This document shows positions 1 through 64,000 of a stretch of 64,000 nt of DNA, in pieces. The translations under genes were made by a program, and so were the position numbers. The stretch spans positions 2,819,001-2,883,000 of the forward strand of contig NZ_AP019810.1 of the NCBI RefSeq assembly GCF_013394305.1. Direction: 5' to 3'. The notes under the pieces are model-generated. The model saw nothing but the letters and a program-made list of their open reading frames with translations, made no database searches and was not told where the DNA came from. Position 1 is the stretch's first letter, and every line of letters begins with the position of its first letter. This stretch comes from Enterococcus mundtii. Lineage in GTDB: Bacteria > Bacillota > Bacilli > Lactobacillales > Enterococcaceae.

Positions 1-56
1 TTCTTTCCGTTTTTTTGCTATTATTGAATAGGAGAAAACAAAAAGGAGCGAGTCAA

Positions 57-983
57 ATGTCAAAAGTTTTAGTTTTTGGTCATCAAAATCCTGATACAGA
101 TGCAATTGGAGCAGCGATTGCATTTTCATATTTGCAAAATCAATTAGGAGTAAACGCTGAGCCTGTCGCTTTAGGCACGCCAAGTGAAGAAACACAATTT
201 GCAATAGATTACTTCAAATTAGAGGCGCCTCGAGTGATCACATCGATCAAAGAGGAACAAGCAGATGTCATGCTTGTCGATCATAATGAATTCCAACAAA
301 GCGTAATAGATATTGCGGAAGCTACGATTCTAGCAGTAGTTGACCATCATCGTATCGCCAACTTTGAAACAGCGAATCCATTGTATTATCGTGCTGAACC
401 AGTGGGTTGTACAAGTACGATCATTCTAAAATTATTTAAAGAAAATCAAATTGAGATTCCGAAAGAAATCGCTGGAATCATGTTATCAGCAATCATTTCA
501 GATACATTGTTGTTCAAATCACCAACTTCAACAGAAGCAGATCAATTGGCTGCAAAAGAGCTAGTTGAAATCTCTGGTGTAGACTTAGAAGCGTATGGTT
601 TAGACATGTTGAAAGCAGGTACAAATCTAAGTGATAAACCAGCAGAAGTATTACTTGATCTAGATGCGAAAAGTTTCCCTATGGGTGAAGCAAGTGTTCG
701 TATCGCTCAAGTCAATACAGTTGATCTAAATGAAGTAATGGATCGTCAAGCTGAACTTGAAACTGCTATGCAAACAGAGATCGCGACAAATGGGTATGAT
801 CTTTTTGTTCTTGTTGTAACAGACATCTTGAACAGCAACTCAGAATTATTGATTGCTGGTGAAAGAAAAGAACAAGTTGAACAAGCTTTTGGCGTGAAGT
901 TAGAAAATAATCGCGCATTTTTACAAGGGGTCGTTTCACGTAAAAAACAAGTGGTACCTCAATTAACAGAAGTTTTCAATTAG
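57..983 (+). CDS. ppaC: Manganese-dependent inorganic pyrophosphatase
   Basis: Hydrolyses pyrophosphate to phosphate in the cytoplasm and so pulls biosynthetic reactions forward. It is a family II (DHH superfamily) enzyme: the N-terminal [13 protein letters not shown] supplies the metal ligands His9, Asp13 and Asp15, and further ligands lie in VDHNEF and VVDHHR. The C-terminal part carries the DHHA2-type SRKKQ motif near the end. I chose the ATG at 57, 9 bases after AAGGAG, over an in-frame start at 15 that would add 14 non-conserved residues. The 308-residue product matches the family length (about 310). A terminator follows, so it is probably monocistronic. Confidence 0.96.
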
Positions 984-1005
984 GCAATGAGATTGGAAGA
1001 AGGGA

Positions 1006-1046
1006 GTGGGAGTGTAACCAGTTGGCTGGGACCTCCCGCTTTTTTC
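1006..1046 (+). terminator. Intrinsic terminator of ppaC
   Basis: GTGGGAG (1006-1012) pairs with CTCCCGC (1033-1039), allowing one G-T pair, and is followed by a run of T to 1045. It lies 22 bases after the ppaC stop. Confidence 0.7.
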
Positions 1047-1081
1047 ATTCAAGGTGTCACATAGAAAGCAGGTAAACAGAT

Positions 1082-1933
1082 ATGCAATATTTTTATTCTT
1101 TAGAGAACGAACGAAAACTAATTGAGCATCCGCTCTTCCAACCAATGATCGACTATTTGATCGAACAAGGCTCACAAGAGGTCATTTTACGCCAACTAAA
1201 GAAAGCATTTCCCCAAAAGAAAATGGAACACTTTCTTGATCAAATGATCGATAGTGGCTTGATCATCCGAGAAAATCGCCGTTACCGCTGTGCTTTTCCG
1301 GTCTATGACCAAGGAGATTTCCAAACAGAGATCAATCAACTGACTAAAGAATTGATCAATGAATTAATGAAACAACCGGAACACCTCAGAAATCTCTTCT
1401 TATCAGAAGAAATTTGGGATTTCTGCCATGAAACAACGTCTCCTTATTTTTATGCCACTACTTTTTCAGTTCCTACGATTGTGCGGTTGGAAGCAGGAAA
1501 TGAGAACTATCGCTTTGTAACGCTCAACCAAGGAGAGAACGTGGTTTCTTTACCAACGTATTTCCATCTCCAAAAACAGCAAACCCCACTATATGAGGAA
1601 TTTCAGGCTCTAGGGCAGTTGATTGGCGATGTGAATGAAACCTATTTTTTTGACCAAATAGAAGTGATTATCGAACGAATTTGTGAAAACAAATACAAAA
1701 AACGCCGTGAGTCGATTTTTTTAGATGCCTTATTATTAGCGGGGGTTGTTGTCCAACAGGAGCAATATCAATTGCTCTTGCCTGTAACAGAGGATAGGAA
1801 TGACGCATTGCTACAAAAATATAAACCTTCAACGGAAACACCGATGCAAGCCGCCTTTATTAAAGAACAAGCGTTGGTCGAAGTCATGCGGCAATTGGAT
1901 TTAAAATCTTATTCTTATATCAAGAAAATATGA
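1082..1933 (+). CDS. Conserved hypothetical protein, possibly DUF1803 family
   Basis: A 283-residue soluble protein with no signal peptide or membrane segment. The N-terminus reads MQYFYSLENERKLIEHPLF and leads into a short winged-helix-like stretch, with ILRQLKKAFP and then DQMIDSGLIIRENRRYRCAFP at roughly residues 36-78. The rest is mixed alpha/beta. Genes with this N-terminal pattern, annotated DUF1803, are often next to ppaC in streptococci and enterococci. That family name is my recollection and I have not checked it. It has its own start after the ppaC terminator. No function is proposed. Confidence 0.75.
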   Translation: MQYFYSLENERKLIEHPLFQPMIDYLIEQGSQEVILRQLKKAFPQKKMEHFLDQMIDSGLIIRENRRYRCAFPVYDQGDFQTEINQLTKELINELMKQPEHLRNLFLSEEIWDFCHETTSPYFYATTFSVPTIVRLEAGNENYRFVTLNQGENVVSLPTYFHLQKQQTPLYEEFQALGQLIGDVNETYFFDQIEVIIERICENKYKKRRESIFLDALLLAGVVVQQEQYQLLLPVTEDRNDALLQKYKPSTETPMQAAFIKEQALVEVMRQLDLKSYSYIKKI

Positions 1934-1944
1934 CCTCAACAATT

Positions 1945-2082
1945 GTCGGGGATCCCGCCGACTAAAACCGAAAAAAGTGAGAACAGAAGGAACTACTTCG
2001 AAAAATCAGGCAGCATCCACAAAAATTAGAAAATAATTTTTGTGGATGCTGCCTGATTTCACGAGACTTAACACTCCTGTCC
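1945..2082 (-). repeat. Dispersed palindromic repeat, copy C (EFAR-like)
   Basis: Its sequence, read on the minus strand, aligns with the intact copy at 58534-58695. Shared blocks on the plus strand are TAAAACCGAAAAAA (TATAACCGAATAAA in copy A), CTTCGAAAAAT and the CATCCACAAAAATT hairpin. The central stem pairs 2000-2026 with 2034-2060 almost perfectly. It lies between convergent genes and probably terminates transcription from both sides. Outer limits are approximate. Confidence 0.7.
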
Positions 2083-2096
2083 AGATCTCATTGGGA

Positions 2097-2708
2097 TCAT
2101 GCTGCTTTACGAAAATGCCGCATCATATAAGCCAAATTCCCAATAAACAAGATATCTAGAATATTACTAGTGATTTGGATATTGGCAGAATTAATCGATG
2201 GCGCAAAGGCTAGGATGAATAGTGCTACGAGACTATAGCAAAAACAGAAAAAGGTGCTGGTTTGTATGACCATTGGCATTCTTAATTGCTTGGTGATCAA
2301 TGAAAAAATAAAGAAAGTAAATATCGTTAAAATCACAACTAAACCGTTAATAATGAAGAAAAAAAGTGAATCTTGATTAACCGTATAGAGCATAGCTGTT
2401 AAAAGGTTCAGTGATTTCAGTATCACGAAAATAACATTTACTTCATTAAATGTATTCATCTTTTTTTTAGCAAAATAGGCGGCGAAACATAACGAGAAGA
2501 TAAGGCCGCAGAAAGTAGAAAGAATCAAGAATATTGGGTTGTCAGTCGATTGGTTCAGCTCGGAATGGTCAAGCAATAACCAGCCAAATGAATTGCATGG
2601 GATGCTTGAAGTCTTAAAATAAGCATAAAAGAAAAAAAGTAAAGCATTCAAAACGGCAAAAACAGATCCCCAATGTAGATAGGTCGTTGTTTTTTGTTGT
2701 ATTTCCAT
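2097..2708 (-). CDS. Multi-pass membrane protein of unknown function
   Basis: A 203-residue protein with about six hydrophobic segments (for example SVFAVLNALLFFFYAYF near the start and SLVALFILAFAP near the end) and a basic C-terminus, MMRHFRKAA. I chose the ATG at 2708 because GGGAG stands 5 bases before it; an in-frame ATG ten codons further upstream lacks a site. I recognise no catalytic or transport motif. It converges with the 1082 gene across the palindromic repeat. The family is unknown to me; a sensor-like or DUF998-like role cannot be excluded. Confidence 0.72.
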   Translation of the reverse strand: MEIQQKTTTYLHWGSVFAVLNALLFFFYAYFKTSSIPCNSFGWLLLDHSELNQSTDNPIFLILSTFCGLIFSLCFAAYFAKKKMNTFNEVNVIFVILKSLNLLTAMLYTVNQDSLFFFIINGLVVILTIFTFFIFSLITKQLRMPMVIQTSTFFCFCYSLVALFILAFAPSINSANIQITSNILDILFIGNLAYMMRHFRKAA

Positions 2709-2790
2709 AAGTACTCCCATAAATTTAATGATATACAATATAATAACAAAATGATGAGGAATTGTCGATGGTTTTTAATAAAACAAATAA

Positions 2791-2836
2791 ATAGACGATG
2801 GTCGGATGAAAAAATTTCATCGGATCATCGTCTATT
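2791..2836 (-). terminator. Terminator of the UPF0316 gene
   Basis: ATAGACGATGGTCGGATGA pairs with TCATCGGATCATCGTCTAT around an A/T loop. On the minus strand a T-rich stretch follows. It lies directly after the stop of the gene at 2847. Confidence 0.75.
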
Positions 2837-2846
2837 TTGTGAATAT

Positions 2847-3395
2847 TCATTTCACATTACTTCGACGTTTGCGCACTTTCTTTGTCCAGAATCCGCCAGA
2901 AATATATTTTGGTTCGTAGGAGATAATAAAAGCGCGTTCTTCAACTTCTTTGATCAAGCGATAAAGCTCACGTTCACTTTTGCGTGGAGATAAAATCTCT
3001 AGAACTAACCGTTCACCTTCTAAACCAGTTGCTGACGTTTGAGTCACTCCAAACCCATTTTGTCGAAGAATGATCGGTAAATTTTTATCCTCTGAAGTAT
3101 TTGCTGGTAGGATCGTCGTTACCATGATATATCCTAGTGCTAATTTATCCTCAATGGCAATCCCAACACTGATACCAACAGCATAGCCTAACGCATAAAC
3201 GAACAAATTCAATGGATTATCTAAGCGGTCTAAAACCAGCGATAAACCAACGATATAAATAGTGATCTCAACCATACTAACTAATGGAGCGATGTAGCGA
3301 TAGCCTTTCATGGTCAACATAAAGCGTAGGGTATTTAATGTGATGTAAGCGAAATTGATGAAAAAGATCATCGCTAACATTTTTGGATCGAACAT
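2847..3395 (-). CDS. UPF0316 / DUF2179 membrane protein
   Basis: A 182-residue protein with three N-terminal membrane segments (FFINFAYITLNTLRFML; a second around residues 35-55; a third around 65-82) and a cytoplasmic C-terminal DUF2179-type domain (TTILPANTSEDKNLPIILR, then GVTQTSATGLEGERLVLEIL). Length and order match the UPF0316 family, whose B. subtilis member is YebE; its function is unknown. The start has AAAGGAG 8 bases upstream. Followed by a strong terminator, so it is probably transcribed alone. The YitT-type protein at 7905 belongs to a family that normally carries the same C-terminal domain but lacks it here. Confidence 0.88.
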   Translation of the reverse strand: MFDPKMLAMIFFINFAYITLNTLRFMLTMKGYRYIAPLVSMVEITIYIVGLSLVLDRLDNPLNLFVYALGYAVGISVGIAIEDKLALGYIMVTTILPANTSEDKNLPIILRQNGFGVTQTSATGLEGERLVLEILSPRKSERELYRLIKEVEERAFIISYEPKYISGGFWTKKVRKRRSNVK

Positions 3396-3532
3396 AATAA
3401 GAACTCCTTTCAGTAGCGTCTATGTTCATCATATCAGAAATAATGCGATTGAAGAAAAGAATAAACGTTTATTACTTTAAAAAAATGATAAAATGATTAT
3501 AATAGAATTATAAAGAGAGTCAGGTGAGCGCG

Positions 3533-3919
3533 ATGAAGCGAATGAACAGGGTCATTGGAGTCAGTCATATATGTAGTATTTTTCTTAGTATGTATTTAGG
3601 GACCCATGCGATCCAACAACCCATTGAAGCGAATTCCTTGTTATTCCCAATCTCACTAACTGATGGGGTAATATTAAGTATTTTTCTTTTTCTAATGGTG
3701 TTTATTGGTAATATTTTTGGTAGTGTGGCTAGCTTCTTTAAAATGTCGATTTCCCCAGCCTTATCCATAGGATTAGGAACCATAGGAATATTCGCCATGT
3801 TATTCTTTGTTAAAAGAATGGATTTTTATACTATTACATTTGGGCTACTATGCCTTGTACAAGTCATGCTAAGTTTATGGTTGTCTTTACGGTCAACCAA
3901 TCTAATGAAAATCAGGTGA
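3533..3919 (+). CDS. Small membrane protein of unknown function
   Basis: About 128 residues with four hydrophobic stretches: VSHICSIFLSMYLG, then ILSIFLFLMVFIGNIFG, LSIGLGTIGIFAMLFFV and FGLLCLVQVMLSLWLSL. I prefer the ATG at 3533 (AGGTGA ends 5 bases before it) over a GTG at 3524. Its stop overlaps the ribosome site of the hydrolase gene that begins 8 bases later, so the two are likely co-transcribed and perhaps translationally coupled. Function unknown. Confidence 0.7.
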   Translation: MKRMNRVIGVSHICSIFLSMYLGTHAIQQPIEANSLLFPISLTDGVILSIFLFLMVFIGNIFGSVASFFKMSISPALSIGLGTIGIFAMLFFVKRMDFYTITFGLLCLVQVMLSLWLSLRSTNLMKIR

Positions 3920-3927
3920 ATCAATCA

Positions 3928-4689
3928 GTGAATCCAATTATTTTGAAACGAACCATCAAAAACATACCCGTATTAGAAGTTGTCCAAAAAGAGTTGAAGA
4001 CAGAGAAAATCCCAGTAGTGATCTACTATCATGGTTGGCAGACAAGCAAGGAGCTTGTATTGACTCAAGGTAGAAAAATGGCTAAAAAAGGGATGCGAGT
4101 TTTGCTTCCAGATGCGATGAACCATGGCGAGCGTAAACAACCCGTTTCAAAAATTCCTTCCTTTACTTTTTGGAGTAGTATCTACGGGAATCTATTCGAG
4201 TTTGATACATTGATCGAACATCTAAAAAAACGTGAACTTCTTTCAGATAAATTAGCTGTGGGTGGTGTGTCAATGGGTGGAATGACCACTTGTGCATTGC
4301 TAGCCAAACACCCAGAAATCACTGGCGGAATTTGTTTGATGGGATCACCATCACCACTTGAATATGGTGAAGAAATCTCACGTAGAGCACAAGAATTCCA
4401 GTACAAGTTGCCCGTTGACTACTTTGATTTGATTTCTTGGGTTAACCAATATGATCTATCTTTACAACCAGAAAAATTAGCAGGTCGTCCTTTATTTTTC
4501 TGGCATGGTGAAAAAGATGAAAAGATTCCTTTTCGACAAGTGTCTAAATTTGTCAAAAAAAACCAAGATAAGTCTTATGGTAAGGGAATCGTCTTTCGTG
4601 CTTCTTCGGAAAAACGTCATATGGTTGAAGTCCCATTGATGGATGAAGCAGCGGATTTTTTGAGCCAAATGATGGCTGTGTCTATATAG
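3928..4689 (+). CDS. Alpha/beta hydrolase, YtmA-like esterase
   Basis: A cytoplasmic serine hydrolase of 253 residues. The oxyanion region is YYHGWQTSKE, the nucleophile elbow is GGVSMGGMT, the acid region is FWHGEKDEKIPF and the catalytic histidine is probably in SEKRHMVEVP. This fits the dienelactone-hydrolase-like family that includes B. subtilis YtmA. The reading frame is open back to 3850 inside the preceding gene. I chose the GTG at 3928 because AGGTGA, which contains the upstream stop, is 8 bases before it and because family members begin close to the first beta strand. Substrate unknown. Confidence 0.85.
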   Translation: MNPIILKRTIKNIPVLEVVQKELKTEKIPVVIYYHGWQTSKELVLTQGRKMAKKGMRVLLPDAMNHGERKQPVSKIPSFTFWSSIYGNLFEFDTLIEHLKKRELLSDKLAVGGVSMGGMTTCALLAKHPEITGGICLMGSPSPLEYGEEISRRAQEFQYKLPVDYFDLISWVNQYDLSLQPEKLAGRPLFFWHGEKDEKIPFRQVSKFVKKNQDKSYGKGIVFRASSEKRHMVEVPLMDEAADFLSQMMAVSI

Positions 4690-4716
4690 TAAGTAAGAGG
4701 ACTAAATAGATAAAAC

Positions 4717-4758
4717 GTCTATCAAAGAGAAATTTTTTTCTTTGATAGATTTTTTTTT
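4717..4758 (+). terminator. Intrinsic terminator after the hydrolase gene
   Basis: TCTATCAAAGA pairs with TCTTTGATAGA and is followed by nine T. It closes the 3533-4689 unit. Confidence 0.85.
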
Positions 4759-4846
4759 CAGAACTACTTCAGAGTTGCTCTTTTTTAGCACAAATCTTTG
4801 CTATAATGACTATAGTTATGGAATTAGGCATGGAAGGGGAGATTTT

Positions 4847-5815
4847 ATGCCAACATTGGCAGATGTAGCTAAACGAGCAAATGTCTCGAAAATGACGGTT
4901 TCTCGGGTGATCAATCATCCAGAACAAGTCACTGATGAGCTAAAGGAACTAGTTTTTACAGCCATGGCTGAATTGGATTATCGTCCAAATATTGCAGCAA
5001 AAGCGTTAGTTTCGAACCGTTCACAGATCATCAAGTTGTTTATTCTTGAGGAAATCGATACCACGGAACCCTATTATATGAATCTACTCATGGGAATTGC
5101 TAAAAGGATTGGTAAAGAGCACTATTCCTTGCAATTAGTGACCAACGATGCTTTTGACGTCGGCTCCTGCGATGGTTATATCATCACTGGCGTGCGTCAA
5201 AGAGATTTTGATTGGATCAATCGTCTAGAAAAGCCAGTCGTGTTATTTGGTGAAAATCGTATGGGCTATGATTATGTTGATAGCGATAATCAATATGGGA
5301 CCGCCAAAGCGACACAATATGCCTTAGAAGTTGGTTATCAAACGGTTGTTTATATCGGCATTGATGAAGCAGAACCTTTTGAACTATCTAGAGAAGCGGG
5401 CTATCTAAAAGTGATGGAAGAGGCCGGGCTAACTCCGAAAATGCTGCGTTTTGATAATCATTCCACCACACCAGAAAAATATATCACGGAACATTGGGAC
5501 GAATTTTCAGATAAAACGTGTTTTGTTTGCAGTTCTGATCGTTTAGCGCTTGGTATCGTTCGTGGCATCACACAAGTTGGCGGACAGTTACCCGATCAAT
5601 TTGGCGTTATTGGTTTCGATGGCGTATTTCTTGATCAAATCAGTTCCCCAAAACTGACTACCGTTAAACAAGACATCATTCGTATGGGGGAAGTGTGCGG
5701 CGAAATGCTATTAAAGAAAATTACTGAAAAAGGAGCAAGCCAAGGATACCGTCACTTTTTCCCAGAATTGATCATTCGTGAAACGACAAGAAAGTTAAAT
5801 AAGACTAACGCTTAG
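4847..5815 (+). CDS. LacI-family transcriptional regulator
   Basis: A 322-residue repressor type. The N-terminal helix-turn-helix and hinge read MPTLADVAKRANVSKMTVSR and later DYRPNIAAKALVS, at residues 1 to about 58. A periplasmic-binding-protein-like sensor domain follows (GYIITGVRQRDFDW, SSDRLALGIVRG, GVIGFDGVFLDQISSP, TTVKQDIIRMGE). The ATG at 4847 follows AAGGGGA and sits exactly at the canonical LacI N-terminus; an in-frame ATG at 4742 overlaps the upstream terminator. No sugar genes adjoin it, so the effector and targets cannot be read from context. It may control itself or distant genes. Confidence 0.92.
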   Translation: MPTLADVAKRANVSKMTVSRVINHPEQVTDELKELVFTAMAELDYRPNIAAKALVSNRSQIIKLFILEEIDTTEPYYMNLLMGIAKRIGKEHYSLQLVTNDAFDVGSCDGYIITGVRQRDFDWINRLEKPVVLFGENRMGYDYVDSDNQYGTAKATQYALEVGYQTVVYIGIDEAEPFELSREAGYLKVMEEAGLTPKMLRFDNHSTTPEKYITEHWDEFSDKTCFVCSSDRLALGIVRGITQVGGQLPDQFGVIGFDGVFLDQISSPKLTTVKQDIIRMGEVCGEMLLKKITEKGASQGYRHFFPELIIRETTRKLNKTNA

Positions 5816-5877
5816 CTATAGAAAATAGACGATTTGTGCTATTATAAGAGAAAGTCCACTTAAAAAGGATGGTTTAC

Positions 5878-6570
5878 ATGACAGAAATCAAACGAAAACA
5901 TTTTCGCTTTCCTGCATACGATGATCACATAGGTGTAAAGTTAAAAAATGAAAATAGGCGTGTGCTGTTTGACGGACAAGATGATCTGATGACCGATACA
6001 AGCGACAAACCATTGTTCGAGCAAATCAATGAATTTCATTTTGAGGATTATTCAAAAAATGAAAAAAATCCTCATTCGACAGTCAATGTTCGGCATGCTT
6101 CAACACAAAAAGCAAATCTAGCAAAACATAAACAAAATTTGCCAGACTATAGGCAGAGTAAAAAAACACAAACCAAACGAAACAGTCAGACGAATTTTGG
6201 CTATAATCGTCATGCCAGCCCTTCAGAGCAAAGACCAACACAAGAAAAAACAAGCCAATCACGAAGTGTATTCAATAGTTCGGGAAGAGAACGTTCTTAT
6301 TTTGTACCTAAGTACGTACCAGCTTCGATCATTCCTGATCCGAAGAAAAATAAAATCTCTGAAGAAGAATTGCTCGCTTCGATCAAAAAAGAAAAGAATG
6401 CGTATCTTTTATTTGAAACAGAAAATACACCCTATGATGGAAAACAAGGTGTAACAATGAACCAAGAGAAAAGTTCAAGTAAGAAAACTCATGGAGTATT
6501 AGATCGTTCGTTGGAAGGCCTGATCAATGACCAAGGTAATTCCTTGAAAGGCAATGGTTATTTCCAATAA
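5878..6570 (+). CDS. Hypothetical low-complexity basic protein
   Basis: A 230-residue protein rich in K, N, Q, S and T from about residue 50 to 140 and probably disordered there. Short ordered-looking ends are present: KRKHFRFPAYDDHIGVKL at the start, and FVPKYVPASIIPDPKK with ISEEELLASIKKEK in the C-terminal half. No signal peptide or membrane segment. I chose the ATG at 5878 because AAAAGGAT abuts the earlier ATG at 5869, too close to serve it. I do not recognise the family; the layout of a disordered linker with conserved short motifs suggests a protein-binding adaptor, which is inference. Followed by a large terminator hairpin. Confidence 0.7.
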   Translation: MTEIKRKHFRFPAYDDHIGVKLKNENRRVLFDGQDDLMTDTSDKPLFEQINEFHFEDYSKNEKNPHSTVNVRHASTQKANLAKHKQNLPDYRQSKKTQTKRNSQTNFGYNRHASPSEQRPTQEKTSQSRSVFNSSGRERSYFVPKYVPASIIPDPKKNKISEEELLASIKKEKNAYLLFETENTPYDGKQGVTMNQEKSSSKKTHGVLDRSLEGLINDQGNSLKGNGYFQ

Positions 6571-6593
6571 GTAGTGACTGCTCAAGTATGAGA

Positions 6594-6684
6594 AAAAGTT
6601 GTTCCTTCAAACATTCAGACACATAAGAAACAAGCAGGACTTGTGAAAAAATGTCTGGATGTTGGAGCGGAACAGCTTTTTTTT
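6594..6684 (+). terminator. Long bipartite terminator hairpin
   Basis: AAAAAGTTGTTCC pairs with GGAACAGCTTTTT (one G-U), and ACATTCAGACA inside it pairs with TGTCTGGATGT (one G-U), around a further small CAAG/CTTG hairpin. A T run closes it at 6684. The branched shape resembles the dispersed repeats elsewhere in the window, though its sequence differs. Confidence 0.75.
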
Positions 6685-6721
6685 GACCGACTATATTATT
6701 GCAGTAGAAAGGAACAGGAAA

Positions 6722-7771
6722 ATGATAAATAGACCCTCATCAATGAAAAGGTTTGGTTTTACTTATGAGACCCCTTATCCACAATTGATTGAAGAAGATA
6801 CTATGGTACCAAAACCTGGCGAACACGACTTATTGATCGAAGTTGTAGCACTTTCGATCAATCCTATAGATACGAAGCGAAGAGAAATCGTCAAAGAAGA
6901 AACATTCACTGTGCTCGGCTATGATAGTGTGGGTTATGTACGGGAAATGGGCGCGGCTGTAAAGGGGTTCGAGCTGAATGACCGTGTCTATTATGCAGGA
7001 ACGACTCAACGTGAAGGGAGTCAACAAGAGTATCAAATCGTTGATGCACGGATCGCTGCAAAGGCTCCTAAGAATCTTAGCGACGAAGCTGCTGCAGGGA
7101 TTCCATTGACTGCACTCACTGCCTATGAATTGCTATTTGAAAATTTTCAGTTAGTTCCTCAAGAAAAAGCAAATGAAGGGAAAGAGCTTTTGGTGATCAA
7201 TGGAGGAGGTGGCGTTGGTTCGATCATGACGCAACTAGCGAAGTGGACGGGTATGAAAGTTTATGCAACTGCTAGTCCGCACAATTTTGGATGGCTTGAA
7301 AAAAATGGCGTAGATGTTCCGATAGATTACCATCATTCTCTTTATGACCAATTAAAACAAGCTGGGAGCGATGGTGTTGACTATATCGCAGTGTTGTATG
7401 ATATTGAATCCTATCTACCAGAAATAAAAAAAATCATTCAACCTTTAGGGCATATCGGAATGATCGTCAATACAAAAGCGAAAATCGATTGGAATGAATA
7501 TAAAAATGATTCAATCAGCTTCCATTGGGAGTATGTTTTCACGAAAACAGATCATAATAAAGAAATCGCAACACAAGGCGCAATCCTAGAGACATTGACA
7601 AAGTTATTTGAAGAAAATAAACTTCATAGCCACGTAACCACTGTTTACTCAGATGGTATCAGCCGAGCTTCACTTGAACAAGCGATGAAGTTGGTGAAGG
7701 AAGGTAGCCAGCAAGGCAAAGTCGTTTTGTCAGGTGGGTTCAAATCCACCGGTGGAAAAATGGCTCGATAA
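6722..7771 (+). CDS. Medium-chain dehydrogenase, quinone oxidoreductase-like
   Basis: An NAD(P)H-dependent oxidoreductase of 349 residues. It has a GroES-like N-terminal domain (VALSINPIDTKRRE; VLGYDSVGYVREMG) and a Rossmann domain with the nucleotide loop VINGGGGVGSIMTQLAKW around residues 178-195. The zinc-binding cysteines of true alcohol dehydrogenases are not visible, so it is closer to the zinc-independent quinone reductase branch. The ATG at 6722 has AAAGGA 8 bases upstream; the frame is open to 6659 but that start lies inside the terminator. Substrate unknown. Followed by palindromic repeat copy D. Confidence 0.88.
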   Translation: MINRPSSMKRFGFTYETPYPQLIEEDTMVPKPGEHDLLIEVVALSINPIDTKRREIVKEETFTVLGYDSVGYVREMGAAVKGFELNDRVYYAGTTQREGSQQEYQIVDARIAAKAPKNLSDEAAAGIPLTALTAYELLFENFQLVPQEKANEGKELLVINGGGGVGSIMTQLAKWTGMKVYATASPHNFGWLEKNGVDVPIDYHHSLYDQLKQAGSDGVDYIAVLYDIESYLPEIKKIIQPLGHIGMIVNTKAKIDWNEYKNDSISFHWEYVFTKTDHNKEIATQGAILETLTKLFEENKLHSHVTTVYSDGISRASLEQAMKLVKEGSQQGKVVLSGGFKSTGGKMAR

Positions 7772-7793
7772 GACAAGTAGTAAGAATGACTAT

Positions 7794-7894
7794 AAAAAAG
7801 CAACTGTGGCTGGAACATGGTTTCTCTCGCACTATCTAAAACCAGATAAACGGCGAGAAATAAATACTTCTGTTCCGACCTCAGTTGCTTTTTA
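7794..7894. repeat. Dispersed palindromic repeat, copy D (short form)
   Basis: The outer stem AAAAAAGCAACTG (7794-7806) pairs with CAGTTGCTTTTTAT at the right end, with GGAACA/TGTTCC inside it. The enclosed hairpin TTTCTCTCGC...GCGAGAAA carries TAAAACCAGATAAACGG in the loop, close to the TATAACCGAATAAACGG block of copy A read on its minus strand. It lacks the GGCGCC hairpin module. It separates convergent genes and can act as a bidirectional terminator. Confidence 0.65.
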
Positions 7895-7904
7895 TGGTAA
7901 GAGT

Positions 7905-8570
7905 TCAATCTATATATGAATCTTCCACAGGTTCTAATTGATTGACTGTTGGGGATGGAGCTGTGATTTTTTTGAAAGGATTAGCGAAGCGGAAGTACTT
8001 CACTTTATTCAATGTATAAGATAAAATTGAGCAACTCAAAAGAGTATAGGCAAAATGCGTAAAATCCAAATACAACAAAGACACAACTAAAATCCCAAAC
8101 GTGATAACAAATAGACTTTTCCCGATATTCACATGATAATATTTTTCAATTGCTTGATAAACGATATCGGTTCCGCCAGTGCTGCCCCCAAAACGAAAAA
8201 CTAAGCCACAACCGATTCCCGAAAGAATGCCAGTCATTAGACTATTCACTAAAAGATTTCCAACAGCAAAGTGGACATTTAAATTTTCCCATACATGCAA
8301 GAAGAAGACCAGAGAAAATGTTCCGACGATCGTTCGAATAAATGCATGTTTTCCAAAAATAAACAAGGAAATCAGCAATAAAGGTAAATTTATGATCAGT
8401 GAGGTGATGGAAGGCGCAAAGCCAAATAAATGATTAAGTAAAAGAGCAATTCCTGTGACACCACCGTCAGCTAATTTTGAAGGGAGATTGATTCCGGTTA
8501 CCGCTAATCCATAAAGAGCAGCCCCAAAAATAATTCCACATAAGTCTAATAAAAATTTTACTTGTTTCAT
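7905..8570 (-). CDS. YitT-family membrane protein lacking the C-terminal domain
   Basis: A 221-residue membrane protein with five to six hydrophobic segments and the family signatures GVTGIALLLNHLFG and RFGGSTGGTDIVYQ. YitT proteins usually run to about 280 residues and end in a DUF2179 domain. Here the protein stops soon after the last membrane segment, with an acidic tail ending VEDSYID. It is intact as an ORF, so this is either a natural short form or an old truncation. AGAGG stands upstream of the start. Function is not established for the family. Confidence 0.85.
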   Translation of the reverse strand: MKQVKFLLDLCGIIFGAALYGLAVTGINLPSKLADGGVTGIALLLNHLFGFAPSITSLIINLPLLLISLFIFGKHAFIRTIVGTFSLVFFLHVWENLNVHFAVGNLLVNSLMTGILSGIGCGLVFRFGGSTGGTDIVYQAIEKYYHVNIGKSLFVITFGILVVSLLYLDFTHFAYTLLSCSILSYTLNKVKYFRFANPFKKITAPSPTVNQLEPVEDSYID

Positions 8571-8907
8571 CTCTAACCTCTTTTCTTTTTGAAAATTTTC
8601 AGCAATCTTTATATTACACTGAACGGCTCTATAAATTCAATAGGTAAATAGAAAAAAATATACATAATGAAGTGTATTTAATTTCGGTCAATCATTCCTT
8701 GTAAAACAATCTTTTAAATCAAAAATGATTCTATGTAAAAATATGTATTGCATAATTTAGGGATAAAAAAATAGTGAATAAAATAGTGTGATAAATAAAA
8801 AAATGTATTTAAATATAAAAAAACATAAATTATTTTATTAAATTTAACGATTATGATGTTAAAACAACCGATTTTTACTTTTTTGGTCACTGACACACAA
8901 CTTAAAG
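8571..8907. other. AT-rich intergenic region
   Basis: About 340 very AT-rich bases between the YitT gene and the small RNA candidate. It should hold the promoter of the leftward YitT gene. I see no convincing ORF; a 74-codon minus-strand frame here has no ribosome site and only AT-rich composition. Confidence 0.5.
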
Positions 8908-8982
8908 TATAATAATTATTGAACAAGCCAGTAAACAAGTATCTCCCCCACGAGATTTTAAAAGTTACTGGCTGTTTTTTTT
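8908..8982 (+). ncRNA. Candidate small RNA with a C-rich loop
   Basis: A perfect -10 TATAAT lies at 8908-8913. About 13 bases later AGCCAGTAA (8926-8934) pairs with TTACTGGCT (8965-8973), followed by eight T. Inside, ATCTC and GAGAT pair around the loop CCCCAC. The predicted transcript, about 8920-8982, would be some 60 nt and end at this terminator. No ORF precedes the hairpin in this direction because the upstream gene points left. The loop C run could pair with GGGG or GGAG ribosome sites. The -35 (TTGGTC at 8883, 19-base spacer) is weak. Confidence 0.45.
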
Positions 8983-9003
8983 GTTCAAAATTCCAACTTC
9001 TAC

Positions 9004-9053
9004 TTTACAACGGGAACAATTGTTCGTATAATAAAAGAGCGAACAATCGTTCG
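9004..9053 (+). promoter_or_regulatory. Double LexA (SOS) box promoter
   Basis: A -35 TTTACA (9004-9009) and -10 TATAAT (9027-9032) are separated by 17 bases. GAACAATTGTTC (9014-9025) fills the spacer and CGAACAATCGTTCG (9040-9053) begins at the expected transcription start. Both match the Gram-positive LexA (DinR) consensus CGAAC-N4-GTTCG, so the layout predicts repression by LexA and DNA-damage induction of the next gene. Confidence 0.8.
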
Positions 9054-9079
9054 GTATAAAATAATAGAGGTGATCAGAG

Positions 9080-9295
9080 ATGCAATCAATGAGACGTTTT
9101 GGTGCGATGTTGTTGATTTTATTTTTTGGAATTATTATAGGTAATTATGGGTTACAAACAGCATTATTGATTTTTTTACCTTCGTTTGTATTATGGTTTG
9201 TGATGTGGGATGAAAAAAAATATCGACAAAATGAACGAAAACGCAGGTATGAAGAAACCTTCTATCAACATAGAGCTACGTACGATTCAAAATAA
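9080..9295 (+). CDS. Small membrane protein under LexA control
   Basis: A 71-residue protein: a short N-terminus, one long or two closely spaced membrane helices (residues about 7-45, with ILFFGIIIGNYG and LLIFLPSFVLWFVM), then a charged cytoplasmic tail rich in K, R, E and Y. AGAGGTGA stands 6 bases before the ATG. The promoter carries two LexA boxes and a terminator follows, so it is a single-gene SOS unit. Small membrane proteins of this size under LexA (YneA, SidA, DivS) block cell division in other bacteria. I see no sequence similarity to those, so that role is only a hypothesis. Confidence 0.8.
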   Translation: MQSMRRFGAMLLILFFGIIIGNYGLQTALLIFLPSFVLWFVMWDEKKYRQNERKRRYEETFYQHRATYDSK

Positions 9296-9308
9296 CTAAA
9301 TACAAAAA

Positions 9309-9357
9309 CAAAACTTGCAATCACTTCTCACCATCTAGTCGATTGCAAGTTTTTTTT
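9309..9357 (+). terminator. Intrinsic terminator
   Basis: AAACTTGCAATC pairs perfectly with GATTGCAAGTTT around a loop of about 18 bases, followed by a T run. Confidence 0.88.
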
Positions 9358-9424
9358 AAAACAACTTAGTTGGGGATTTACTTCGCTATGTTTATACTTA
9401 AAGGAGAACAGAAAGGAAGGTCAT

Positions 9425-10963
9425 ATGAATACGTTTATCGAAACGCTCAGTGAGAGAAAAGAAGAGTTATTCGCAGCAACATTTCAGCACTTATCTATTT
9501 CATTGATTGCATTATTGATTGCCGCAGTGATTGCGATCCCGCTTGCTATTTGGGCAGTCAACCACAAAAGAATGGCAGAATTTTTGTTACAAGTAACGAG
9601 TGTGCTGCAAACCATTCCCTCACTTGCACTTTTAGGATTATTGATTCCATTTGTAGGGATTGGCACTTTACCGGCATTGATTGCCTTGATCTTATACGCC
9701 TTATTACCGATATTTCAAAGCACTTATATAGGATTAGCAGAAATCGATCCATCAATTGAAGAAGCAGCAGTTGCTTTTGGGATGTCTCGTTTTCGAAGAT
9801 TGATCAAAGTAGAGTTACCCATCGCGCTGCCTGTCATTATCTCAGGTATCCGCACTGCGTTAGTATTGATCATTGGTACAGCAACATTAGCAGCCTTGAT
9901 CGGTGCTGGCGGGCTAGGAACATTTATCTTACTAGGAATCGATCGGAATACACCTGTTTTAACTTTGATCGGCGCAATCAGCTCCGCCTTGTTAGCTATT
10001 GTTTTCAGTAGCTTGATCCGTCTATTACAACACTTGAAACCTCGTTATACGATGATCACTTTAGGCTTGATTTTGACTTTAGTCGCAGGTGCTTCCATTT
10101 ATCAAACTGGTTTCTTAAAACAAGAGAAAATCACGATTGCCGGTAAGCTTGGTGCAGAACCAGATATATTGATCCAGATGTACAAAGGATTGATTGAAGA
10201 AGAAACCGAAGCGGAAGTCGAATTAAAACCGAATTTCGGTAAAACCAGTTTTCTATTCAGCGCTTTAGAAAACAAACAAATTGATATTTATCCTGAGTTT
10301 ACTGGAACAGTATTAGAGAGTCTGGTTACAGTTCCAGAATCAATCAAGGACCAAAAATTAACAAAAGAAGAAACGTATCACGAGGCCAATAGACTGTTAA
10401 ATGAACAGTTCTCAATGACACTTTTAAGTCCGATGGCTTATCAAAACACATATGCTCTTGCTGTTAAACGTGACTTTGCGGATGAGCACCAAGTAAAATC
10501 AATTTCTGATTTAGCTAAAATCGAAAATCAAATCAAGGCAGGGTTCACGTTAGAATTTATCGATCGTGCAGATGGGTACAAGGGGATACAGGAACTTTAT
10601 CAGTTAGATTTTCCGAGTGTCCAAAGCATGGAACCTAGTTTGCGTTACCAAGCAATAAATAATGGTGATGTCAATGTAGTTGATGCCTATTCTACCGACA
10701 GTGAACTGAAACAATACGATTTAGTCGTCCTAGAAGATGACCGAGGCTTGTTCCCTACCTACCAAGGCGCACCATTGATGAATGAAGATTTTGCCAATGA
10801 TCATCCAGAAGTCGTGGCAGCTTTAGAGAAACTTAGCGGCAAAATAACGGAAGAACAGATGCAAACGATGAATTATCAAGTAAATGTCGAGAAAAAACAA
10901 CCAGCTGAAGTGGCACGACAATTTTTGGTTGACCAAGGTTTAGTGAAGGAGGATAACAATTGA
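9425..10963 (+). CDS. ABC importer permease fused to osmolyte/choline-binding domain
   Basis: A 512-residue fusion. Residues 1 to about 215 are a BPD-type permease with five to six membrane segments and the EAA loop [22 protein letters not shown] further membrane segment near residue 220 tethers an OpuAC-type binding domain that faces outside ([56 protein letters not shown]). The same fusion occurs in Listeria BilEB and in the pneumococcal choline importer. The likely substrate is a quaternary amine: choline, carnitine or glycine betaine. The last four bases overlap the ATPase gene. Which substrate is used cannot be told from sequence alone. Confidence 0.92.
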
Positions 10964-11907
10964 CCGAACTGATTGAATTTAAAAACGTCCAAAAAACCTT
11001 TAATGACAAGTATGCAATTAGACAATTAGACCTTTCAATCAATGAGGGAGAGATCTTTGTATTGGTAGGTCCTTCGGGAAGTGGAAAGACAACTTCACTA
11101 AAAATGATCAATGGACTCTCATTACCAAGTGTCGGTGAGGTATATTTCAAAGGTAAATCATTAAAGGACTATAACTTGCAAAAAATGCGTTGGCAAATGG
11201 GATATGTCTTGCAACAGATTGCATTATTTCCAACGATGACTGTCAAACAGAATATCGAAGTGATCCCTGAAATGTTAGGCTGGGAAAAACAGAAACGATC
11301 CGAGACTTCGGATCAGTTACTGACAAAAGTTGGTTTAGATCCTGATGTCTATCGTGATCGAATGCCACAAGAATTGTCTGGAGGAGAACAACAGCGTGTA
11401 GGGATCATTCGGGCGTTAGCAGCCAATCCTGAAGTGATCTTGATGGATGAGCCTTTCAGTGCGTTGGACCCTCTATCAAGAACTTCCTTGCAGGAGCTTG
11501 TTTTATCACTTCATAAAGAATTAGGTACGACGATTGTTTTTGTTACCCATAATATGGAAGAAGCAATTAAACTAGGGGATCGCATCGCTGTGATGAAAGA
11601 AGGGGCATTGATCCAATGTGATACACCAGAACAATTATTGATGCATCCTAAGAATGACTTTGTACGTAGTTTCTTCGAGGAATCGATCCAAGAAAAAGAT
11701 CAGACAGTTGAACAACTTGTACTTGCTGGCTTTTTTGAGAAAGAGATCACTGAACAACGAAGAGTGGTTCAGCTTGATACACCACTAAAACAATTATTTG
11801 CTCAACTAGAAGCAGTCGAAACAGTCAACATCTATAAACAAGAAATTCCGATTGGATCGATCTCCAGAGAAAATGTCTTTGCATTTCTAAGTGGGAAACA
11901 GAGTTGA
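10960..11907 (+). CDS. ABC importer ATPase for osmolyte/choline
   Basis: A 315-residue ATPase with Walker A GPSGSGKT (residues 37-44), signature LSGGEQQR, Walker [12 protein letters not shown] and switch histidine in [10 protein letters not shown]-terminal extension of about 75 residues takes the place of the CBS domains of OpuA/OpuC ATPases. The start is a TTG at 10960 that shares four bases with the permease stop; AAGGAGG is 6 bases upstream. That overlap makes a two-gene operon with translational coupling. No third gene is needed because the binding protein is fused to the permease. Confidence 0.93.
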
Positions 11908-12317
11908 TTTGGATGTTTTAGACAGGTGAACAATGACTTGTTTAGATAACTAGACACAAAGAAGTAGTGGTTCAATAAAAGTTATTTAAAAAAATATTAG
12001 AATAACAAATAAAGAAATGATTGAATAAAGGCGTTGATTTTCGGATGCTTTTATTCGATCATTTATTATTACGAATATTATTTAACGGTAAATTAAAAAT
12101 ATCTCATGTTATCTTCATTTTTCTTGTAGACATAAGACGATTTATATTTTAAAATTATGATTAAGTAATAGTACATATATTTTTGTTGGAATCTTATTTC
12201 AATGATAAATCTAAAAGAAAATTGAATAATCATATAAGAAAAAAATGAAAAAATCACAGACGGGGTGTTATTTTTTTGTTTATTACTGTGCTTTTTTATT
12301 AGATTTGGGGGAGTAAA
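11908..12317. other. AT-rich intergenic region before the first Mga-like gene
   Basis: About 410 bases. A long imperfect hairpin at 12015-12032 / 12047-12064 (AAATGATTGAATAAAGGC against GCTTTTATTCGATCATTT) may end the importer operon, although no clean T run follows. The rest is AT-rich and must hold the regulator's promoter. GGGGGAG lies directly before the start at 12318. I see no small ORF. Confidence 0.5.
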
Positions 12318-13802
12318 ATGAAAGGAATATTAAATAAACAAAGTACAAGGCAATTAGCATTATTAGAATTGCTGTGGGAAAATGAATGGTTGACCGTATC
12401 GAAAATTGTCCAAGTCATCGGGGGAGTCGAAAAGACGATACGAACGGATATCAAACATTTAAATGAAATAATCAAACCGCTTAAAATTGAAACATCTTTT
12501 AAACACGGGGTTTTCTTGGATAAAACACTTGGGGTCTCAAAAACACATCTTTATTCTTTGTTTTTGCAAAACTGCATCGAATGTCAGATCATCGAAGAAA
12601 TTTTTATCAATCCGAAGCTTTCTAAAGGTGAGTTATGTGATTGCTTGTTTATCTCAGAGACACAGTTGAACCGCTTGTTGGCCAAGCTAAATTCAGTTTT
12701 AGAAAAATTTTCAATACAAATCAGTCATGAATTGACGATTGAAGGTTCAGAGATAAATATTCGTAAATTATTTGCTAGTTTGATGTATGAAAAATATCTT
12801 TCTGCGGAACCGCTTCTTTTAAAAGAAGAGTTTGACCTGATCGATCGATTGATCCAATGTTTTTATGAGGAAAACATAACGATCATTGAAGCGAATGACC
12901 AACATCATTTTTTATTAAATAAAATACATTTAAAAGTACTAGCTGCGCTATATCGATGCAAGCAAGGCGGTTTTATAGAAAAAAAAGCAACTGTTTTTAA
13001 CTACAAAACCATTTTGAATGACGAAGAATTAAAACGTAGATGTAAAGAATCTTTTGAAATTGAACTGAATGAAGACATATTATACAATTTATTTGCCAAC
13101 TATTGCGAACCTTTTAAAGTGACCGGAGCTTGCCAACAGTTTGGTATGTTTCAATCATCCTTACATAGTAAAATTGAACGACTGATCAAAGATTTATCTC
13201 AACGATTTAATATCGAGTGTTCCCATAGTGATACATTGATTGCTGACATTTTATGGAGTAGTTTTCGAATCACTGGCCCGACTTTCATATTGAACAATGT
13301 GATTGAAGAATTTGTTTTAGAATTAATGGGTGAAAATCAAACAATCATGTTTGAATTAAGAGAGTGTTTTGCAGAAATATATGAAGAACTTGAACTTAAA
13401 CCGTTTGATAAGAAAAATATGGTGTATCAATCGATCTATAGTTTGGTTACACAGTGGTCTGATTTTAGGATCGAGATGAAAAAGACCCATCAGATCAAGG
13501 CTGCATTGATCTTGGATGTTCCCATTGGTCATTTGCGTATGTTGAAGGAAGAAATCGAAATGCATTTCAGAAGTACGTACTCCGTTGATATCTTGTCACC
13601 ATTTGATCTGTTCAGCCAAGTAAAATTAGAAAAATATGACTGTGTGTTGACAGATGTTTGTACAATCCGAGGGTCTATCGAACAACCGAGGGTGATTGGC
13701 ATCCCACATTATTTCGATAATGAGTTCATTCACAAATTACATACTTTTATTATAAACAGAAAAGAAAGTGTCAAGTTATTTAGAAAAGAACTTGTGATGT
13801 AA
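12318..13802 (+). CDS. Mga-like transcriptional regulator 1
   Basis: A 494-residue regulator. The N-terminus has two helix-turn-helix units (residues about 8-60, with ALLELLWENEWLTVSKIVQ and EKTIRTDIKHLNEII; a second around 105-130, FISETQLNRLLAKLNSVLE). A PRD-like middle follows, then a C-terminal PTS EIIB-like region (LILDVPIGHLRMLKEEIEMH and YDCVLTDV). This is the Mga/AtxA layout, in which histidine phosphorylation by the PTS tunes activity. It is a paralog of the next gene. Targets are probably surface genes nearby. Confidence 0.88.
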   Translation: MKGILNKQSTRQLALLELLWENEWLTVSKIVQVIGGVEKTIRTDIKHLNEIIKPLKIETSFKHGVFLDKTLGVSKTHLYSLFLQNCIECQIIEEIFINPKLSKGELCDCLFISETQLNRLLAKLNSVLEKFSIQISHELTIEGSEINIRKLFASLMYEKYLSAEPLLLKEEFDLIDRLIQCFYEENITIIEANDQHHFLLNKIHLKVLAALYRCKQGGFIEKKATVFNYKTILNDEELKRRCKESFEIELNEDILYNLFANYCEPFKVTGACQQFGMFQSSLHSKIERLIKDLSQRFNIECSHSDTLIADILWSSFRITGPTFILNNVIEEFVLELMGENQTIMFELRECFAEIYEELELKPFDKKNMVYQSIYSLVTQWSDFRIEMKKTHQIKAALILDVPIGHLRMLKEEIEMHFRSTYSVDILSPFDLFSQVKLEKYDCVLTDVCTIRGSIEQPRVIGIPHYFDNEFIHKLHTFIINRKESVKLFRKELVM

Positions 13803-13826
13803 TCTGTTTAATAATCCAATTTATTA

Positions 13827-13861
13827 GATATGCCTATACTGGTATATCTTTTCTTATTTTT
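13827..13861 (+). terminator. Intrinsic terminator of the first Mga-like gene
   Basis: GATATGCC pairs with GGTATATC (one G-T pair) around TATACT and is followed by a T-rich tail. Confidence 0.7.
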
Positions 13862-13990
13862 AATTAATAAAAACGCAAAAAATCATTGCTAAACATCTGT
13901 TTTGAAAATGGTTATAAATAGAATGATCACTGAATAAATGAGAATACATTAACTTTTTAATCTATACCAATTTTTTTAATGATAGAATTA

Positions 13991-14049
13991 TTGACATTTT
14001 CAATACATTCACCTATAAGTTCTAACGTTATTTTACCAAGCGGTCGGTA
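13991..14049 (+). promoter_or_regulatory. Promoter and candidate operator of the second Mga-like gene
   Basis: TTGACA (13991-13996), 17 bases, TATAAG (14014-14019). Just downstream of the expected start lies TTTTACCAAGCGGTCGGTA (14031-14049). A close relative, TTTACCAAACTGGCGGTA, lies at 15825-15842 before the surface operon. The shared motif is a candidate binding site; its position here after the start suggests autorepression. Confidence 0.55.
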
Positions 14050-14132
14050 GATTGAGATTATTTTTAGATAAATCATTATGTTAAAAATAATGTAGACGTT
14101 CAATATTTTTTGTTTGGAGAGGTGGAACCGAA

Positions 14133-15605
14133 ATGAGAGAAATCTTAGATGGACGTTTGAAACGTCAGTTGAAGATTTTGGAAATATTATGGGATACTCA
14201 GTGGATGACGACAGCTGAATTAGCCGAAATGATCGAAAGCTCAGAAAAAACAACTCGAAATGATCTTTCACAAATCAATGAGATGATTGCACCGCTGACA
14301 ATTGAAACCTCCTTTAGATCAGGAGTATTGCTAAAGAAAAATATGAAAACACCAAAAGCATTCATCTATTCAAAAATTTTGAGTAAAAGTTTGGAATATA
14401 CCTTACTTGAGACACTATTTTTTAGAAGAGTAAGTTCAAAAGACGATCTAAGTGATAGTTTATACATATCTGAAACACAAGTATCACGTGTTATTAATCG
14501 AATCAATCAAGTCATCAGTAAATATGAATTTCAAATCAATAATCATCTCGATATTGTAGGTAATGAAGGGAATATTAGAGATTTTTTTTCTGCTTTCTTT
14601 GCAGAAAAATATAATTTACCTGAGAATTTAATGAAAGGCGATGATCTCTCTCTGATCACGGATATCATCGAAGTATTTGTAAAAGAGAATACGATCTGGG
14701 CATTAGTCAATAATGACAATCATTTGTTTTTAGGAAATATGAAATTTCATTTATTTATTTGTTTTGTTCGTTTGAAGCAAGATTATCAGTTGATATCGAG
14801 GAATATACCGTTTATTTTCCAACATTTCGCAAATGAAACAGAACTTTTAGGACGTATCAATGAAAAGTTTGTCGTCAATTTAAGAGAAGAAAACCTCCAA
14901 CAACTTTTCTATGAGTTTTATCAACCGATTCATCCGACTTTACGATTACAATATTTAAATGTCCAAGTTGATGCAGTAAATCAAAAAAATAAACTAAATC
15001 AAGTAATTGAATACTTAGAAAATAAGTTCGGTATAATTTGTGAAAATCGTGATCAATTGATTCATGATATTTATTGGACAACCATGAATATGGTAAGACC
15101 CACCTATATTTTACATAATAAGAAACGAGAATTTTTTCAAAACGTAAAAAGAGACAGTCCCACACTAGTGAAAGATTTAGAAGACCGATTTTTTGAGATT
15201 TATCAGACATTAGGATCTGCATTTCATAGTTATTTAGATGAAATGATCCATCAATCTGTCTTCAAGTTGTTGACTTCCTGGTCAGATCTATGGGTACAAG
15301 TACGGAAGCAAAAGATAAAACTCAATGTCGCCCTATTATTAGATAGTTCTTATGATCATATGTGTATGCTCAAAGAGGAAATCAAATTTTATTTTCGACA
15401 TAATATCAATATAGAGATTCTTCACCCTGCGACAAAAATACAAAATGATTATTTAAAAAAGTTTGATTGTCTTCTGACAGATATATATTTCAATGACTAT
15501 TTTGAAGTGCCTACTCTTGGAATTTCTAACTATTTAGATGAAGTCATCATTGATAAATTGGTCGAGTACTATCACATCAAAGTGGATGAACTTGCTGAGA
15601 TTTGA
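14133..15605 (+). CDS. Mga-like transcriptional regulator 2
   Basis: A 490-residue paralog of the 12318 gene with the same order: N-terminal helix-turn-helix (KILEILWDTQWMTTAELAEM, EKTTRNDLSQINEM), a second one around residue 105 (YISETQVSRVINRINQVIS), a PRD-like middle and an EIIB-like end (YDHMCMLKEEIKFYF, FDCLLTDIYF). GAGAGGTGG stands upstream of the ATG. It directly precedes a three-gene surface operon in the same direction and is the likely activator of it, as Mga-type proteins usually sit next to their targets. The two regulators appear to have arisen by tandem duplication. Confidence 0.88.
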   Translation: MREILDGRLKRQLKILEILWDTQWMTTAELAEMIESSEKTTRNDLSQINEMIAPLTIETSFRSGVLLKKNMKTPKAFIYSKILSKSLEYTLLETLFFRRVSSKDDLSDSLYISETQVSRVINRINQVISKYEFQINNHLDIVGNEGNIRDFFSAFFAEKYNLPENLMKGDDLSLITDIIEVFVKENTIWALVNNDNHLFLGNMKFHLFICFVRLKQDYQLISRNIPFIFQHFANETELLGRINEKFVVNLREENLQQLFYEFYQPIHPTLRLQYLNVQVDAVNQKNKLNQVIEYLENKFGIICENRDQLIHDIYWTTMNMVRPTYILHNKKREFFQNVKRDSPTLVKDLEDRFFEIYQTLGSAFHSYLDEMIHQSVFKLLTSWSDLWVQVRKQKIKLNVALLLDSSYDHMCMLKEEIKFYFRHNINIEILHPATKIQNDYLKKFDCLLTDIYFNDYFEVPTLGISNYLDEVIIDKLVEYYHIKVDELAEI

Positions 15606-15914
15606 TCTACTATACAAAAATCAGTTGGCAATTATTTCTGTTGGTGGGAATTATTAAGAAAAGTTCAAACTGATTAGTTAAAATAATATGTTATTTATTT
15701 TTTCTTGATTTCATATGGACTCTATAATGCTATTTTATCACTGTTATATATGGGTGATTGGTCAATTATTGTAAGTCTGGTTTGTATTTGTTACTAAAAT
15801 AAATAACTATATATTCTTATTTTGTTTACCAAACTGGCGGTAAAACTTGGTTTTAAAAGTGCTGGTTTTTTAAGGATAATTGTTTTGTGGGAATTGTGTC
15901 GTTTATATTAGGAG
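15606..15914 (+). promoter_or_regulatory. Control region of the surface-protein operon
   Basis: About 310 AT-rich bases. At 15825-15842 lies TTTACCAAACTGGCGGTA, which also forms an inverted repeat with TTGGT at 15847-15851. Immediately after it is a poor -35 (TTTAAA, 15852-15857) and a -10 GATAAT (15875-15880) with a 17-base spacer. An operator abutting a weak -35 is the arrangement expected for an activated promoter. Confidence 0.45.
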
Positions 15915-16277
15915 GTGAAGGGTGAGATAAAAAAGACGATGTATTACATGATAGGTGTGTTGTTGTTATGCTTTATGAGTCCAACTGTCTATCATGCTCA
16001 ACAATCAGAAATACAAACAGTTCATGTCGAAGCAACGATCGGTGATTTAGGTAATAGTTCCGAAAATCAAGACGACACAGGGCAGAGTACCCAAAATGAA
16101 GAACAGCAAGCTACAGGTCCAACATCAAACAAAAGTGAAGGTTCTTCCTCTAAATTCCCACAAACTGGGGAACGTTTGACCAATGGAATTGCTTTGATCG
16201 GTTTATTGCTTACTCTTTTTTCGATAGGATCGTTTTATACATTCAATCAAAAAGAAGAACGACTACAAAAAATTTAG
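15915..16277 (+). CDS. Small LPXTG-like cell-wall-anchored protein
   Basis: A 120-residue surface protein: a basic n-region and hydrophobic signal (about residues 1-28), a short Q/E/S/T-rich stretch, the sortase motif FPQTG at 81-85, a hydrophobic segment (GIALIGLLLTLFSIG) and a charged tail NQKEERLQKI. The mature, wall-linked part is only about 50 residues, so it is probably a partner or docking protein, not an adhesin. The start is uncertain: GTG at 15915 overlaps the strong AGGAGGTGA, and the next in-frame ATG (15939) is about 20 bases from it. First gene of a three-gene operon. Confidence 0.8.
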   Translation: MKGEIKKTMYYMIGVLLLCFMSPTVYHAQQSEIQTVHVEATIGDLGNSSENQDDTGQSTQNEEQQATGPTSNKSEGSSSKFPQTGERLTNGIALIGLLLTLFSIGSFYTFNQKEERLQKI

Positions 16278-16318
16278 TGAAATAATATAGATTATTTCAG
16301 CAAGGAGAGAAATTCAAT

Positions 16319-16921
16319 ATGAAGAAGCTAAGTAATTTAGCGATTGTATCTACAATTTTATTAAGTGGTTTAGGACTTGGTTCAATAAACGTTGCTGCCA
16401 ATGACTTGGGATGGATTCCTGGACAACCAGACAATACACCGGGACAAACGATCAAAGGTGATGACAAAGCAGATGTTCAAGTTTCAGGATGGATCGGAGA
16501 ATGGGATCCAGTTGATCCAGAAGATAAACGCTATATCGATATCACGATCCCAACGACTGTAAGATATGCAAATGCGATGGCAGAAGACGGAACGCCTCAA
16601 CCAGAGATCGTTTCCCCATTATATGCAATGACAAATAATTCAACTTCACATAGAGTGATGATCGAAGTAGATAGTTTTGCGGAGACAAGCTCAACTGGGA
16701 TCACTCAAGATTTGTTCTTTACACCATTAAATGAAGCAGCGGTTCGTTTGCAAAGTGCTTCTGGACAGTTCTTGAATACTCGTACTTATTTGACAACTAT
16801 TGGAACAGGACAAACAAAATCCTTGAAATTTGAAGGAGCAATCACTAGTCCTTTCCAACAGGATGTTATTGTGACACCTGCATACACGATGTCATTCCAT
16901 TTTTCTGCATTAGCTAACTAA
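16319..16921 (+). CDS. Secreted beta-rich surface protein, WxL-cluster type
   Basis: A 200-residue secreted protein with a clear signal peptide (MKKLSNLAIVSTILLSGLGL..., cleavage near NVAA/ND around residue 28). The mature part is beta-rich (YIDITIPTTVRYANAM; IVSPLYAMTNNSTSHRVMIEV; KSLKFEGAITSPFQQDVIV) and ends TMSFHFSALAN. It has neither a sorting motif nor a membrane anchor. The WxL tryptophan-leucine motif is not visible, so assignment to the WxL group rests on the cluster type (small LPXTG protein plus secreted partner) only. Strong AAGGAGAG before the ATG. Confidence 0.72.
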   Translation: MKKLSNLAIVSTILLSGLGLGSINVAANDLGWIPGQPDNTPGQTIKGDDKADVQVSGWIGEWDPVDPEDKRYIDITIPTTVRYANAMAEDGTPQPEIVSPLYAMTNNSTSHRVMIEVDSFAETSSTGITQDLFFTPLNEAAVRLQSASGQFLNTRTYLTTIGTGQTKSLKFEGAITSPFQQDVIVTPAYTMSFHFSALAN

Positions 16922-17020
16922 TCTTAGCAAAGTTGATAAGTATTCCATTACTCAGTTTAGTAGAAAGAGCCTGAATGAAAGACTTTTCAGTTATAATTTT
17001 GAGAAAGGAGGTTGAGAAAA

Positions 17021-17545
17021 ATGGCACATAGTAATAATATTGAAAAAAAGAATCATAGTAAAAAGAAGAGAACTTATATCTTGTTTTCTTTGCTACTCGT
17101 ATGTCTTGTAGCAGGGATCGGCGGATACTTTTATTTTAATCAATCTCCTCCTCAAGTAGTGGCAGGATTGCCTGATTTAGATGATCATCTGTCAAGATTG
17201 AGTAATGAAGAGATTTTAAAAGCAATGCAAGATCAAGTAGATAAAGACAAAATGCGTATTCTTTTGAAACATGATATAGAAGTTGATAAAGAAGGAAAAG
17301 CGAGTGTCGATGTACGTAATAATGGTCAGAATGCATTCAATATCCAAGTAGAATACTATCTAGCATCAAATAATAAACAATTGTATAAATCAGGATTGAT
17401 TCCTCCAAACAACCGAATAGACTCTATCCCTTTTGAGAATCTACCTGATGCTGGCAGTCATGATGTTAGAATTTTATACAATATTTATAACGAAGAAAAA
17501 TTGGTCAATACAACAACGATCGATGGTAAAATCAACATTAGTTGA
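17021..17545 (+). CDS. Single-pass membrane protein with external Ig-like domain
   Basis: A 174-residue protein: a short, very basic cytoplasmic start, one membrane helix (YILFSLLLVCLVAGIGGYFYF, about residues 22-42), then an outside domain. The domain begins with a helix (LSRLSNEEILKAMQDQVDKDKM) and continues as a beta sandwich (VDKEGKASVDVRNNGQNAF; DAGSHDVRILYNIYNEEKL). The ATG at 17021 is 9 bases after AAAGGAGG. It closes the operon and a terminator follows. In the WxL type of cluster a membrane-anchored partner of secreted proteins is common, but this one is shorter than the DUF916/DUF3324 proteins and I do not recognise it. Confidence 0.75.
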   Translation: MAHSNNIEKKNHSKKKRTYILFSLLLVCLVAGIGGYFYFNQSPPQVVAGLPDLDDHLSRLSNEEILKAMQDQVDKDKMRILLKHDIEVDKEGKASVDVRNNGQNAFNIQVEYYLASNNKQLYKSGLIPPNNRIDSIPFENLPDAGSHDVRILYNIYNEEKLVNTTTIDGKINIS

Positions 17546-17570
17546 TCGCTGATTGAAGGTAACATAAATA

Positions 17571-17625
17571 AAAAATGGAAGGCTCTGAAAATAGATTATC
17601 TATTTTCGAGCCTTCCAATTTTTTA
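17571..17625. terminator. Bidirectional terminator
   Basis: TGGAAGGCTC pairs with GAGCCTTCCA and GAAAATAGAT with ATCTATTTTC, flanked by A and T runs. It separates the surface operon from the convergent LysM gene. Confidence 0.88.
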
Positions 17626-17655
17626 TTTAGCTTTTAACTCAATGATAAATTGTTC

Positions 17656-18252
17656 TTAGTACCAACCGTTAGCTAACCAGAAAGCTTTGGCTGCATCCCA
17701 AGAGCCATAACGAGAAGCAACATATTGTTCTGCCACTCTTTCTTGATTGGCAGCAGAATAGTCACCGTTCAAGTAAGAAGAGTCTAATTGGTAACGGCCG
17801 ATATAACGTCCGTTTGTTGCTGTATAAGAACCGCTAGATTCTTTTTGTGCGATCCATTCTTTGGCATCGTTCGTACCAGTTGAAACAGCGACTTCAGTAG
17901 CTGGTGCTTGTTCTACAACTGGTGCTTGTTCTACTACAGGTGTTTCCACAACTGGCGCTGTTTCTTGAACAGGTTCTACAGGTGCTTGAGTAGCGACAGG
18001 AGCAGTTGCTTGCTCACCAGTAGGAATAGTTAATTCTTGACCTGAAAAAATCAGGTGAATGTTTGAGATTGAGTTAGCTTCGGCAATTGTTTGGATCAAG
18101 GAGTTGTCACCAACGTATTTTTGAGAAATCGTTGATAAAGTATCACCTGATTGAACAGTGTAGGCTTCGTCTGCGTGTGCAGAAGTACCCATAAATAATG
18201 CAGCGCCGGCGGCCAAAGTTGTTCCAAAAAGAATAGTTTTAAGTGATTTCAT
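17656..18252 (-). CDS. Secreted LysM protein with transglycosylase-like C-terminus
   Basis: A 198-residue exported cell-wall protein: signal peptide to about residue 27 (ending TSAHA), one LysM domain at about 30-76 (YTVQSGDTLSTISQKYVGD...GQELTIP), a linker with repeated VEQAPV/VETPV units, and a C-terminal domain (EWIAQKESSGSYTATNGRYIGRYQL...GSWDAAKAFWLANGWY) like the IsaA/SceD and resuscitation-promoting type lytic transglycosylases. The glutamate of KESSG is the likely catalytic acid. GGAGA precedes the ATG. A long AT-rich leader lies upstream. It probably binds and trims peptidoglycan. Confidence 0.9.
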   Translation of the reverse strand: MKSLKTILFGTTLAAGAALFMGTSAHADEAYTVQSGDTLSTISQKYVGDNSLIQTIAEANSISNIHLIFSGQELTIPTGEQATAPVATQAPVEPVQETAPVVETPVVEQAPVVEQAPATEVAVSTGTNDAKEWIAQKESSGSYTATNGRYIGRYQLDSSYLNGDYSAANQERVAEQYVASRYGSWDAAKAFWLANGWY

Positions 18253-18602
18253 GAAAGATCTCCTTCGTATTTTAAAAAGTTATTTTGATTAGCTGTTTTC
18301 GCTAACGAGTAATACTTTACCATGATGAGACATTTCATAGGTGATAAAAACGTAACAGTTTATGACAAAGCTACCTTTTTTGTAATATTCAACGAAACAT
18401 ATGTAATCGAAAAACGCTTTCTTTCTTTTAATTGAAAGAATGTATGTTCTCGTTTTTTGATGAAAAAAATTAGTTAAGAAAATATTAAGCGGATAATAAA
18501 TATGTTTTTTTCTATTGTAGAAGATAAAATGGGTGGCTATCTATCAGTCATAATAGCTATTCTTAAGCCTAATGACGACAATCAAAGGAGTAAATAATAA
18601 AA
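18253..18602. other. AT-rich intergenic region upstream of the LysM gene
   Basis: About 350 bases that should carry the promoter and leader of the leftward LysM gene. I see no confident ORF. A 22-codon plus-strand frame (18529-18597) was considered and rejected. Confidence 0.45.
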
Positions 18603-18632
18603 AAACATGGAGCAAATGGTTGCCCCATGTTC
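18603..18632 (-). terminator. Terminator of the DUF378 gene
   Basis: AACATGG pairs with CCATGTT around a second short pairing of CAA with TTG. On the minus strand a run of eight T follows. Confidence 0.65.
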
Positions 18633-18651
18633 TAAAAAAATCAAATCCCAA

Positions 18652-18864
18652 TTATTGATGTTCTACACGATTGGAGATCATTGGAAAGAATTTCAAACAA
18701 TAAATAGCACAAATCCCAACAATAATATATATAGCTTTAGCTAAAATAGTCGTAGAGCCGCCTGCAATCGTCGCAACTAAATCAAATTCTAATAAACCGA
18801 CTAACAACCAGTTCAATCCTCCAACAATCAACAATGTTAAAGCAATCATATCTAATGTTTTCAT
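18652..18864 (-). CDS. DUF378 (YuzA-like) small membrane protein
   Basis: A 70-residue protein with two membrane helices: MIALTLLIVGGLNWLLVGL and ILAKAIYIIVGICAIYCL. GGLNWLLVG is the hallmark of DUF378, whose B. subtilis member is YuzA and whose function is not known. I placed the start at 18864 because AAAGGGG lies 8 bases before it; an in-frame ATG 15 codons further upstream lacks a ribosome site. Transcribed alone. Confidence 0.88.
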   Translation of the reverse strand: MKTLDMIALTLLIVGGLNWLLVGLLEFDLVATIAGGSTTILAKAIYIIVGICAIYCLKFFPMISNRVEHQ

Positions 18865-19074
18865 TGAAATTACCCCTTTCCTATATGACATACTATTATT
18901 ATAAAACAATTAAAGAATTTGTACTAAAATATTGCCTGTAATTTAATTTATAGTCCTTTCATTTCAACGTTTTATAGAATTTGAAAATTTAAAATAGATA
19001 TGTCTTGACAATAGACAAGTAAAAGATTAGATTTAGCTGGTTATAAAATAATAATATTTATTAAGGAGAAGAAC

Positions 19075-19767
19075 ATGAAAAAAAAATGGATGATTACTGG
19101 ATTGATTGCATTATTGCTAGGGGCTATTGGTTATACGGGCACACGGTTTGCAGGAGAAGTTTTATTCTGGGGTGGAGAATCTGATATCACTAAGATCAAC
19201 GAAAATTTAGAAAAACTTGATCAACAGTTAACAAGCCATGACCAAAAAATCACTGACTTAAATAGTCAATTAGCAATAAAAAATCAAGATCTTCAAAATA
19301 TACAAACAAAAGCGCAAGAATACCAAACAAAGATCACTGACTTGGAAACGCAAAAAAGCCAATTGGTTGCTGAACATGCAAATTTACAAAACCAATTAAC
19401 TAGTAAAGAAAATCAATTAAATGACAAACAAATCGAAATCAACAATAAGATCAATGAAATAACTCAAAAAATAAACGAAATCAATACCCTAAATAGTCAA
19501 TGGAATACTAGACTTCAAGAAATCCAGGGCAAATATACAGAGATGCAAAGTACTGTTAATCAATTAAACGAACAAATCAGCCAATTAAATCGAGAAAAAA
19601 CAAATTTGCAAGCTGATTTAGCAACCGCGAAGAAACAATTAGAAACTATTTCAGCAGAAAATAGTAATTTGAGAAGTTATATCGCACAATTAGAAAAAGC
19701 GAGAAACGATGCAAAGCAAACGGCGGAAAAATCTCAACAAATCGTTGATCGCCAAGTGAATAAGTAG
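19075..19767 (+). CDS. Membrane-anchored coiled-coil protein
   Basis: A 230-residue protein: an N-terminal signal anchor (WMITGLIALLLGAIGYTG, residues 5-22) and then almost 190 residues of heptad-patterned coiled coil rich in N, Q, K, E and L, including repeated DLNSQL, LEKLDQQL and LNEQISQLNREK units. The end is polar (EKSQQIVDRQVNK). AAGGAG precedes the ATG. It probably forms a rod projecting from the membrane, most likely outwards since the anchor follows a KKK n-region. I do not recognise a specific family. The next gene is under its own LexA-type promoter. Confidence 0.75.
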   Translation: MKKKWMITGLIALLLGAIGYTGTRFAGEVLFWGGESDITKINENLEKLDQQLTSHDQKITDLNSQLAIKNQDLQNIQTKAQEYQTKITDLETQKSQLVAEHANLQNQLTSKENQLNDKQIEINNKINEITQKINEINTLNSQWNTRLQEIQGKYTEMQSTVNQLNEQISQLNREKTNLQADLATAKKQLETISAENSNLRSYIAQLEKARNDAKQTAEKSQQIVDRQVNK

Positions 19768-19812
19768 ACGTTAAAGATACTTTTTTAGAGTTGTTTTTCC
19801 AAGGAAAATCAC

Positions 19813-19841
19813 TTGAAAAACGGAACGTTTGTTCGTATAAT
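19813..19841 (+). promoter_or_regulatory. LexA (SOS) box promoter
   Basis: TTGAAA (19813-19818), 17 bases, TATAAT (19836-19841). GGAACGTTTGTTCG (19822-19835) fills the spacer and matches the Gram-positive LexA box. The arrangement is the same as at 9004-9053, where GGAACAATTGTTCG directly abuts the -10. Confidence 0.78.
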
Positions 19842-19863
19842 GGTGATGAGGGGAGAGATGACA

Positions 19864-20139
19864 ATGGAAAGAAAATATGGAACAGTCTCAAAAATCAGAA
19901 CGATCAAACTAGGGGAACGACCACTGATCCGTTTTACTTTAGGCTCAGAGAATTGCTTGATTGCTAATCATAGTCTTAATTTTATTGCCGATGTAGATGA
20001 AGGAATGAAGATATTTGTGAAAGGCTACTATAATAACCGTAAGCAATTTGTCGTCAAAGACTACACGGTATTAGAAAAATCAAACATTGTTGTCGCTTTT
20101 GAAAATAGTCTCTTCCCTAAACAGAAGATCATCAAATGA
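19864..20139 (+). CDS. Small beta-rich protein under LexA control
   Basis: A 91-residue soluble protein with alternating beta-strand pattern (KYGTVSKIRTIK; PLIRFTLGSENCLIANHSL; GMKIFVKGYYNNRKQFVVKDYTVLE), which looks like an OB fold. This suggests nucleic-acid binding but is inference from pattern only. The ATG at 19864 is 8 bases after GGGGAG; an in-frame ATG at 19858 is too close to the site. The promoter has a LexA box between -35 and -10, so it should be induced by DNA damage. Function unknown; a repair or replication accessory role fits both clues. Confidence 0.78.
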   Translation: MERKYGTVSKIRTIKLGERPLIRFTLGSENCLIANHSLNFIADVDEGMKIFVKGYYNNRKQFVVKDYTVLEKSNIVVAFENSLFPKQKIIK

Positions 20140-20246
20140 GAGAACAAAGTCAATGTTCGATATTAAGAACTAATGGATTACTCTTATATAGGTAGAAAAA
20201 TTGTAAATTGACTCGATGAACTGCCTTGTTTTTTTAATAACAAACA

Positions 20247-20276
20247 AAAAAACTCATGGCATAAACCATGAGTTTT
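20247..20276 (-). terminator. Terminator downstream of tRNA-Leu
   Basis: AAAACTCATGG pairs perfectly with CCATGAGTTTT around CATAAA. On the minus strand it is followed by a T run, 10 bases after the tRNA. Confidence 0.85.
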
Positions 20277-20285
20277 ACTTATTTA

Positions 20286-20368
20286 TGCAGACGATGGGAT
20301 TTGAACCCACACGAGCTTACGCTCACAAGACCCTCAATCTTGCATGTCTGCCGTTCCATCACGTCTGC
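20286..20368 (-). tRNA. tRNA-Leu (anticodon GAG)
   Basis: Read on the minus strand the acceptor stem pairs GCAGACG with CGTCTGC. The anticodon stem CAAGA/TCTTG encloses the loop TTGAGGG, giving anticodon GAG (complement at 20333-20335). A long variable arm (GTGAGCGTAAGCTCG) typical of leucine tRNAs and a T loop GTTCAAAT are present. CCA is not encoded. Confidence 0.93.
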
Positions 20369-20432
20369 AAGAAACAACACTTTAATCATAGCGAGTAACG
20401 AAATAGATGTCAAGATATGAAAGAGGAAAATC

Positions 20433-20594
20433 ATGAATAAATATGATGGGGAATTTTCAATTTTAGGAATGGTGGCAGGCATTATCATTGGATCTGCATT
20501 TGGACAATTGACCATGGGGATATTCTTAGGTGTGATTATCGGAATTGCTATGGATTGGGCAGCAAATCTTTGGAACGATCGGCATGAGAAATAA
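20433..20594 (+). CDS. Small two-helix glycine-rich membrane protein
   Basis: A 53-codon ORF beginning MNKYDGEFSILGMVAG and ending WNDRHEK. It forms two hydrophobic helices with repeated glycines (GMVAGIIIGSAFG; GIFLGVIIGIAMDW), a glycine-zipper-like pattern. GAGGAAAA lies 6-9 bases before the ATG. It starts 64 bases after the tRNA on the opposite strand. The clear ribosome site and amphipathic design make it likely to be real. Function unknown. Confidence 0.65.
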   Translation: MNKYDGEFSILGMVAGIIIGSAFGQLTMGIFLGVIIGIAMDWAANLWNDRHEK

Positions 20595-20728
20595 AAGTAA
20601 AAAAAGTTGATTTTCATCTAGGATTTCTTTAAAACGGTGGCAAAATCCAGATGAATGGAGTATGATATGGAAATAAATGGGTATAATCAGAAATTTCTAA
20701 CTTTTTTGAAACGAGGGATTGGATCACT

Positions 20729-21946
20729 ATGAGAGAATTTGAAAAATCCAACAAATTAGAAGGCGTAAGTTACGATGTCCGCGGACCGGTTCTTGAAGAA
20801 GCAGAACGAATGCAAGAAGAGGGCATCAGTATATTAAAATTGAATACGGGAAATCCAGCACCATTTGGATTTGAGGCACCAAATGAAGTGATCCGTGATT
20901 TGATCATGAATGCCAGAGATTCAGAAGGCTATTCGGATTCAAAAGGGATTTTTTCTGCACGAAAAGCGATTGAACAGTATTGTCAATTGAAAAAATTTCC
21001 AAATGTGACGATCAATGATATCTATACTGGTAATGGGGTCAGTGAGCTGATCACGATGTGTATGCAAGGGCTGTTGGACAATGGCGATGAAGTATTAGTG
21101 CCAATGCCGGATTATCCTTTATGGACAGCTTCTGTTTCTTTGGCTGGAGGAAAACCAGTTCATTATGTATGCGATGAACAAGCCGAATGGTATCCAGATA
21201 TTGAGGATATCAAATCTAAAGTTACCAGCCGGACAAAGGCAATCGTGATCATCAATCCTAATAATCCAACAGGAGCTTTATATCCGAAAGAATTATTAGA
21301 AGAAATCGTGAAAATCGCACGAGAACATCAATTGATCATTTATTCAGACGAAATCTATGATCGTTTAGTGATGGATGGCTTAGAGCATATCCCGATTGCG
21401 ACTTTAGCACCTGATCTATTCGTTGTCACATTGAATGGCCTATCTAAATCACATCGTGTGGCGGGATTCCGTGTCGGCTGGATGGTGTTGAGTGGTGACA
21501 AATCAAATGTAAAAGGCTATATCGAAGGGTTGAATATGCTTTCCTCTATGCGTCTTTGTTCAAATGTTCTGTCACAACAAATCATCCAAACTGCCCTAGG
21601 GGGCTACCAAAGTGTGGATGAATTGCTATTGCCAGGTGGACGGATCTACGAACAAAGAGAATACATTTATAATGCAATCAATGATATCCCTGGATTATCA
21701 GCGGTTAAGCCGAAAGCAGCTTTTTATATCTTTCCAAAAATCGATACGAAACGCTTCAATATTACCAATGATGAGCAGTTCGTATTAGATTTTCTGCACG
21801 AGCATAAGATTTTACTTGTTCACGGAGGCGGTTTTAACTGGCCTGATCCAGACCACTTCAGAATCGTTTACTTACCAAAATTAGACGATCTAAAAGTAAC
21901 GGCGAAAAAAATGCGTGAATTCCTGACAACCTACCGACAAAGATAG
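20729..21946 (+). CDS. PLP-dependent aminotransferase, AlaT-like
   Basis: A class I aminotransferase of 405 residues. LKLNTGNPAPFGF is near the start, the cofactor asparagine lies in NPNNPTGALY, SDEIYDRLV holds the aspartate and tyrosine, and the Schiff-base lysine is in LNGLSKSHRVAGFRVGWM. The overall match is to the AlaT/AlaA group, which makes alanine from pyruvate and glutamate, although aspartate or branched-chain activity cannot be excluded. The start is the first ATG of the frame, 10 bases after a weak GAGGGA. Monocistronic. Confidence 0.9.
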   Translation: MREFEKSNKLEGVSYDVRGPVLEEAERMQEEGISILKLNTGNPAPFGFEAPNEVIRDLIMNARDSEGYSDSKGIFSARKAIEQYCQLKKFPNVTINDIYTGNGVSELITMCMQGLLDNGDEVLVPMPDYPLWTASVSLAGGKPVHYVCDEQAEWYPDIEDIKSKVTSRTKAIVIINPNNPTGALYPKELLEEIVKIAREHQLIIYSDEIYDRLVMDGLEHIPIATLAPDLFVVTLNGLSKSHRVAGFRVGWMVLSGDKSNVKGYIEGLNMLSSMRLCSNVLSQQIIQTALGGYQSVDELLLPGGRIYEQREYIYNAINDIPGLSAVKPKAAFYIFPKIDTKRFNITNDEQFVLDFLHEHKILLVHGGGFNWPDPDHFRIVYLPKLDDLKVTAKKMREFLTTYRQR

Positions 21947-22167
21947 GAAATGTCATATTTTGGCTGTTGTGCGTGTGTATTAAGTAGGTAGTTTTAAGCT
22001 TAAGCGAGTAACTGACGGGATAAATCAAGATTTTATGAAGTAAGTGAATCACTATAACAATTGGAATCAACGATTCTTATGGGCATTTGCTTACTTCACT
22101 AAATCAACCGTTTTTGTCTGAGTTTTATTCTCATTTGACACCTGCAAATAACCAGTTTCGAGTAAGA

Positions 22168-22208
22168 GCCAACGAGTAGTAAAAACGATGTGATTGGCAA
22201 ATTTTTTT
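22168..22208 (+). terminator. Probable terminator after the aminotransferase gene
   Basis: GCCAA pairs with TTGGC across a loop of about 22 bases, followed by AAATTTTTTT. It lies 220 bases after the stop, so there is either a long 3' region or an extra transcript. Confidence 0.5.
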
Positions 22209-22305
22209 ATAAAGTAAATACGACTTCACCTAAAAGCCGTCCCGATACCGAGGCGTTTTTTTAATGTCAATTTTTGAAAAATGATTCGTTGCTATTGGAC
22301 TTTTC

Positions 22306-22366
22306 TTGAAGTTTACAAAGTAGTCAAGTACAATACATGTAGTCATGCGAATACGCATATTTTTTT
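22306..22366 (+). promoter_or_regulatory. Promoter of the XRE-TPR regulator with a start-proximal hairpin
   Basis: TTGAAG (22306-22311), 17 bases, TACAAT (22329-22334). Soon after the expected start, ATGCG (22345-22349) pairs with CGCAT (22354-22358) around AATA, followed by seven T and then the ribosome site. The hairpin may stabilise the 5' end or attenuate expression. Confidence 0.5.
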
Positions 22367-22381
22367 GAGAGGGGGATACTT

Positions 22382-23218
22382 ATGGAAGCATTAGTCGATT
22401 CCTTTGGTACGATCATCAAAGAAATCCGAAAAGAACAAAAAATGACTCAACAAATGCTTTCACAAGGCATTTGTTCTCAAAGTGTGCTGAGTAGAATCGA
22501 AAATAACGAAGAGTTACCAAATGTATTAGTGATGGCTCAGATCTGTCACAGGCTTGGTGTAACGATCGATTATGTAATGAACTTATCCAAGGACAAGATT
22601 CGAGCAGCAACTAGACAGTTTGATCTTCTGGATCTTTACTTTTTAAAAAGAGATTATCGTAAATTAGAACAAGAACTAAAATCAGCGAAGGTGACAGAGA
22701 ATCTCTATTCAGCTGAGGATTTTCAACGGTATTATTATTATTTAGGTGTTTGTGAATTTACATTAAGGAAAAACCTAGTAAAGGCACTTAGTTACTTGAA
22801 AGAAGCATTGACTTACTCCAGCCAAAAAGATCGGACACATGTCTGTGATATAGAGATCCAATTGATCAGCTGTATTGGTAAAGTCTATGGGGTTGCAGGG
22901 AGAAGTACAGAAGCAAGATATTATTTAAGTCGTAGCGTCCAACTCTTACATGATACGATCAACGAGCACAACAAAAGCGAATTGACCCAGATTTTTTATA
23001 ATTATGGTAGTTTTCTATTTCATCAAGGAGAACGCCAAGCAGCCCTTGAACAAGTGAATCAAGGGATTCGTTGGGCACAAGAAAAAAATAGCTATTATTA
23101 TTTAAATGATTTATTTATTCTAAAAAGTTTGATCTACAAACAGCAAAATGAACTGTCAAAAGCATTGTTTTATGAAGAATTAGCTCAAGCAGTAAAAAAG
23201 ATTGCTAAAAGTATATAA
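22382..23218 (+). CDS. XRE-family regulator with TPR-like sensor domain (RNPP/Rgg type)
   Basis: A 278-residue regulator. The N-terminal XRE helix-turn-helix spans residues about 9-65 (IIKEIRKEQKMTQQMLSQGI, SVLSRIENNEELPNVLVMAQI). From about 75 to the end it is all-helical with TPR-like repeats (FQRYYYYLGVCEFTLRKNLVKA; YYLSRSVQLLHDTI; FYNYGSFLFHQGERQAALEQ). This is the layout of peptide-responsive RNPP/Rgg proteins. GAGAGGGGGA lies before the ATG. I found no short hydrophobic peptide ORF beside it, so a signal, if any, is encoded elsewhere. It stands just upstream of nagA but with its own promoter. Confidence 0.85.
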   Translation: MEALVDSFGTIIKEIRKEQKMTQQMLSQGICSQSVLSRIENNEELPNVLVMAQICHRLGVTIDYVMNLSKDKIRAATRQFDLLDLYFLKRDYRKLEQELKSAKVTENLYSAEDFQRYYYYLGVCEFTLRKNLVKALSYLKEALTYSSQKDRTHVCDIEIQLISCIGKVYGVAGRSTEARYYLSRSVQLLHDTINEHNKSELTQIFYNYGSFLFHQGERQAALEQVNQGIRWAQEKNSYYYLNDLFILKSLIYKQQNELSKALFYEELAQAVKKIAKSI

Positions 23219-23292
23219 ATGGTGTAGACCATTCTTGACTTCTTTCGTAAATAAGAGTAATTTAAAGGTAGATCATCAAAGGAGAGAATAGA

Positions 23293-24441
23293 ATGAGAAC
23301 TTATATCTATGCTGACAAATTCTTTTTAGCATCTGGTGTGAAAAACGCTGGATATCTTGAAATCACTGATGGGCTTTTTGGCGAATATCTTTCAGAAAAA
23401 CCAGTTGGTGAAGTAACGATCATTGATCAAAGCGGTAAATGGATCGCCCCTGGACTTGTAGACACACATATTCATGGGTTTATGAATCACGATGTTATGG
23501 ATAATGACGCAGAAGGAATCAAAGCTATGTCAGAAGGTCTGTTATCTTGTGGGGTAACTGCCTTTTTACCTACAACATTAACCTCTAGTAAAGAACGTCT
23601 AAGAGATGTGGCAGAGACGATCGGAAAAATGTACCATGAAGCTCCTGGCGCTAAAATCAAAGGGATCTATTTTGAAGGACCATTCTTTACAGAAGAGCAT
23701 AAAGGCGCGCAAAACCCAAGTTATTTTGGCGACCCTGATTTGGCAGTCTTCAATGAATGGCAAGAAGCTTCAGGCGGATTGATCAAAAAAATCGCATTAG
23801 CACCAGAACGCGCAGGTGTCGAAGAATTTGTAAAACAAGTCACAGATGAAGGCGTTGTAGTTGCTTTAGGTCATAGTAATGCAACGATCAATGAAGCACA
23901 AGCAGCTGTTGAAGCAGGTGCAAGCGTGTTTGTTCATGCATTTAACGGGATGCGTGGCTTGAACCATCGTGAGCCAGGTATGGTCGGCGCATTATTATCA
24001 TTGGATCACGTATTTTCTGAGTTGATTTGTGACGGTCACCATGTCCATCCAAATGCAGCACAGATCCTGATGGAAAAAGCAGGACATGAACATGTGGCTT
24101 TGATCACGGATTGCATGATGGCTGGGGGGATGCCTGATGGTAATTACAATTTAGGTGAGTTCCCAGTAGTCGTAAAAGATGGAACAGCTCGTTTAGAATC
24201 TGGAAATCTAGCTGGAAGTATTCTAAGATTAAAAGAAGCAATCAAAAATGTCGTAGATTGGGGCTTAGCTACACCAGAACAAGCCATCATGATGGCTACG
24301 TACGTTCCTGCAGTTAGCTGTAAGATCGACGATACATGTGGAAAGATTGCTAAAGGAAGAGATGCTGATTTCATCGTCTTGAATCCTGACATGACCTTAG
24401 ATGCCACTTATTTAGATGGTATTGAACGTTATCATGCGTAA
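23293..24441 (+). CDS. nagA: N-acetylglucosamine-6-phosphate deacetylase
   Basis: Removes acetate from GlcNAc-6-phosphate, feeding amino-sugar catabolism and cell-wall recycling. It is a 382-residue amidohydrolase: the metal site begins with LVDTHIHGF, followed by FEGPFF, LGHSNATINEA, HAFNGMRGLNHREPG, and the catalytic aspartate in LITDCMMAGG. AAAGGAG is 8 bases before the ATG. No nagB is adjacent. The terminator downstream makes it monocistronic unless it shares a transcript with the regulator 75 bases upstream. Confidence 0.95.
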   Translation: MRTYIYADKFFLASGVKNAGYLEITDGLFGEYLSEKPVGEVTIIDQSGKWIAPGLVDTHIHGFMNHDVMDNDAEGIKAMSEGLLSCGVTAFLPTTLTSSKERLRDVAETIGKMYHEAPGAKIKGIYFEGPFFTEEHKGAQNPSYFGDPDLAVFNEWQEASGGLIKKIALAPERAGVEEFVKQVTDEGVVVALGHSNATINEAQAAVEAGASVFVHAFNGMRGLNHREPGMVGALLSLDHVFSELICDGHHVHPNAAQILMEKAGHEHVALITDCMMAGGMPDGNYNLGEFPVVVKDGTARLESGNLAGSILRLKEAIKNVVDWGLATPEQAIMMATYVPAVSCKIDDTCGKIAKGRDADFIVLNPDMTLDATYLDGIERYHA

Positions 24442-24454
24442 AAAAGAATAAATG

Positions 24455-24509
24455 AACAGCCAAAAGGAAGAAGCAACTCGTAGCTTTACTCTCTTTTGGC
24501 TGTTTTTTT
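24455..24509. terminator. Bidirectional terminator
   Basis: AACAGCCAAAAG pairs with CTTTTGGCTGTT, followed by T on the plus strand. It separates nagA from the convergent MerR gene. Confidence 0.85.
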
Positions 24510-24535
24510 GTGGTGTTTTTTAGATAAATAGTTGG

Positions 24536-25315
24536 TTACTGGATCAATACTTCTAAGCGTGTAATAAATTCATTCTGGTCATTGGTTTCATGGAAATCTA
24601 CGAGATAGAGTTCATAAAATGGACTCTTTAATTCTAGTTGATGTGTTTGTGCATATTTTTTCATTTCTTGAATGCCTGTGACTTGTTGCTCATAGGCTCC
24701 TTGGTAAGTGTAGGCCAAGTATTTCCCGGATGGTAACGTGGACACCTCATTGATCAAAGAGGCAGTTTCTGGATAGAAATAAAAGACTTGATAGGCAAAA
24801 GACTCTGACTCTTCATGTAAGATACTTCCAAATAAATTTTGATTGTTGGCACTGAGTTGTTTCTCATGTTTTTTATGCAGCTGTTTCAATGCGTAATCGA
24901 CATCATCGCTAGTCGTCATTTCATCGTCTTTGATTACTTGACGTAATTGATGTTCCATCACGATCGGTTGATTGAATGGAGTATCTTCTACTTCATAGAT
25001 CAACTGTAAGCGATCATCTAATAAGGAGATTTTTTCTTTTGATTCTGCAATCAAACGATGCAAAGAATCAATTTCAAATCGTAAAAGTTCTTTTGTTCGA
25101 TCGATATTTTTATTATTCAGATATTCGACGATCTCAGGCAAAGAAACATCAAAATATCGCAGATCGCGAATCGTATTTAGTTGTTCTAATTCTTTGTACG
25201 AATAATTTCGATAACCGTTATCGTCATAATCTGGTTGGATCAAACCGATTTTTTCATAGTAACGTAAAGTATGTGGGGTAATATCATATAATTTTGCTAA
25301 TTCATTGATTTTCAA
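24536..25315 (-). CDS. MerR-family regulator with GyrI-like effector domain
   Basis: A 259-residue regulator: MerR helix-turn-helix KINELAKLYDITPHTLRYYE at the N-terminus, a dimer helix (about 80-115) and a C-terminal effector region of about 130 residues like the BltR/BmrR type, which binds diverse ligands. I chose TTG at 25315 because GGAAGTGA is 5 bases before it and MerR proteins begin at this point; a GTG at 25324 in frame lacks spacing. It is divergent from the cation ATPase, whose promoter has the MerR-type operator, so it is the probable regulator of that gene. Confidence 0.88.
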   Translation of the reverse strand: MKINELAKLYDITPHTLRYYEKIGLIQPDYDDNGYRNYSYKELEQLNTIRDLRYFDVSLPEIVEYLNNKNIDRTKELLRFEIDSLHRLIAESKEKISLLDDRLQLIYEVEDTPFNQPIVMEHQLRQVIKDDEMTTSDDVDYALKQLHKKHEKQLSANNQNLFGSILHEESESFAYQVFYFYPETASLINEVSTLPSGKYLAYTYQGAYEQQVTGIQEMKKYAQTHQLELKSPFYELYLVDFHETNDQNEFITRLEVLIQ

Positions 25316-25419
25316 TCGATTCACTTCCGTTTGATTTATTTATACTTTATATCTGTTCCTCATTTTACTATTAGTTGATTCAAAAAAGCGAGTATTTTTA
25401 AATTATTTACACGAAACCC

Positions 25420-25450
25420 TTGACCTTAGAGTTACTCTAACCTGTAAGCT
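25420..25450 (+). promoter_or_regulatory. MerR-type promoter of the cation ATPase gene
   Basis: TTGACC (25420-25425) and TAAGCT (25445-25450) are 19 bases apart, too far for normal RNA polymerase contact. Between them lies the perfect palindrome TTAGAGTTACTCTAA (25426-25440). An over-long spacer holding a dyad is the hallmark of promoters untwisted by MerR-family activators. Confidence 0.8.
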
Positions 25451-25485
25451 GATTATAGATTAGTTAGTGTTGGAGGAGAAAAAGT

Positions 25486-28077
25486 ATGGAATGGTATAAC
25501 AAGTCAACGGAAGAAACAATCAAACAAGTTCAAGTCACAGAATATATCACAGAGAGTGATCGGCTGGAACGTCAAAAAAAATATGGAAAAAATAAAATGG
25601 AAGAAAAAGATCAAACACCAGAATGGCAAAAATTCTTATCTTATTTCCATGATGCGTTGATGTACATCTTATTAGGGGCAGCGATATTGAAAGTTGCAAC
25701 TGGTGCATTGATGGAAGGTGGCATGATCTTTTTAGTTGTTTTTCTAAATGCGATGATCGGGTACTTCCAAGAACGAAAAGCAGCTTCTTCTTTAGATAGT
25801 ATCAAAGGATTATTGAGTGATAAAGCAGTGATTTTAGAAGATGGAAAAAAACGAGAGATCGATCCGGCAGACTTGGTCGTCGGCGATCAAGTAGTCTTGA
25901 CTGCTGGAGATATCGTACCAGCAGATGTTCGGATCATCGAATCATTCAATTTACAAGTGGATGAGGCGATTTTAACAGGAGAAACACATTCTGTCAGCAA
26001 AACTGTTGATAGCTTACCTGAAAATACAGAATTAGCTGAACAAGTAAATATGGCTTTTTCGGGCACTAAAGTTGAATCTGGCAATGGATTAGGTGTCGTT
26101 GTTGAAGTAGGTTCGAATACTCAAATCGGTAAAATCAGTCATTCTTTATCAACTGTTGAAGAACAAGAAACCCCGTTATTGAAGAAAATCAAGGAAATGA
26201 ATACAAGTATATTTAAAGGAATCAGTGCGTTGATTTTGTTAATTGCTCTTGTTTCGTATTTTTATTATGGTATGACATGGGGCTATATCGCTACGGCGAT
26301 CATTGCTTTGATCGTTTCTTCGATTCCAGAAGGCCTGCCGTCGATTTTAACGATCATTTTGTCGATTGGCGTGAATCGAATGGCAAAGAAGAATGCCATT
26401 GTAAAAACATTGCCTACAGTAGAAACCTTAGGTGCGATGACGGTTATTTGTTCAGATAAGACAGGGACATTGACAAAAAATGAAATGTCTTTAGTTCATA
26501 TAGCGACACTAAATGATTGGTATACGCCTGAATCATTTGCACAAGTAGCACATACAAAAGTCGAAGAATATTTGTTACAAGCAATGCATAATTGTCAAGA
26601 AACACAATTAGCAGATGGGGATTGTCCTGAAACGGGAAATGCAACAGAACTTGCATTATTACGTTATACAAATACGCAACAGGCAATAATCCATTCACCT
26701 ATTGCCAAAATTCCTTTTGATTCAACGTATAAATACATGGGGACTGTTCATGAGATCAATGGGAAAAATATCTTGTTCGTAAAAGGTGCACCGGATGTAT
26801 TGATCGAAAAAGCGGGACAACAAATGGATGCTAGAGGTATGAGCCAGTCGATCGATAAAAAACGTTGGCATAAGAAAAATGAAGATTTAGCGAGCCAAGG
26901 GCAACGTGTGTTAGCTTTTGCGATGAAAGAAATCGGCGATGAAGACTTATCTCATGATGCACTAGATGAAGCATTGACGATGATTGGCTTATGCGGTGTG
27001 ATCGACCCACCAAAAGAGTCAGCAATCGAAGCAGTGAAATCAATGCAACAAGCTGGAATACGTGTCAAAATGATCACAGGCGATCATCCACTGACAGCGA
27101 AAGCCATCGCAAAACAACTAGGATTGCAAAATCATCAAACAGCAATCACAGGAAAAGAGCTGAATCAACTGTCAGAGCAACAATGGCAACGCGCAGTAAG
27201 TGAAAACGATGTATTTGCGCGAACGACACCAGAACACAAATTGGCAATCGTTTCTTATCTGCAAGCGCAAGGTGAAATTGTTGGGATGACCGGCGATGGT
27301 GTAAATGATGCACCAGCATTGAAAAAAGCTGACGTCGGGATTGCTATGGGAATCAAAGGGAGCGATGTTAGTAAGCAAGCAGCAGATATGGTTTTAGTCG
27401 ATGATAATTTTGAGACGATCGCTTATGCAGTCAAAGAAGGACGTCGGATATTCGACAACTTGAAGAAAACGATTCTCTTTTATTTACCAACATGTTTGGC
27501 GCAAGGATTATTGTTACTATTCTCATTGATCGGAAACTCCCCATTACCTTTGACGACTGTGCAAATCCTATGGTTGAATCTAGTTGCTTCGATCACCTTG
27601 TCCTATGCTTTAGGATTTGAACGGGCAGAAAAACAAGTGATGAGTCGACGACCACGACCATTGAATGAACGGATTTTGTCACGATATGCGTTGGTGCGCA
27701 TTTTATATGTAGGGATGATCTTGACGATCTTAGGCTTAACTGCGATGGAATATGTCTCAAACGATGCACGTCAGACGGTGTTGATCAATGCGATGGTGTT
27801 TGGTCAGGCCTTCTATATGATCAATTGTCGTAGGATCAGCGAATTTAGTTTAGATAGAGGATTATGGAAAAATACCGCATTGTTTTATTCAATTGGGATC
27901 ATGATTTTGCTTCAAGCTGCGATGATCTGGTTCCCACCATTAAGAATGGCTTTAGGAACAAACCTACTATCAAGTACGGAAGTCGTCATCAGTCTTTTAC
28001 CTGGATTACTTTTATTCTTCTTAGTAGAAATCGAAAAATATGTTTTATCAGCTAGAAGTTACAGGGTAGGTGCTTGA
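25486..28077 (+). CDS. P-type cation-transporting ATPase (P2 type, probably Ca2+)
   Basis: An 863-residue pump that moves cations across the membrane at the cost of ATP. Actuator motif LTGET (163-167), phosphorylation site DKTGTLT with Asp324, ion-site segment IPEGLP (280-285), nucleotide region FVKGAPDVL and hinge GDGVNDAPAL are all present. Ten membrane segments fit the pattern. PEGLP and overall length match the SERCA/PMR1-like bacterial calcium pumps such as Listeria LMCA1, but manganese or Na/K cannot be excluded. GGAGGAG stands before the ATG. Its promoter has a MerR-type operator, suggesting induction by an inducer sensed by the neighbouring regulator. Confidence 0.93.
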   Translation: MEWYNKSTEETIKQVQVTEYITESDRLERQKKYGKNKMEEKDQTPEWQKFLSYFHDALMYILLGAAILKVATGALMEGGMIFLVVFLNAMIGYFQERKAASSLDSIKGLLSDKAVILEDGKKREIDPADLVVGDQVVLTAGDIVPADVRIIESFNLQVDEAILTGETHSVSKTVDSLPENTELAEQVNMAFSGTKVESGNGLGVVVEVGSNTQIGKISHSLSTVEEQETPLLKKIKEMNTSIFKGISALILLIALVSYFYYGMTWGYIATAIIALIVSSIPEGLPSILTIILSIGVNRMAKKNAIVKTLPTVETLGAMTVICSDKTGTLTKNEMSLVHIATLNDWYTPESFAQVAHTKVEEYLLQAMHNCQETQLADGDCPETGNATELALLRYTNTQQAIIHSPIAKIPFDSTYKYMGTVHEINGKNILFVKGAPDVLIEKAGQQMDARGMSQSIDKKRWHKKNEDLASQGQRVLAFAMKEIGDEDLSHDALDEALTMIGLCGVIDPPKESAIEAVKSMQQAGIRVKMITGDHPLTAKAIAKQLGLQNHQTAITGKELNQLSEQQWQRAVSENDVFARTTPEHKLAIVSYLQAQGEIVGMTGDGVNDAPALKKADVGIAMGIKGSDVSKQAADMVLVDDNFETIAYAVKEGRRIFDNLKKTILFYLPTCLAQGLLLLFSLIGNSPLPLTTVQILWLNLVASITLSYALGFERAEKQVMSRRPRPLNERILSRYALVRILYVGMILTILGLTAMEYVSNDARQTVLINAMVFGQAFYMINCRRISEFSLDRGLWKNTALFYSIGIMILLQAAMIWFPPLRMALGTNLLSSTEVVISLLPGLLLFFLVEIEKYVLSARSYRVGA

Positions 28078-28191
28078 TCATTCATATTATTGAAAAAAAC
28101 ATAGAAGGATACCAAAGTAACTAGGTGCTTTTTATTCACACTAAACCCAAGTAACGTTGGAAGAAGAAACTAGTTTATAAAATAAGTTAGT

Positions 28192-28234
28192 AAAAACGTC
28201 CGAAATGAGAATGATCATTTCGGACGTTTTTTTG
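28192..28234 (+). terminator. Intrinsic terminator of the ATPase gene
   Basis: AAAAACGTCCGAAATGA pairs with TCATTTCGGACGTTTTT around GAATGA, followed by T. It lies 115 bases after the stop. Confidence 0.88.
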
Positions 28235-28335
28235 TTTTATATACCTAAACATACGCGATACGTTTTTTGTTAAATGTTCAAAGATAAAGCCCCAGTTTGT
28301 CATTGTTAATGCGAGCAACCTTAGTTAGTAGAAAG

Positions 28336-28704
28336 TTAAAAAAATTCGACAATCGATTTCGAAGAGTTTGCGTATCTTATTAGTAAATCGGCAAAACTCC
28401 CATTAAATCGCTGGATTTCTTCTTTTTGGTGAGAGCGAGGAAACAAACAAACCGTTTTTTCATTTGCTAAGAGATAATCACCATCGATCGTACGAGCCAC
28501 CAAGTGAAAGGATGAAAGGAGATTCGCGACCTCCGCTTCATCCAGGGAGTTATAATCGATTGTTCGCAGAATACTAGCTTTGAAATGTTGGTAAGAAGGG
28601 AAAAACACAAGTTCCTCATAATCGAACAGCTCGTTTTCTTCCAGCCATGCGAGTGTTTCTTCTAATGTACGATTTTGCTTCAATTGTTCAAACAATCGTT
28701 TCAC
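28336..28704 (-). CDS. Small cytoplasmic protein linked to the nuclease (possible inhibitor)
   Basis: About 122 residues, acidic at the start (LEETLAWLEENELFDYEELVFFP) and without signal or membrane segment. The frame begins directly after the nuclease stop. The GTG at 28704 has no ribosome site; a TTG at 28695 stands 5 bases after AGGTGA and may be the true start. No space separates it from the secreted nuclease gene, so the two are co-translated. Placement and size recall the B. subtilis NucA-Nin pair, in which the downstream gene encodes a nuclease inhibitor. I see no clear sequence similarity, so an immunity or inhibitor role is inference. Confidence 0.68.
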   Translation of the reverse strand: MKRLFEQLKQNRTLEETLAWLEENELFDYEELVFFPSYQHFKASILRTIDYNSLDEAEVANLLSSFHLVARTIDGDYLLANEKTVCLFPRSHQKEEIQRFNGSFADLLIRYANSSKSIVEFF

Positions 28705-29517
28705 CTACTTTTTATTTGGTATCAATACCGTAAAATCAATCGTTGGGTTATTGCCTGTTCCTTTTGTCTCTAACTCGACACTTTCAGGGATGAGTTCATC
28801 GCCAACATAATGTGGAGTAACACGATAGCGTACAGTTTCACCATGATTCAACGCCTTACGGATTTTTAGTTCATAGTAGTTCATGTAAGGATCATTTACT
28901 GGGAATTGAAACAAAGTAACTAGATTTCTTTCGTCGTCGCCACTACCACCGAACTGTTTAGCGATCAGATGTCCGCGAGAATGATCATATCTGGGTCCAG
29001 AAATAAATCCAGGAGGACGGATGTCACGGTTTGCGCTGGTTCCTGTATTGATCATTGATTTTTCCAATAAGGCATCCGCACCAGTGGGACGTCCTAATCG
29101 ATCAAGCTCATGATACTCGATCCATCCTTTGTTTGTTGAGAGCTCAGCCACATCAAAGGAAGCTGTTCCTAATTCTTGTGGCCCAGGATTGTTTCCAGTC
29201 GGTGCTAAGTCTTCTTCTTGAGGTAAGCCGTTGTTTCTTGGCTCAGATGAGTCAGGTATACTACTTGTGATAGTAGCTTCACTTTTGCTTGTACTTTCGA
29301 CTGGTTTATCAGAAGATTCCATACTATATGTATTCATGTTTGATCGTTGGTCAGTAGAAACTCCCGATTCACTCTCGATTGAAGCAGTATAACTAGATTC
29401 ACTGTAATCACTTGAGATCGGTTGTTCTACATTCAATAGATCCATTCCGATAAAGCCAATTGCGCCAAAAACAACTATAGAGATCAATGTACCCCATAGT
29501 TTTTTTAAATTTTTCAT
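28705..29517 (-). CDS. Secreted DNA/RNA non-specific endonuclease
   Basis: A 270-residue exported nuclease: a basic n-region and hydrophobic anchor (LISIVVFGAIGFIGMDLL, residues about 10-28), a Ser/Thr/Glu-rich linker to about residue 115, then a beta-beta-alpha metal nuclease domain with DHSRGHLIAKQFGG, the DRGH-type active site with catalytic histidine, and DDERNLVTLF, the asparagine metal ligand. The ATG at 29517 follows AAAGGAGGTGA; 12 further in-frame codons upstream are unlikely. It could degrade extracellular DNA for nutrients or serve in DNA uptake or killing. Anchor rather than cleaved signal is possible. Confidence 0.9.
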   Translation of the reverse strand: MKNLKKLWGTLISIVVFGAIGFIGMDLLNVEQPISSDYSESSYTASIESESGVSTDQRSNMNTYSMESSDKPVESTSKSEATITSSIPDSSEPRNNGLPQEEDLAPTGNNPGPQELGTASFDVAELSTNKGWIEYHELDRLGRPTGADALLEKSMINTGTSANRDIRPPGFISGPRYDHSRGHLIAKQFGGSGDDERNLVTLFQFPVNDPYMNYYELKIRKALNHGETVRYRVTPHYVGDELIPESVELETKGTGNNPTIDFTVLIPNKK

Positions 29518-29643
29518 TCGTTCACCTCCTTTGTTAGTATAATCCAAAACCAAGCGGACTAAAAGTGAAAACTTTATCCAAAGTAGGTTAATTATATAGG
29601 TTAGTATGATATGATAATCTTGTACACAAAGGAGGCGAATGAG

Positions 29644-30168
29644 ATGATAGGAGGAATCGCAATCATCACGATTTACTGGTACGTTTTACTCATATGCGCT
29701 GGGGTTGCAGTGTTACTTGTTATTTTTGGAGATGTCTTTGATTTCGATGGACCTATTGATCCGATGCTGATCGTTCCCTGGTTGACTTTTACCAGTTTAT
29801 TAGGTTATTTAGGTGAATCCTTGACCAACCAGTCCTCATTAGTGATTTTCGTGATCAGCGCGATTATTGCAACCGTTTTAGTTTTTTTGTTGAATTTTTA
29901 TATCTTGATGCCGATGAAGCACGCAGAATCGACGCTATCAACTTCTGAAAAAACATTAGAAGGTCAAATCGCGACAGTGGTGACCCCGATACCGATCCAG
30001 GGAATGGGAGAAATCCAATTAAAAAGTGTTACTGGTTCAATCAGTCGCCCTGCTTGTTTTTATACGCCCCAAGAGAAAATGATCGGACGTGGCGAAAAGG
30101 TTTTGATCATTGAAGTAAGAGACCGTGTTTGTTATGTTACACCGTACGAAAGTATGTTGAAAATGTAA
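29644..30168 (+). CDS. NfeD-like membrane protein
   Basis: A 174-residue protein with three to four membrane segments in the first 100 residues and a C-terminal OB-fold-like domain (GQIATVVTPIPIQGMGEIQL; GEKVLIIEVRDRVCYVTPYE). This is the short NfeD type that partners with flotillin (B. subtilis YuaF-FloT). The ATG at 29644 follows AAAGGAGG by 7 bases; the frame is open to 29611. Only 13 bases separate it from the flotillin gene, so they form an operon. Confidence 0.9.
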   Translation: MIGGIAIITIYWYVLLICAGVAVLLVIFGDVFDFDGPIDPMLIVPWLTFTSLLGYLGESLTNQSSLVIFVISAIIATVLVFLLNFYILMPMKHAESTLSTSEKTLEGQIATVVTPIPIQGMGEIQLKSVTGSISRPACFYTPQEKMIGRGEKVLIIEVRDRVCYVTPYESMLKM

Positions 30169-30181
30169 AGGAGTGGAAGAA

Positions 30182-31663
30182 ATGGAAATATCTGGAGTGT
30201 TTGTTGCAATTGTTTTAGCAGTGTTGATCGTTTTAATGTTATTAATCGTCTTTGTCGCTAAGTACCAAACGGCAAAGCCTGACGAAGCATTGATCATCAG
30301 TGGTAGTTACTTGGGAAGTAAAAATGTCCATGCCGACGAGAGTAACAATAAAATCAAAATCGTCCGCGGTGGAGGTGCATTCGTATTACCAGTTTTCCAA
30401 CGTTCGAATCGCATCAGTTTATTATCAAGCAAATTAGACGTGTCTACCCCAGAAGTTTATACAGAGCAGGGTGTGCCGGTGATGTGTGACGGTACTTCGA
30501 TCATCAAGATCGGTTCTTCTGTCGAAGAAATTGCGACAGCAGCGGAACAATTTCTAGGGAAAACGCGAGAAGAACTTGAAAATGAAGCCCGTGAAGTCTT
30601 AGAAGGTCATTTGCGGTCGATCCTAGGTTCGATGACAGTAGAAGAAATTTACCAAAATCGTGACAAATTCAGCCAAAGTGTGCAAGAAGTTGCCTCGGTG
30701 GATCTAGCAAAAATGGGCTTGATCATTGTTTCGTTCACGATCAAAGAAGTCCGTGATAAAAATGGTTATTTGGATTCTTTGGGGAAACCACGGATTGCTC
30801 AAGTCAAACGTGATGCAGATATTGCAGAAGCAGAAGCACTAAAAGAAACGCGTATCAAAAAGGCGGAAGCAGAGAAAGAATCTCAAGCCGCAGAATTACA
30901 ACGCCAAACAGAGATCGCCGAATCTTTAAAAGAAAAAGAATTGAAATTAGCTGCCTATAAACAGGAGCAAGATGTGGCACGAGCAAAAGCTGACCAAGCG
31001 TATAATTTAGAAAGTGCCAGAGAACAACAACAAGTAATCGAACAAGAGATGCAAGTAAAAGTCGTCGAACGTCAAAAACAAATCGAATTAGAAGAAAAAG
31101 AAATCATTCGTCGTGAAAAACAATACGATTCTGAAGTGAAGAAAAAAGCCGATGCGGATCGTTACGCCAAAGAACAAGAAGCCCAAGCACAAAAAGTCAA
31201 AGAAGTGACTGAGGCAGAAGCAGAACAATTTAGAATCGAAGCCTTAGCCCAAGCCCAAGCCAACCAAACTCGTTTAGCTGGACAAGCCGAGGCAGAAGCC
31301 ACGTTAGCAAAAGGGAAAGCGGAAGCAGAAGCAAAACAAAAAATCGCAGATGCGTTCAAAGAATACGGAGAAGCTGCTGTGCTTAGCATGGTGATCGAAA
31401 TGTTGCCTCAATTGATGCGTGAAGCGGCACAACCGCTAGGCAATATCGAAAAAATCTCTGTTGTTGATACAGGAAACTCCTCAGGTGAAGCAGGTGGCGC
31501 CAATCGAGTGACAAGCTATGCGACAAACTTATTGTCGACGACACAAGAAACGTTGAAAGAAACAACTGGATTGGACATCAAAGATATCATTGAGAATCTT
31601 TCCACTCGTGGAAATTCTAGACAATTGAATGTCTATGAAGGATCAAATGAACCGAAAGAATAA
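30182..31663 (+). CDS. floT: Flotillin family protein
   Basis: A 493-residue membrane scaffold protein: an N-terminal hydrophobic segment (VLAVLIVLMLLIVFVA, about 8-28), the SPFH/band 7 domain to about residue 215, and then a long coiled coil rich in EAEA and KAEAE repeats (about 215-400), ending in a glycine-containing region. It organises membrane microdomains in the inner leaflet. The ATG at 30182 follows AAAGGAG by 8 bases. Order NfeD-flotillin is that of B. subtilis yuaF-yuaG. Terminator downstream. Confidence 0.92.
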   Translation: MEISGVFVAIVLAVLIVLMLLIVFVAKYQTAKPDEALIISGSYLGSKNVHADESNNKIKIVRGGGAFVLPVFQRSNRISLLSSKLDVSTPEVYTEQGVPVMCDGTSIIKIGSSVEEIATAAEQFLGKTREELENEAREVLEGHLRSILGSMTVEEIYQNRDKFSQSVQEVASVDLAKMGLIIVSFTIKEVRDKNGYLDSLGKPRIAQVKRDADIAEAEALKETRIKKAEAEKESQAAELQRQTEIAESLKEKELKLAAYKQEQDVARAKADQAYNLESAREQQQVIEQEMQVKVVERQKQIELEEKEIIRREKQYDSEVKKKADADRYAKEQEAQAQKVKEVTEAEAEQFRIEALAQAQANQTRLAGQAEAEATLAKGKAEAEAKQKIADAFKEYGEAAVLSMVIEMLPQLMREAAQPLGNIEKISVVDTGNSSGEAGGANRVTSYATNLLSTTQETLKETTGLDIKDIIENLSTRGNSRQLNVYEGSNEPKE

Positions 31664-31668
31664 CTTAA

Positions 31669-31703
31669 GAAAGACTCAAAGGATCATGTCCTTTGAGTCT
31701 TTT
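31669..31703. terminator. Bidirectional terminator
   Basis: AAGACTCAAAGGA pairs with TCCTTTGAGTCTT around TCATG, with T following. It separates flotillin from the convergent gene. Confidence 0.85.
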
Positions 31704-31712
31704 GTTGGTTCG

Positions 31713-32309
31713 CTATTTATTTTCATTTTGCTCACGGATCTGTGCTTTTACTTCTTCAAGACTTTCAAGTAAAGCCTGCTCTTTTTTTCTTAATTGTTCT
31801 AAGTCCTCGACAATCTCTTCTTTTTTTTCAACTTCTGGCGGACGCAAGCAAAAATTGATACCGATAGCAATAAATGTCCCGATAAATGTATCGAAAACCC
31901 GCTCAATCGCATAGAAGGCTGACTCTCCTTGAGGGATACTTAAAGAGATTAGTAATAATGTTGCAATAGCAGCAATGATTCCAGAATTATTATTGATACC
32001 GTCAGATAAGACGATCACAATGATCACTAAAAGTGGGAGAACGATCAGTTCAACTAAAAAATCATTGTGGAAGTAACTTTTTACAAAAAAATAGAAAATA
32101 CCTAATCCGCCACCAAGTAGATTGCCAATAATACGCGAGCGACCAAAAGAAAAGGTCGTAGTCAAATCCTGGCGCAAGGAAAAAACAGCAGATAGGGCAG
32201 CAATCATTGGAATGCCACGATCAAAGAGATGAAAGATCAAAATACATAAGAAAACGGCTAAAGCACTCTTCATTGTACGCATACCAAGTCGAAAGCGTCC
32301 AAATTGCAT
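31713..32309 (-). CDS. FUSC-like membrane protein, aromatic acid exporter family (short form)
   Basis: A 198-residue protein with about five membrane segments (LAVFLCILIFHLF, FFVKSYFHND..., VLPLLVIIVIVL, AAIATLLLISLS, FIGTFIAIGINFCL) and a C-terminal coiled coil (EEIVEDLEQLRKKEQALLE). The start MQFGRFRLGMRTMKSALAVF is typical of DUF939/ArAE_1 proteins. It is half the size of full FUSC exporters. AAAGGAGA precedes the ATG. It is divergent from a related gene at 32419; the two may act as a heteromer. Substrate unknown. Confidence 0.82.
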   Translation of the reverse strand: MQFGRFRLGMRTMKSALAVFLCILIFHLFDRGIPMIAALSAVFSLRQDLTTTFSFGRSRIIGNLLGGGLGIFYFFVKSYFHNDFLVELIVLPLLVIIVIVLSDGINNNSGIIAAIATLLLISLSIPQGESAFYAIERVFDTFIGTFIAIGINFCLRPPEVEKKEEIVEDLEQLRKKEQALLESLEEVKAQIREQNENK

Positions 32310-32418
32310 AGTATACTCTCCTTTACGTTCTTTACAATATCATAACTAAACTTACCTTGGATTGCTAGTTTTTCATGAACGAATTTAGTATAATTCAATA
32401 AAAAGAAAGGAGCCGATC

Positions 32419-33384
32419 ATGCGTATTGGAATGAGAACGGTAAAAACGGTCATCAGTGTATTTGCTTCCATGTTGGTTGCAAACTACTTTTCCTTATTAT
32501 TCTGGCCATCTGCCGGTATTATTGCGTTGTTAAGCGTAGGGAATACTCGTCGCTCCACCTTGATGACTGGGATCTATCGAGTCGCTGCATTTATTGTCGC
32601 TACGCTTATTGCCTACATGTGTTTTACACTTTTGGGCTATCGAATCATCAGTTTCAGTGTCTTTCTATTATTTTTTATTCCAATCGCCGTGCGGTTCAAA
32701 TTGACAGAAGGAATCGTTGTAAACTCAGTCTTGATCACTCATTATCTTAGTGAACAAAGTATGAGTTGGCAATTGATCACAAACGAAGCAGCCTTGATGA
32801 TCATTGGTGTAGGCTTTGCTTTGTTATCTAATGTCTATATGCCAGATAGTAAAAAACGTTTAAAGGAAAATCAAATGATCATCGAAGAGCGATTTCGTCT
32901 TCTTTTGAAGAATATGGCAGACTTTTTGCTTTCTGGCGAAGCTTACGAAAATCAAGGGTTATGCAAAGAATTACAAGTTTATATTCGAGAAAGTCAAGCA
33001 TATGCACGGAATCACCAAGAGAATAACTTGCTTAGACAAAATCAATACTATGAAACCTATTTTTCTATGCGACGGGCTCAGATCAATGTGATCCAAGATA
33101 TGCAAGAAAATTTAGCTTATATCCAGGACCCAGTGCCTTATAGCGACCATATATACGGCTTGTTGATCTATACAGCTGAGACATTTTCTGAATCAAATGA
33201 TGGCAAAGAAATATTGACACGGATCGAAGAGGTCTATGGAATGTATCGTCAAATGCCATTGCCGACTACTCGAAGTGAATTTGAGGATCGTGCGGAATTG
33301 TTTCAGTTTTTACAGTCATTTAAAAGTTTTATTGAAATAAAAGTAGAATTTTCTCAGCAGATGATAGTGGATGCGGAAAAGTGA
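32419..33384 (+). CDS. FUSC-like membrane protein, aromatic acid exporter family (with ArAE C-terminus)
   Basis: A 321-residue protein. Residues 1 to about 140 carry five membrane segments beginning MRIGMRTVKTVISVFASML, similar to the start of the divergent gene. The remaining 180 residues are a soluble helical domain (ENQMIIEERFRLLLKNMADF; IEVKVEFSQQM-like end), the ArAE_1_C type. AAAGGAG precedes the ATG. The 109 bases between the divergent genes hold both promoters, so they are probably coregulated. An export role for weak acids is family inference only. Confidence 0.85.
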   Translation: MRIGMRTVKTVISVFASMLVANYFSLLFWPSAGIIALLSVGNTRRSTLMTGIYRVAAFIVATLIAYMCFTLLGYRIISFSVFLLFFIPIAVRFKLTEGIVVNSVLITHYLSEQSMSWQLITNEAALMIIGVGFALLSNVYMPDSKKRLKENQMIIEERFRLLLKNMADFLLSGEAYENQGLCKELQVYIRESQAYARNHQENNLLRQNQYYETYFSMRRAQINVIQDMQENLAYIQDPVPYSDHIYGLLIYTAETFSESNDGKEILTRIEEVYGMYRQMPLPTTRSEFEDRAELFQFLQSFKSFIEIKVEFSQQMIVDAEK

Positions 33385-33387
33385 ACA

Positions 33388-33435
33388 AATAAGACGAAGC
33401 GATGAGGAGACCATTCTCGCTTCGTCTTATTTTTA
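33388..33435. terminator. Bidirectional terminator
   Basis: AATAAGACGAAGCGA pairs perfectly with TCGCTTCGTCTTATT, with A and T runs on the two sides. It separates convergent genes. Confidence 0.9.
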
Positions 33436-33441
33436 TTTTGT

Positions 33442-34401
33442 TTATTTGTTATTCTTCCAATGCTCTTGCATATCATCTAAGAGTGCAATCACTTCGGTGG
33501 TTAAGTACAGGGAACGGTTTGGAAGTTCTCCTTCGATCATTTTTACCATATTTTCAATTTCATAATTCATTGCTTGCGCACGATGGCCACTTTCGATCAA
33601 TTCTTTTGTACCGTCAGTATACATGATTTCGGCTTGGTCAGCTCTAGGATAATCATTGATCGAGATATACCCATTTTCAAAAGCAACGATTCCGACTTTT
33701 GGCATTTTTGCTTGGAAGGTCAGGTTGATCGTAGCTAGTTCATTTTCTTTATTTTGCAAGATCGTTACAGATTGTTCATCGACACCTGTTTTAAATGGAA
33801 TCATACGAGAGGCGATGACTTCCGGTTGTGAGCTCAAAAAGAATCGAGCAAATGAAACAGCATAGGTTCCAATGTCAAGTAATGCTCCACCTGCTAAATC
33901 AGGGTTGAAGAAGCGGTTGGTCGGATCAGGTTCTTTGTAACTGCCAAAAGGTGCTTGGATCATCTTTAATGCACCTAACTTGCCTGAATCGATCATTGAA
34001 CGAAGTTGATGATACAAAGGCATGTTGAAAATCGTCATCGCTTCTGCCAAGATCAGCTGTTTTTGTTCGGCTAATTGGATGGCTTGTTGAAGTTCTGCCT
34101 TATTCATCGTGATGGCTTTTTCGCATAAGACATGTTTCCCAGCTTCCAAGGCAGGAAGGATATAGTCGATATGTTGACGATTCGGAACGGCGATATACAC
34201 GATATCAACTTCAGCATCTTGCAACATTTCATGATAATCGCCATACGCTTTTTTGATAGAATGGCGTGTAGCAAAATCCTGTGCTTTTTCCAAAGTTCGT
34301 GATGCAACAGCAACCAATTCACTTGATGTTTGATCGAAGTTTTCTGCAAATTCGTTAGCAATCGATCCTAGACCGACAATGCCCCATTGGTATTTTTTCA
34401 T
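33442..34401 (-). CDS. Gfo/Idh/MocA-family oxidoreductase
   Basis: An NAD(P)-dependent dehydrogenase of 319 residues. The Rossmann fingerprint is GIVGLGSIANEFAENF at the N-terminus, the EK motif is HVLCEKAITMNKAE near residue 95, and the C-terminal alpha/beta domain has GGALLDIGTYAVSFARFF with the catalytic-type DIGTY. Substrates in this family are sugars, inositols or related alcohols; none is indicated by neighbours. AAGGAGAG precedes the ATG. Monocistronic. Confidence 0.92.
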   Translation of the reverse strand: MKKYQWGIVGLGSIANEFAENFDQTSSELVAVASRTLEKAQDFATRHSIKKAYGDYHEMLQDAEVDIVYIAVPNRQHIDYILPALEAGKHVLCEKAITMNKAELQQAIQLAEQKQLILAEAMTIFNMPLYHQLRSMIDSGKLGALKMIQAPFGSYKEPDPTNRFFNPDLAGGALLDIGTYAVSFARFFLSSQPEVIASRMIPFKTGVDEQSVTILQNKENELATINLTFQAKMPKVGIVAFENGYISINDYPRADQAEIMYTDGTKELIESGHRAQAMNYEIENMVKMIEGELPNRSLYLTTEVIALLDDMQEHWKNNK

Positions 34402-34597
34402 TTTTCATCTCTCCTTGACGTGATATATTTAATATAAGGGTATTTAGTTGAATACTCTTGGTTTCGCTATTATTATATCAAAAAAAGGACTTCCAATCGT
34501 TTTGAAGAATTGCTTTCTAAAAAAAGGTGAAAGAAATGTTCTAATAGATGATTTTTTACCTTAATTTAAGTAGAATAAGAAGGAGGAGGAGATTGCG

Positions 34598-35134
34598 ATG
34601 CATCAAGTATACGTTGATCTTATTATGAGTGTTTTACTCGAACAATTTGAAACAGAAGAAAATTTCTTAGATACTTATCTATTGGTGGATGAAACAACTT
34701 GGCAAGCTTGGAAGCGTGGTGAACAAAACTTACCATCCGAGGTCATGCAAAAAGTGAAAAATCTTTTTACGGACTATGAATGGATGTTGACGCAAAAAAT
34801 TCTACGTCAAACCATTATTTTCCCTGAAAAAAGAAACGTTGCAGTAGCCGAATATAAGCAAATCAAAACACGTATTGCTCAGAAATGGGTAAGTAGTGGC
34901 AGTGCGAATGTAGAGTTGCTCCCTTTAAAAAATGATCAAATTGTCAATGGATATCTTGACTTGAAAGTCAGTATTCAATATGATGAGTGGGGTTATGATG
35001 ACATTTTGAACTTTCGATTACCAGCAGAAGTTCAAAAGCAAATCGAAGGGGAGAAAATCGAGTTGTTAGATTGGGTAAATGAAAATCTGGAAGAAACTTA
35101 CGTGAGTGAGAAAGTGGAACCAGAAAGGGAATGA
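34598..35134 (+). CDS. Hypothetical protein upstream of cell-wall hydrolase genes
   Basis: A 178-residue soluble acidic protein. The first 60 residues look like a short helix-turn-helix or adaptor (YLLVDETTWQAWKRGEQNLPSEVMQKVKNLF); the C-terminal part is beta-rich (VNGYLDLKVSIQYDEWGYDDIL) and ends in an acidic tail. GGAGGAGGA precedes the ATG. It ends 13 bases before the VanY-like gene, so it is in the same transcript. I do not recognise the family. Confidence 0.75.
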   Translation: MHQVYVDLIMSVLLEQFETEENFLDTYLLVDETTWQAWKRGEQNLPSEVMQKVKNLFTDYEWMLTQKILRQTIIFPEKRNVAVAEYKQIKTRIAQKWVSSGSANVELLPLKNDQIVNGYLDLKVSIQYDEWGYDDILNFRLPAEVQKQIEGEKIELLDWVNENLEETYVSEKVEPERE

Positions 35135-35147
35135 AAGGATTTTTTGC

Positions 35148-35948
35148 GTGAATAAAATTTTAGGCGTTATCTCAGTCGTGATTATGATTGTTGCGATGGG
35201 CTATCTGGTTGTTAGTGAGAGTCGGACGGATACGAAAGCTCAAGCTGATAATTCAAAGACAGAACAAACAAATACGACGAGTGCGACAGAAGAAAGTACA
35301 GAAAAAGCAACAAAAAAAGCAACCTCTAGTGATTTGCCAGATGTTAAGTTGGATGATTGGTTGCTAGTATTGGTAGGACCTGATCATAAAATCGAGACAG
35401 AAATCGATGAAGCCAACCAATTGGCTGCGCTAGATAATGGCTATCTGATCGACAAACGTATTAAAGCTAATTATGAAGAACTGGCTAACGCAGCTAAAGC
35501 TGCGGGCTTTCCTTTAGTTATGGTATCGGCTTATCGCTCAGTTGCGACACAACAAGAGGTGTTCGCTCAAAATGTCCAACAGGTGATGAGTAGTCAGGGA
35601 GTCACTGAAGAAGAGGCGACCGCGATTACGAAAAAAACTATGACAGAACCGGGTTACAGTGAACACCATACAGGTTTAGCTGTGGATGTGGTCGATGAAA
35701 CATGGTACAACAATTATCCCAATACTGTATTGGATGAAAAATATGGTGACGAACCAGGTGCGAAATGGCTTGCGGACAATGCCTCTAAATATGGCTTTAT
35801 CATCCGTTATCCAAAAGGTCGAGAAGATATTACAAAAATCACTTACGAACCTTGGCACCTGCGTTATGTAGGCAAAGAAAGTGCAGAATATATCACATCA
35901 AACGATTTAACGATGGAGGAGTACTTGGACCAACTAAAAGAAAAGTAG
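35148..35948 (+). CDS. D-alanyl-D-alanine carboxypeptidase, VanY type (M15B)
   Basis: Trims the terminal D-Ala from peptidoglycan stems outside the membrane. A 266-residue protein with an N-terminal membrane anchor (ILGVISVVIMIVAMGYLVV, residues about 4-22), a Thr/Ser/Lys linker, and the zinc peptidase domain: SAYRSVATQQ, the metal motif SEHHTGLAVDV and EPWHLRYVG. The GTG at 35148 is 8 bases after AAAGGA; the frame opens earlier inside the preceding gene but those codons are not conserved in the family. No van resistance genes are adjacent, so this is a housekeeping relative, not evidence of vancomycin resistance. Confidence 0.92.
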   Translation: MNKILGVISVVIMIVAMGYLVVSESRTDTKAQADNSKTEQTNTTSATEESTEKATKKATSSDLPDVKLDDWLLVLVGPDHKIETEIDEANQLAALDNGYLIDKRIKANYEELANAAKAAGFPLVMVSAYRSVATQQEVFAQNVQQVMSSQGVTEEEATAITKKTMTEPGYSEHHTGLAVDVVDETWYNNYPNTVLDEKYGDEPGAKWLADNASKYGFIIRYPKGREDITKITYEPWHLRYVGKESAEYITSNDLTMEEYLDQLKEK

Positions 35949-35957
35949 GAATAAGAG

Positions 35958-36572
35958 ATGGCAAAAAACAAATGGAAAAAACAAAGGCGTAAAAATAATC
36001 GCTGGTTTGCTGTAGTTTTAGGGAGTATGTTGATCATGATGGCTTTTGTTTTTTCTTTGAGAAGTTTGTCATCGCCCTACTCTACGGAAGCACAGCAACA
36101 AGAAACACTGACTCATCAGGAATTTATCAACGCATTAGTTCCACATGCGAAAGAACTACAACAAGGCTATGGCGTTTTGCCAAGTATCATTATTGGGCAA
36201 GCCATCCTTGAATCTGATTGGGGCAATAGTACGCTTGCCAGTAAATATAAGAACTTGTTCGGTATCAAAGCGTTTGGGAACGAAGAAAAAGTCAATCTGG
36301 AAACAAAAGAATATATCAATGAAGAATGGATCACCATCCAAGGAGACTTTCGAGTCTATTCTTCGTGGAAACAATCAATGGATGACCACACAGCTTTATT
36401 TGTCAATGGTGTCGATTGGAATCCTGCATTGTATGCGAATGTGATCACTGCGACCAATTATATTGAAGCAGCTCATGCGTTACAGGCGGCAGGATATGCG
36501 ACAGATCCGACATATGCTGATAAAATCATACATGTGATTGAAACTTACCAGTTAAATCAATACGATCAATAA
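35958..36572 (+). CDS. Membrane-anchored N-acetylglucosaminidase (GH73)
   Basis: A 204-residue cell-wall hydrolase: very basic start (KNKWKKQRRKNNR), membrane helix (WFAVVLGSMLIMMAFVFSL, about 16-34), then a GH73 (FlgJ/LytG-like) domain with the catalytic glutamate in GQAILESDWGNS and FGIKAFGNE, YSSWKQSMDDH. It has no separate wall-binding domain. It starts 9 bases after the VanY-type gene and is in the same operon, giving a carboxypeptidase plus glucosaminidase pair for wall remodelling. Confidence 0.9.
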   Translation: MAKNKWKKQRRKNNRWFAVVLGSMLIMMAFVFSLRSLSSPYSTEAQQQETLTHQEFINALVPHAKELQQGYGVLPSIIIGQAILESDWGNSTLASKYKNLFGIKAFGNEEKVNLETKEYINEEWITIQGDFRVYSSWKQSMDDHTALFVNGVDWNPALYANVITATNYIEAAHALQAAGYATDPTYADKIIHVIETYQLNQYDQ

Positions 36573-36596
36573 TCAGGAAAGAACGGAAGTGGACGG

Positions 36597-37274
36597 ATGG
36601 CAGATTTATTTGTTCCAGAAATAATGACAGAATTACGTAAGGATATCGTGAGAGTCCCAGAGGTCATTATGGAAGCAAGTGGTATTAAAATTTTTGGCAA
36701 GTTGATACGTTCGATTATCTTCACCACGGATATTGCGATCATCAGAAACACCAATGCAAATGCAGTGATCGCAGTTTATCCTTTTACACCCCATCCGGCG
36801 ATTACGAAAAGCATCATTGAAGCAGCGGATATCCCTGTGTTTTCAGGTGTCGGTGGTGGCTTGACACAAGGGATGCGTTCGGCATATATGAGCCTTTTTG
36901 CAGAAGCACAAGGATCATTAGGCGTAGTCTTGAATGGTCCAACACCAGTAGAGACTGTCCATGATGTCTGTCAAGTGGTTGATATACCGGTAATCAGTAC
37001 AGTCACGTCTAAATACTCGGAAATCGACGAAAAATTGGCAGCAGGCATTACGATCATCAATATCAGTGCGGGAAAAGATACAGCAGACACTGTTCGCTTT
37101 TTCCGAGAAAAGTACCCAGAATTACCGATTATTGCGACTGGAGGTCCCACGGAAGAAAGCATCAAAGAAACGATTGAAGCTGGCGCCAATGCAATCACCT
37201 ACACACCACCTAGTAGCGGAGAGTTATTCAGTCGTAAAATGGACAAGTATCGAAAAATCGAGAAAACCAATTGA
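36597..37274 (+). CDS. TIM-barrel protein of unknown function
   Basis: A 225-residue protein predicted to be a beta/alpha barrel with glycine-rich phosphate-binding turns: IPVFSGVGGGLTQGMRSAYM, VISTVTSKYSEID, ITIINISAGKDTADTVRFF, LPIIATGGPTEESIKETIEAG and ANAITYTPPSS. The last two resemble the phosphate-gripping motifs of aldolase and isomerase barrels. Relatives are often labelled hydrolase without evidence. It begins 24 bases after the glucosaminidase gene with a weak GGAAGTGGA site and may be co-transcribed. Function unknown. Confidence 0.8.
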   Translation: MADLFVPEIMTELRKDIVRVPEVIMEASGIKIFGKLIRSIIFTTDIAIIRNTNANAVIAVYPFTPHPAITKSIIEAADIPVFSGVGGGLTQGMRSAYMSLFAEAQGSLGVVLNGPTPVETVHDVCQVVDIPVISTVTSKYSEIDEKLAAGITIINISAGKDTADTVRFFREKYPELPIIATGGPTEESIKETIEAGANAITYTPPSSGELFSRKMDKYRKIEKTN

Positions 37275-37566
37275 GTACCAAACGAAAATAAATATCATTC
37301 AACCAACCATAGATAATAGTTATCGATATAAACTTGGCTTTAGCAACCTTTTCCTTTATGGGATTGGTTGCTTTATTTCATAAATACTATTTTGTTTGCT
37401 AGGATGAAACTATGAGGTTTATCAAGTCTAATCTAAAGATAAATCCTTCATGAGAAAAACAAGAAATATAGTTGTAAGTTTCAGAAACAAGTGTTAGACT
37501 GTTTTCATCGTTTAAAAATTAAAATATTTTGTTTCTAAAAATATCATTTATCAATCGAATATCGAA
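37275..37566. other. Intergenic region between the barrel gene and the riboswitch
   Basis: About 290 AT-rich bases. It contains a terminator at 37341-37379 (AGCAACC with GGTTGCT) and must hold the promoter of xpt-pbuX; I could not pick a convincing -35/-10 pair. No ORF is seen. Confidence 0.5.
37341..37379 (+). terminator. Intrinsic terminator
   Basis: TAGCAACC pairs with GGTTGCTT around a loop of about 17 bases, followed by TATTTC. Confidence 0.6.
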
Positions 37567-37636
37567 CAACTTATATATCGTCATAATAAGGATGACAGTT
37601 TCTAGCCAGCACCGTAAATGTTGGACTATAAGTGAA
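37567..37636 (+). promoter_or_regulatory. Guanine riboswitch aptamer
   Basis: A purine aptamer: P1 ACTTATA/TATAAGT, P2 around TCGTCATAATAAGGATGAC, the conserved joint CAGTTTCTA, P3 with CACCGTAAATG and the tail GGACTATAAG. The specificity base before TATAAG is C, which selects guanine or hypoxanthine over adenine. It is followed by a terminator and xpt-pbuX, its classical target. Confidence 0.93.
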
Positions 37637-37646
37637 AAAGTAGTGA

Positions 37647-38315
<669 letters not shown>

Positions 38316-38317
38316 GC

Positions 38318-39622
38318 GTGGAGAAAGAAACTCAAAATGGAAAAGCAGCTGTCTTAGGGTTACAGCATTTATTAGCGATGTATGCGGGAGCAGTCGCTGT
38401 ACCGTTATTGATTGGTACGGGGTTAGGATTTAATCAAGAACAAATGACTTATCTTATCTCAATCGATATTTTCATGTGTGGATTAGCGACGCTCTTGCAA
38501 TTAACTGTCAATCGCTTTTTCGGGATCGGTTTACCAGTTGTTTTAGGTTGTGCGATCCAAGCAGTTGCGCCGTTGATTTTGATCGGTAGCACAGAAGGTG
38601 TCGGTGCGATCTATGGCTCGATCATCGCGTCAGGGATTTTTGTTGTGCTAGTTGCTGGTTTCTTTTCAAAGATCAAAAAACTATTTCCGCCGATTGTTAC
38701 TGGAACAGTGATTACAGTGATTGGCTTGACGTTGATTCCAGTAGCCATCGAAAAAATGGGTGGCGGCAGTGCAACTGCTCCAGGCTTTGGTGATCTGACG
38801 AATTTATTATTAGCGTTTGTCACGATCCTACTGATCGTTGGTGTGCAATTATTAGGCAAAGGGTTCATTCGATCCATTGCGGTTTTGATCGGTTTGATCG
38901 GTGGAAGTATCTTAGCTGCCTTTTTAGGTAGAATCGATCTAGGAGCAATTGGACAAGCCCCTGTTTTTCACGTACCGCAACCTTTTTACTTTGGAAAACC
39001 GACATTTGAAATCTGGTCGATCTTATTGATGATCATCATTTCAATGGTAAGTATGGTAGAATCAACAGGCGTCTATTTTGCCTTAGGAGATATCACTGGA
39101 AAAAAAGTCGGGGAAGAGCAGTTGAAAAAAGGTTATCGAGCAGAGGGGTTAGCCGTCATCTTAGGTGGTATCTTTAACACATTTCCTTATACAGGATTTT
39201 CGCAAAATGTTGGGTTGGTACAACTTTCAGGAATCAAAACAAGAAAACCCATTTACTTTTCCGCTTTCTTTTTGATCATCTTGGGCTTATTCCCTAAAAT
39301 CGGCGCAGTGGCTCAAATCATACCTGAACCAGTCCTTGGTGGCGGGATGTTGGTCATGTTTGGAATGGTGGCGATCCAAGGAATCCGGATGTTATTAGAA
39401 GTAGATTTTACAAATGACAAAAATTTATTGATTGCTGCAGTGTCGATTGGTTTTGGTTTAGGCTTCAATTTGATGCCCGAATTATTCAGCCAGTTACCTG
39501 AAACAGTTCAAATGTTCACAGGAAATGGGATCGTTATGAGCAGTATCACAGCAATTGTGTTGAACTTAGTTTTTAACGGACTAAAACAAGACGAGAGAAT
39601 CATTAAAGAAGCATTGAAGTAA
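38318..39622 (+). CDS. pbuX: Xanthine permease
   Basis: A 434-residue nucleobase/cation symporter (NCS2 family) with about 12 to 14 membrane segments. Family motifs are QHLLAMYAGAVAVPLLIG at the start, GCAIQAVAPLIL, GLTLIPVAIEKMGGG and SMVESTGVYFALGDITG, the last being the conserved signature. It starts with GTG two bases after the xpt stop, with GAGGAGG about 10 bases upstream, so translation is coupled. The next downstream terminator has been split by an insertion sequence. Confidence 0.95.
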   Translation: MEKETQNGKAAVLGLQHLLAMYAGAVAVPLLIGTGLGFNQEQMTYLISIDIFMCGLATLLQLTVNRFFGIGLPVVLGCAIQAVAPLILIGSTEGVGAIYGSIIASGIFVVLVAGFFSKIKKLFPPIVTGTVITVIGLTLIPVAIEKMGGGSATAPGFGDLTNLLLAFVTILLIVGVQLLGKGFIRSIAVLIGLIGGSILAAFLGRIDLGAIGQAPVFHVPQPFYFGKPTFEIWSILLMIIISMVSMVESTGVYFALGDITGKKVGEEQLKKGYRAEGLAVILGGIFNTFPYTGFSQNVGLVQLSGIKTRKPIYFSAFFLIILGLFPKIGAVAQIIPEPVLGGGMLVMFGMVAIQGIRMLLEVDFTNDKNLLIAAVSIGFGLGFNLMPELFSQLPETVQMFTGNGIVMSSITAIVLNLVFNGLKQDERIIKEALK

Positions 39623-39668
39623 TGATGTAGATTACTTTTATAAATCATAGCTAGTAATTGAATAAGGT

Positions 39669-39730
39669 AGAGACCTTTTTAGCTTAGAGAGATAAGGCGC
39701 CATCCACGAAATTTGTTTTTCAAATTTTTG
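39669..39730 (+). repeat. Dispersed palindromic repeat, copy B, left part
   Basis: GATAAGGCGCCATCCACGAA followed by ATTTGTTTTTCAAATTTTTG matches the left half of the central hairpin of copy A (58561-58605). The other half resumes after the insertion sequence, at 41246. The last eight bases, AATTTTTG, are the left target duplication. Confidence 0.85.
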
Positions 39731-39769
39731 GGCTCTTTGTCAATAAGGACTGATGAGTTGTGCAAAATC

Positions 39770-39811
39770 AAATCTGGGTCAGAATGAACCTCATTCTGGC
39801 TCAGATTTTTT
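39770..39811. terminator. Bidirectional terminator inside the insertion sequence
   Basis: AATCTGGGTCAGAATGA pairs with TCATTCTGGCTCAGATT (one mismatch) with T runs on both strands. It ends the transposase transcript and can also stop transcripts from pbuX. Confidence 0.82.
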
Positions 39812-39812
39812 G

Positions 39813-41108
39813 TTATCTTACTTTGATTAATTGATTGATCAAAAAGATTCTAATTCTCATGTTCTCGAATGATTTAAATCCGTAGGATACTCGTTTCATT
39901 GTCTTTATGTGGGTATTCTTCGCTTCTATTTTTCCATTGGAATAAGGATAGATCATTGCGTTGGTGATGCCTTCTTCATAGGTCAGAAGGTTTTGAAGCT
40001 TTTCCCGAAAGCTGTCATCCAACGTTTCGGGAAGTTCTGCTAATAAGGAGAAAAATAAGTCAGGGTCTTTGTCTCGAAAGGCTTCAACTAATTCATGAAA
40101 AAAGGGATACGCCTCCTTTAGGGGCGTAGAAAACTCAAGCAATCGATCAATCATCATTGCTTCAGTAAGAAATGGGTATTTTGGTGCTCGGAAACTTTTC
40201 CATGTTTTGTATTCATAATGGTTGATGTTTGCACGATTTTTTAGCAAAAAGCGCCAGTTCTTTTTCAGTTTTTCTGCCTGGCTTTTCTGTCCTGCTTTAC
40301 GAAGTTCATTCATTTCACGGATACGCAACTCATTGAACGCTTGATTCATGTGTTTGACAATATGAAACCGATCAATCACTATTTTCGCATTTGGCAGAAC
40401 ACGTTTGGTGAGCTGGAAGTAGGCGGCGTTCATGTCTGTCACCAAGAATTCTACTTCTTCTGGATTGGTACACTTTAAGAAATAGCTTGTTAATCGAGGT
40501 AATTTACGCGTAGGCAAAACATCTATTAATTTTCCTGTTTCGCCATCTGCGCAAATAAAGCTCATTTTATCTTCTATGGAAGCATGCGAACGAAATTCAT
40601 CAACCATCAATACTCTTGGGAGAATCTTCTTAGATTGCTTTGGTAAATAGCTTTTAAACTCTTTCAATGTACGAATAACAGTGGTCAAAGATACCTGACA
40701 GCTTTTCGCAATAAAAGATAAAGATACTTTTTCAGTCAGTAAAGAAGCAATTTTATATCTAACATGATTTGCGATTGAATGTCTGGATTGGACAAAATAA
40801 CTTTGAGCAGTCCAATGGGTTCGGCAGTTTTTACAGGTATAGCGCTGCTTTTTTAGGCGCATAACCAAAGGCATATGATTGTATTGTTCAAAACGGACAA
40901 TCGTTTCTTTTTTTCCATTTTTCACTATAATTGCTTTCCCGTTTCCATCTACCACAGTAGAACCACAACTTCTACAAGCACGAGGAGTAGGCGAGAGAAC
41001 AGCATCGACGACCAACGTCTTTTTCTTCTGAAGGGTCTCGTAAGAGACCTCTGTAATCATCAAATCTTTCTCTATTATTCTCAGCATTTTTTTGATAGAA
41101 TCATTCAT
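39813..41108 (-). CDS. ISL3-family transposase
   Basis: A 431-residue DDE transposase. An N-terminal zinc ribbon (CRSCGS, then CKNCR) is followed by a helix-turn-helix (VSLSFIAKSCQVSLTTVIR) and a catalytic domain with ILPRVLMVDEFRSH, EFLVTDMNAAYF, KIVIDRFHIVKHMNQAF and the final glutamate in YSNGKIEAKNTHIKTMKR. These are the D, D and E regions. AGAGGA lies upstream of the ATG. Full length for the family and without frameshift, so it is probably active. Confidence 0.95.
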   Translation of the reverse strand: MNDSIKKMLRIIEKDLMITEVSYETLQKKKTLVVDAVLSPTPRACRSCGSTVVDGNGKAIIVKNGKKETIVRFEQYNHMPLVMRLKKQRYTCKNCRTHWTAQSYFVQSRHSIANHVRYKIASLLTEKVSLSFIAKSCQVSLTTVIRTLKEFKSYLPKQSKKILPRVLMVDEFRSHASIEDKMSFICADGETGKLIDVLPTRKLPRLTSYFLKCTNPEEVEFLVTDMNAAYFQLTKRVLPNAKIVIDRFHIVKHMNQAFNELRIREMNELRKAGQKSQAEKLKKNWRFLLKNRANINHYEYKTWKSFRAPKYPFLTEAMMIDRLLEFSTPLKEAYPFFHELVEAFRDKDPDLFFSLLAELPETLDDSFREKLQNLLTYEEGITNAMIYPYSNGKIEAKNTHIKTMKRVSYGFKSFENMRIRIFLINQLIKVR

Positions 41109-41245
41109 ATAGCATATCGTCCTCTCAGTTGTTTATTTTGTGGTGATTTAATCATACTAGAGAACGATATGTTTTTTAATACCTAAAATGAAAATGGGAC
41201 TGAAGAATCAATTCTGATTCATCAGTCCCATAAATTATAGAGCCA

Positions 41246-41340
41246 ATTTTTGTGGAGGGTGCCTTATTTTCGAAGAGTTTACTTTTGTTCCTGCCGTTTA
41301 TTCGATTTTAGGTGGTGCGAGAAGACGAATGTCCCAGACG
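41246..41340 (+). repeat. Dispersed palindromic repeat, copy B, right part
   Basis: AATTTTTGTGGAGGGTGCCTTA completes the hairpin begun at 39681, and TTCGAAGAGTTTACTTTTGTTCC, CCGTTTATTCGATTTTAGGTGG and GACGAATGTCCC follow in the same order as in copy A. Confidence 0.85.
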
Positions 41341-41479
41341 AATTTTTTAATTGTAGCAAATTCATGAACAGATTCTCTCTGCATTTTGGATACATGAAGA
41401 AAAAGTGTTATATCCTTAAAAAAAACAAATGATTTGGACCAGAAAAAACTTGATTTCAACAAGCAAGAGTTGATTTGTT

Positions 41480-41560
41480 AAAGACGAACAATAAATCTTT
41501 TTATCTATTTTTCATTCGAATTTATCTTGATTTACAGAGGGGCGATTGATAAAATATAAG
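41480..41560 (+). promoter_or_regulatory. PurBox and promoter of purEKB
   Basis: PurBox AAAGACGAACAATAA at 41480-41494. The promoter is TTGATT (41528-41533) with TAAAAT (41550-41555), 16-base spacer; an overlapping TTTACA/TATAAG pair is possible. The CGAAC core is about 75 bases upstream of the predicted start, the position known for PurR-activated promoters of Lactococcus lactis. A weaker inverted CATTCGAAT lies at 41513-41521. Confidence 0.75.
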
Positions 41561-41586
41561 TGAATACGAATCGAGAGGAGAAACGA

Positions 41587-42075
41587 ATGGCTGCAAAAAT
41601 TTCTGTAATAATGGGGAGCATCTCGGATTGGGAGACAATGAAACATGCGTGTGAGATTATTGAAGAATTTGGCGTTTCTTTTGAAAAGAAAGTAGTTTCA
41701 GCACATCGAACACCAGATTTGATGTTTTCGTATGCAGAAGAAGCTCGAGAAAAAGGTATAAAAGTGATTATTGCAGGTGCGGGAGGAGCAGCTCATTTAC
41801 CAGGGATGGTTGCTGCAAAGACGACATTACCGGTTATTGGTGTTCCTGTTCAAAGCCGAACATTGAACGGATTGGATTCTTTGCTATCCATTGTCCAAAT
41901 GCCAGGCGGCGTGCCTGTGGCGACGACAGCGATTGGAAAAGCAGGCGCAATTAATGCCGGTCTACTTGCGATACAGATGCTTTCAATGTATGATTTAGAG
42001 TTGGAGGCTGCATTAGCGAAACGACGCGCAATGTCGGTTGAATCTGTAATAGAAAGTAGTGATCAACTTGGTTAA
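41587..42075 (+). CDS. purE: N5-carboxyaminoimidazole ribonucleotide mutase
   Basis: Converts N5-CAIR to CAIR, step 6b of purine synthesis, with the product of PurK as substrate. A 162-residue class I Pur[13 protein letters not shown], the SAHRTPD loop, and [13 protein letters not shown] with PVIGVPVQS. The ATG at 41587 follows AGAGGAG; the frame is open to 41560. It overlaps purK by 17 bases. First gene of the upstream pur unit. Confidence 0.96.
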
Positions 42076-43192
42076 ACCATTATTACCAGGCTCGACGATC
42101 GGAATCGTCGGTGGTGGACAGTTAGGTCGCATGATGGCGATCAGTGCAAAAGAGATGGGATTCAAAGTCGGTGTGCTTGATCCGATGAATGATTGTCCGG
42201 CTGCTCAAGTAGCGGACTGGCACATTGAAAGTTCCTACGATGATACGTTTGCTCTAGAAGAACTTGCAAGACGAACTGAGGTTATCACCTACGAATTTGA
42301 GAATGTGAGTGTGGAAGCACTGAATGCGATTTTGCCGATGTCATTTATTCCTCAAGGAACAGATTTGTTGGCGATCACGCAAGATCGTCTACTAGAAAAA
42401 TCATTTTTAGAAACAAATAATATCGTGATCGCTCCACATGCAACGATCGTCAGTCCCACAGATATCCAAGATGCAATCGATGGTATCGGTTATCCTTGTG
42501 TCTTGAAAACAACTCGTGGCGGATATGACGGTAAGGGGCAATATGTACTGAAGAGTCGAGCGGACTTAGCTCCTGCGATGGATCTTTTAAGAGAAGGAAC
42601 TTGCGTATTAGAAGCTTGGATTCCATTTGAAAAAGAACTATCGATCATGGTCGCAGGCAATGGGCAAGGGCAATATACGACATTTCCAGTTGTTGAAAAT
42701 ATCCATTGTAATAATATTCTCCATGAAACGATTGCGCCAGCAACTGTTTCAGCGGATGTGATCGAAGAGGCAGAAAGAATTGCTAAAGTGATTGCTGAAG
42801 CAGTGAGTTTGTCCGGTGCACTGGGCGTCGAAATGTTTTTGACGAAGACTGGTGGATTGTATGTGAATGAATTGGCACCGCGTCCACACAATTCAGGACA
42901 TTACACCTTAGAAGCATGCGGAATGACACAATTTGATGCGCATATCCGTGGGATTTGCGGTTGGCCTTTACCTAAAAAAGTCCCATTGTTAAGTGATGCC
43001 GTCATGGTCAACGTTTTAGGTGAACAACTATTAGAAAGTTACAATTTGATTGCGAAAAAACAAGATTGGAAATTTCATTTCTATGGCAAGAAACAAGCGA
43101 AAAAAGGTCGTAAGATGGGACACATCACGATTTTGACAGAAGATATCGAGTCGACATTGAAAGAAATCGAAAAAACGAATATTTGGGATTAA
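42059..43192 (+). CDS. purK: N5-carboxyaminoimidazole ribonucleotide synthase
   Basis: ATP- and bicarbonate-dependent carboxylation of AIR. A 377-residue ATP-grasp enzyme: [20 protein letters not shown] at the N-terminus, the glycine-rich loop [24 protein letters not shown] and the metal site [17 protein letters not shown]. The start is uncertain: GTG at 42059 or TTG at 42068, neither with a strong ribosome site, as expected for coupling to purE which ends at 42075. purB begins 13 bases later. Confidence 0.96.
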
Positions 43193-43205
43193 AGGAGAAT
43201 AGTTG

Positions 43206-44501
43206 ATGTTAGAACGTTATACACGACCTGAAATGGGCAATATTTGGACAGAGCAAAATAAATATCAAGCATGGTTAGAAGTTGAAATACTTGCTGATGA
43301 AGCTTGGGCAGAATTAGGAGAAATACCTAAAGAAGATGTAGCAAAAATCCGTGAACACGCGTCTTTTGATATCGCTCGTATTTTAGAGATTGAGCAATCG
43401 ACACGCCACGATGTCGTTGCTTTTACTCGAGCAGTTTCGGAAACACTTGGCGACGAAAGTAAATGGGTCCATTATGGATTAACAAGTACAGATGTGGTGG
43501 ATACAGCTTATGGTTACCAAATCAAACAAGCAAATGACATTTTGCGCGAAGATTTGAAACGTTTCACAGCGATCATTGGTGAAAAAGCCAAAGAGCATAA
43601 GTATACAGTCATGATGGGACGTACGCATGGTGTGCATGCTGAGCCAACCACTTTCGGTCTTAAATTAGCTACTTGGTATTCTGAGATGAAACGAAATATC
43701 GAACGTTTTGAACATGCAGCAAAAGGCGTAGAAGCAGGGAAAATCTCCGGTGCTGTTGGTACGTTTGCGAATATCCCTCCGTTCATTGAAGAATATGTCT
43801 GCGAAAAACTAGGCATCCGTACGCAAGAAGTATCGACGCAAGTTTTACCACGTGATCTACATGCCGAATATTTTGCGACAATGTCATTGATTGCGACCAG
43901 TATCGAACGCTTTGCGACAGAGATTCGTGGACTTCAAAAATCGGAAACACGAGAAGTCGAAGAATTTTTTGCTAAAGGACAAAAAGGCTCATCTGCTATG
44001 CCACATAAACGTAATCCGATCGGTTCAGAAAATATGGCTGGCTTAGCGCGAGTGATCCGTGGGCATATGATTACCGCTTATGAAAATGTTTCGTTGTGGC
44101 ACGAAAGAGATATCTCCCATTCTTCTGCAGAACGGATCATTCTACCTGATACAACGATCCTACTTGATTATATGTTGAGCCGCTTCGGCAATATCGTTAA
44201 AAATCTAACGGTATTCCCAGAAAACATGAAACGTAACATGGATGCGACATTTGGCTTGATCTATAGCCAACGTGTCATGTTGAAATTGATTGATAAAGGG
44301 ATGACAAGAGAAGAAGCGTATGATCTTGTTCAACCTAAGACAGCATATGCGTGGGATAATCAAGTGTCCTTCCGTCCTTTACTTGAAGAAGACGAAGCGA
44401 TCACTTCTGTTTTGACACCAGAAGAAATCGCTGAAGCATTTGATTACAACCACCATATGAAAAATGTGGATGTCATTTTTGAACGTGTCGGTTTAGCATA
44501 A
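43206..44501 (+). CDS. purB: Adenylosuccinate lyase
   Basis: Acts twice: in the eighth step of IMP synthesis and in conversion of adenylosuccinate to AMP. A 431-residue fumarase/aspartase superfamily enzyme: [28 protein letters not shown] with the catalytic histidine, and the signature [17 protein letters not shown] chose the ATG at 43206, 8 bases after AAGGAG, over a TTG directly before it. A terminator downstream divides purEKB from the purC unit. Confidence 0.96.
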
Positions 44502-44589
44502 ACCATTCAGTAAGAATAGATGTTAACAATGTTTCTCGACTGATCGAAAAAAACGAACAATCACTAGCTAGAACTATTTTTTTAAATGC

Positions 44590-44639
44590 AAGAAAAAAAG
44601 AACATCCTTCAGACTAACTTCTGAGGGATGTTCTTTTTG
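44590..44639. terminator. Bidirectional terminator after purB
   Basis: AAAAAGAACATCC pairs with GGATGTTCTTTTT, with TCAG/CTGA inside. A on the left and T on the right make it work for purB and for the convergent small gene. Confidence 0.88.
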
Positions 44640-44641
44640 GT

Positions 44642-45019
44642 TTAAGCATAAGCCATTTGATGACCCAAATTGAAATGTTGGGAATGTAGAAGATTCAATA
44701 ATGTTTCAACAAATGTATAGCCAAATTCTTGTTGATCGAAGGTCACGAGCAATCGGTAATGATGCTTGAATAACTTTTGCTCATGGATTTGTTTGATCAC
44801 TAGTTCATGGTTGTTTTGGGTCAAGTAATGGAATGTTCGTTTTCGACACTCCGATTGTCGTTTTGCTGCACGGCGAAGTTTTCTAAATGTATAAAAACTT
44901 CGATCCTTCATGCAGGCATCAACATCTTTGATAGCAAGTAGATCATTGTATAAGCGTGATTTTTCTTCAACAGATAAATCGAGTAAAAAGCGTTGGGCAG
45001 ACGTACTTGGATCTTCCAT
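44642..45019 (-). CDS. Hypothetical protein inserted between purB and purC
   Basis: A 125-residue very basic soluble protein rich in H, K, R and F (KDRSFYTFRKLRRAAKRQSE, then HYLTQNNHELVIKQIHEQKLFKHHYR). It has AAGGAGGTAA before the ATG and its own terminator. It lies opposite to the pur genes in a cluster that is otherwise continuous. I do not recognise it. The charge suggests nucleic-acid or ribosome contact, which is inference. Confidence 0.72.
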   Translation of the reverse strand: MEDPSTSAQRFLLDLSVEEKSRLYNDLLAIKDVDACMKDRSFYTFRKLRRAAKRQSECRKRTFHYLTQNNHELVIKQIHEQKLFKHHYRLLVTFDQQEFGYTFVETLLNLLHSQHFNLGHQMAYA

Positions 45020-45130
45020 TTAGTTACCTCCTTGAAACCTCTAACTGTTTTCTTTAAATCTACTATATCACCAATCAATAAATGTGTAAACGCTTCTTAA
45101 CGAAGAACAACTATTCTTAATAAAAGCACG

Positions 45131-45232
45131 AAAGACGAACATTAAATGTTTTTAATGGTTTAAATGTACACTTTTGTATTGATTTGATTCCTGACCCTTG
45201 GTAAAATTTAAAGTGAAAAGACGAACAAATAA
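45131..45232 (+). promoter_or_regulatory. Two PurBoxes and promoter of purCSQLFMNHD
   Basis: PurBox 1 AAAGACGAACATTAA (45131-45145); promoter TTGATT (45179-45184), 17 bases, TAAAAT (45202-45207); PurBox 2 AAAAGACGAACAAATAA (45216-45232). The first core lies at about -76 of the predicted start, 33 bases before the -35, exactly as at purE. The second box overlaps the start region. Confidence 0.78.
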
Positions 45233-45275
45233 TGTGTGTTGGTAATACAACGTTAACAAACAAGGAGTCGTAGAC

Positions 45276-46007
45276 ATGGAAAAACAGAACTTGCTCTATG
45301 AAGGAAAAGCAAAAAGAATGTTTAACACGAATGATGAAACTGTCCTGTGGGTGGAGTATCTAGATCAAGTGACTGCCCTCAACGGTGGAATGAAAGACCA
45401 AATGCAAGGGAAAGCAGAATTGAACAATCAAATCACAAGTGCTATTTTTGAATACTTATCGAATCAAGGAATAAAAAATCATTTTATTGAGAAATTGTCA
45501 AAAACCGAACAATTGATTAAAAAACGGTCGATCATTCTCTTAGAAGTGGTCGTCAGAAATATTTCAGCTGGAAGTTTTTCAAAACGCCTAGGAGTAGAAG
45601 AAGGGCAAGTGCTACCGACACCGATCGTTGAATTTTATTACAAAAAAGATGAACTAGATGATCCCTTCATCAATGATGCCCACGTTGGTTTCTTAGAGTT
45701 AGCAACGCCTGAAGAGATAGCGGAGCTTAAAAAACAAGCGTTGCAAATCAATGACCATCTGATAGAACTATTCAAAAAAATCAATTTACGATTAGTCGAT
45801 TTTAAAGTGGAATTTGGACGTACTGCGACTGGCGAGATCGAATTAGCAGATGAAATTTCTCCGGATACATGTCGCTTATGGGATCTTACCACTAAGGAAC
45901 ATATGGATAAGGATGTCTACCGGCGAAAGATCGGCAACATCATTCCTGTCTATCAAGAAGTACTCGATCGTTTAAATCAATTATCACTCGAAAATAAAGG
46001 AGAATAA
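45276..46007 (+). CDS. purC: Phosphoribosylaminoimidazole-succinocarboxamide synthase
   Basis: Joins CAIR with aspartate to form SAICAR. A 243-residue SAICAR synthetase: YEGKAKRMF near the start, the RNISAGSFSKRLG motif, LVDFKVEFGR and the C-terminal ADEISPDTCRLWD. ACAAGGAG stands before the ATG. First gene of a nine-gene run, each separated by fewer than 20 bases or overlapping. Confidence 0.96.
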   Translation: MEKQNLLYEGKAKRMFNTNDETVLWVEYLDQVTALNGGMKDQMQGKAELNNQITSAIFEYLSNQGIKNHFIEKLSKTEQLIKKRSIILLEVVVRNISAGSFSKRLGVEEGQVLPTPIVEFYYKKDELDDPFINDAHVGFLELATPEEIAELKKQALQINDHLIELFKKINLRLVDFKVEFGRTATGEIELADEISPDTCRLWDLTTKEHMDKDVYRRKIGNIIPVYQEVLDRLNQLSLENKGE

Positions 46008-46010
46008 ATC

Positions 46011-46265
46011 ATGTATTTTGTAAAAGTGTACGTAACATATAAAGATTCAGTATTAGATCCACAAGGAGAGGCAGTTAAAAATGCGGTACATCGTTTAGGC
46101 TACGACAACATTGAAGATATTCGTATCGGGAAGTATTTTGAAATCCAAGTCTCAGCTAGTGAAGAGGAAGTAGAAGCAACGATCGAAGCGATTTGCGATC
46201 GTTTATTAGCAAATGTCAATATGGAAACGTATCGTTATGAAATCAACAAAATGGAGGAAGTTTAG
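46011..46265 (+). CDS. purS: FGAM synthase small subunit PurS
   Basis: An 84-residue structural subunit that joins PurL and PurQ in the three-part formylglycinamidine ribonucleotide synthase. Motifs are [36 protein letters not shown] and [17 protein letters not shown]. Starts 3 bases after purC. Its presence defines the Gram-positive type of complex. Confidence 0.95.
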
Positions 46266-46266
46266 C

Positions 46267-46941
46267 ATGAAATTTGCCGTGATTGTTTTTCCTGGATCGA
46301 ATTGTGATGCGGACTTGCTTTGGGCGATCCGTGATGTGATGGGCGCAGAAGCAGACTATGTTCGTTATGACGAATCTTCTCTTGAAGGGTATGACGGAGT
46401 ATTGATCCCTGGCGGCTTTTCTTACGGCGATTACTTACGTTGTGGAGCGATTGCTCGTTTTTCAACAATCATGGATGAAGTGATTCGTTTTGCGGAAGAA
46501 GGAAAACCTGTTTTTGGTACATGTAATGGATTCCAAGTGTTGACGGAGGCTGGATTGCTACCAGGCGTATTAAGAAGAAATGATTCATTACGTTTTATCT
46601 GTAAGTCAGCATCACTGAAAGTTAACAATCAAACATCCTTTACTTCAGAGTACGACAAAAATGAAGTGATCCAGTTGCCGGTGGCCCATGGAGAAGGCAA
46701 TTATTTTTGTGACGAAGAGACGCTTCAAGAACTGATCGACAACAACCAAATCGTGTTTACCTACGAGGGAGAAAATCTCAACGGCAGTGTGGCCAACATT
46801 GCAGGGATTACAAACAAAGCAGGAAATGTGTTAGGGATGATGCCCCATCCAGAACGAGCAATGGAAGCATTACTTGGCTCAGAAGATGGCAAACGTTTCT
46901 TCGCTTCGCTATTGAAGAATTTCGGAAAGGTGACTGCATAA
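46267..46941 (+). CDS. purQ: FGAM synthase glutaminase subunit PurQ
   Basis: Supplies ammonia from glutamine to PurL. A 224-residue class I glutamine amidotransferase: [13 protein letters not shown] at the start, nucleophile Cys in [10 protein letters not shown], and the His-Glu pair in [13 protein letters not shown]. The ATG at 46267 follows GGAGGAAG, which is the end of purS; the frame is open to 46213. Stop and the purL start are adjacent. Confidence 0.95.
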
Positions 46942-49164
46942 ATGAAAACAATGATGGAGCCAACTGCATTAGAAATCAAAGAACAAAAGATTTATACGCA
47001 ATGGGGACTGACGGATGAAGAATACCGGATGATCGAAGAAGACATCTTAGGTAGAATGCCTAATTATACAGAGACCGGTCTGTTCTCAGTCATGTGGAGT
47101 GAACACTGTTCTTACAAAAACTCCAAGCCGATCTTAAGAAAATTCCCAACAAGTGGGCCGAATGTCTTACAAGGGCCTGGTGAAGGCGCGGGGATCGTTG
47201 ACATTGGAGACGGACAAGCAGTGGTTTTTAAAGCAGAAAGCCACAATCATCCTTCGGCAGTCGAACCTTATGAAGGCGCAGCAACAGGTGTTGGGGGCAT
47301 TATTCGTGATATTTTCAGTATGGGTGCACGTCCGATTGCTCTACTTGATTCACTGCGTTTTGGCGAATTAGATAATCCTCGTACAAAATACCTGTTAGAA
47401 GAAGTTGTTGCTGGTATCGGAGGGTATGGTAATTGTATTGGCGTACCGACAGTTGGTGGTGAGATCGCCTTTGATCCTTGTTATGAGGGGAATCCATTGG
47501 TAAATGCCATGTGTGTTGGGTTGATCGATCATAAAGATATCCAAAAAGGACAAGCATCAGGTGTTGGCAATTCGATCATGTATGTAGGCGCTAAGACAGG
47601 TCGGGATGGTATCCATGGTGCGACATTTGCCTCCGAAGAATTTAGTCAGGAAGAAGAACAACAACGTTCAGCTGTGCAAGTGGGCGATCCTTTTATGGAG
47701 AAATTATTGTTAGAAGCTTGTTTGGAATTGATTTTGGACCACTCAGACATTCTTGTCGGCATCCAAGATATGGGTGCGGCAGGACTTGTTTCATCAAGTT
47801 CAGAAATGGCCTCAAAAGCAGGCTCTGGTTTGGTATTGACCTTGGACGATGTACCGCAGCGTGAATCGCAGATGACCCCTTATGAAATGATGTTATCTGA
47901 ATCCCAAGAACGGATGTTGATCTGTGTGAAGGCTGGTTCAGAAGCGCGTGTCCAAGCACTATTCCAAAAATACGATCTAGACGCGGTGACGATTGGAAAA
48001 GTAACAGATGATGGTCAGTACCGTTTGTATCATCATGGAAAAGAAGTAGCCAATCTTCCGGTAGATGCCTTGGCAGAAGATGCGCCTGTCTATCAGAAAG
48101 AAATGGTTGAACCAGAACGGATGGCAAAATTCCGTGAATTAGGTCAATACCAACCAGTGATCTCTGATCCAAATGAAGTATTGACTGCGTTGTTGAAGCA
48201 ACCGACGATCGCATCAAAACGTTCGATTTATGAGACGTATGATTCGCGTGTCCAAACCAATACAGTGGTTGCTCCAGGTAGTGATGCCGCAGTTTTGCGT
48301 ATTCGCGGGACCAAAAAAGCGTTAGCGATGACGACAGACTGTAATGCTCGTTATATTTATCTAGATCCAGAAATTGGTGGTCAGATTGTTGTTGCGGAAG
48401 CAGCAAGAAATATTGTCGCAAGTGGTGGTCAACCTTTAGCGATTACGGATTGTTTGAACTATGGTTCTCCAGATAAACCAGAAGTATTCTGGGAGTTATC
48501 GTACTCAGCTGATGGAATTGCTAAAGCATGTGAAATGTTGGAAAAACCTGTGATCTCAGGAAATGTTTCTCTATATAACGAGACAGATGGCCAAGCGATC
48601 TATCCAACGCCGATGATCGGTATGGTCGGATTGATCGAAGCCCACGAACATATCACTACCCAAGAGTTCAAACAAGCAGGAGATGTGATCTATGTGATCG
48701 GCCAGACGTTTGCAGACTTTAACGGCAGCGAATTACAAAAGCTGCAGCTAGGTAGGATCGAAGGAATGGTGGAGCATTTTGATCTAACTACCGAAAAAGA
48801 AAACCAAACCTTGATGTTAGAAGCAATCAAAGCTGGACTGATCCAAAGTGCGCATGACTGTGCAGAAGGTGGGTTAGCGGTGGCTATTGCGGAATCAGCG
48901 TTCACAAATGGTTTCGGTGTTTCAACGAGAGTTGATCTGCCAGCTGCTCATCTGTTTTCTGAATCACAATCGCGTTTTATTGTATCTGTAACAAAAGAAA
49001 ACCAACAAGCCTTTGAAACATTAGCTGGTGAGCGTGGGACACTTCTTGGTCACGTAACGGAAGAAAAACAATTGGTGATACAAGCAAATGATGGAAGAGT
49101 TGACTTGGCAGTCGCTTCGGCGAAACAGTCTTGGGAGGAAGCAATCGAATGTCTTATGAAGTAA
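46942..49164 (+). CDS. purL: FGAM synthase subunit PurL
   Basis: Catalyses ATP-dependent formation of FGAM from FGAR. A 740-residue small-type PurL: substrate loop [48 protein letters not shown], and [18 protein letters not shown] with repeat structure of two AIRS-like halves. The length matches B. subtilis PurL (742), which needs PurS and PurQ, both present here. It overlaps purF by 16 bases. Confidence 0.96.
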
Positions 49165-50588
49165 GAAGCATCAATGAAGAATGTGGAGTGTTCGGTGTTT
49201 GGGGACATCCTCAAGCTGCCAATGTCACTTACTTTGGTTTGCATAGTTTGCAGCATCGTGGGCAAGAAGGTGCTGGCATCGTATCAAATGATGATGGGAA
49301 ATTATATGGTCACCGTGATCTTGGGCTTCTTTCAGAGGTATTCAAAGATCCAAGAAAACTAGCAGCTTTATCTGGACAAGCAGCGATCGGTCACGTTCGC
49401 TATGCTACCGCAGGCAATGGCAGTGTGGATAATATCCAACCTTTTTTATTCAAATTTTACGATCAATCGATTGGGTTGGCTCATAATGGCAATCTGACGA
49501 ATGCTCGCTCTTTACGGACGTCTTTAGAAAAAGATGGTGCCATCTTTCATTCAAATTCAGATACAGAGATCTTGATGCATTTGATCCGTCGTAGTAACGA
49601 AGAAACGTTTTTAGACAGATTAAAGGAAGCCTTGGCTGAGGTAAAAGGCGGATTTGCTTACTTATTACTGACAGAAGACGCGATGGTTGCGGCACTAGAC
49701 CCTAATGGTTTTCGCCCATTAGCCATTGGTCAAATGAAAAATGGCGCATATGTCATTACTTCTGAAACCTGTGCGCTGGAAGGGATCGGTGCGCGGTTTG
49801 TACGTGATGTCTTGCCAGGAGAAATCGTGATCATCAATGATGATGGCTATACGATCGAGCAATACACGACAGATACTCAATTGGCGATTTGTTCCATGGA
49901 ATATATTTACTTTGCACGTCCGGATTCTGATATTGCAGGGATCAATGTGCATACAGCACGTAAAAATATGGGGAGACGTTTAGCGGCTGAAGCGCCGATC
50001 GAAGCAGATATGGTGGTTGGTGTGCCCAATTCTTCGTTGTCAGCAGCCAGTGGTTATGCTGAAGCAAGTGGTATCCCATATGAAATCGGCTTGGTGAAAA
50101 ATCAATATGTGGCACGTACGTTCATCCAACCAACCCCAGAATTAAGAGAACAAGGTGTGCGGATGAAACTTTCTGCGGTTCGGGGCGTTGTGGAAGGGAA
50201 AAAAATCATTATGGTCGATGATTCGATCGTTCGCGGCACTACCAGCCGAAGAATCGTCAATCTATTAAAAGAAGCTGGAGCAAAGGAAGTCCATGTGCGG
50301 ATCGCATCTCCACCATTGAAATATCCATGTTTTTACGGGATCGACATCCAAACGAGAAAAGAACTGATCGCAGCGAATCATTCCATCGAAGAGATCAGAG
50401 AATGTATCGGCGCAGATTCGTTGGATTTCTTGAGTGAAGAAGGCTTGATTGGAGCAATCGGCCTACAAAAAGATTCCCCTTATTCAGGGTTATGTATGGC
50501 TTATTTCAACGGCGATTATCCGACACCGCTATATGACTACGAAGAAAAATACCAAGAATCTTTAAAAGAAAAAGTATCTTTTTTTTAA
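49149..50588 (+). CDS. purF: Amidophosphoribosyltransferase
   Basis: First committed step: PRPP plus glutamine to phosphoribosylamine. A 479-residue enzyme with an 11-residue propeptide ending before the nucleophile Cys12 ([12 protein letters not shown]). The PRPP loop is [16 protein letters not shown]. Cysteines such as [15 protein letters not shown] and PCFYGIDI fit the iron-sulphur cluster type of B. subtilis. The ATG at 49149 follows GGGAGGAAG. Confidence 0.96.
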
Positions 50589-50618
50589 ACGGAGCAAATG
50601 AAAGGAGCAAGTAATCAA

Positions 50619-51662
50619 ATGGGTAATGCTTATGCAAAAGCGGGTGTGGATGTAGAAGCGGGGTATGAAGTCGTGGATCGCATCAAAAAACATGTGAAGA
50701 AAACAGAAAGAATCGGTGTGATGGGTGCATTAGGAGGCTTTGGTGGCTGCTTTGACCTTAGTGGATTCCAATTAAAAGAACCTGTCTTAGTTTCCGGGAC
50801 AGACGGTGTGGGTACTAAGTTAGCTGTAGCTATCGCCGCAGATCGCCATGAAACGATCGGTATCGATTGTGTCGCGATGTGTGTCAATGATATTTTGGCA
50901 CAAGGGGCAGAACCTTTATACTTTTTAGATTATTTGGCAACAGGTAAAAATGACCCAGAACGTCTAGAAAAAGTCGTATCAGGCGTTGCTACTGGTTGTG
51001 TTTCAGCAAACATGGCATTGATCGGTGGCGAAACAGCAGAAATGCCAGGTATGTATCAAGGGGACGATTATGATCTGGCAGGTTTTGCGGTAGGGATTGC
51101 GGAAAAAGCGCAATTGATTACTGGTCAATCGATCACAACAGGTGATATCTTGCTAGGTTTGCCTTCTAGTGGCATCCATTCCAATGGGTACTCTTTGGTT
51201 CGTAAAATCTTTTTTGAACAGCAAGGTTTTTCATTAGAAGAAACGATCGAAAGGTTGGATACCTCTTTGGCAGATGTGTTGCTTGAACCGACAAAAATCT
51301 ATGTTTCGACTTTATTACCATTAATCAAAAAAGAGAAGATCAAAGGTGCCGCACATATTACAGGTGGTGGGTTCATTGAGAATATTCCGCGGATGTTGCC
51401 AGAAAATGTTGCTGCCCGCATCGATCTAGGCACATGGCCAGTTTTACCGATCTTCGATTGTTTGCAAAAGTATGGTGAGATCCCTGCACATGAAATGTAT
51501 GAGATCTTTAACATGGGCATTGGAATGGTCATTGCAGTTTCTCCTGAACATGCGAGTGAAATCATTGATCAAATCCGTAAATCTGGCGAAGAAGTCTATC
51601 AAATCGGGCAAGTCGTACCGTTTGAGGAGCAAAAAGTCGTGATCGCAGAGGGGAAAAAATGA
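50619..51662 (+). CDS. purM: Phosphoribosylformylglycinamidine cyclo-ligase
   Basis: Makes AIR from FGAM with ATP. A 347-residue AIRS enzyme: [17 protein letters not shown] at the start, [34 protein letters not shown] and [17 protein letters not shown] chose the ATG at 50619 because B. subtilis PurM begins at the same place and AAAGGAG is 11 bases upstream; a start at 50598 would add seven residues. Its stop overlaps the purN start (ATGA). Confidence 0.95.
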
Positions 51663-52237
51663 AGATTGCCGTCTTTGCTTCAGGAAATGGCAGTAACTTT
51701 CAAGCGCTGGTCGATTATTTTAAAAAGAACCGACTTTCTGCGACAATCGAGTGGTTGTTTTGTGATCAGCCACATGCCTATGTTTTACAACGGGCAAAAA
51801 AAGCGCAAGTTCCGAGCACCTGTTTTTCACCGAAAGAGTTTGCATCCAAAACGGAGTACGAACAAGCGATCCTTGAAGAATTAGCAAACCGAGAGATTGA
51901 TTTGATCGTACTGGCAGGCTATATGCGAATCGTTGGTGAAGGCTTACTGTCAACTTATGAAAATAAAATGATCAATATCCATCCTTCGTTATTACCGAAT
52001 TTTCCCGGTCTTCATGGGATTCGCGATGCTTTTGAAGCAGGCGTGAAGGAAACAGGTGTGACTGTCCATTATATCGATCGTGGGGTGGATACTGGACCAA
52101 TCATTCGTCAGGAAAAAGTGATGATCGAAAAAGAAGATACATTAGCTACATTGGAACAAAAAATCCATCAGATCGAACATCAGATCTTTCCAGAAGTGAT
52201 TGCAAATATAGTAAATATGGGAGATGTAAAAAAATGA
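51659..52237 (+). CDS. purN: Phosphoribosylglycinamide formyltransferase
   Basis: Transfers a formyl group from 10-formyl-THF to GAR. A 192-residue enzyme: [12 protein letters not shown] at the start, [28 protein letters not shown] with the catalytic His, and [17 protein letters not shown] with the Asp. Overlaps purM and purH by ATGA at both ends, so coupling is strong. Confidence 0.95.
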
Positions 52238-53766
52238 CAAGAGCGTTAATAAGTGTTTCAGATAAGACTGGGGTCATTGACTTTGCGAAAGGACTACGTG
52301 CTGCCGATATAGAGATCATTTCCACAGGTGGAACTAAAACAGCTTTGGAAGAAGCAGGAATCGAAACCATTTCTATCGATGAAGTGACTGGTTTTCCTGA
52401 GATGATGGATGGCCGAGTAAAAACTTTACATCCAAAAATCCACGGAGGATTATTAGGGCGTCGCGATAGTGAAAGCCATATGGAGGCAATGGAAAAAGAA
52501 GCCATCCAACCAATCGATATTGTCTGTGTCAACCTTTATCCATTCAAGGAAACGATCTTAAAACCAGAAACGACCGAAGCAGATGCGATCGAAAATATTG
52601 ATATCGGTGGACCGAGCATGTTGCGAAGTGCTGCAAAAAATCATGCTTTCGTAACAGCCATCGTTGATCCCGTTGATTATGCGATCGTTTTAGCAGAAAT
52701 CCAGCAAGAAGGTCACACGAGCCTTGAGACACGTAGAAAGTTAGCAGCAAAAGTTTTTCGTCATACGGCTGCTTATGATGCGTTGATTGGTCAATATCTC
52801 ACAGAAGCTGTGGGTGAAAAAGATCCTGAGAATCTAACCCTTACTTATACGCGCAAACAAGACCTTCGCTATGGCGAGAATAGCCATCAAGAAGCAGCAT
52901 TTTATCAAGCGGCTTTACCAACGAGTTATTCGATTGCAAGTGCGGAACAATTGCACGGTAAGGAACTTTCTTTCAATAATATTCGTGATGCGGATGCTGC
53001 GTTACGTATCATGAGAGAGTTCACGGAACCAACTGTCGTTGCGTTGAAACATATGAATCCATGTGGGATCGGAAGTGGCGAGACGATTTTCTCTGCGTGG
53101 GAAGCTGCTTATGCTGCTGATCCAGTATCGATCTTTGGCGGCATTATCGTATTGAATCGGGAAGTCGATTTGGTTAGTGCACAAGCAATGACTCAATTGT
53201 TTTTAGAAATCATTATCGCTCCTAGTTACAGTGAAGAGGCCCTAGCTGTACTGAAAACGAAGAAAAATCTCCGTCTGTTGCAAGTCGATTTCTCGAATGT
53301 GGAAGGAAATGCTAACGAAATGGTCTCTGTCTTAGGAGGTTTACTGGTCCAACAAGATGATCGTGCAATGGAAGAACCAGAAAGTTGGACCGTAGTCACC
53401 GATCGTCAACCCACCAAAGAAGAGCAAGCAGCGATGGCTTTTGCTTGGAAAGCGGTCAAACATGTGAAATCAAATGCGATCGTCGTTGCAAATCAACAGC
53501 AAACCCTCGGTATTGGTGCCGGCCAAATGAATCGTGTGGGTTCGGTCAAGCTTGCGATCGAACAAGCTGGTGCTAAAGCCGAAACAGCCGCGCTTGCAAG
53601 TGATGCTTACTTCCCAATGGATGACTCTGTCGAATACGCTGCGAAGCATGGCATCAAAGCAATCATCCAGCCGGGAGGAAGTATCAAAGATCAAGCCTCG
53701 ATCGATATGGCAAACAAGTATGGTATCGCAATGGTATTTACCGGCGTGCGTCATTTTAGACATTAA
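52234..53766 (+). CDS. purH: Bifunctional AICAR transformylase / IMP cyclohydrolase
   Basis: The last two steps to IMP. A 510-residue protein: MGS-like cyclohydrolase domain to about residue 200 ([31 protein letters not shown]) and an AICAR transformylase domain ([61 protein letters not shown]). Both active sites appear complete. purD follows after 15 bases. Confidence 0.96.
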
Positions 53767-53781
53767 GAAGGAGCGGATAAA

Positions 53782-55047
53782 ATGAAGTGTTTAGTGATTG
53801 GCTCGGGCGGGCGAGAACATGCGATAAGCAAAAAACTTTTAGCTAGTCCATTAGTTGAAGCTGTGTATTGCGCACCTGGAAATGCAGGAATGAAAAAAGA
53901 TGGGGTTCACTTGGTGGATCTTGTTGAAACGGATCATGAAGGATTGATCGAATTTGCTCGAGCTGAAGGGATCGCCTGGACATTTGTTGGTCCAGAAATC
54001 CCTCTACTCAATGGGATCGTTGATGATTTTCAAGCGGAAGGATTAGCGATTTTTGGCCCAACAAAAGCTGCAGCCTTAATTGAAGGTTCAAAGAGCTTTG
54101 CCAAAGAGTTGATGGCACGTCAAGGTATTCCTACTGCAGAGTCACAAACGTTTACCCGTTTTGCCGAAGCGAGAGAATACATTGAAGCAAAAGGCGCACC
54201 GATCGTTATCAAAGCAGACGGATTAGCTGCTGGTAAAGGGGTCGTTGTGGCGGAAACCCTCGAAGCCGCTGTCGAAGCCGCTTCAGAGATGCTAGAAAAT
54301 GATCGGTTTGGTGCTAGTGGGCAGAAAATCGTCGTGGAAGAGTTCTTGTCAGGAGAAGAGTTCTCTTTACTTGCTTTTGTCCGAGATAAAGAAGTTTATC
54401 CCATGGTGATCTCGCAAGACCATAAGCGAGCGTATAATGGGGATAAAGGTCCTAATACTGGCGGAATGGGCGCTTATACACCTGTGCCGCAAATCCCTCA
54501 AACCATGGTTGATCAGGCTGTCGAAAAAGTATTGAAACCAGCAGTGCGAGGGATGAAAGAGATAGGGTGTTCATTTACTGGTATTTTATATGCAGGGCTG
54601 ATTGCCACAGCAGAAGGACCAAAAGTAATCGAATTCAACGCTCGGTTTGGTGATCCTGAGACGCAAGTTGTGTTGCCACGACTTAAAAGTGATCTAGCGG
54701 AAATCATTGACCGCCTATTAACAGGAAGGGCAGTCGAGTTAACATGGGAGACAGAAGGAGTTTGCTTAGGTGTAGTCGTTGCGGCAGAAGGCTATCCAGG
54801 AAAATACCAAAAAGGAGCCTTGCTTCCAGATTTTTCAGCTGATCCAGATGTGGCCGTCTATTATGCGGGGGTAGAGGAACAAGCGAAAGAACTGGTAGGT
54901 GCAGGGGGACGGATCTATTTGGTGGAAGCGAGTGGTCAGACAATCGAAGAAGCGCAAGAAAAAATATACTCTGTTTTAAAAGTCAAGAATACTGAACGTA
55001 CATTCTATCGGACGGATATCGGCTCAAAAGCCTTGGTACAAAAGTAA
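53782..55047 (+). CDS. purD: Phosphoribosylamine-glycine ligase
   Basis: Second step of the pathway, ATP-grasp ligase joining glycine and phosphoribosylamine. A 421-residue protein: VIGSGGREHAISKKL, VGPEIPLLNGIVDDF, ADGLAAGKGVVVA, and YNGDKGPNTGGMGAYTP with NARFGDPETQVVLPRL. Last gene of the long pur run; GAAGGAG precedes the ATG. A strong terminator follows. Confidence 0.96.
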   Translation: MKCLVIGSGGREHAISKKLLASPLVEAVYCAPGNAGMKKDGVHLVDLVETDHEGLIEFARAEGIAWTFVGPEIPLLNGIVDDFQAEGLAIFGPTKAAALIEGSKSFAKELMARQGIPTAESQTFTRFAEAREYIEAKGAPIVIKADGLAAGKGVVVAETLEAAVEAASEMLENDRFGASGQKIVVEEFLSGEEFSLLAFVRDKEVYPMVISQDHKRAYNGDKGPNTGGMGAYTPVPQIPQTMVDQAVEKVLKPAVRGMKEIGCSFTGILYAGLIATAEGPKVIEFNARFGDPETQVVLPRLKSDLAEIIDRLLTGRAVELTWETEGVCLGVVVAAEGYPGKYQKGALLPDFSADPDVAVYYAGVEEQAKELVGAGGRIYLVEASGQTIEEAQEKIYSVLKVKNTERTFYRTDIGSKALVQK

Positions 55048-55060
55048 AAGTCACATAAAG

Positions 55061-55109
55061 AAATAAAACTATTTTTTGCAGAAACGGAAAAATAGTTTTA
55101 TTTTTTTTG
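55061..55109 (+). terminator. Intrinsic terminator of the pur operon
   Basis: AATAAAACTATTTTT pairs with AAAAATAGTTTTATT around a GCAGAAACGG-type loop, followed by T. Confidence 0.88.
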
Positions 55110-55165
55110 AAGCCTTTTCATGATGGTTATGGTAAAATCGAGTTGCTAAGAAAGGATGAGATTTG

Positions 55166-56080
55166 ATGAAAAAGATTCGTTTAGGGACTTCCGACCAGCT
55201 CGTATCCTCCGTCATTTTAGGTTGTATGCGTTTGAATGGTTCTGAGCAACCTGAAAAAGTGATTGAAGCAGCTTTTGAAAATGGCATCAACTTTTTTGAC
55301 CATGCGGATATTTACGGTGGTGGGGACTGTGAAACAATTTTTGCTCAAGCGTTAGCAAAAACTTCGCTAAAACGTGATGAATTATTTATCCAAACGAAAT
55401 GCGGGATCGTACCAGGAAAGATGTTTGATTTCTCAAAAAAACACATCATTCAATCGGTTGAAGATAGCTTGCGTCGATTAGATATGGAATACGTTGATGC
55501 CTTGTTACTTCATCGTCCAGACACGCTCGTTGAACCCGAAGAAGTGGCGGAAGCGTTTGATGAGTTGGAGCGATCTGGCAAGGTTCGTTTCTTTGGTGTG
55601 AGCAATCAAAAACCAATGCAGATCGAGTTATTGAAAAAATATGTGAACCAGCCATTACTGGCGAACCAATTACAATTTGGTCTTAAACATTCCGAAATGA
55701 TCGATCAGGGAATCCATGTGAACATGACGGATCAAGCAAGTATTGACCATGATGGCAGTATCCTAGATTATTCTCGTTTACATGAGATGACGATCCAAGC
55801 GTGGTCGCCTTATCAATATGGCTTCTTTGAAGGTGTATTCATTGGAAATGAAAAATTCCCAGAATTGAATCAGTCGTTAAACGAACTGGCAGAAAAATAT
55901 CATACGACACCAACAGGGTTAGCGTCGGCGTGGATCTTACGTCATCCTGCAAATATACAGGTGATCGCTGGAACGATGAATCTGACAAGGATTGAAGAAA
56001 TCGCGAAAGCATCGATGATCGATATGACTCGAGAAGATTGGTATGAATTGTATCGTGCTGCTGGCAATATTTTGCCATAA
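55166..56080 (+). CDS. Aldo/keto reductase
   Basis: An NADPH-dependent oxidoreductase of 304 residues with a TIM barrel. The catalytic set is Asp and Tyr in NFFDHADIYGGG, Lys in IQTKCGI and His in ALLLHRPDTL; cofactor motifs are AWSPYQYG and IAGTMNLTRIEEI. It resembles B. subtilis YdhF/YcsN-type reductases. The ATG at 55166 is preceded by AAAGGATGAG. It has a terminator on both sides and is transcribed alone. Substrate unknown. Confidence 0.9.
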   Translation: MKKIRLGTSDQLVSSVILGCMRLNGSEQPEKVIEAAFENGINFFDHADIYGGGDCETIFAQALAKTSLKRDELFIQTKCGIVPGKMFDFSKKHIIQSVEDSLRRLDMEYVDALLLHRPDTLVEPEEVAEAFDELERSGKVRFFGVSNQKPMQIELLKKYVNQPLLANQLQFGLKHSEMIDQGIHVNMTDQASIDHDGSILDYSRLHEMTIQAWSPYQYGFFEGVFIGNEKFPELNQSLNELAEKYHTTPTGLASAWILRHPANIQVIAGTMNLTRIEEIAKASMIDMTREDWYELYRAAGNILP

Positions 56081-56098
56081 AATAAAAGATATCGTTAG

Positions 56099-56138
56099 CC
56101 GACTCTCTGTTTTTTATGAGAAAGAGAGTCGGTTTTTA
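56099..56138 (+). terminator. Intrinsic terminator
   Basis: CCGACTCTCT pairs with AGAGAGTCGG around a T-rich loop, followed by TTTTT. Confidence 0.88.
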
Positions 56139-56185
56139 TAAAAATAGAAAAACGATGAACAGTATCGAAGAAAAGAGGAGAATCA

Positions 56186-57307
56186 ATGGATAAACAGTTA
56201 AGGAAACTATTAAAAGATGAGAGAAAATACTTATACGCCGATTTTAGTACATTACATAAAACACAACAAAAACTATATAATGAGATCATCAAAGAACAAA
56301 ATAACTTACTGAATAAATTTCCTGAAAATGAAAGACAAGCAAAAAAACTCATCAACCCAATCAATTCTTATGAAAATAAAATCGAAATGTGGGTAGCCAA
56401 CGCCATGCGGATGGAAAAAATGGAGAAACATATCCAATCTATCCGATTAAAATTACATGCGGGTTTTCATCAACCAAGCAAGGCTTTCGAAAGAATGGGT
56501 TATCAGGAAAATTCGGCTAGAGTCATGCTTGAAAAACGTAGTGAACAGTTTTATCCCAAGGTGTTTCAACAATTGATTTCAAATATCACTTCCTTACTTG
56601 GTCAGAATGTAACTTTCGCCCGTGGTGAAGTAAAAATTCCACAATCGGTTGATCTAAACCTAAGTAAAAAAACGCTACAAACACGTAAAGATCGTTTGTC
56701 AGCTGAGTTTAAAGTACTACATAAAGAATCAAATGAATGGAAAAATGATTTAAAAACCTTAACGAAACAAGTACTACAGCATCGTGAAGATTTAGAAAAT
56801 CCTGATTTTCGCATGGATTTCAAAAGAGGTTTGGAGTCGCATCATTCTATTGAACATATTGCAGCCCCCGTCATCAATTCGATCGAATCACTCCATTCAA
56901 GTATGTTGAATTACGCAGAAAGTTTGATCCATTTAAATAAAAAAGAGGGAGAACTTTTTGAAACCAGAGCGCAAATCAACGGGAAAGAGCAGTATGTTAA
57001 TGGGAGCCATACGCTGAAAAGTTTGAATTATCAGCGTGGTCAGGCATTAACTGATCTAAAAGCAATAAGCAAATCACACTATACTCCTAAACTGCTGTCA
57101 GCGATCGATTATGTACGTAGTTTAGGTGCGGGAGTACTGAGAACAGTTGATGTAGATAAGCATGTACAGACGGACAGAAAACTCCAACAAGTAGCTCAGT
57201 TGAGAGCGCAAGGCTCTTTCGCTGACCGGACGAATCGTGCGAAAAAAATGGCGGGAGATTTCCAACAAAATCGCCCAACAACAAGTAACCATGAAAAAAG
57301 TCGTTAA
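56186..57307 (+). CDS. Unrecognised alpha-helical protein
   Basis: A 373-residue protein that is nearly all helix, very rich in K, L, Q, N and H, without signal peptide or membrane segment. Coiled-coil-like stretches include RKLLKDERKYLYADFSTL near the start, KTLQTRKDRLSAEFKVLHKES around residue 170 and DLKTLTKQVLQHREDLEN around 205. AGAGGAG precedes the ATG and terminators flank the gene. The base composition is more A-rich than the adjoining pur genes. I do not recognise the family; size and helicity would fit a phage- or plasmid-type structural protein or a secreted type VII substrate, but nothing specific supports either. Confidence 0.72.
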   Translation: MDKQLRKLLKDERKYLYADFSTLHKTQQKLYNEIIKEQNNLLNKFPENERQAKKLINPINSYENKIEMWVANAMRMEKMEKHIQSIRLKLHAGFHQPSKAFERMGYQENSARVMLEKRSEQFYPKVFQQLISNITSLLGQNVTFARGEVKIPQSVDLNLSKKTLQTRKDRLSAEFKVLHKESNEWKNDLKTLTKQVLQHREDLENPDFRMDFKRGLESHHSIEHIAAPVINSIESLHSSMLNYAESLIHLNKKEGELFETRAQINGKEQYVNGSHTLKSLNYQRGQALTDLKAISKSHYTPKLLSAIDYVRSLGAGVLRTVDVDKHVQTDRKLQQVAQLRAQGSFADRTNRAKKMAGDFQQNRPTTSNHEKSR

Positions 57308-57348
57308 GAATCATTGTGATTTTACAAACAAAAAAATAAGGTAGCATC

Positions 57349-57388
57349 AAAAAAAGCGAACGTTTAAAAATGTTCGCTTTTTTTTACA
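57349..57388 (+). terminator. Intrinsic terminator
   Basis: AAAAGCGAACGTTT pairs with AATGTTCGCTTTT (one G-U) and ends in a long T run. Confidence 0.88.
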
Positions 57389-57466
57389 CGAAAACTTAAT
57401 TAAAGGTAAAATACAACTTTTTTATAATAAAAAGCTTGATTTTTTTATGAAATTACGTTAAATTAC

Positions 57467-57522
57467 TTGAGGTACTAAAAATGAGCACGTAAAAAGTGGA
57501 TAATGTTCGTGTTTTTTGCGAA
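57467..57522 (+). promoter_or_regulatory. guaC promoter with a PurBox at the start site
   Basis: TTGAGG (57467-57472), 17 bases, TAAAAA (57490-57495). Overlapping the predicted start, TAATGTTCGTGTTTTTT (57501-57517) is a PurBox on the minus strand (AAACACGAACATTA), followed by a GCGAATAT partial copy. A site over the start suggests repression, unlike the upstream sites at purE and purC. Confidence 0.6.
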
Positions 57523-57545
57523 TATGAAATCGAGAGGACGATATG

Positions 57546-58523
57546 ATGAAAGTATTTGATTACGAAGATATTCAACTGATTCCTAATAAATGTATCGTAA
57601 ACAGCCGTTCAGAATGTGATACAACTGTGACTTTAGGTTCACATACATTTAAAATGCCGGTTGTACCAGCAAATATGCAAACGATCATTGATGAAACGAT
57701 TGCGGAATTTTTAGCTGAAAATGGTTATTTCTATATCATGCATCGTTTTGACGAAGAAGCACGAATCCCATTTATCGAAAAAATGAAAGCAAGAAATTTA
57801 ATTTCTTCTATTAGTGTAGGAGTGAAAAAAGACGAGTATGCTTTTGTAGAAGAATTAGCAGAAAAATCGCTTGTACCAGATTATATTACAATTGATATTG
57901 CCCATGGACATTCAAATGCTGTGATCGCGATGATCCAGCATATCAAAAAGCATTTACCAGATACGTTTGTCATTGCAGGGAACGTCGGCACGCCAGAAGC
58001 CGTTCGAGAATTAGAAAACGCTGGAGCAGATGCAACGAAAGTCGGCATTGGCCCAGGAAAAGTATGTATCACAAAAATCAAAACTGGTTTTGGTACTGGT
58101 GGTTGGCAATTAGCGGCACTAAGATGGTGCGCGAAAGCTGCCCGCAAACCTATCATTGCTGACGGTGGCATCCGTACACCTGGAGATGTCGCGAAATCAG
58201 TACGTTTTGGTGCGACGATGGTGATGATCGGTTCATTGTTTGCAGGACACGAAGAATCACCAGGAGAAACAAAAGTTGAGAACGGTGTCGTTTACAAAGA
58301 ATATTTTGGATCAGCTTCTGAATTCCAAAAAGGCGAAAAGAAAAATGTTGAAGGTAAGAAAATTTGGATTCAACACAAAGGATCTTTAAAAGATACGTTA
58401 GTTGAAATGCAACAAGATTTACAATCTTCGATTTCTTATGCCGGTGGTCGTGATTTAGAATCGATTCGTAAAGTCGATTATGTCATCGTTAAAAACTCGA
58501 TTTTCAATGGAGATACGATTTAA
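57546..58523 (+). CDS. guaC: GMP reductase
   Basis: Deaminates GMP to IMP with NADPH, balancing adenine and guanine pools. A 325-residue IMPDH-family barrel: [20 protein letters not shown] start, [13 protein letters not shown], the catalytic Cys loop [34 protein letters not shown] and [15 protein letters not shown]. No CBS domains, which separates it from IMP dehydrogenase. I prefer the ATG at 57546 (GAGAGGA 7 bases upstream) to the ATG at 57543. The palindromic repeat copy A follows. Confidence 0.95.
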
Positions 58524-58533
58524 TTCGAAGTAA

Positions 58534-58695
58534 GAGAGGTCGGGACGGAAGTGTTCAGCCTCGAGAAATAAGGCGCCATCCACGAAAATTGTTTTTTAAA
58601 TTTTTGTGGATGGCGCCTTATTTTTCGAAGAGGTTACTTTTGTTCCCACCGTTTATTCGGTTATAGGTGGGTCAGGTGAACGAATGTCCCGCTCC
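58534..58695 (+). repeat. Dispersed palindromic repeat, copy A (intact)
   Basis: About 160 bp folding as a branched structure. The outer stem pairs CGGGAC (58541-58546) with GTCCCG near 58686-58691. Hairpin 1 pairs CGAGAAATAAGGCGCCATCC with its near-perfect complement around an AAAATT/AATTTT loop (58562-58627). Hairpin 2 pairs CCCACC with GGTGGG (58645-58671). It ends in a T run, so it can terminate guaC. Shape and size agree with the EFAR repeats known from E. faecalis, from memory and not checked. Confidence 0.8.
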
Positions 58696-58765
58696 CTTTT
58701 TTTACATTTTCTTTCTTTTTGAAACTAAGCTACAATAGTAGAAAGTAAATATTTGGAGAATGCAC

Positions 58766-60202
58766 ATGTGGACGAGAATAACTAAACATAAAGGTTCTGC
58801 TTACCAACAGATCATGGATCAAATTTTGAAGAAAATCGAAAATGGGCAATTGCAACCAGGAGATAAATTACCTTCTGAAAGAATGTTTGCTGATTTTTTT
58901 GGTGTGAATCGCACGACTGTTGTTCATGCGTTAGATGAATTGCGTGGGCTAGGGATATTGGAAAGTCGTCAAGGGAGTGGTCGGTTTATTTCTTCGGTGA
59001 CTTGGGGTGATTTTTCAGAGCCGCGGATCGATTGGCGTCAATTGATCTCTGCAAGATACGATAAAATCGTTGATAGTTACGGAGAAAAAGTCAAAGAAGC
59101 AAGTCGGAAATCCGATTTTTTAGATTTATATTCAAGTGAAATGCCGCTTGATGTATTACCTAATATGAAGATGCCCAATTATACATTAGAAGGTATTTTA
59201 AAAGAAGAACAAGCCGTTTCCGTGTTTGGGTATCAACCGCTGATGGCGCAGATCAGAGAACGCTTGATCAGAAATAACGGATTTTCGTTTAAAAAAAGTC
59301 AATTGCTAATCACTGGTGGGGGACAACAAGCGATCTTTCTGATTTTACAAACCATTTTGTCGGTAGGAGATGCCATCGCGGTGGAATCCCCCACTTTTTT
59401 CTACCGCTTGCCATTGTTTAAAGCACTTGGTACCCGCTTGTTCGGTATTCCGATGGATGATCAAGGGATTGATCTAGAAAAATTGGAAGAAGCTATTCAT
59501 AAGCATAAGATCAAAGCGGTCTTAGTCAATCCAAATTTTCAAAATCCGACAGGTACAGTGATGGCTGTTGAACGTCGCCAACGTTTAGTCGCGCTGTGCC
59601 GCAAATACCAATTGCCGATCATAGAAGACGATGTATTTGCAGATTTAGCCTTTTCTCCGGAGCAACAAGCTTCGATCGCTCCGATCCATGCGATTGATCC
59701 GGAAAATGTCTTGTATGTCGGCTCGTTATCGCGTTTGTTGGGGGAAACGACTAAAATTGGTTGGATCGTAGGCCCAACTATTCTGATCCAACGATTGTCT
59801 GAGGCACAAAAAATGATGGATGTCTCTTTGAGTATCTTTACACAAATGGCAGCAACTGCTGTTTTTGATTCTTCTTTTGACCAAAACATGGCAAGTCTGT
59901 GTCAACGACTAGAAAAGAACAGTCAGCTTTTACGTAGTTGGGTCGATTCGCAATACTTCTTTCATTTAGCCCCTCTTGCAGGCGGATATTATGGCTGGTT
60001 GACTTGGGAGGGTGAAAAGTTCACGAAAGTATTAGCAGAAAGATTATTACGTGAGGGGTTAGGTGTGGCTCCAGGTTATCTTTTTGGCGAAGACATTGGT
60101 TTAAGAATCAACTATAGCCGTATGAGTCCTGATGACCTACCATTGTTCGTTTCACGAATGGACAAACTACGTACATGGTTGGAAGCGAAAGAGAAGCAAT
60201 AG
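58766..60202 (+). CDS. MocR-type GntR regulator with aminotransferase-like domain, PLP lysine replaced
   Basis: A 478-residue regulator: GntR winged helix at residues about 12-75 (AYQQIMDQILKKIENGQLQP, SERMFADFFGVNRTTVVHAL) and a class I aminotransferase-like domain (ITGGGQQAIFLILQTILS, VESPTFFYRLPLF, VNPNFQNPTGTVM, IIEDDVFADLAF). At the place of the Schiff-base lysine (usual pattern SFSK) it has YVGSLSRLLGETTKIGW, an arginine (CGT). It may bind PLP non-covalently or another ligand. The ATG at 58766 is 7 bases after GGAG. It stands alone, convergent with nothing, about 520 bases before pdhA. Confidence 0.9.
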   Translation: MWTRITKHKGSAYQQIMDQILKKIENGQLQPGDKLPSERMFADFFGVNRTTVVHALDELRGLGILESRQGSGRFISSVTWGDFSEPRIDWRQLISARYDKIVDSYGEKVKEASRKSDFLDLYSSEMPLDVLPNMKMPNYTLEGILKEEQAVSVFGYQPLMAQIRERLIRNNGFSFKKSQLLITGGGQQAIFLILQTILSVGDAIAVESPTFFYRLPLFKALGTRLFGIPMDDQGIDLEKLEEAIHKHKIKAVLVNPNFQNPTGTVMAVERRQRLVALCRKYQLPIIEDDVFADLAFSPEQQASIAPIHAIDPENVLYVGSLSRLLGETTKIGWIVGPTILIQRLSEAQKMMDVSLSIFTQMAATAVFDSSFDQNMASLCQRLEKNSQLLRSWVDSQYFFHLAPLAGGYYGWLTWEGEKFTKVLAERLLREGLGVAPGYLFGEDIGLRINYSRMSPDDLPLFVSRMDKLRTWLEAKEKQ

Positions 60203-60252
60203 TAAGAAAAGAAAGAGTAACTTTTGTTATTTTTTCTTTTCTTTTTTATTTT
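60203..60252 (+). terminator. Intrinsic terminator after the MocR gene
   Basis: AAGAAAAGAAAGAGTAAC pairs with GTTATTTTTTCTTTTCTT (with mismatches), followed by TTTTATTTT. Confidence 0.7.
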
Positions 60253-60720
60253 GTGAAGAAATTTCTGGAAAAGTTGGCGTATTGCCTGTTAATTAAAAGA
60301 AATATGTAGTTGGACAGGCTTATTGTTTGTAAAAAAGCCTATGTTAAGGATAAAATTAAAGTAAGTGGTTTGTGTAATCACTCACTATCGAGAAAAAAAT
60401 TAATACAGTGATTGGTAAAAGGTTGTAACAACTTGAATACAGAAAAGAAACGATTGTTATAAAAGGGGAGAAACATCTCTATGTTTTTTTAGAAAAAATG
60501 TAAACCGCTTACTACCTTGTGATTACCTTCACTATTTTAACAGAGATAGGGATTGTTATAATTTTTTTAAATGGTGAAAATTTGTGCTTAAAGCTTGTAT
60601 TTCGGAGGAATACGTGATAATTTATTAGTGAAGCCGGAGAAATAGTGATACAGATATCGTCGCTGTTTCAACCGCGGAATGAAGAGAGTTTCTTATAGAT
60701 GAGAGAGGAATGTGTGATAA
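60253..60720 (+). promoter_or_regulatory. Leader and promoter region of the pdh operon
   Basis: About 470 bases without an ORF. A possible promoter TTGAAT-18-TTATAA (60433-60462) is followed within 10 bases by AAACAT-CTCT-ATGTTT and a T run (60471-60490), a terminator-like hairpin. An extended -10, TGTTATAAT (60554-60562), then gives a probable main start with a leader of about 150 nt. TGTAAACCGCTTACT (60499-60513) resembles a cre site but is one base too long. AGGCTTA...AAGCCT pairs at 60317-60340. Confidence 0.5.
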
Positions 60721-61830
<1,110 letters not shown>

Positions 61831-61832
61831 CC

Positions 61833-62810
61833 ATGGCACAAAAAACAATGATTCAAGCAATCACAGATGCCTTAGCACTTGAACTTGAAAACGACGAAAA
61901 CGTACTCGTTTTTGGTGAAGATGTCGGCAAAAACGGAGGCGTATTCCGTGCAACTGAAGGATTGCAAGAAAAGTTCGGTGAAGACCGCGTATTTGACACT
62001 CCTTTAGCAGAATCAGGTATTGCCGGATTAGGTTTCGGTTTAGCACTTGAAGGATTCCGTCCTGTCCCTGAAATCCAATTCTTTGGCTTTATTTTTGAAG
62101 CAATGGATGAAGTTGTAGCACAAATGGCTCGTACGAGATACCGTATGGGTGGAACAAGAAATATTCCAGTAACGATCCGTTCACCATTTGGTGGTGGTGT
62201 TCATACACCTGAATTACACTCAGATAACTTAGAAGGATTGATTGCTCAATCTCCTGGTATCCGTGTAGTGATTCCGTCAAACCCATATGATGCAAAAGGA
62301 TTATTGATTGCTTCTATTAGAAGTAATGACCCTGTTGTTTTCTTGGAGCATATGAAACTTTATCGTTCATTCCGAGAGGAAGTGCCAGATGAAGCGTACG
62401 AAGTGCCTTTAGATAAAGCCGCAGTGACTCGTGAAGGAACAGATGTATCAATCATCACTTACGGTGCAATGGTACGTGAAGCCATCAAGGCAGCAGATAA
62501 TCTTGAAAAAGAAGGTATCTCTGTTGAGATCGTTGACCTACGAACAGTTGCTCCATTAGATGTTGAAACAATCATCAAATCTGTTGAAAAAACAGGACGT
62601 GTCGTTGTTGTTCAAGAAGCACAACGTCAAGCAGGCGTAAGCACTCAAGTAATCTCTGAAATCTCTGAACGTGCAATTCTTTCATTAGAAGCACCAATCG
62701 GACGCGTTTCTGCACCAGATACTGTTTTCCCATTCGGTCAAGCAGAAAACATCTGGTTGCCAAATGCTTCTGACATCGAAGCAAAAGTAAAAGAAATCGC
62801 AGAATTTTAA
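61833..62810 (+). CDS. pdhB: Pyruvate dehydrogenase E1 beta subunit
   Basis: Forms the alpha2beta2 E1 with PdhA. A 325-residue transketolase-like subunit: [79 protein letters not shown]. Two bases after pdhA, with AAGGAG in the end of pdhA. Confidence 0.96.
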
Positions 62811-62834
62811 GGAAAGAAAGGACGTTAAAAACCC

Positions 62835-64000
62835 ATGGCTTACCAATTTAAATTACCTGATATCGGTGAAGGTATCGCAGAAGGTGAAATCGTTAAATGG
62901 TTCGTTCAACCAGGCGATACGATCAATGAAGACGATACATTGTTAGAAGTACAAAATGACAAATCAGTGGAAGAAATTCCATCTCCAGTAACAGGAACAG
63001 TGAAAAGCATCGTTGTTCCAGAAGGTACAGTTGCAAATGTTGGTGACGTATTAGTTGAGATCGATGCACCAGGACATGAAGGAAACGAAGAAAGCGGAAG
63101 CGAAGGCGTGGCAGCTACTGAGCAAACACCTGAAGCACCTGCTGCTGAACCAACAACAGAAAGTTCATCTGCATCAGCAGAAGCTTCTGACGGTGGCGTA
63201 TTCCAATTCAAATTACCTGATATCGGTGAAGGTATCGCAGAAGGTGAAATCGTTAAATGGTTTGTTAAAGCCGGTGACACGATCAATGAAGACGATACAT
63301 TATTAGAAGTGCAAAATGACAAATCAGTGGAAGAAATTCCATCTCCAGTAACAGGGACTGTGAAAACAATCGTTGTTTCTGAAGGTACAGTCGCAAATGT
63401 TGGTGACGTATTGGTTGAGATCGACGCGCCAGGACACAATAGTGCACCTGCAAGCAAACCAGCGGCAGCAACTTCTGATGCAAAAGTGGAAACTTCAGGT
63501 TCTTCAAGTATCCCTGAAGCGGCAAACCCAGATAAACGCGTATTAGCAATGCCATCTGTTCGTCAATTCGCTCGCGAAAAAGACGTGGATATCAGTCAAG
63601 TTTCTGCAACTGGAAAAGGCGGACGTGTGACAAAAGAAGATATCGAAAACTTCTTATCTGGCGGAGGGGCTCCAGCAGCTGCAAGCAAACCTGCTGAATC
63701 AGCTGCACCAACAGAAGCATCTGCTGAAAAACCAGCTGAAACAAAAGCTGCTCCAGCAAAAGCATTCAAATCAAACTTAGGCGATCTAGAAGAACGTGTG
63801 GCATTGACACCAACACGTAAAGCAATTGCAAAAGCAATGGTCAACAGCAAACAAACAGCACCTCATGTCACTTTACATGATGAAGTTGAAGTAACAAATC
63901 TTTGGGATAACCGTAAGAAATTCAAAGAAGTGGCAGCTGCTAACGGCACGAAATTAACGTTCTTGCCTTACGTTGTCAAAGCGTTGACTGCAACAGTCAA
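62835..64000 (+). CDS. pdhC: Pyruvate dehydrogenase E2 (dihydrolipoamide acetyltransferase), partial
   Basis: The core acetyltransferase of the complex; the right end is cut by the window. Two lipoyl domains (residues about 2-78 and 122-198) each contain the lipoylated lysine in [13 protein letters not shown], joined by Ala/Pro/Glu-rich linkers. A peripheral-subunit-binding domain ([20 protein letters not shown]...[14 protein letters not shown]) follows at about 238-272, and the catalytic domain begins near 315 ([18 protein letters not shown]). AAAGGA lies before the ATG. The active-site HxxxD is beyond the window. Confidence 0.95.
62843..63435 (+). repeat. Duplicated lipoyl-domain DNA inside pdhC
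   Basis: A 233-bp unit at 62843-63075 recurs at 63203-63435 at exact 360-base offset without indels; I count about 20 differences by eye. The near identity at the DNA level, including silent positions, shows a recent duplication or ongoing gene conversion. Confidence 0.88.

Follow-up and report, generated by a model that had tools for sequence, protein, structure and literature searches.

We propose that a short palindromic repeat, present at many places in the genome of Enterococcus mundtii, is an EFAR-type non-autonomous element whose movement depends, in trans, on a DDE transposase from a clade of the IS1182 family with ends close to GAGnnTGGGACAnnAG, and we put the probability of this reading at about 80%. 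Where filled and empty alleles of one site can be compared, they differ in carrying either the element or a host stem-loop, which is lost about symmetrically and with no duplication of the target.

The window, by which we mean the whole 64,000-nucleotide stretch of DNA that was analysed (G000:C1:2819001-2883000), belongs to a source genome of 3.30 Mb in 4 contigs. A sequence-only reading of it had described a repeat family with four copies (A to D), and this family is confirmed as real, and not a set of chance hairpins, in that a covariance model, R1, recovers all four copies and finds at least 100 places genome-wide. The copies underlying R1 are 28 of 30 loci of the same genome, copy A included; L028 and L029, which have diverged ends, were excluded.

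Anatomy, window copies and spread

The element is about 160 bp long and carries no transposase; repeats built around GGGACA form its ends, and it has one hairpin in the centre and another at the right end. From its left end, GAGGTCGGGACAGAAGTGTT, it passes through the central hairpin, AAATAAGGCGCCATCCAC ... GTGGATGGCGCCTTATTT, and a small GAAG/CTTC hairpin to CGCCGTTTATTCGG and then to the right end, which reads GTGTCTGGGACATTAGTCCT from the outside. Across the 28 copies 96.3% of paired cells pair, and both-side changes in the stems were counted in 19 cells against 4.7 in shuffles, an excess that related copies can reach even without structure. When copies from other species were aligned (one set of 22 from 12 genomes, and another of 8 from E. 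faecalis plus 5 from elsewhere in the family), the letters of the central stem differed yet pairing was kept, and the right end frequently took the form of a longer, terminator-like hairpin. In the source genome L180, L182, L183, L185, L187 and L189 form a lower-scoring subfamily, which starts with GAGGTTGTGA and not GAGGTCGGGA. Chance-size reading frames of 70-89 amino acids overlap 8 of 33 copies in the source genome, and the element is taken as non-coding.

The features of the window are as follows, in window coordinates:

58536..58696, + strand: copy A, full-length (R1 E 2.5e-41)
39660..39730, + strand: copy B, left part (R1 match 39664-39864, E 3.6e-7; left edge from alignment and sequence reading)
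39731..41244, - strand: ISL3-family IS splitting copy B, not part of the element (NF033550, 321.9 bits; PF01610)
41245..41341, + strand: copy B, right part (R1 match 41190-41341, E 5.6e-15)
1930..2089, - strand: copy C, full-length, right end diverged (R1 E 2.3e-24)
7806..7882, - strand: copy D, shortened, without the central hairpin (R1 E 1.6e-8)
7795..7806, unstranded: left arm of copy D, AAAAAGCAACTG (inverted repeat I9 and sequence)
7882..7893, unstranded: right arm of copy D, CAGTTGCTTTTT, pairing with 7795-7806 (inverted repeat I9 and sequence)

Copy A is followed by a retained host T-run (58697-58703), and its site is filled in G007 and empty in G012, where a 26-nt hairpin stands in the element's place. 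Copy B had been reported as two pieces, which it is, and the cause is now seen to be the insertion of the ISL3-family IS, with an 8-bp duplication, into one element: the transposase reading frame lies at 39813-41108 on the - strand, the duplicated AATTTTTG surrounds the IS (first copy 39723-39730, second 41245-41252), and at the orthologous sites of G012 and G007, where the IS is absent, copy B is unbroken and its two flanks overlap by 8 bp. Copy C stands as a copy, with its limits moved from 1945-2082 to the 1930-2089 given by R1; its site is also filled in G012 and G007, and its flanks do not pair, giving the lowest score of 31 copies.

The region of copy D is colinear in G012. An outer stem of its own had been ascribed to this copy, and by analogy with the sites, 16 in number, that are compared below, the stem (AAAAAGCAACTG/CAGTTGCTTTTT) reads better as the retained arms of a host terminator. 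The accompanying idea that modules assemble independently also gives way, since L205 of the source genome, which has no central hairpin, is orthologous to the full-length L171 in G007, and L084 and L216, also shortened, have full copies as their orthologues, so that the reduced forms are explained more simply by internal deletion at a later time.

With copy A as the query, 40 of 112 candidates in the source genome were scored. R1 gave 149 matches there at E<=0.1 (150 of 1901 candidates scored), which merge into at least 100 distinct places, with copy B counted twice, and every one of the top 65 matches (at least 71 bits) is a separate place. Across the genus R1 matched all 16 genomes, and with stricter filters it matched 74 of 106 Enterococcaceae genomes, in 13 of 17 genera. 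An exact 23-base pattern of the repeat occurs in 17 stretches of named genome contigs, from which the record of the source genome itself was perhaps left out, and all are of Enterococcus mundtii (Pe161, CVM N55263); weaker DNA matches to the repeat (72%) were found on Lactiplantibacillus plasmids. Searched against Rfam with gathering thresholds, the 64-kb window has two matches, neither of them at a repeat copy. Rfam places a purine riboswitch aptamer (RF00167, 62.6 bits) at 37551-37648 and a tRNA (RF00005, 49.4 bits) at 20286-20368 on the - strand.

Element and host stem-loop as alleles of one site

Orthologous sites were sought for copy A in 16 genomes, for 18 further copies of the source genome in G012 and G007, and for 22 tags taken from copies of the source genome, G007 and G012 in four genomes. 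Among the four E. mundtii-group genomes (G000, G007, G008 and G012) both a filled and an empty allele were found at 16 sites (A, L004, L005, L006, L008, L051/L086, L174, L161, L175, L088, L169, L182, L183/L220, L180, L185 and L189/L225), a polymorphism which supports mobility. Many other copies were filled wherever compared, and six comparisons gave shortened elements, not empty sites. Excluded from the 16 are L009/L123, L195/L228, L170, L171, L125 and L114, all compared with a shortened element as the other allele, and L187 against L212, where R1 covers positions 1-133 only and the alignment is unclear. Five of the six members of the subfamily starting with GAGGTTGTGA, all except L187, are among the filled and empty sites.

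The empty allele has a terminator-like hairpin at the position of the element at 16 of 16 sites, with a minimum free energy of -13.2 to -29.9 kcal/mol, and the 8 nt that follow contain 4 to 7 T. These hairpins fold with z of -2.5 to -9.7 relative to dinucleotide shuffles (an initial set of shuffles preserved base composition only and was repeated with dinucleotides preserved), and the number of shuffles out of 200 that folded as well was zero at 14 sites, one at L051 and two at L183. The filled allele lacks this hairpin or the upper part of it but keeps the outer arms and T-rich stretch, and the loss amounts to 14-52 nt of the target hairpin; at site A the 26-nt hairpin is lost and the T-run retained, and at L006 the loss is limited to 14 nt of upper stem and loop.

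The loss is centred on the hairpin. At all 14 measurable sites its centre lies no more than 4 nt from the hairpin axis, against 16.5% of control placements in which the same deletion was slid along the same short stretch, and the median offset is 0.75 nt, although offsets are good to a few nt, several of the flanks having 1-5 unaligned junction bases. L183 and L180 stand outside these 14, their left flanks differing between genomes. Direct repeats at the junctions average 1.4 nt, compared with 1.45 nt for mismatched flank pairs, and none exceeds the control, so that no target duplication was detected at these junctions.

Flanks of filled copies in the source genome tell of the same kind of target. 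Over 31 copies (B and D left out) a copy's own flanks pair better than flanks taken across copies (mean 9.16 against 7.33; 0 of 20000 permutations as good), and taken singly the pairing is clear in only 8 of the 31. In other species, the gene end that corresponds to site A has no R1 match at E<=0.01 in 10 of 12 loci and a weak match in 2 of 12, so the outgroups alone do not settle the order of events at site A. The two weak matches, L067 and L073 (in G002 and G004), may be independent insertions at one terminator.

Candidate transposase and rival explanations

Of the 16 genomes of the genus, 12 have matches to PF13751, and two IS1182 clades, here T031 and T140, are relevant. The T140 type is represented in G005 by four copies of a 1.8 kb IS of the IS1182 family with transposase (NF033551, 413.5 bits), of which two have a long open frame and the others broken frames, and its transposase is 99.3% identical to one on an E. 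hirae plasmid. All four copies have matching ends, with GAGTGGGACAATAGT at both, and the right end has a subterminal AAATAAG..CTTATTT hairpin like the central hairpin of the element. Compared with this IS end, the right ends of the elements in the source genome agree at a mean of 13.7 of 20 bases (shuffled 7.3, P 0.0001), which is strong, and the left ends at a mean of 11.4 of 20 (shuffled 7.9, P 0.009), which is modest. A relative in G013 has GAGCTTGGGACATAAGTCC at both sides, G010 holds an internally deleted derivative, about 680 bp long, in which both ends are present, and relatives on three plasmids, from E. faecium, Staphylococcus epidermidis and S. haemolyticus, have GGGACA motifs to either side of the gene.

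The source genome itself has a decayed T140 right end adjoining a weak element match (L265; 70.8% over 250 bp). Since no intact T140-type gene was found in G000, G007, G008 or G012, it is through their ends only that the elements may be tied to a T140-type transposase. At L131 and L152 of G005, two copies of the GGGACA-ended IS adjoin remnants resembling parts of the element, as if elements were targets too.

That no intact T140-type gene was found in the four E. mundtii-group genomes also speaks for a different mover, namely that the same stem-loop-replacing elements are moved in E. mundtii by the T031 clade, or by a transposase which our searches missed. T031-type copies (L031 in the source genome; IS1182 family) are intact in the source genome, G007 and G012 and are likewise located in hairpins. 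However, their ends (CAGACTGTAGACAAA, and CAGATTGTAGACAAA in G007) are unlike those of the element, and at seven loci (L031, L126, L130, L132, L137, L141 and L149) the IS lies between two whole hairpin copies with no loss, as if the terminator-like hairpin were the duplicated target of this IS; the decayed T140-type end in the source genome also counts against this account, which we consider unlikely. The intact IS1182 member of the source genome (L031), having other ends and being flanked by two hairpin copies, was dropped as a partner.

There are two further accounts. Gene-end placement, and hairpins kept with both-side changes in excess of shuffles, would suit fixed regulatory or terminator RNA structures under selection, but such structures are contradicted by the filled and empty alleles at 16 sites in one species group and sit poorly with some 100 near-alike copies at unrelated genes, and we regard this explanation as highly improbable. 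We give just as little credence to REP-like repeats moved by a Y1 transposase of IS200/IS605 or RAYT type, for which hairpins near the ends and the lack of target duplication may be cited, against inverted end repeats that resemble those of a DDE IS1182 element and a target hairpin that is replaced. Movement in trans by a transposase of an IS1182-family clade with GGGACA-type ends is our preferred reading.

Probable kinship with EFAR and a possible role in termination

The EFAR repeats of E. faecalis (Venditti et al. 2007, FEMS Microbiol Lett) are reportedly palindromic, mostly about 170 bp long and built with two stem-loops, with units that are said to fall into 16 sequence types. Their empty sites are reported to be unrelated stem-loops of 24-37 bp, mostly deleted on insertion with part of the stems staying, so that stem-loop replacement has reportedly been described for EFAR before. 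A named E. faecalis record, NZ_CP143580.1, contains 12 R1 matches, and the 8 that were aligned agree module by module. Because the E. faecalis copies match in this way and because of the reported behaviour of EFAR, we provisionally class the repeat as EFAR-type and IS1182-dependent. Kinship with EFAR had earlier been raised as a question: the mobile palindromic family and the E. faecalis homology both stand, and the putative name EFAR draws on this homology and on the reported description. The two are alike in size (about 160 bp here against about 170), in hairpins and in a hairpin target that is lost with its arms kept; they differ in species and stem letters, and the right end is shorter in E. 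mundtii than in E. faecalis. A search of the open-access literature found no paper linking IS1182 to these repeats, and none on EFAR itself. EfaRFI (PMC4894674) is an unrelated name and not EFAR.

Stem-loop replacement is described for IS1272, of the IS1182 family (PMC5678879). For TnSha1/IS1272 the description includes partial loss of the hairpins and blunt ends, and the targets include a terminator (PMC4923244). These staphylococcal elements resemble ours in having stem-loop targets, symmetric or partial hairpin loss, no duplication and terminators among their targets, but they carry a transposase, which the E. mundtii element does not. The T140 IS of G005 and the E. hirae plasmid shares the GGGACA end repeats, the subterminal AAATAAG..CTTATTT hairpin and the T-rich right flank; it differs in its 1.8 kb with transposase, and the search of the E. 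mundtii-group genomes gave no intact copy of it. Bacterial MITEs (PMC2229807) are likewise short, intergenic, present in many copies and share their ends with IS, whereas the E. mundtii element shows no target duplication and loses the target hairpin. The classical MITE was dropped as a label for the element, since junction repeats no longer than those of mismatched pairs mean that there is no target-site duplication.

The setting of the copies was analysed for 33 full-length copies of the source genome taken as loci (score at least 60), using crude gene calls. All four window copies had been said to sit just after genes, and this holds more widely: 17 of the 33 lie between convergent genes and 15 between tandem genes, 12 of these pointing along transcription and 3 against it, one has no right-hand call, and none of the 32 classified copies lies between divergent genes. 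In 25 of 33 copies the 8 nt beyond the right end include 5 or more T (background 11%, which includes coding DNA), and in 12 of 33 the left end is preceded by 5 or more A (background 10%). When the 33 copies were folded, 11 formed an outer stem, 15 a local right-end hairpin and 23 one or both; as the remaining 10 fold neither way, substitute termination is not supported for all copies. From these folds a role of the element as a substitute terminator is plausible.

In the mechanism that we envisage, the transposase would recognise the shared ends and join them to an extruded target hairpin at its feet, in the way modelled for IS1272. The end hairpin of the element, or its paired ends, coming directly before the retained T-run, would then form a substitute terminator; insertion would in that case be nearly neutral, and this could be how some 100 sites were reached. 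Shortened copies such as D would derive from later loss of the central hairpin.

Taken further, these would be mobile terminators, an IS1182-driven family that across the Enterococcaceae swaps intrinsic terminators for its own end hairpin and reuses the host T-run, such that a transposon may have rewritten a sizeable share of the terminators in a genome while costing the host little; we judge the chances of this broader view to be evenly balanced. Stem-loop-replacing transposition can be read here at 16 sites within one species group, and a likely transposase family can be named for non-autonomous elements. This makes it possible to test how a transposase recognises a stem-loop target, and whether the exchange of terminators affects read-through between neighbouring genes.
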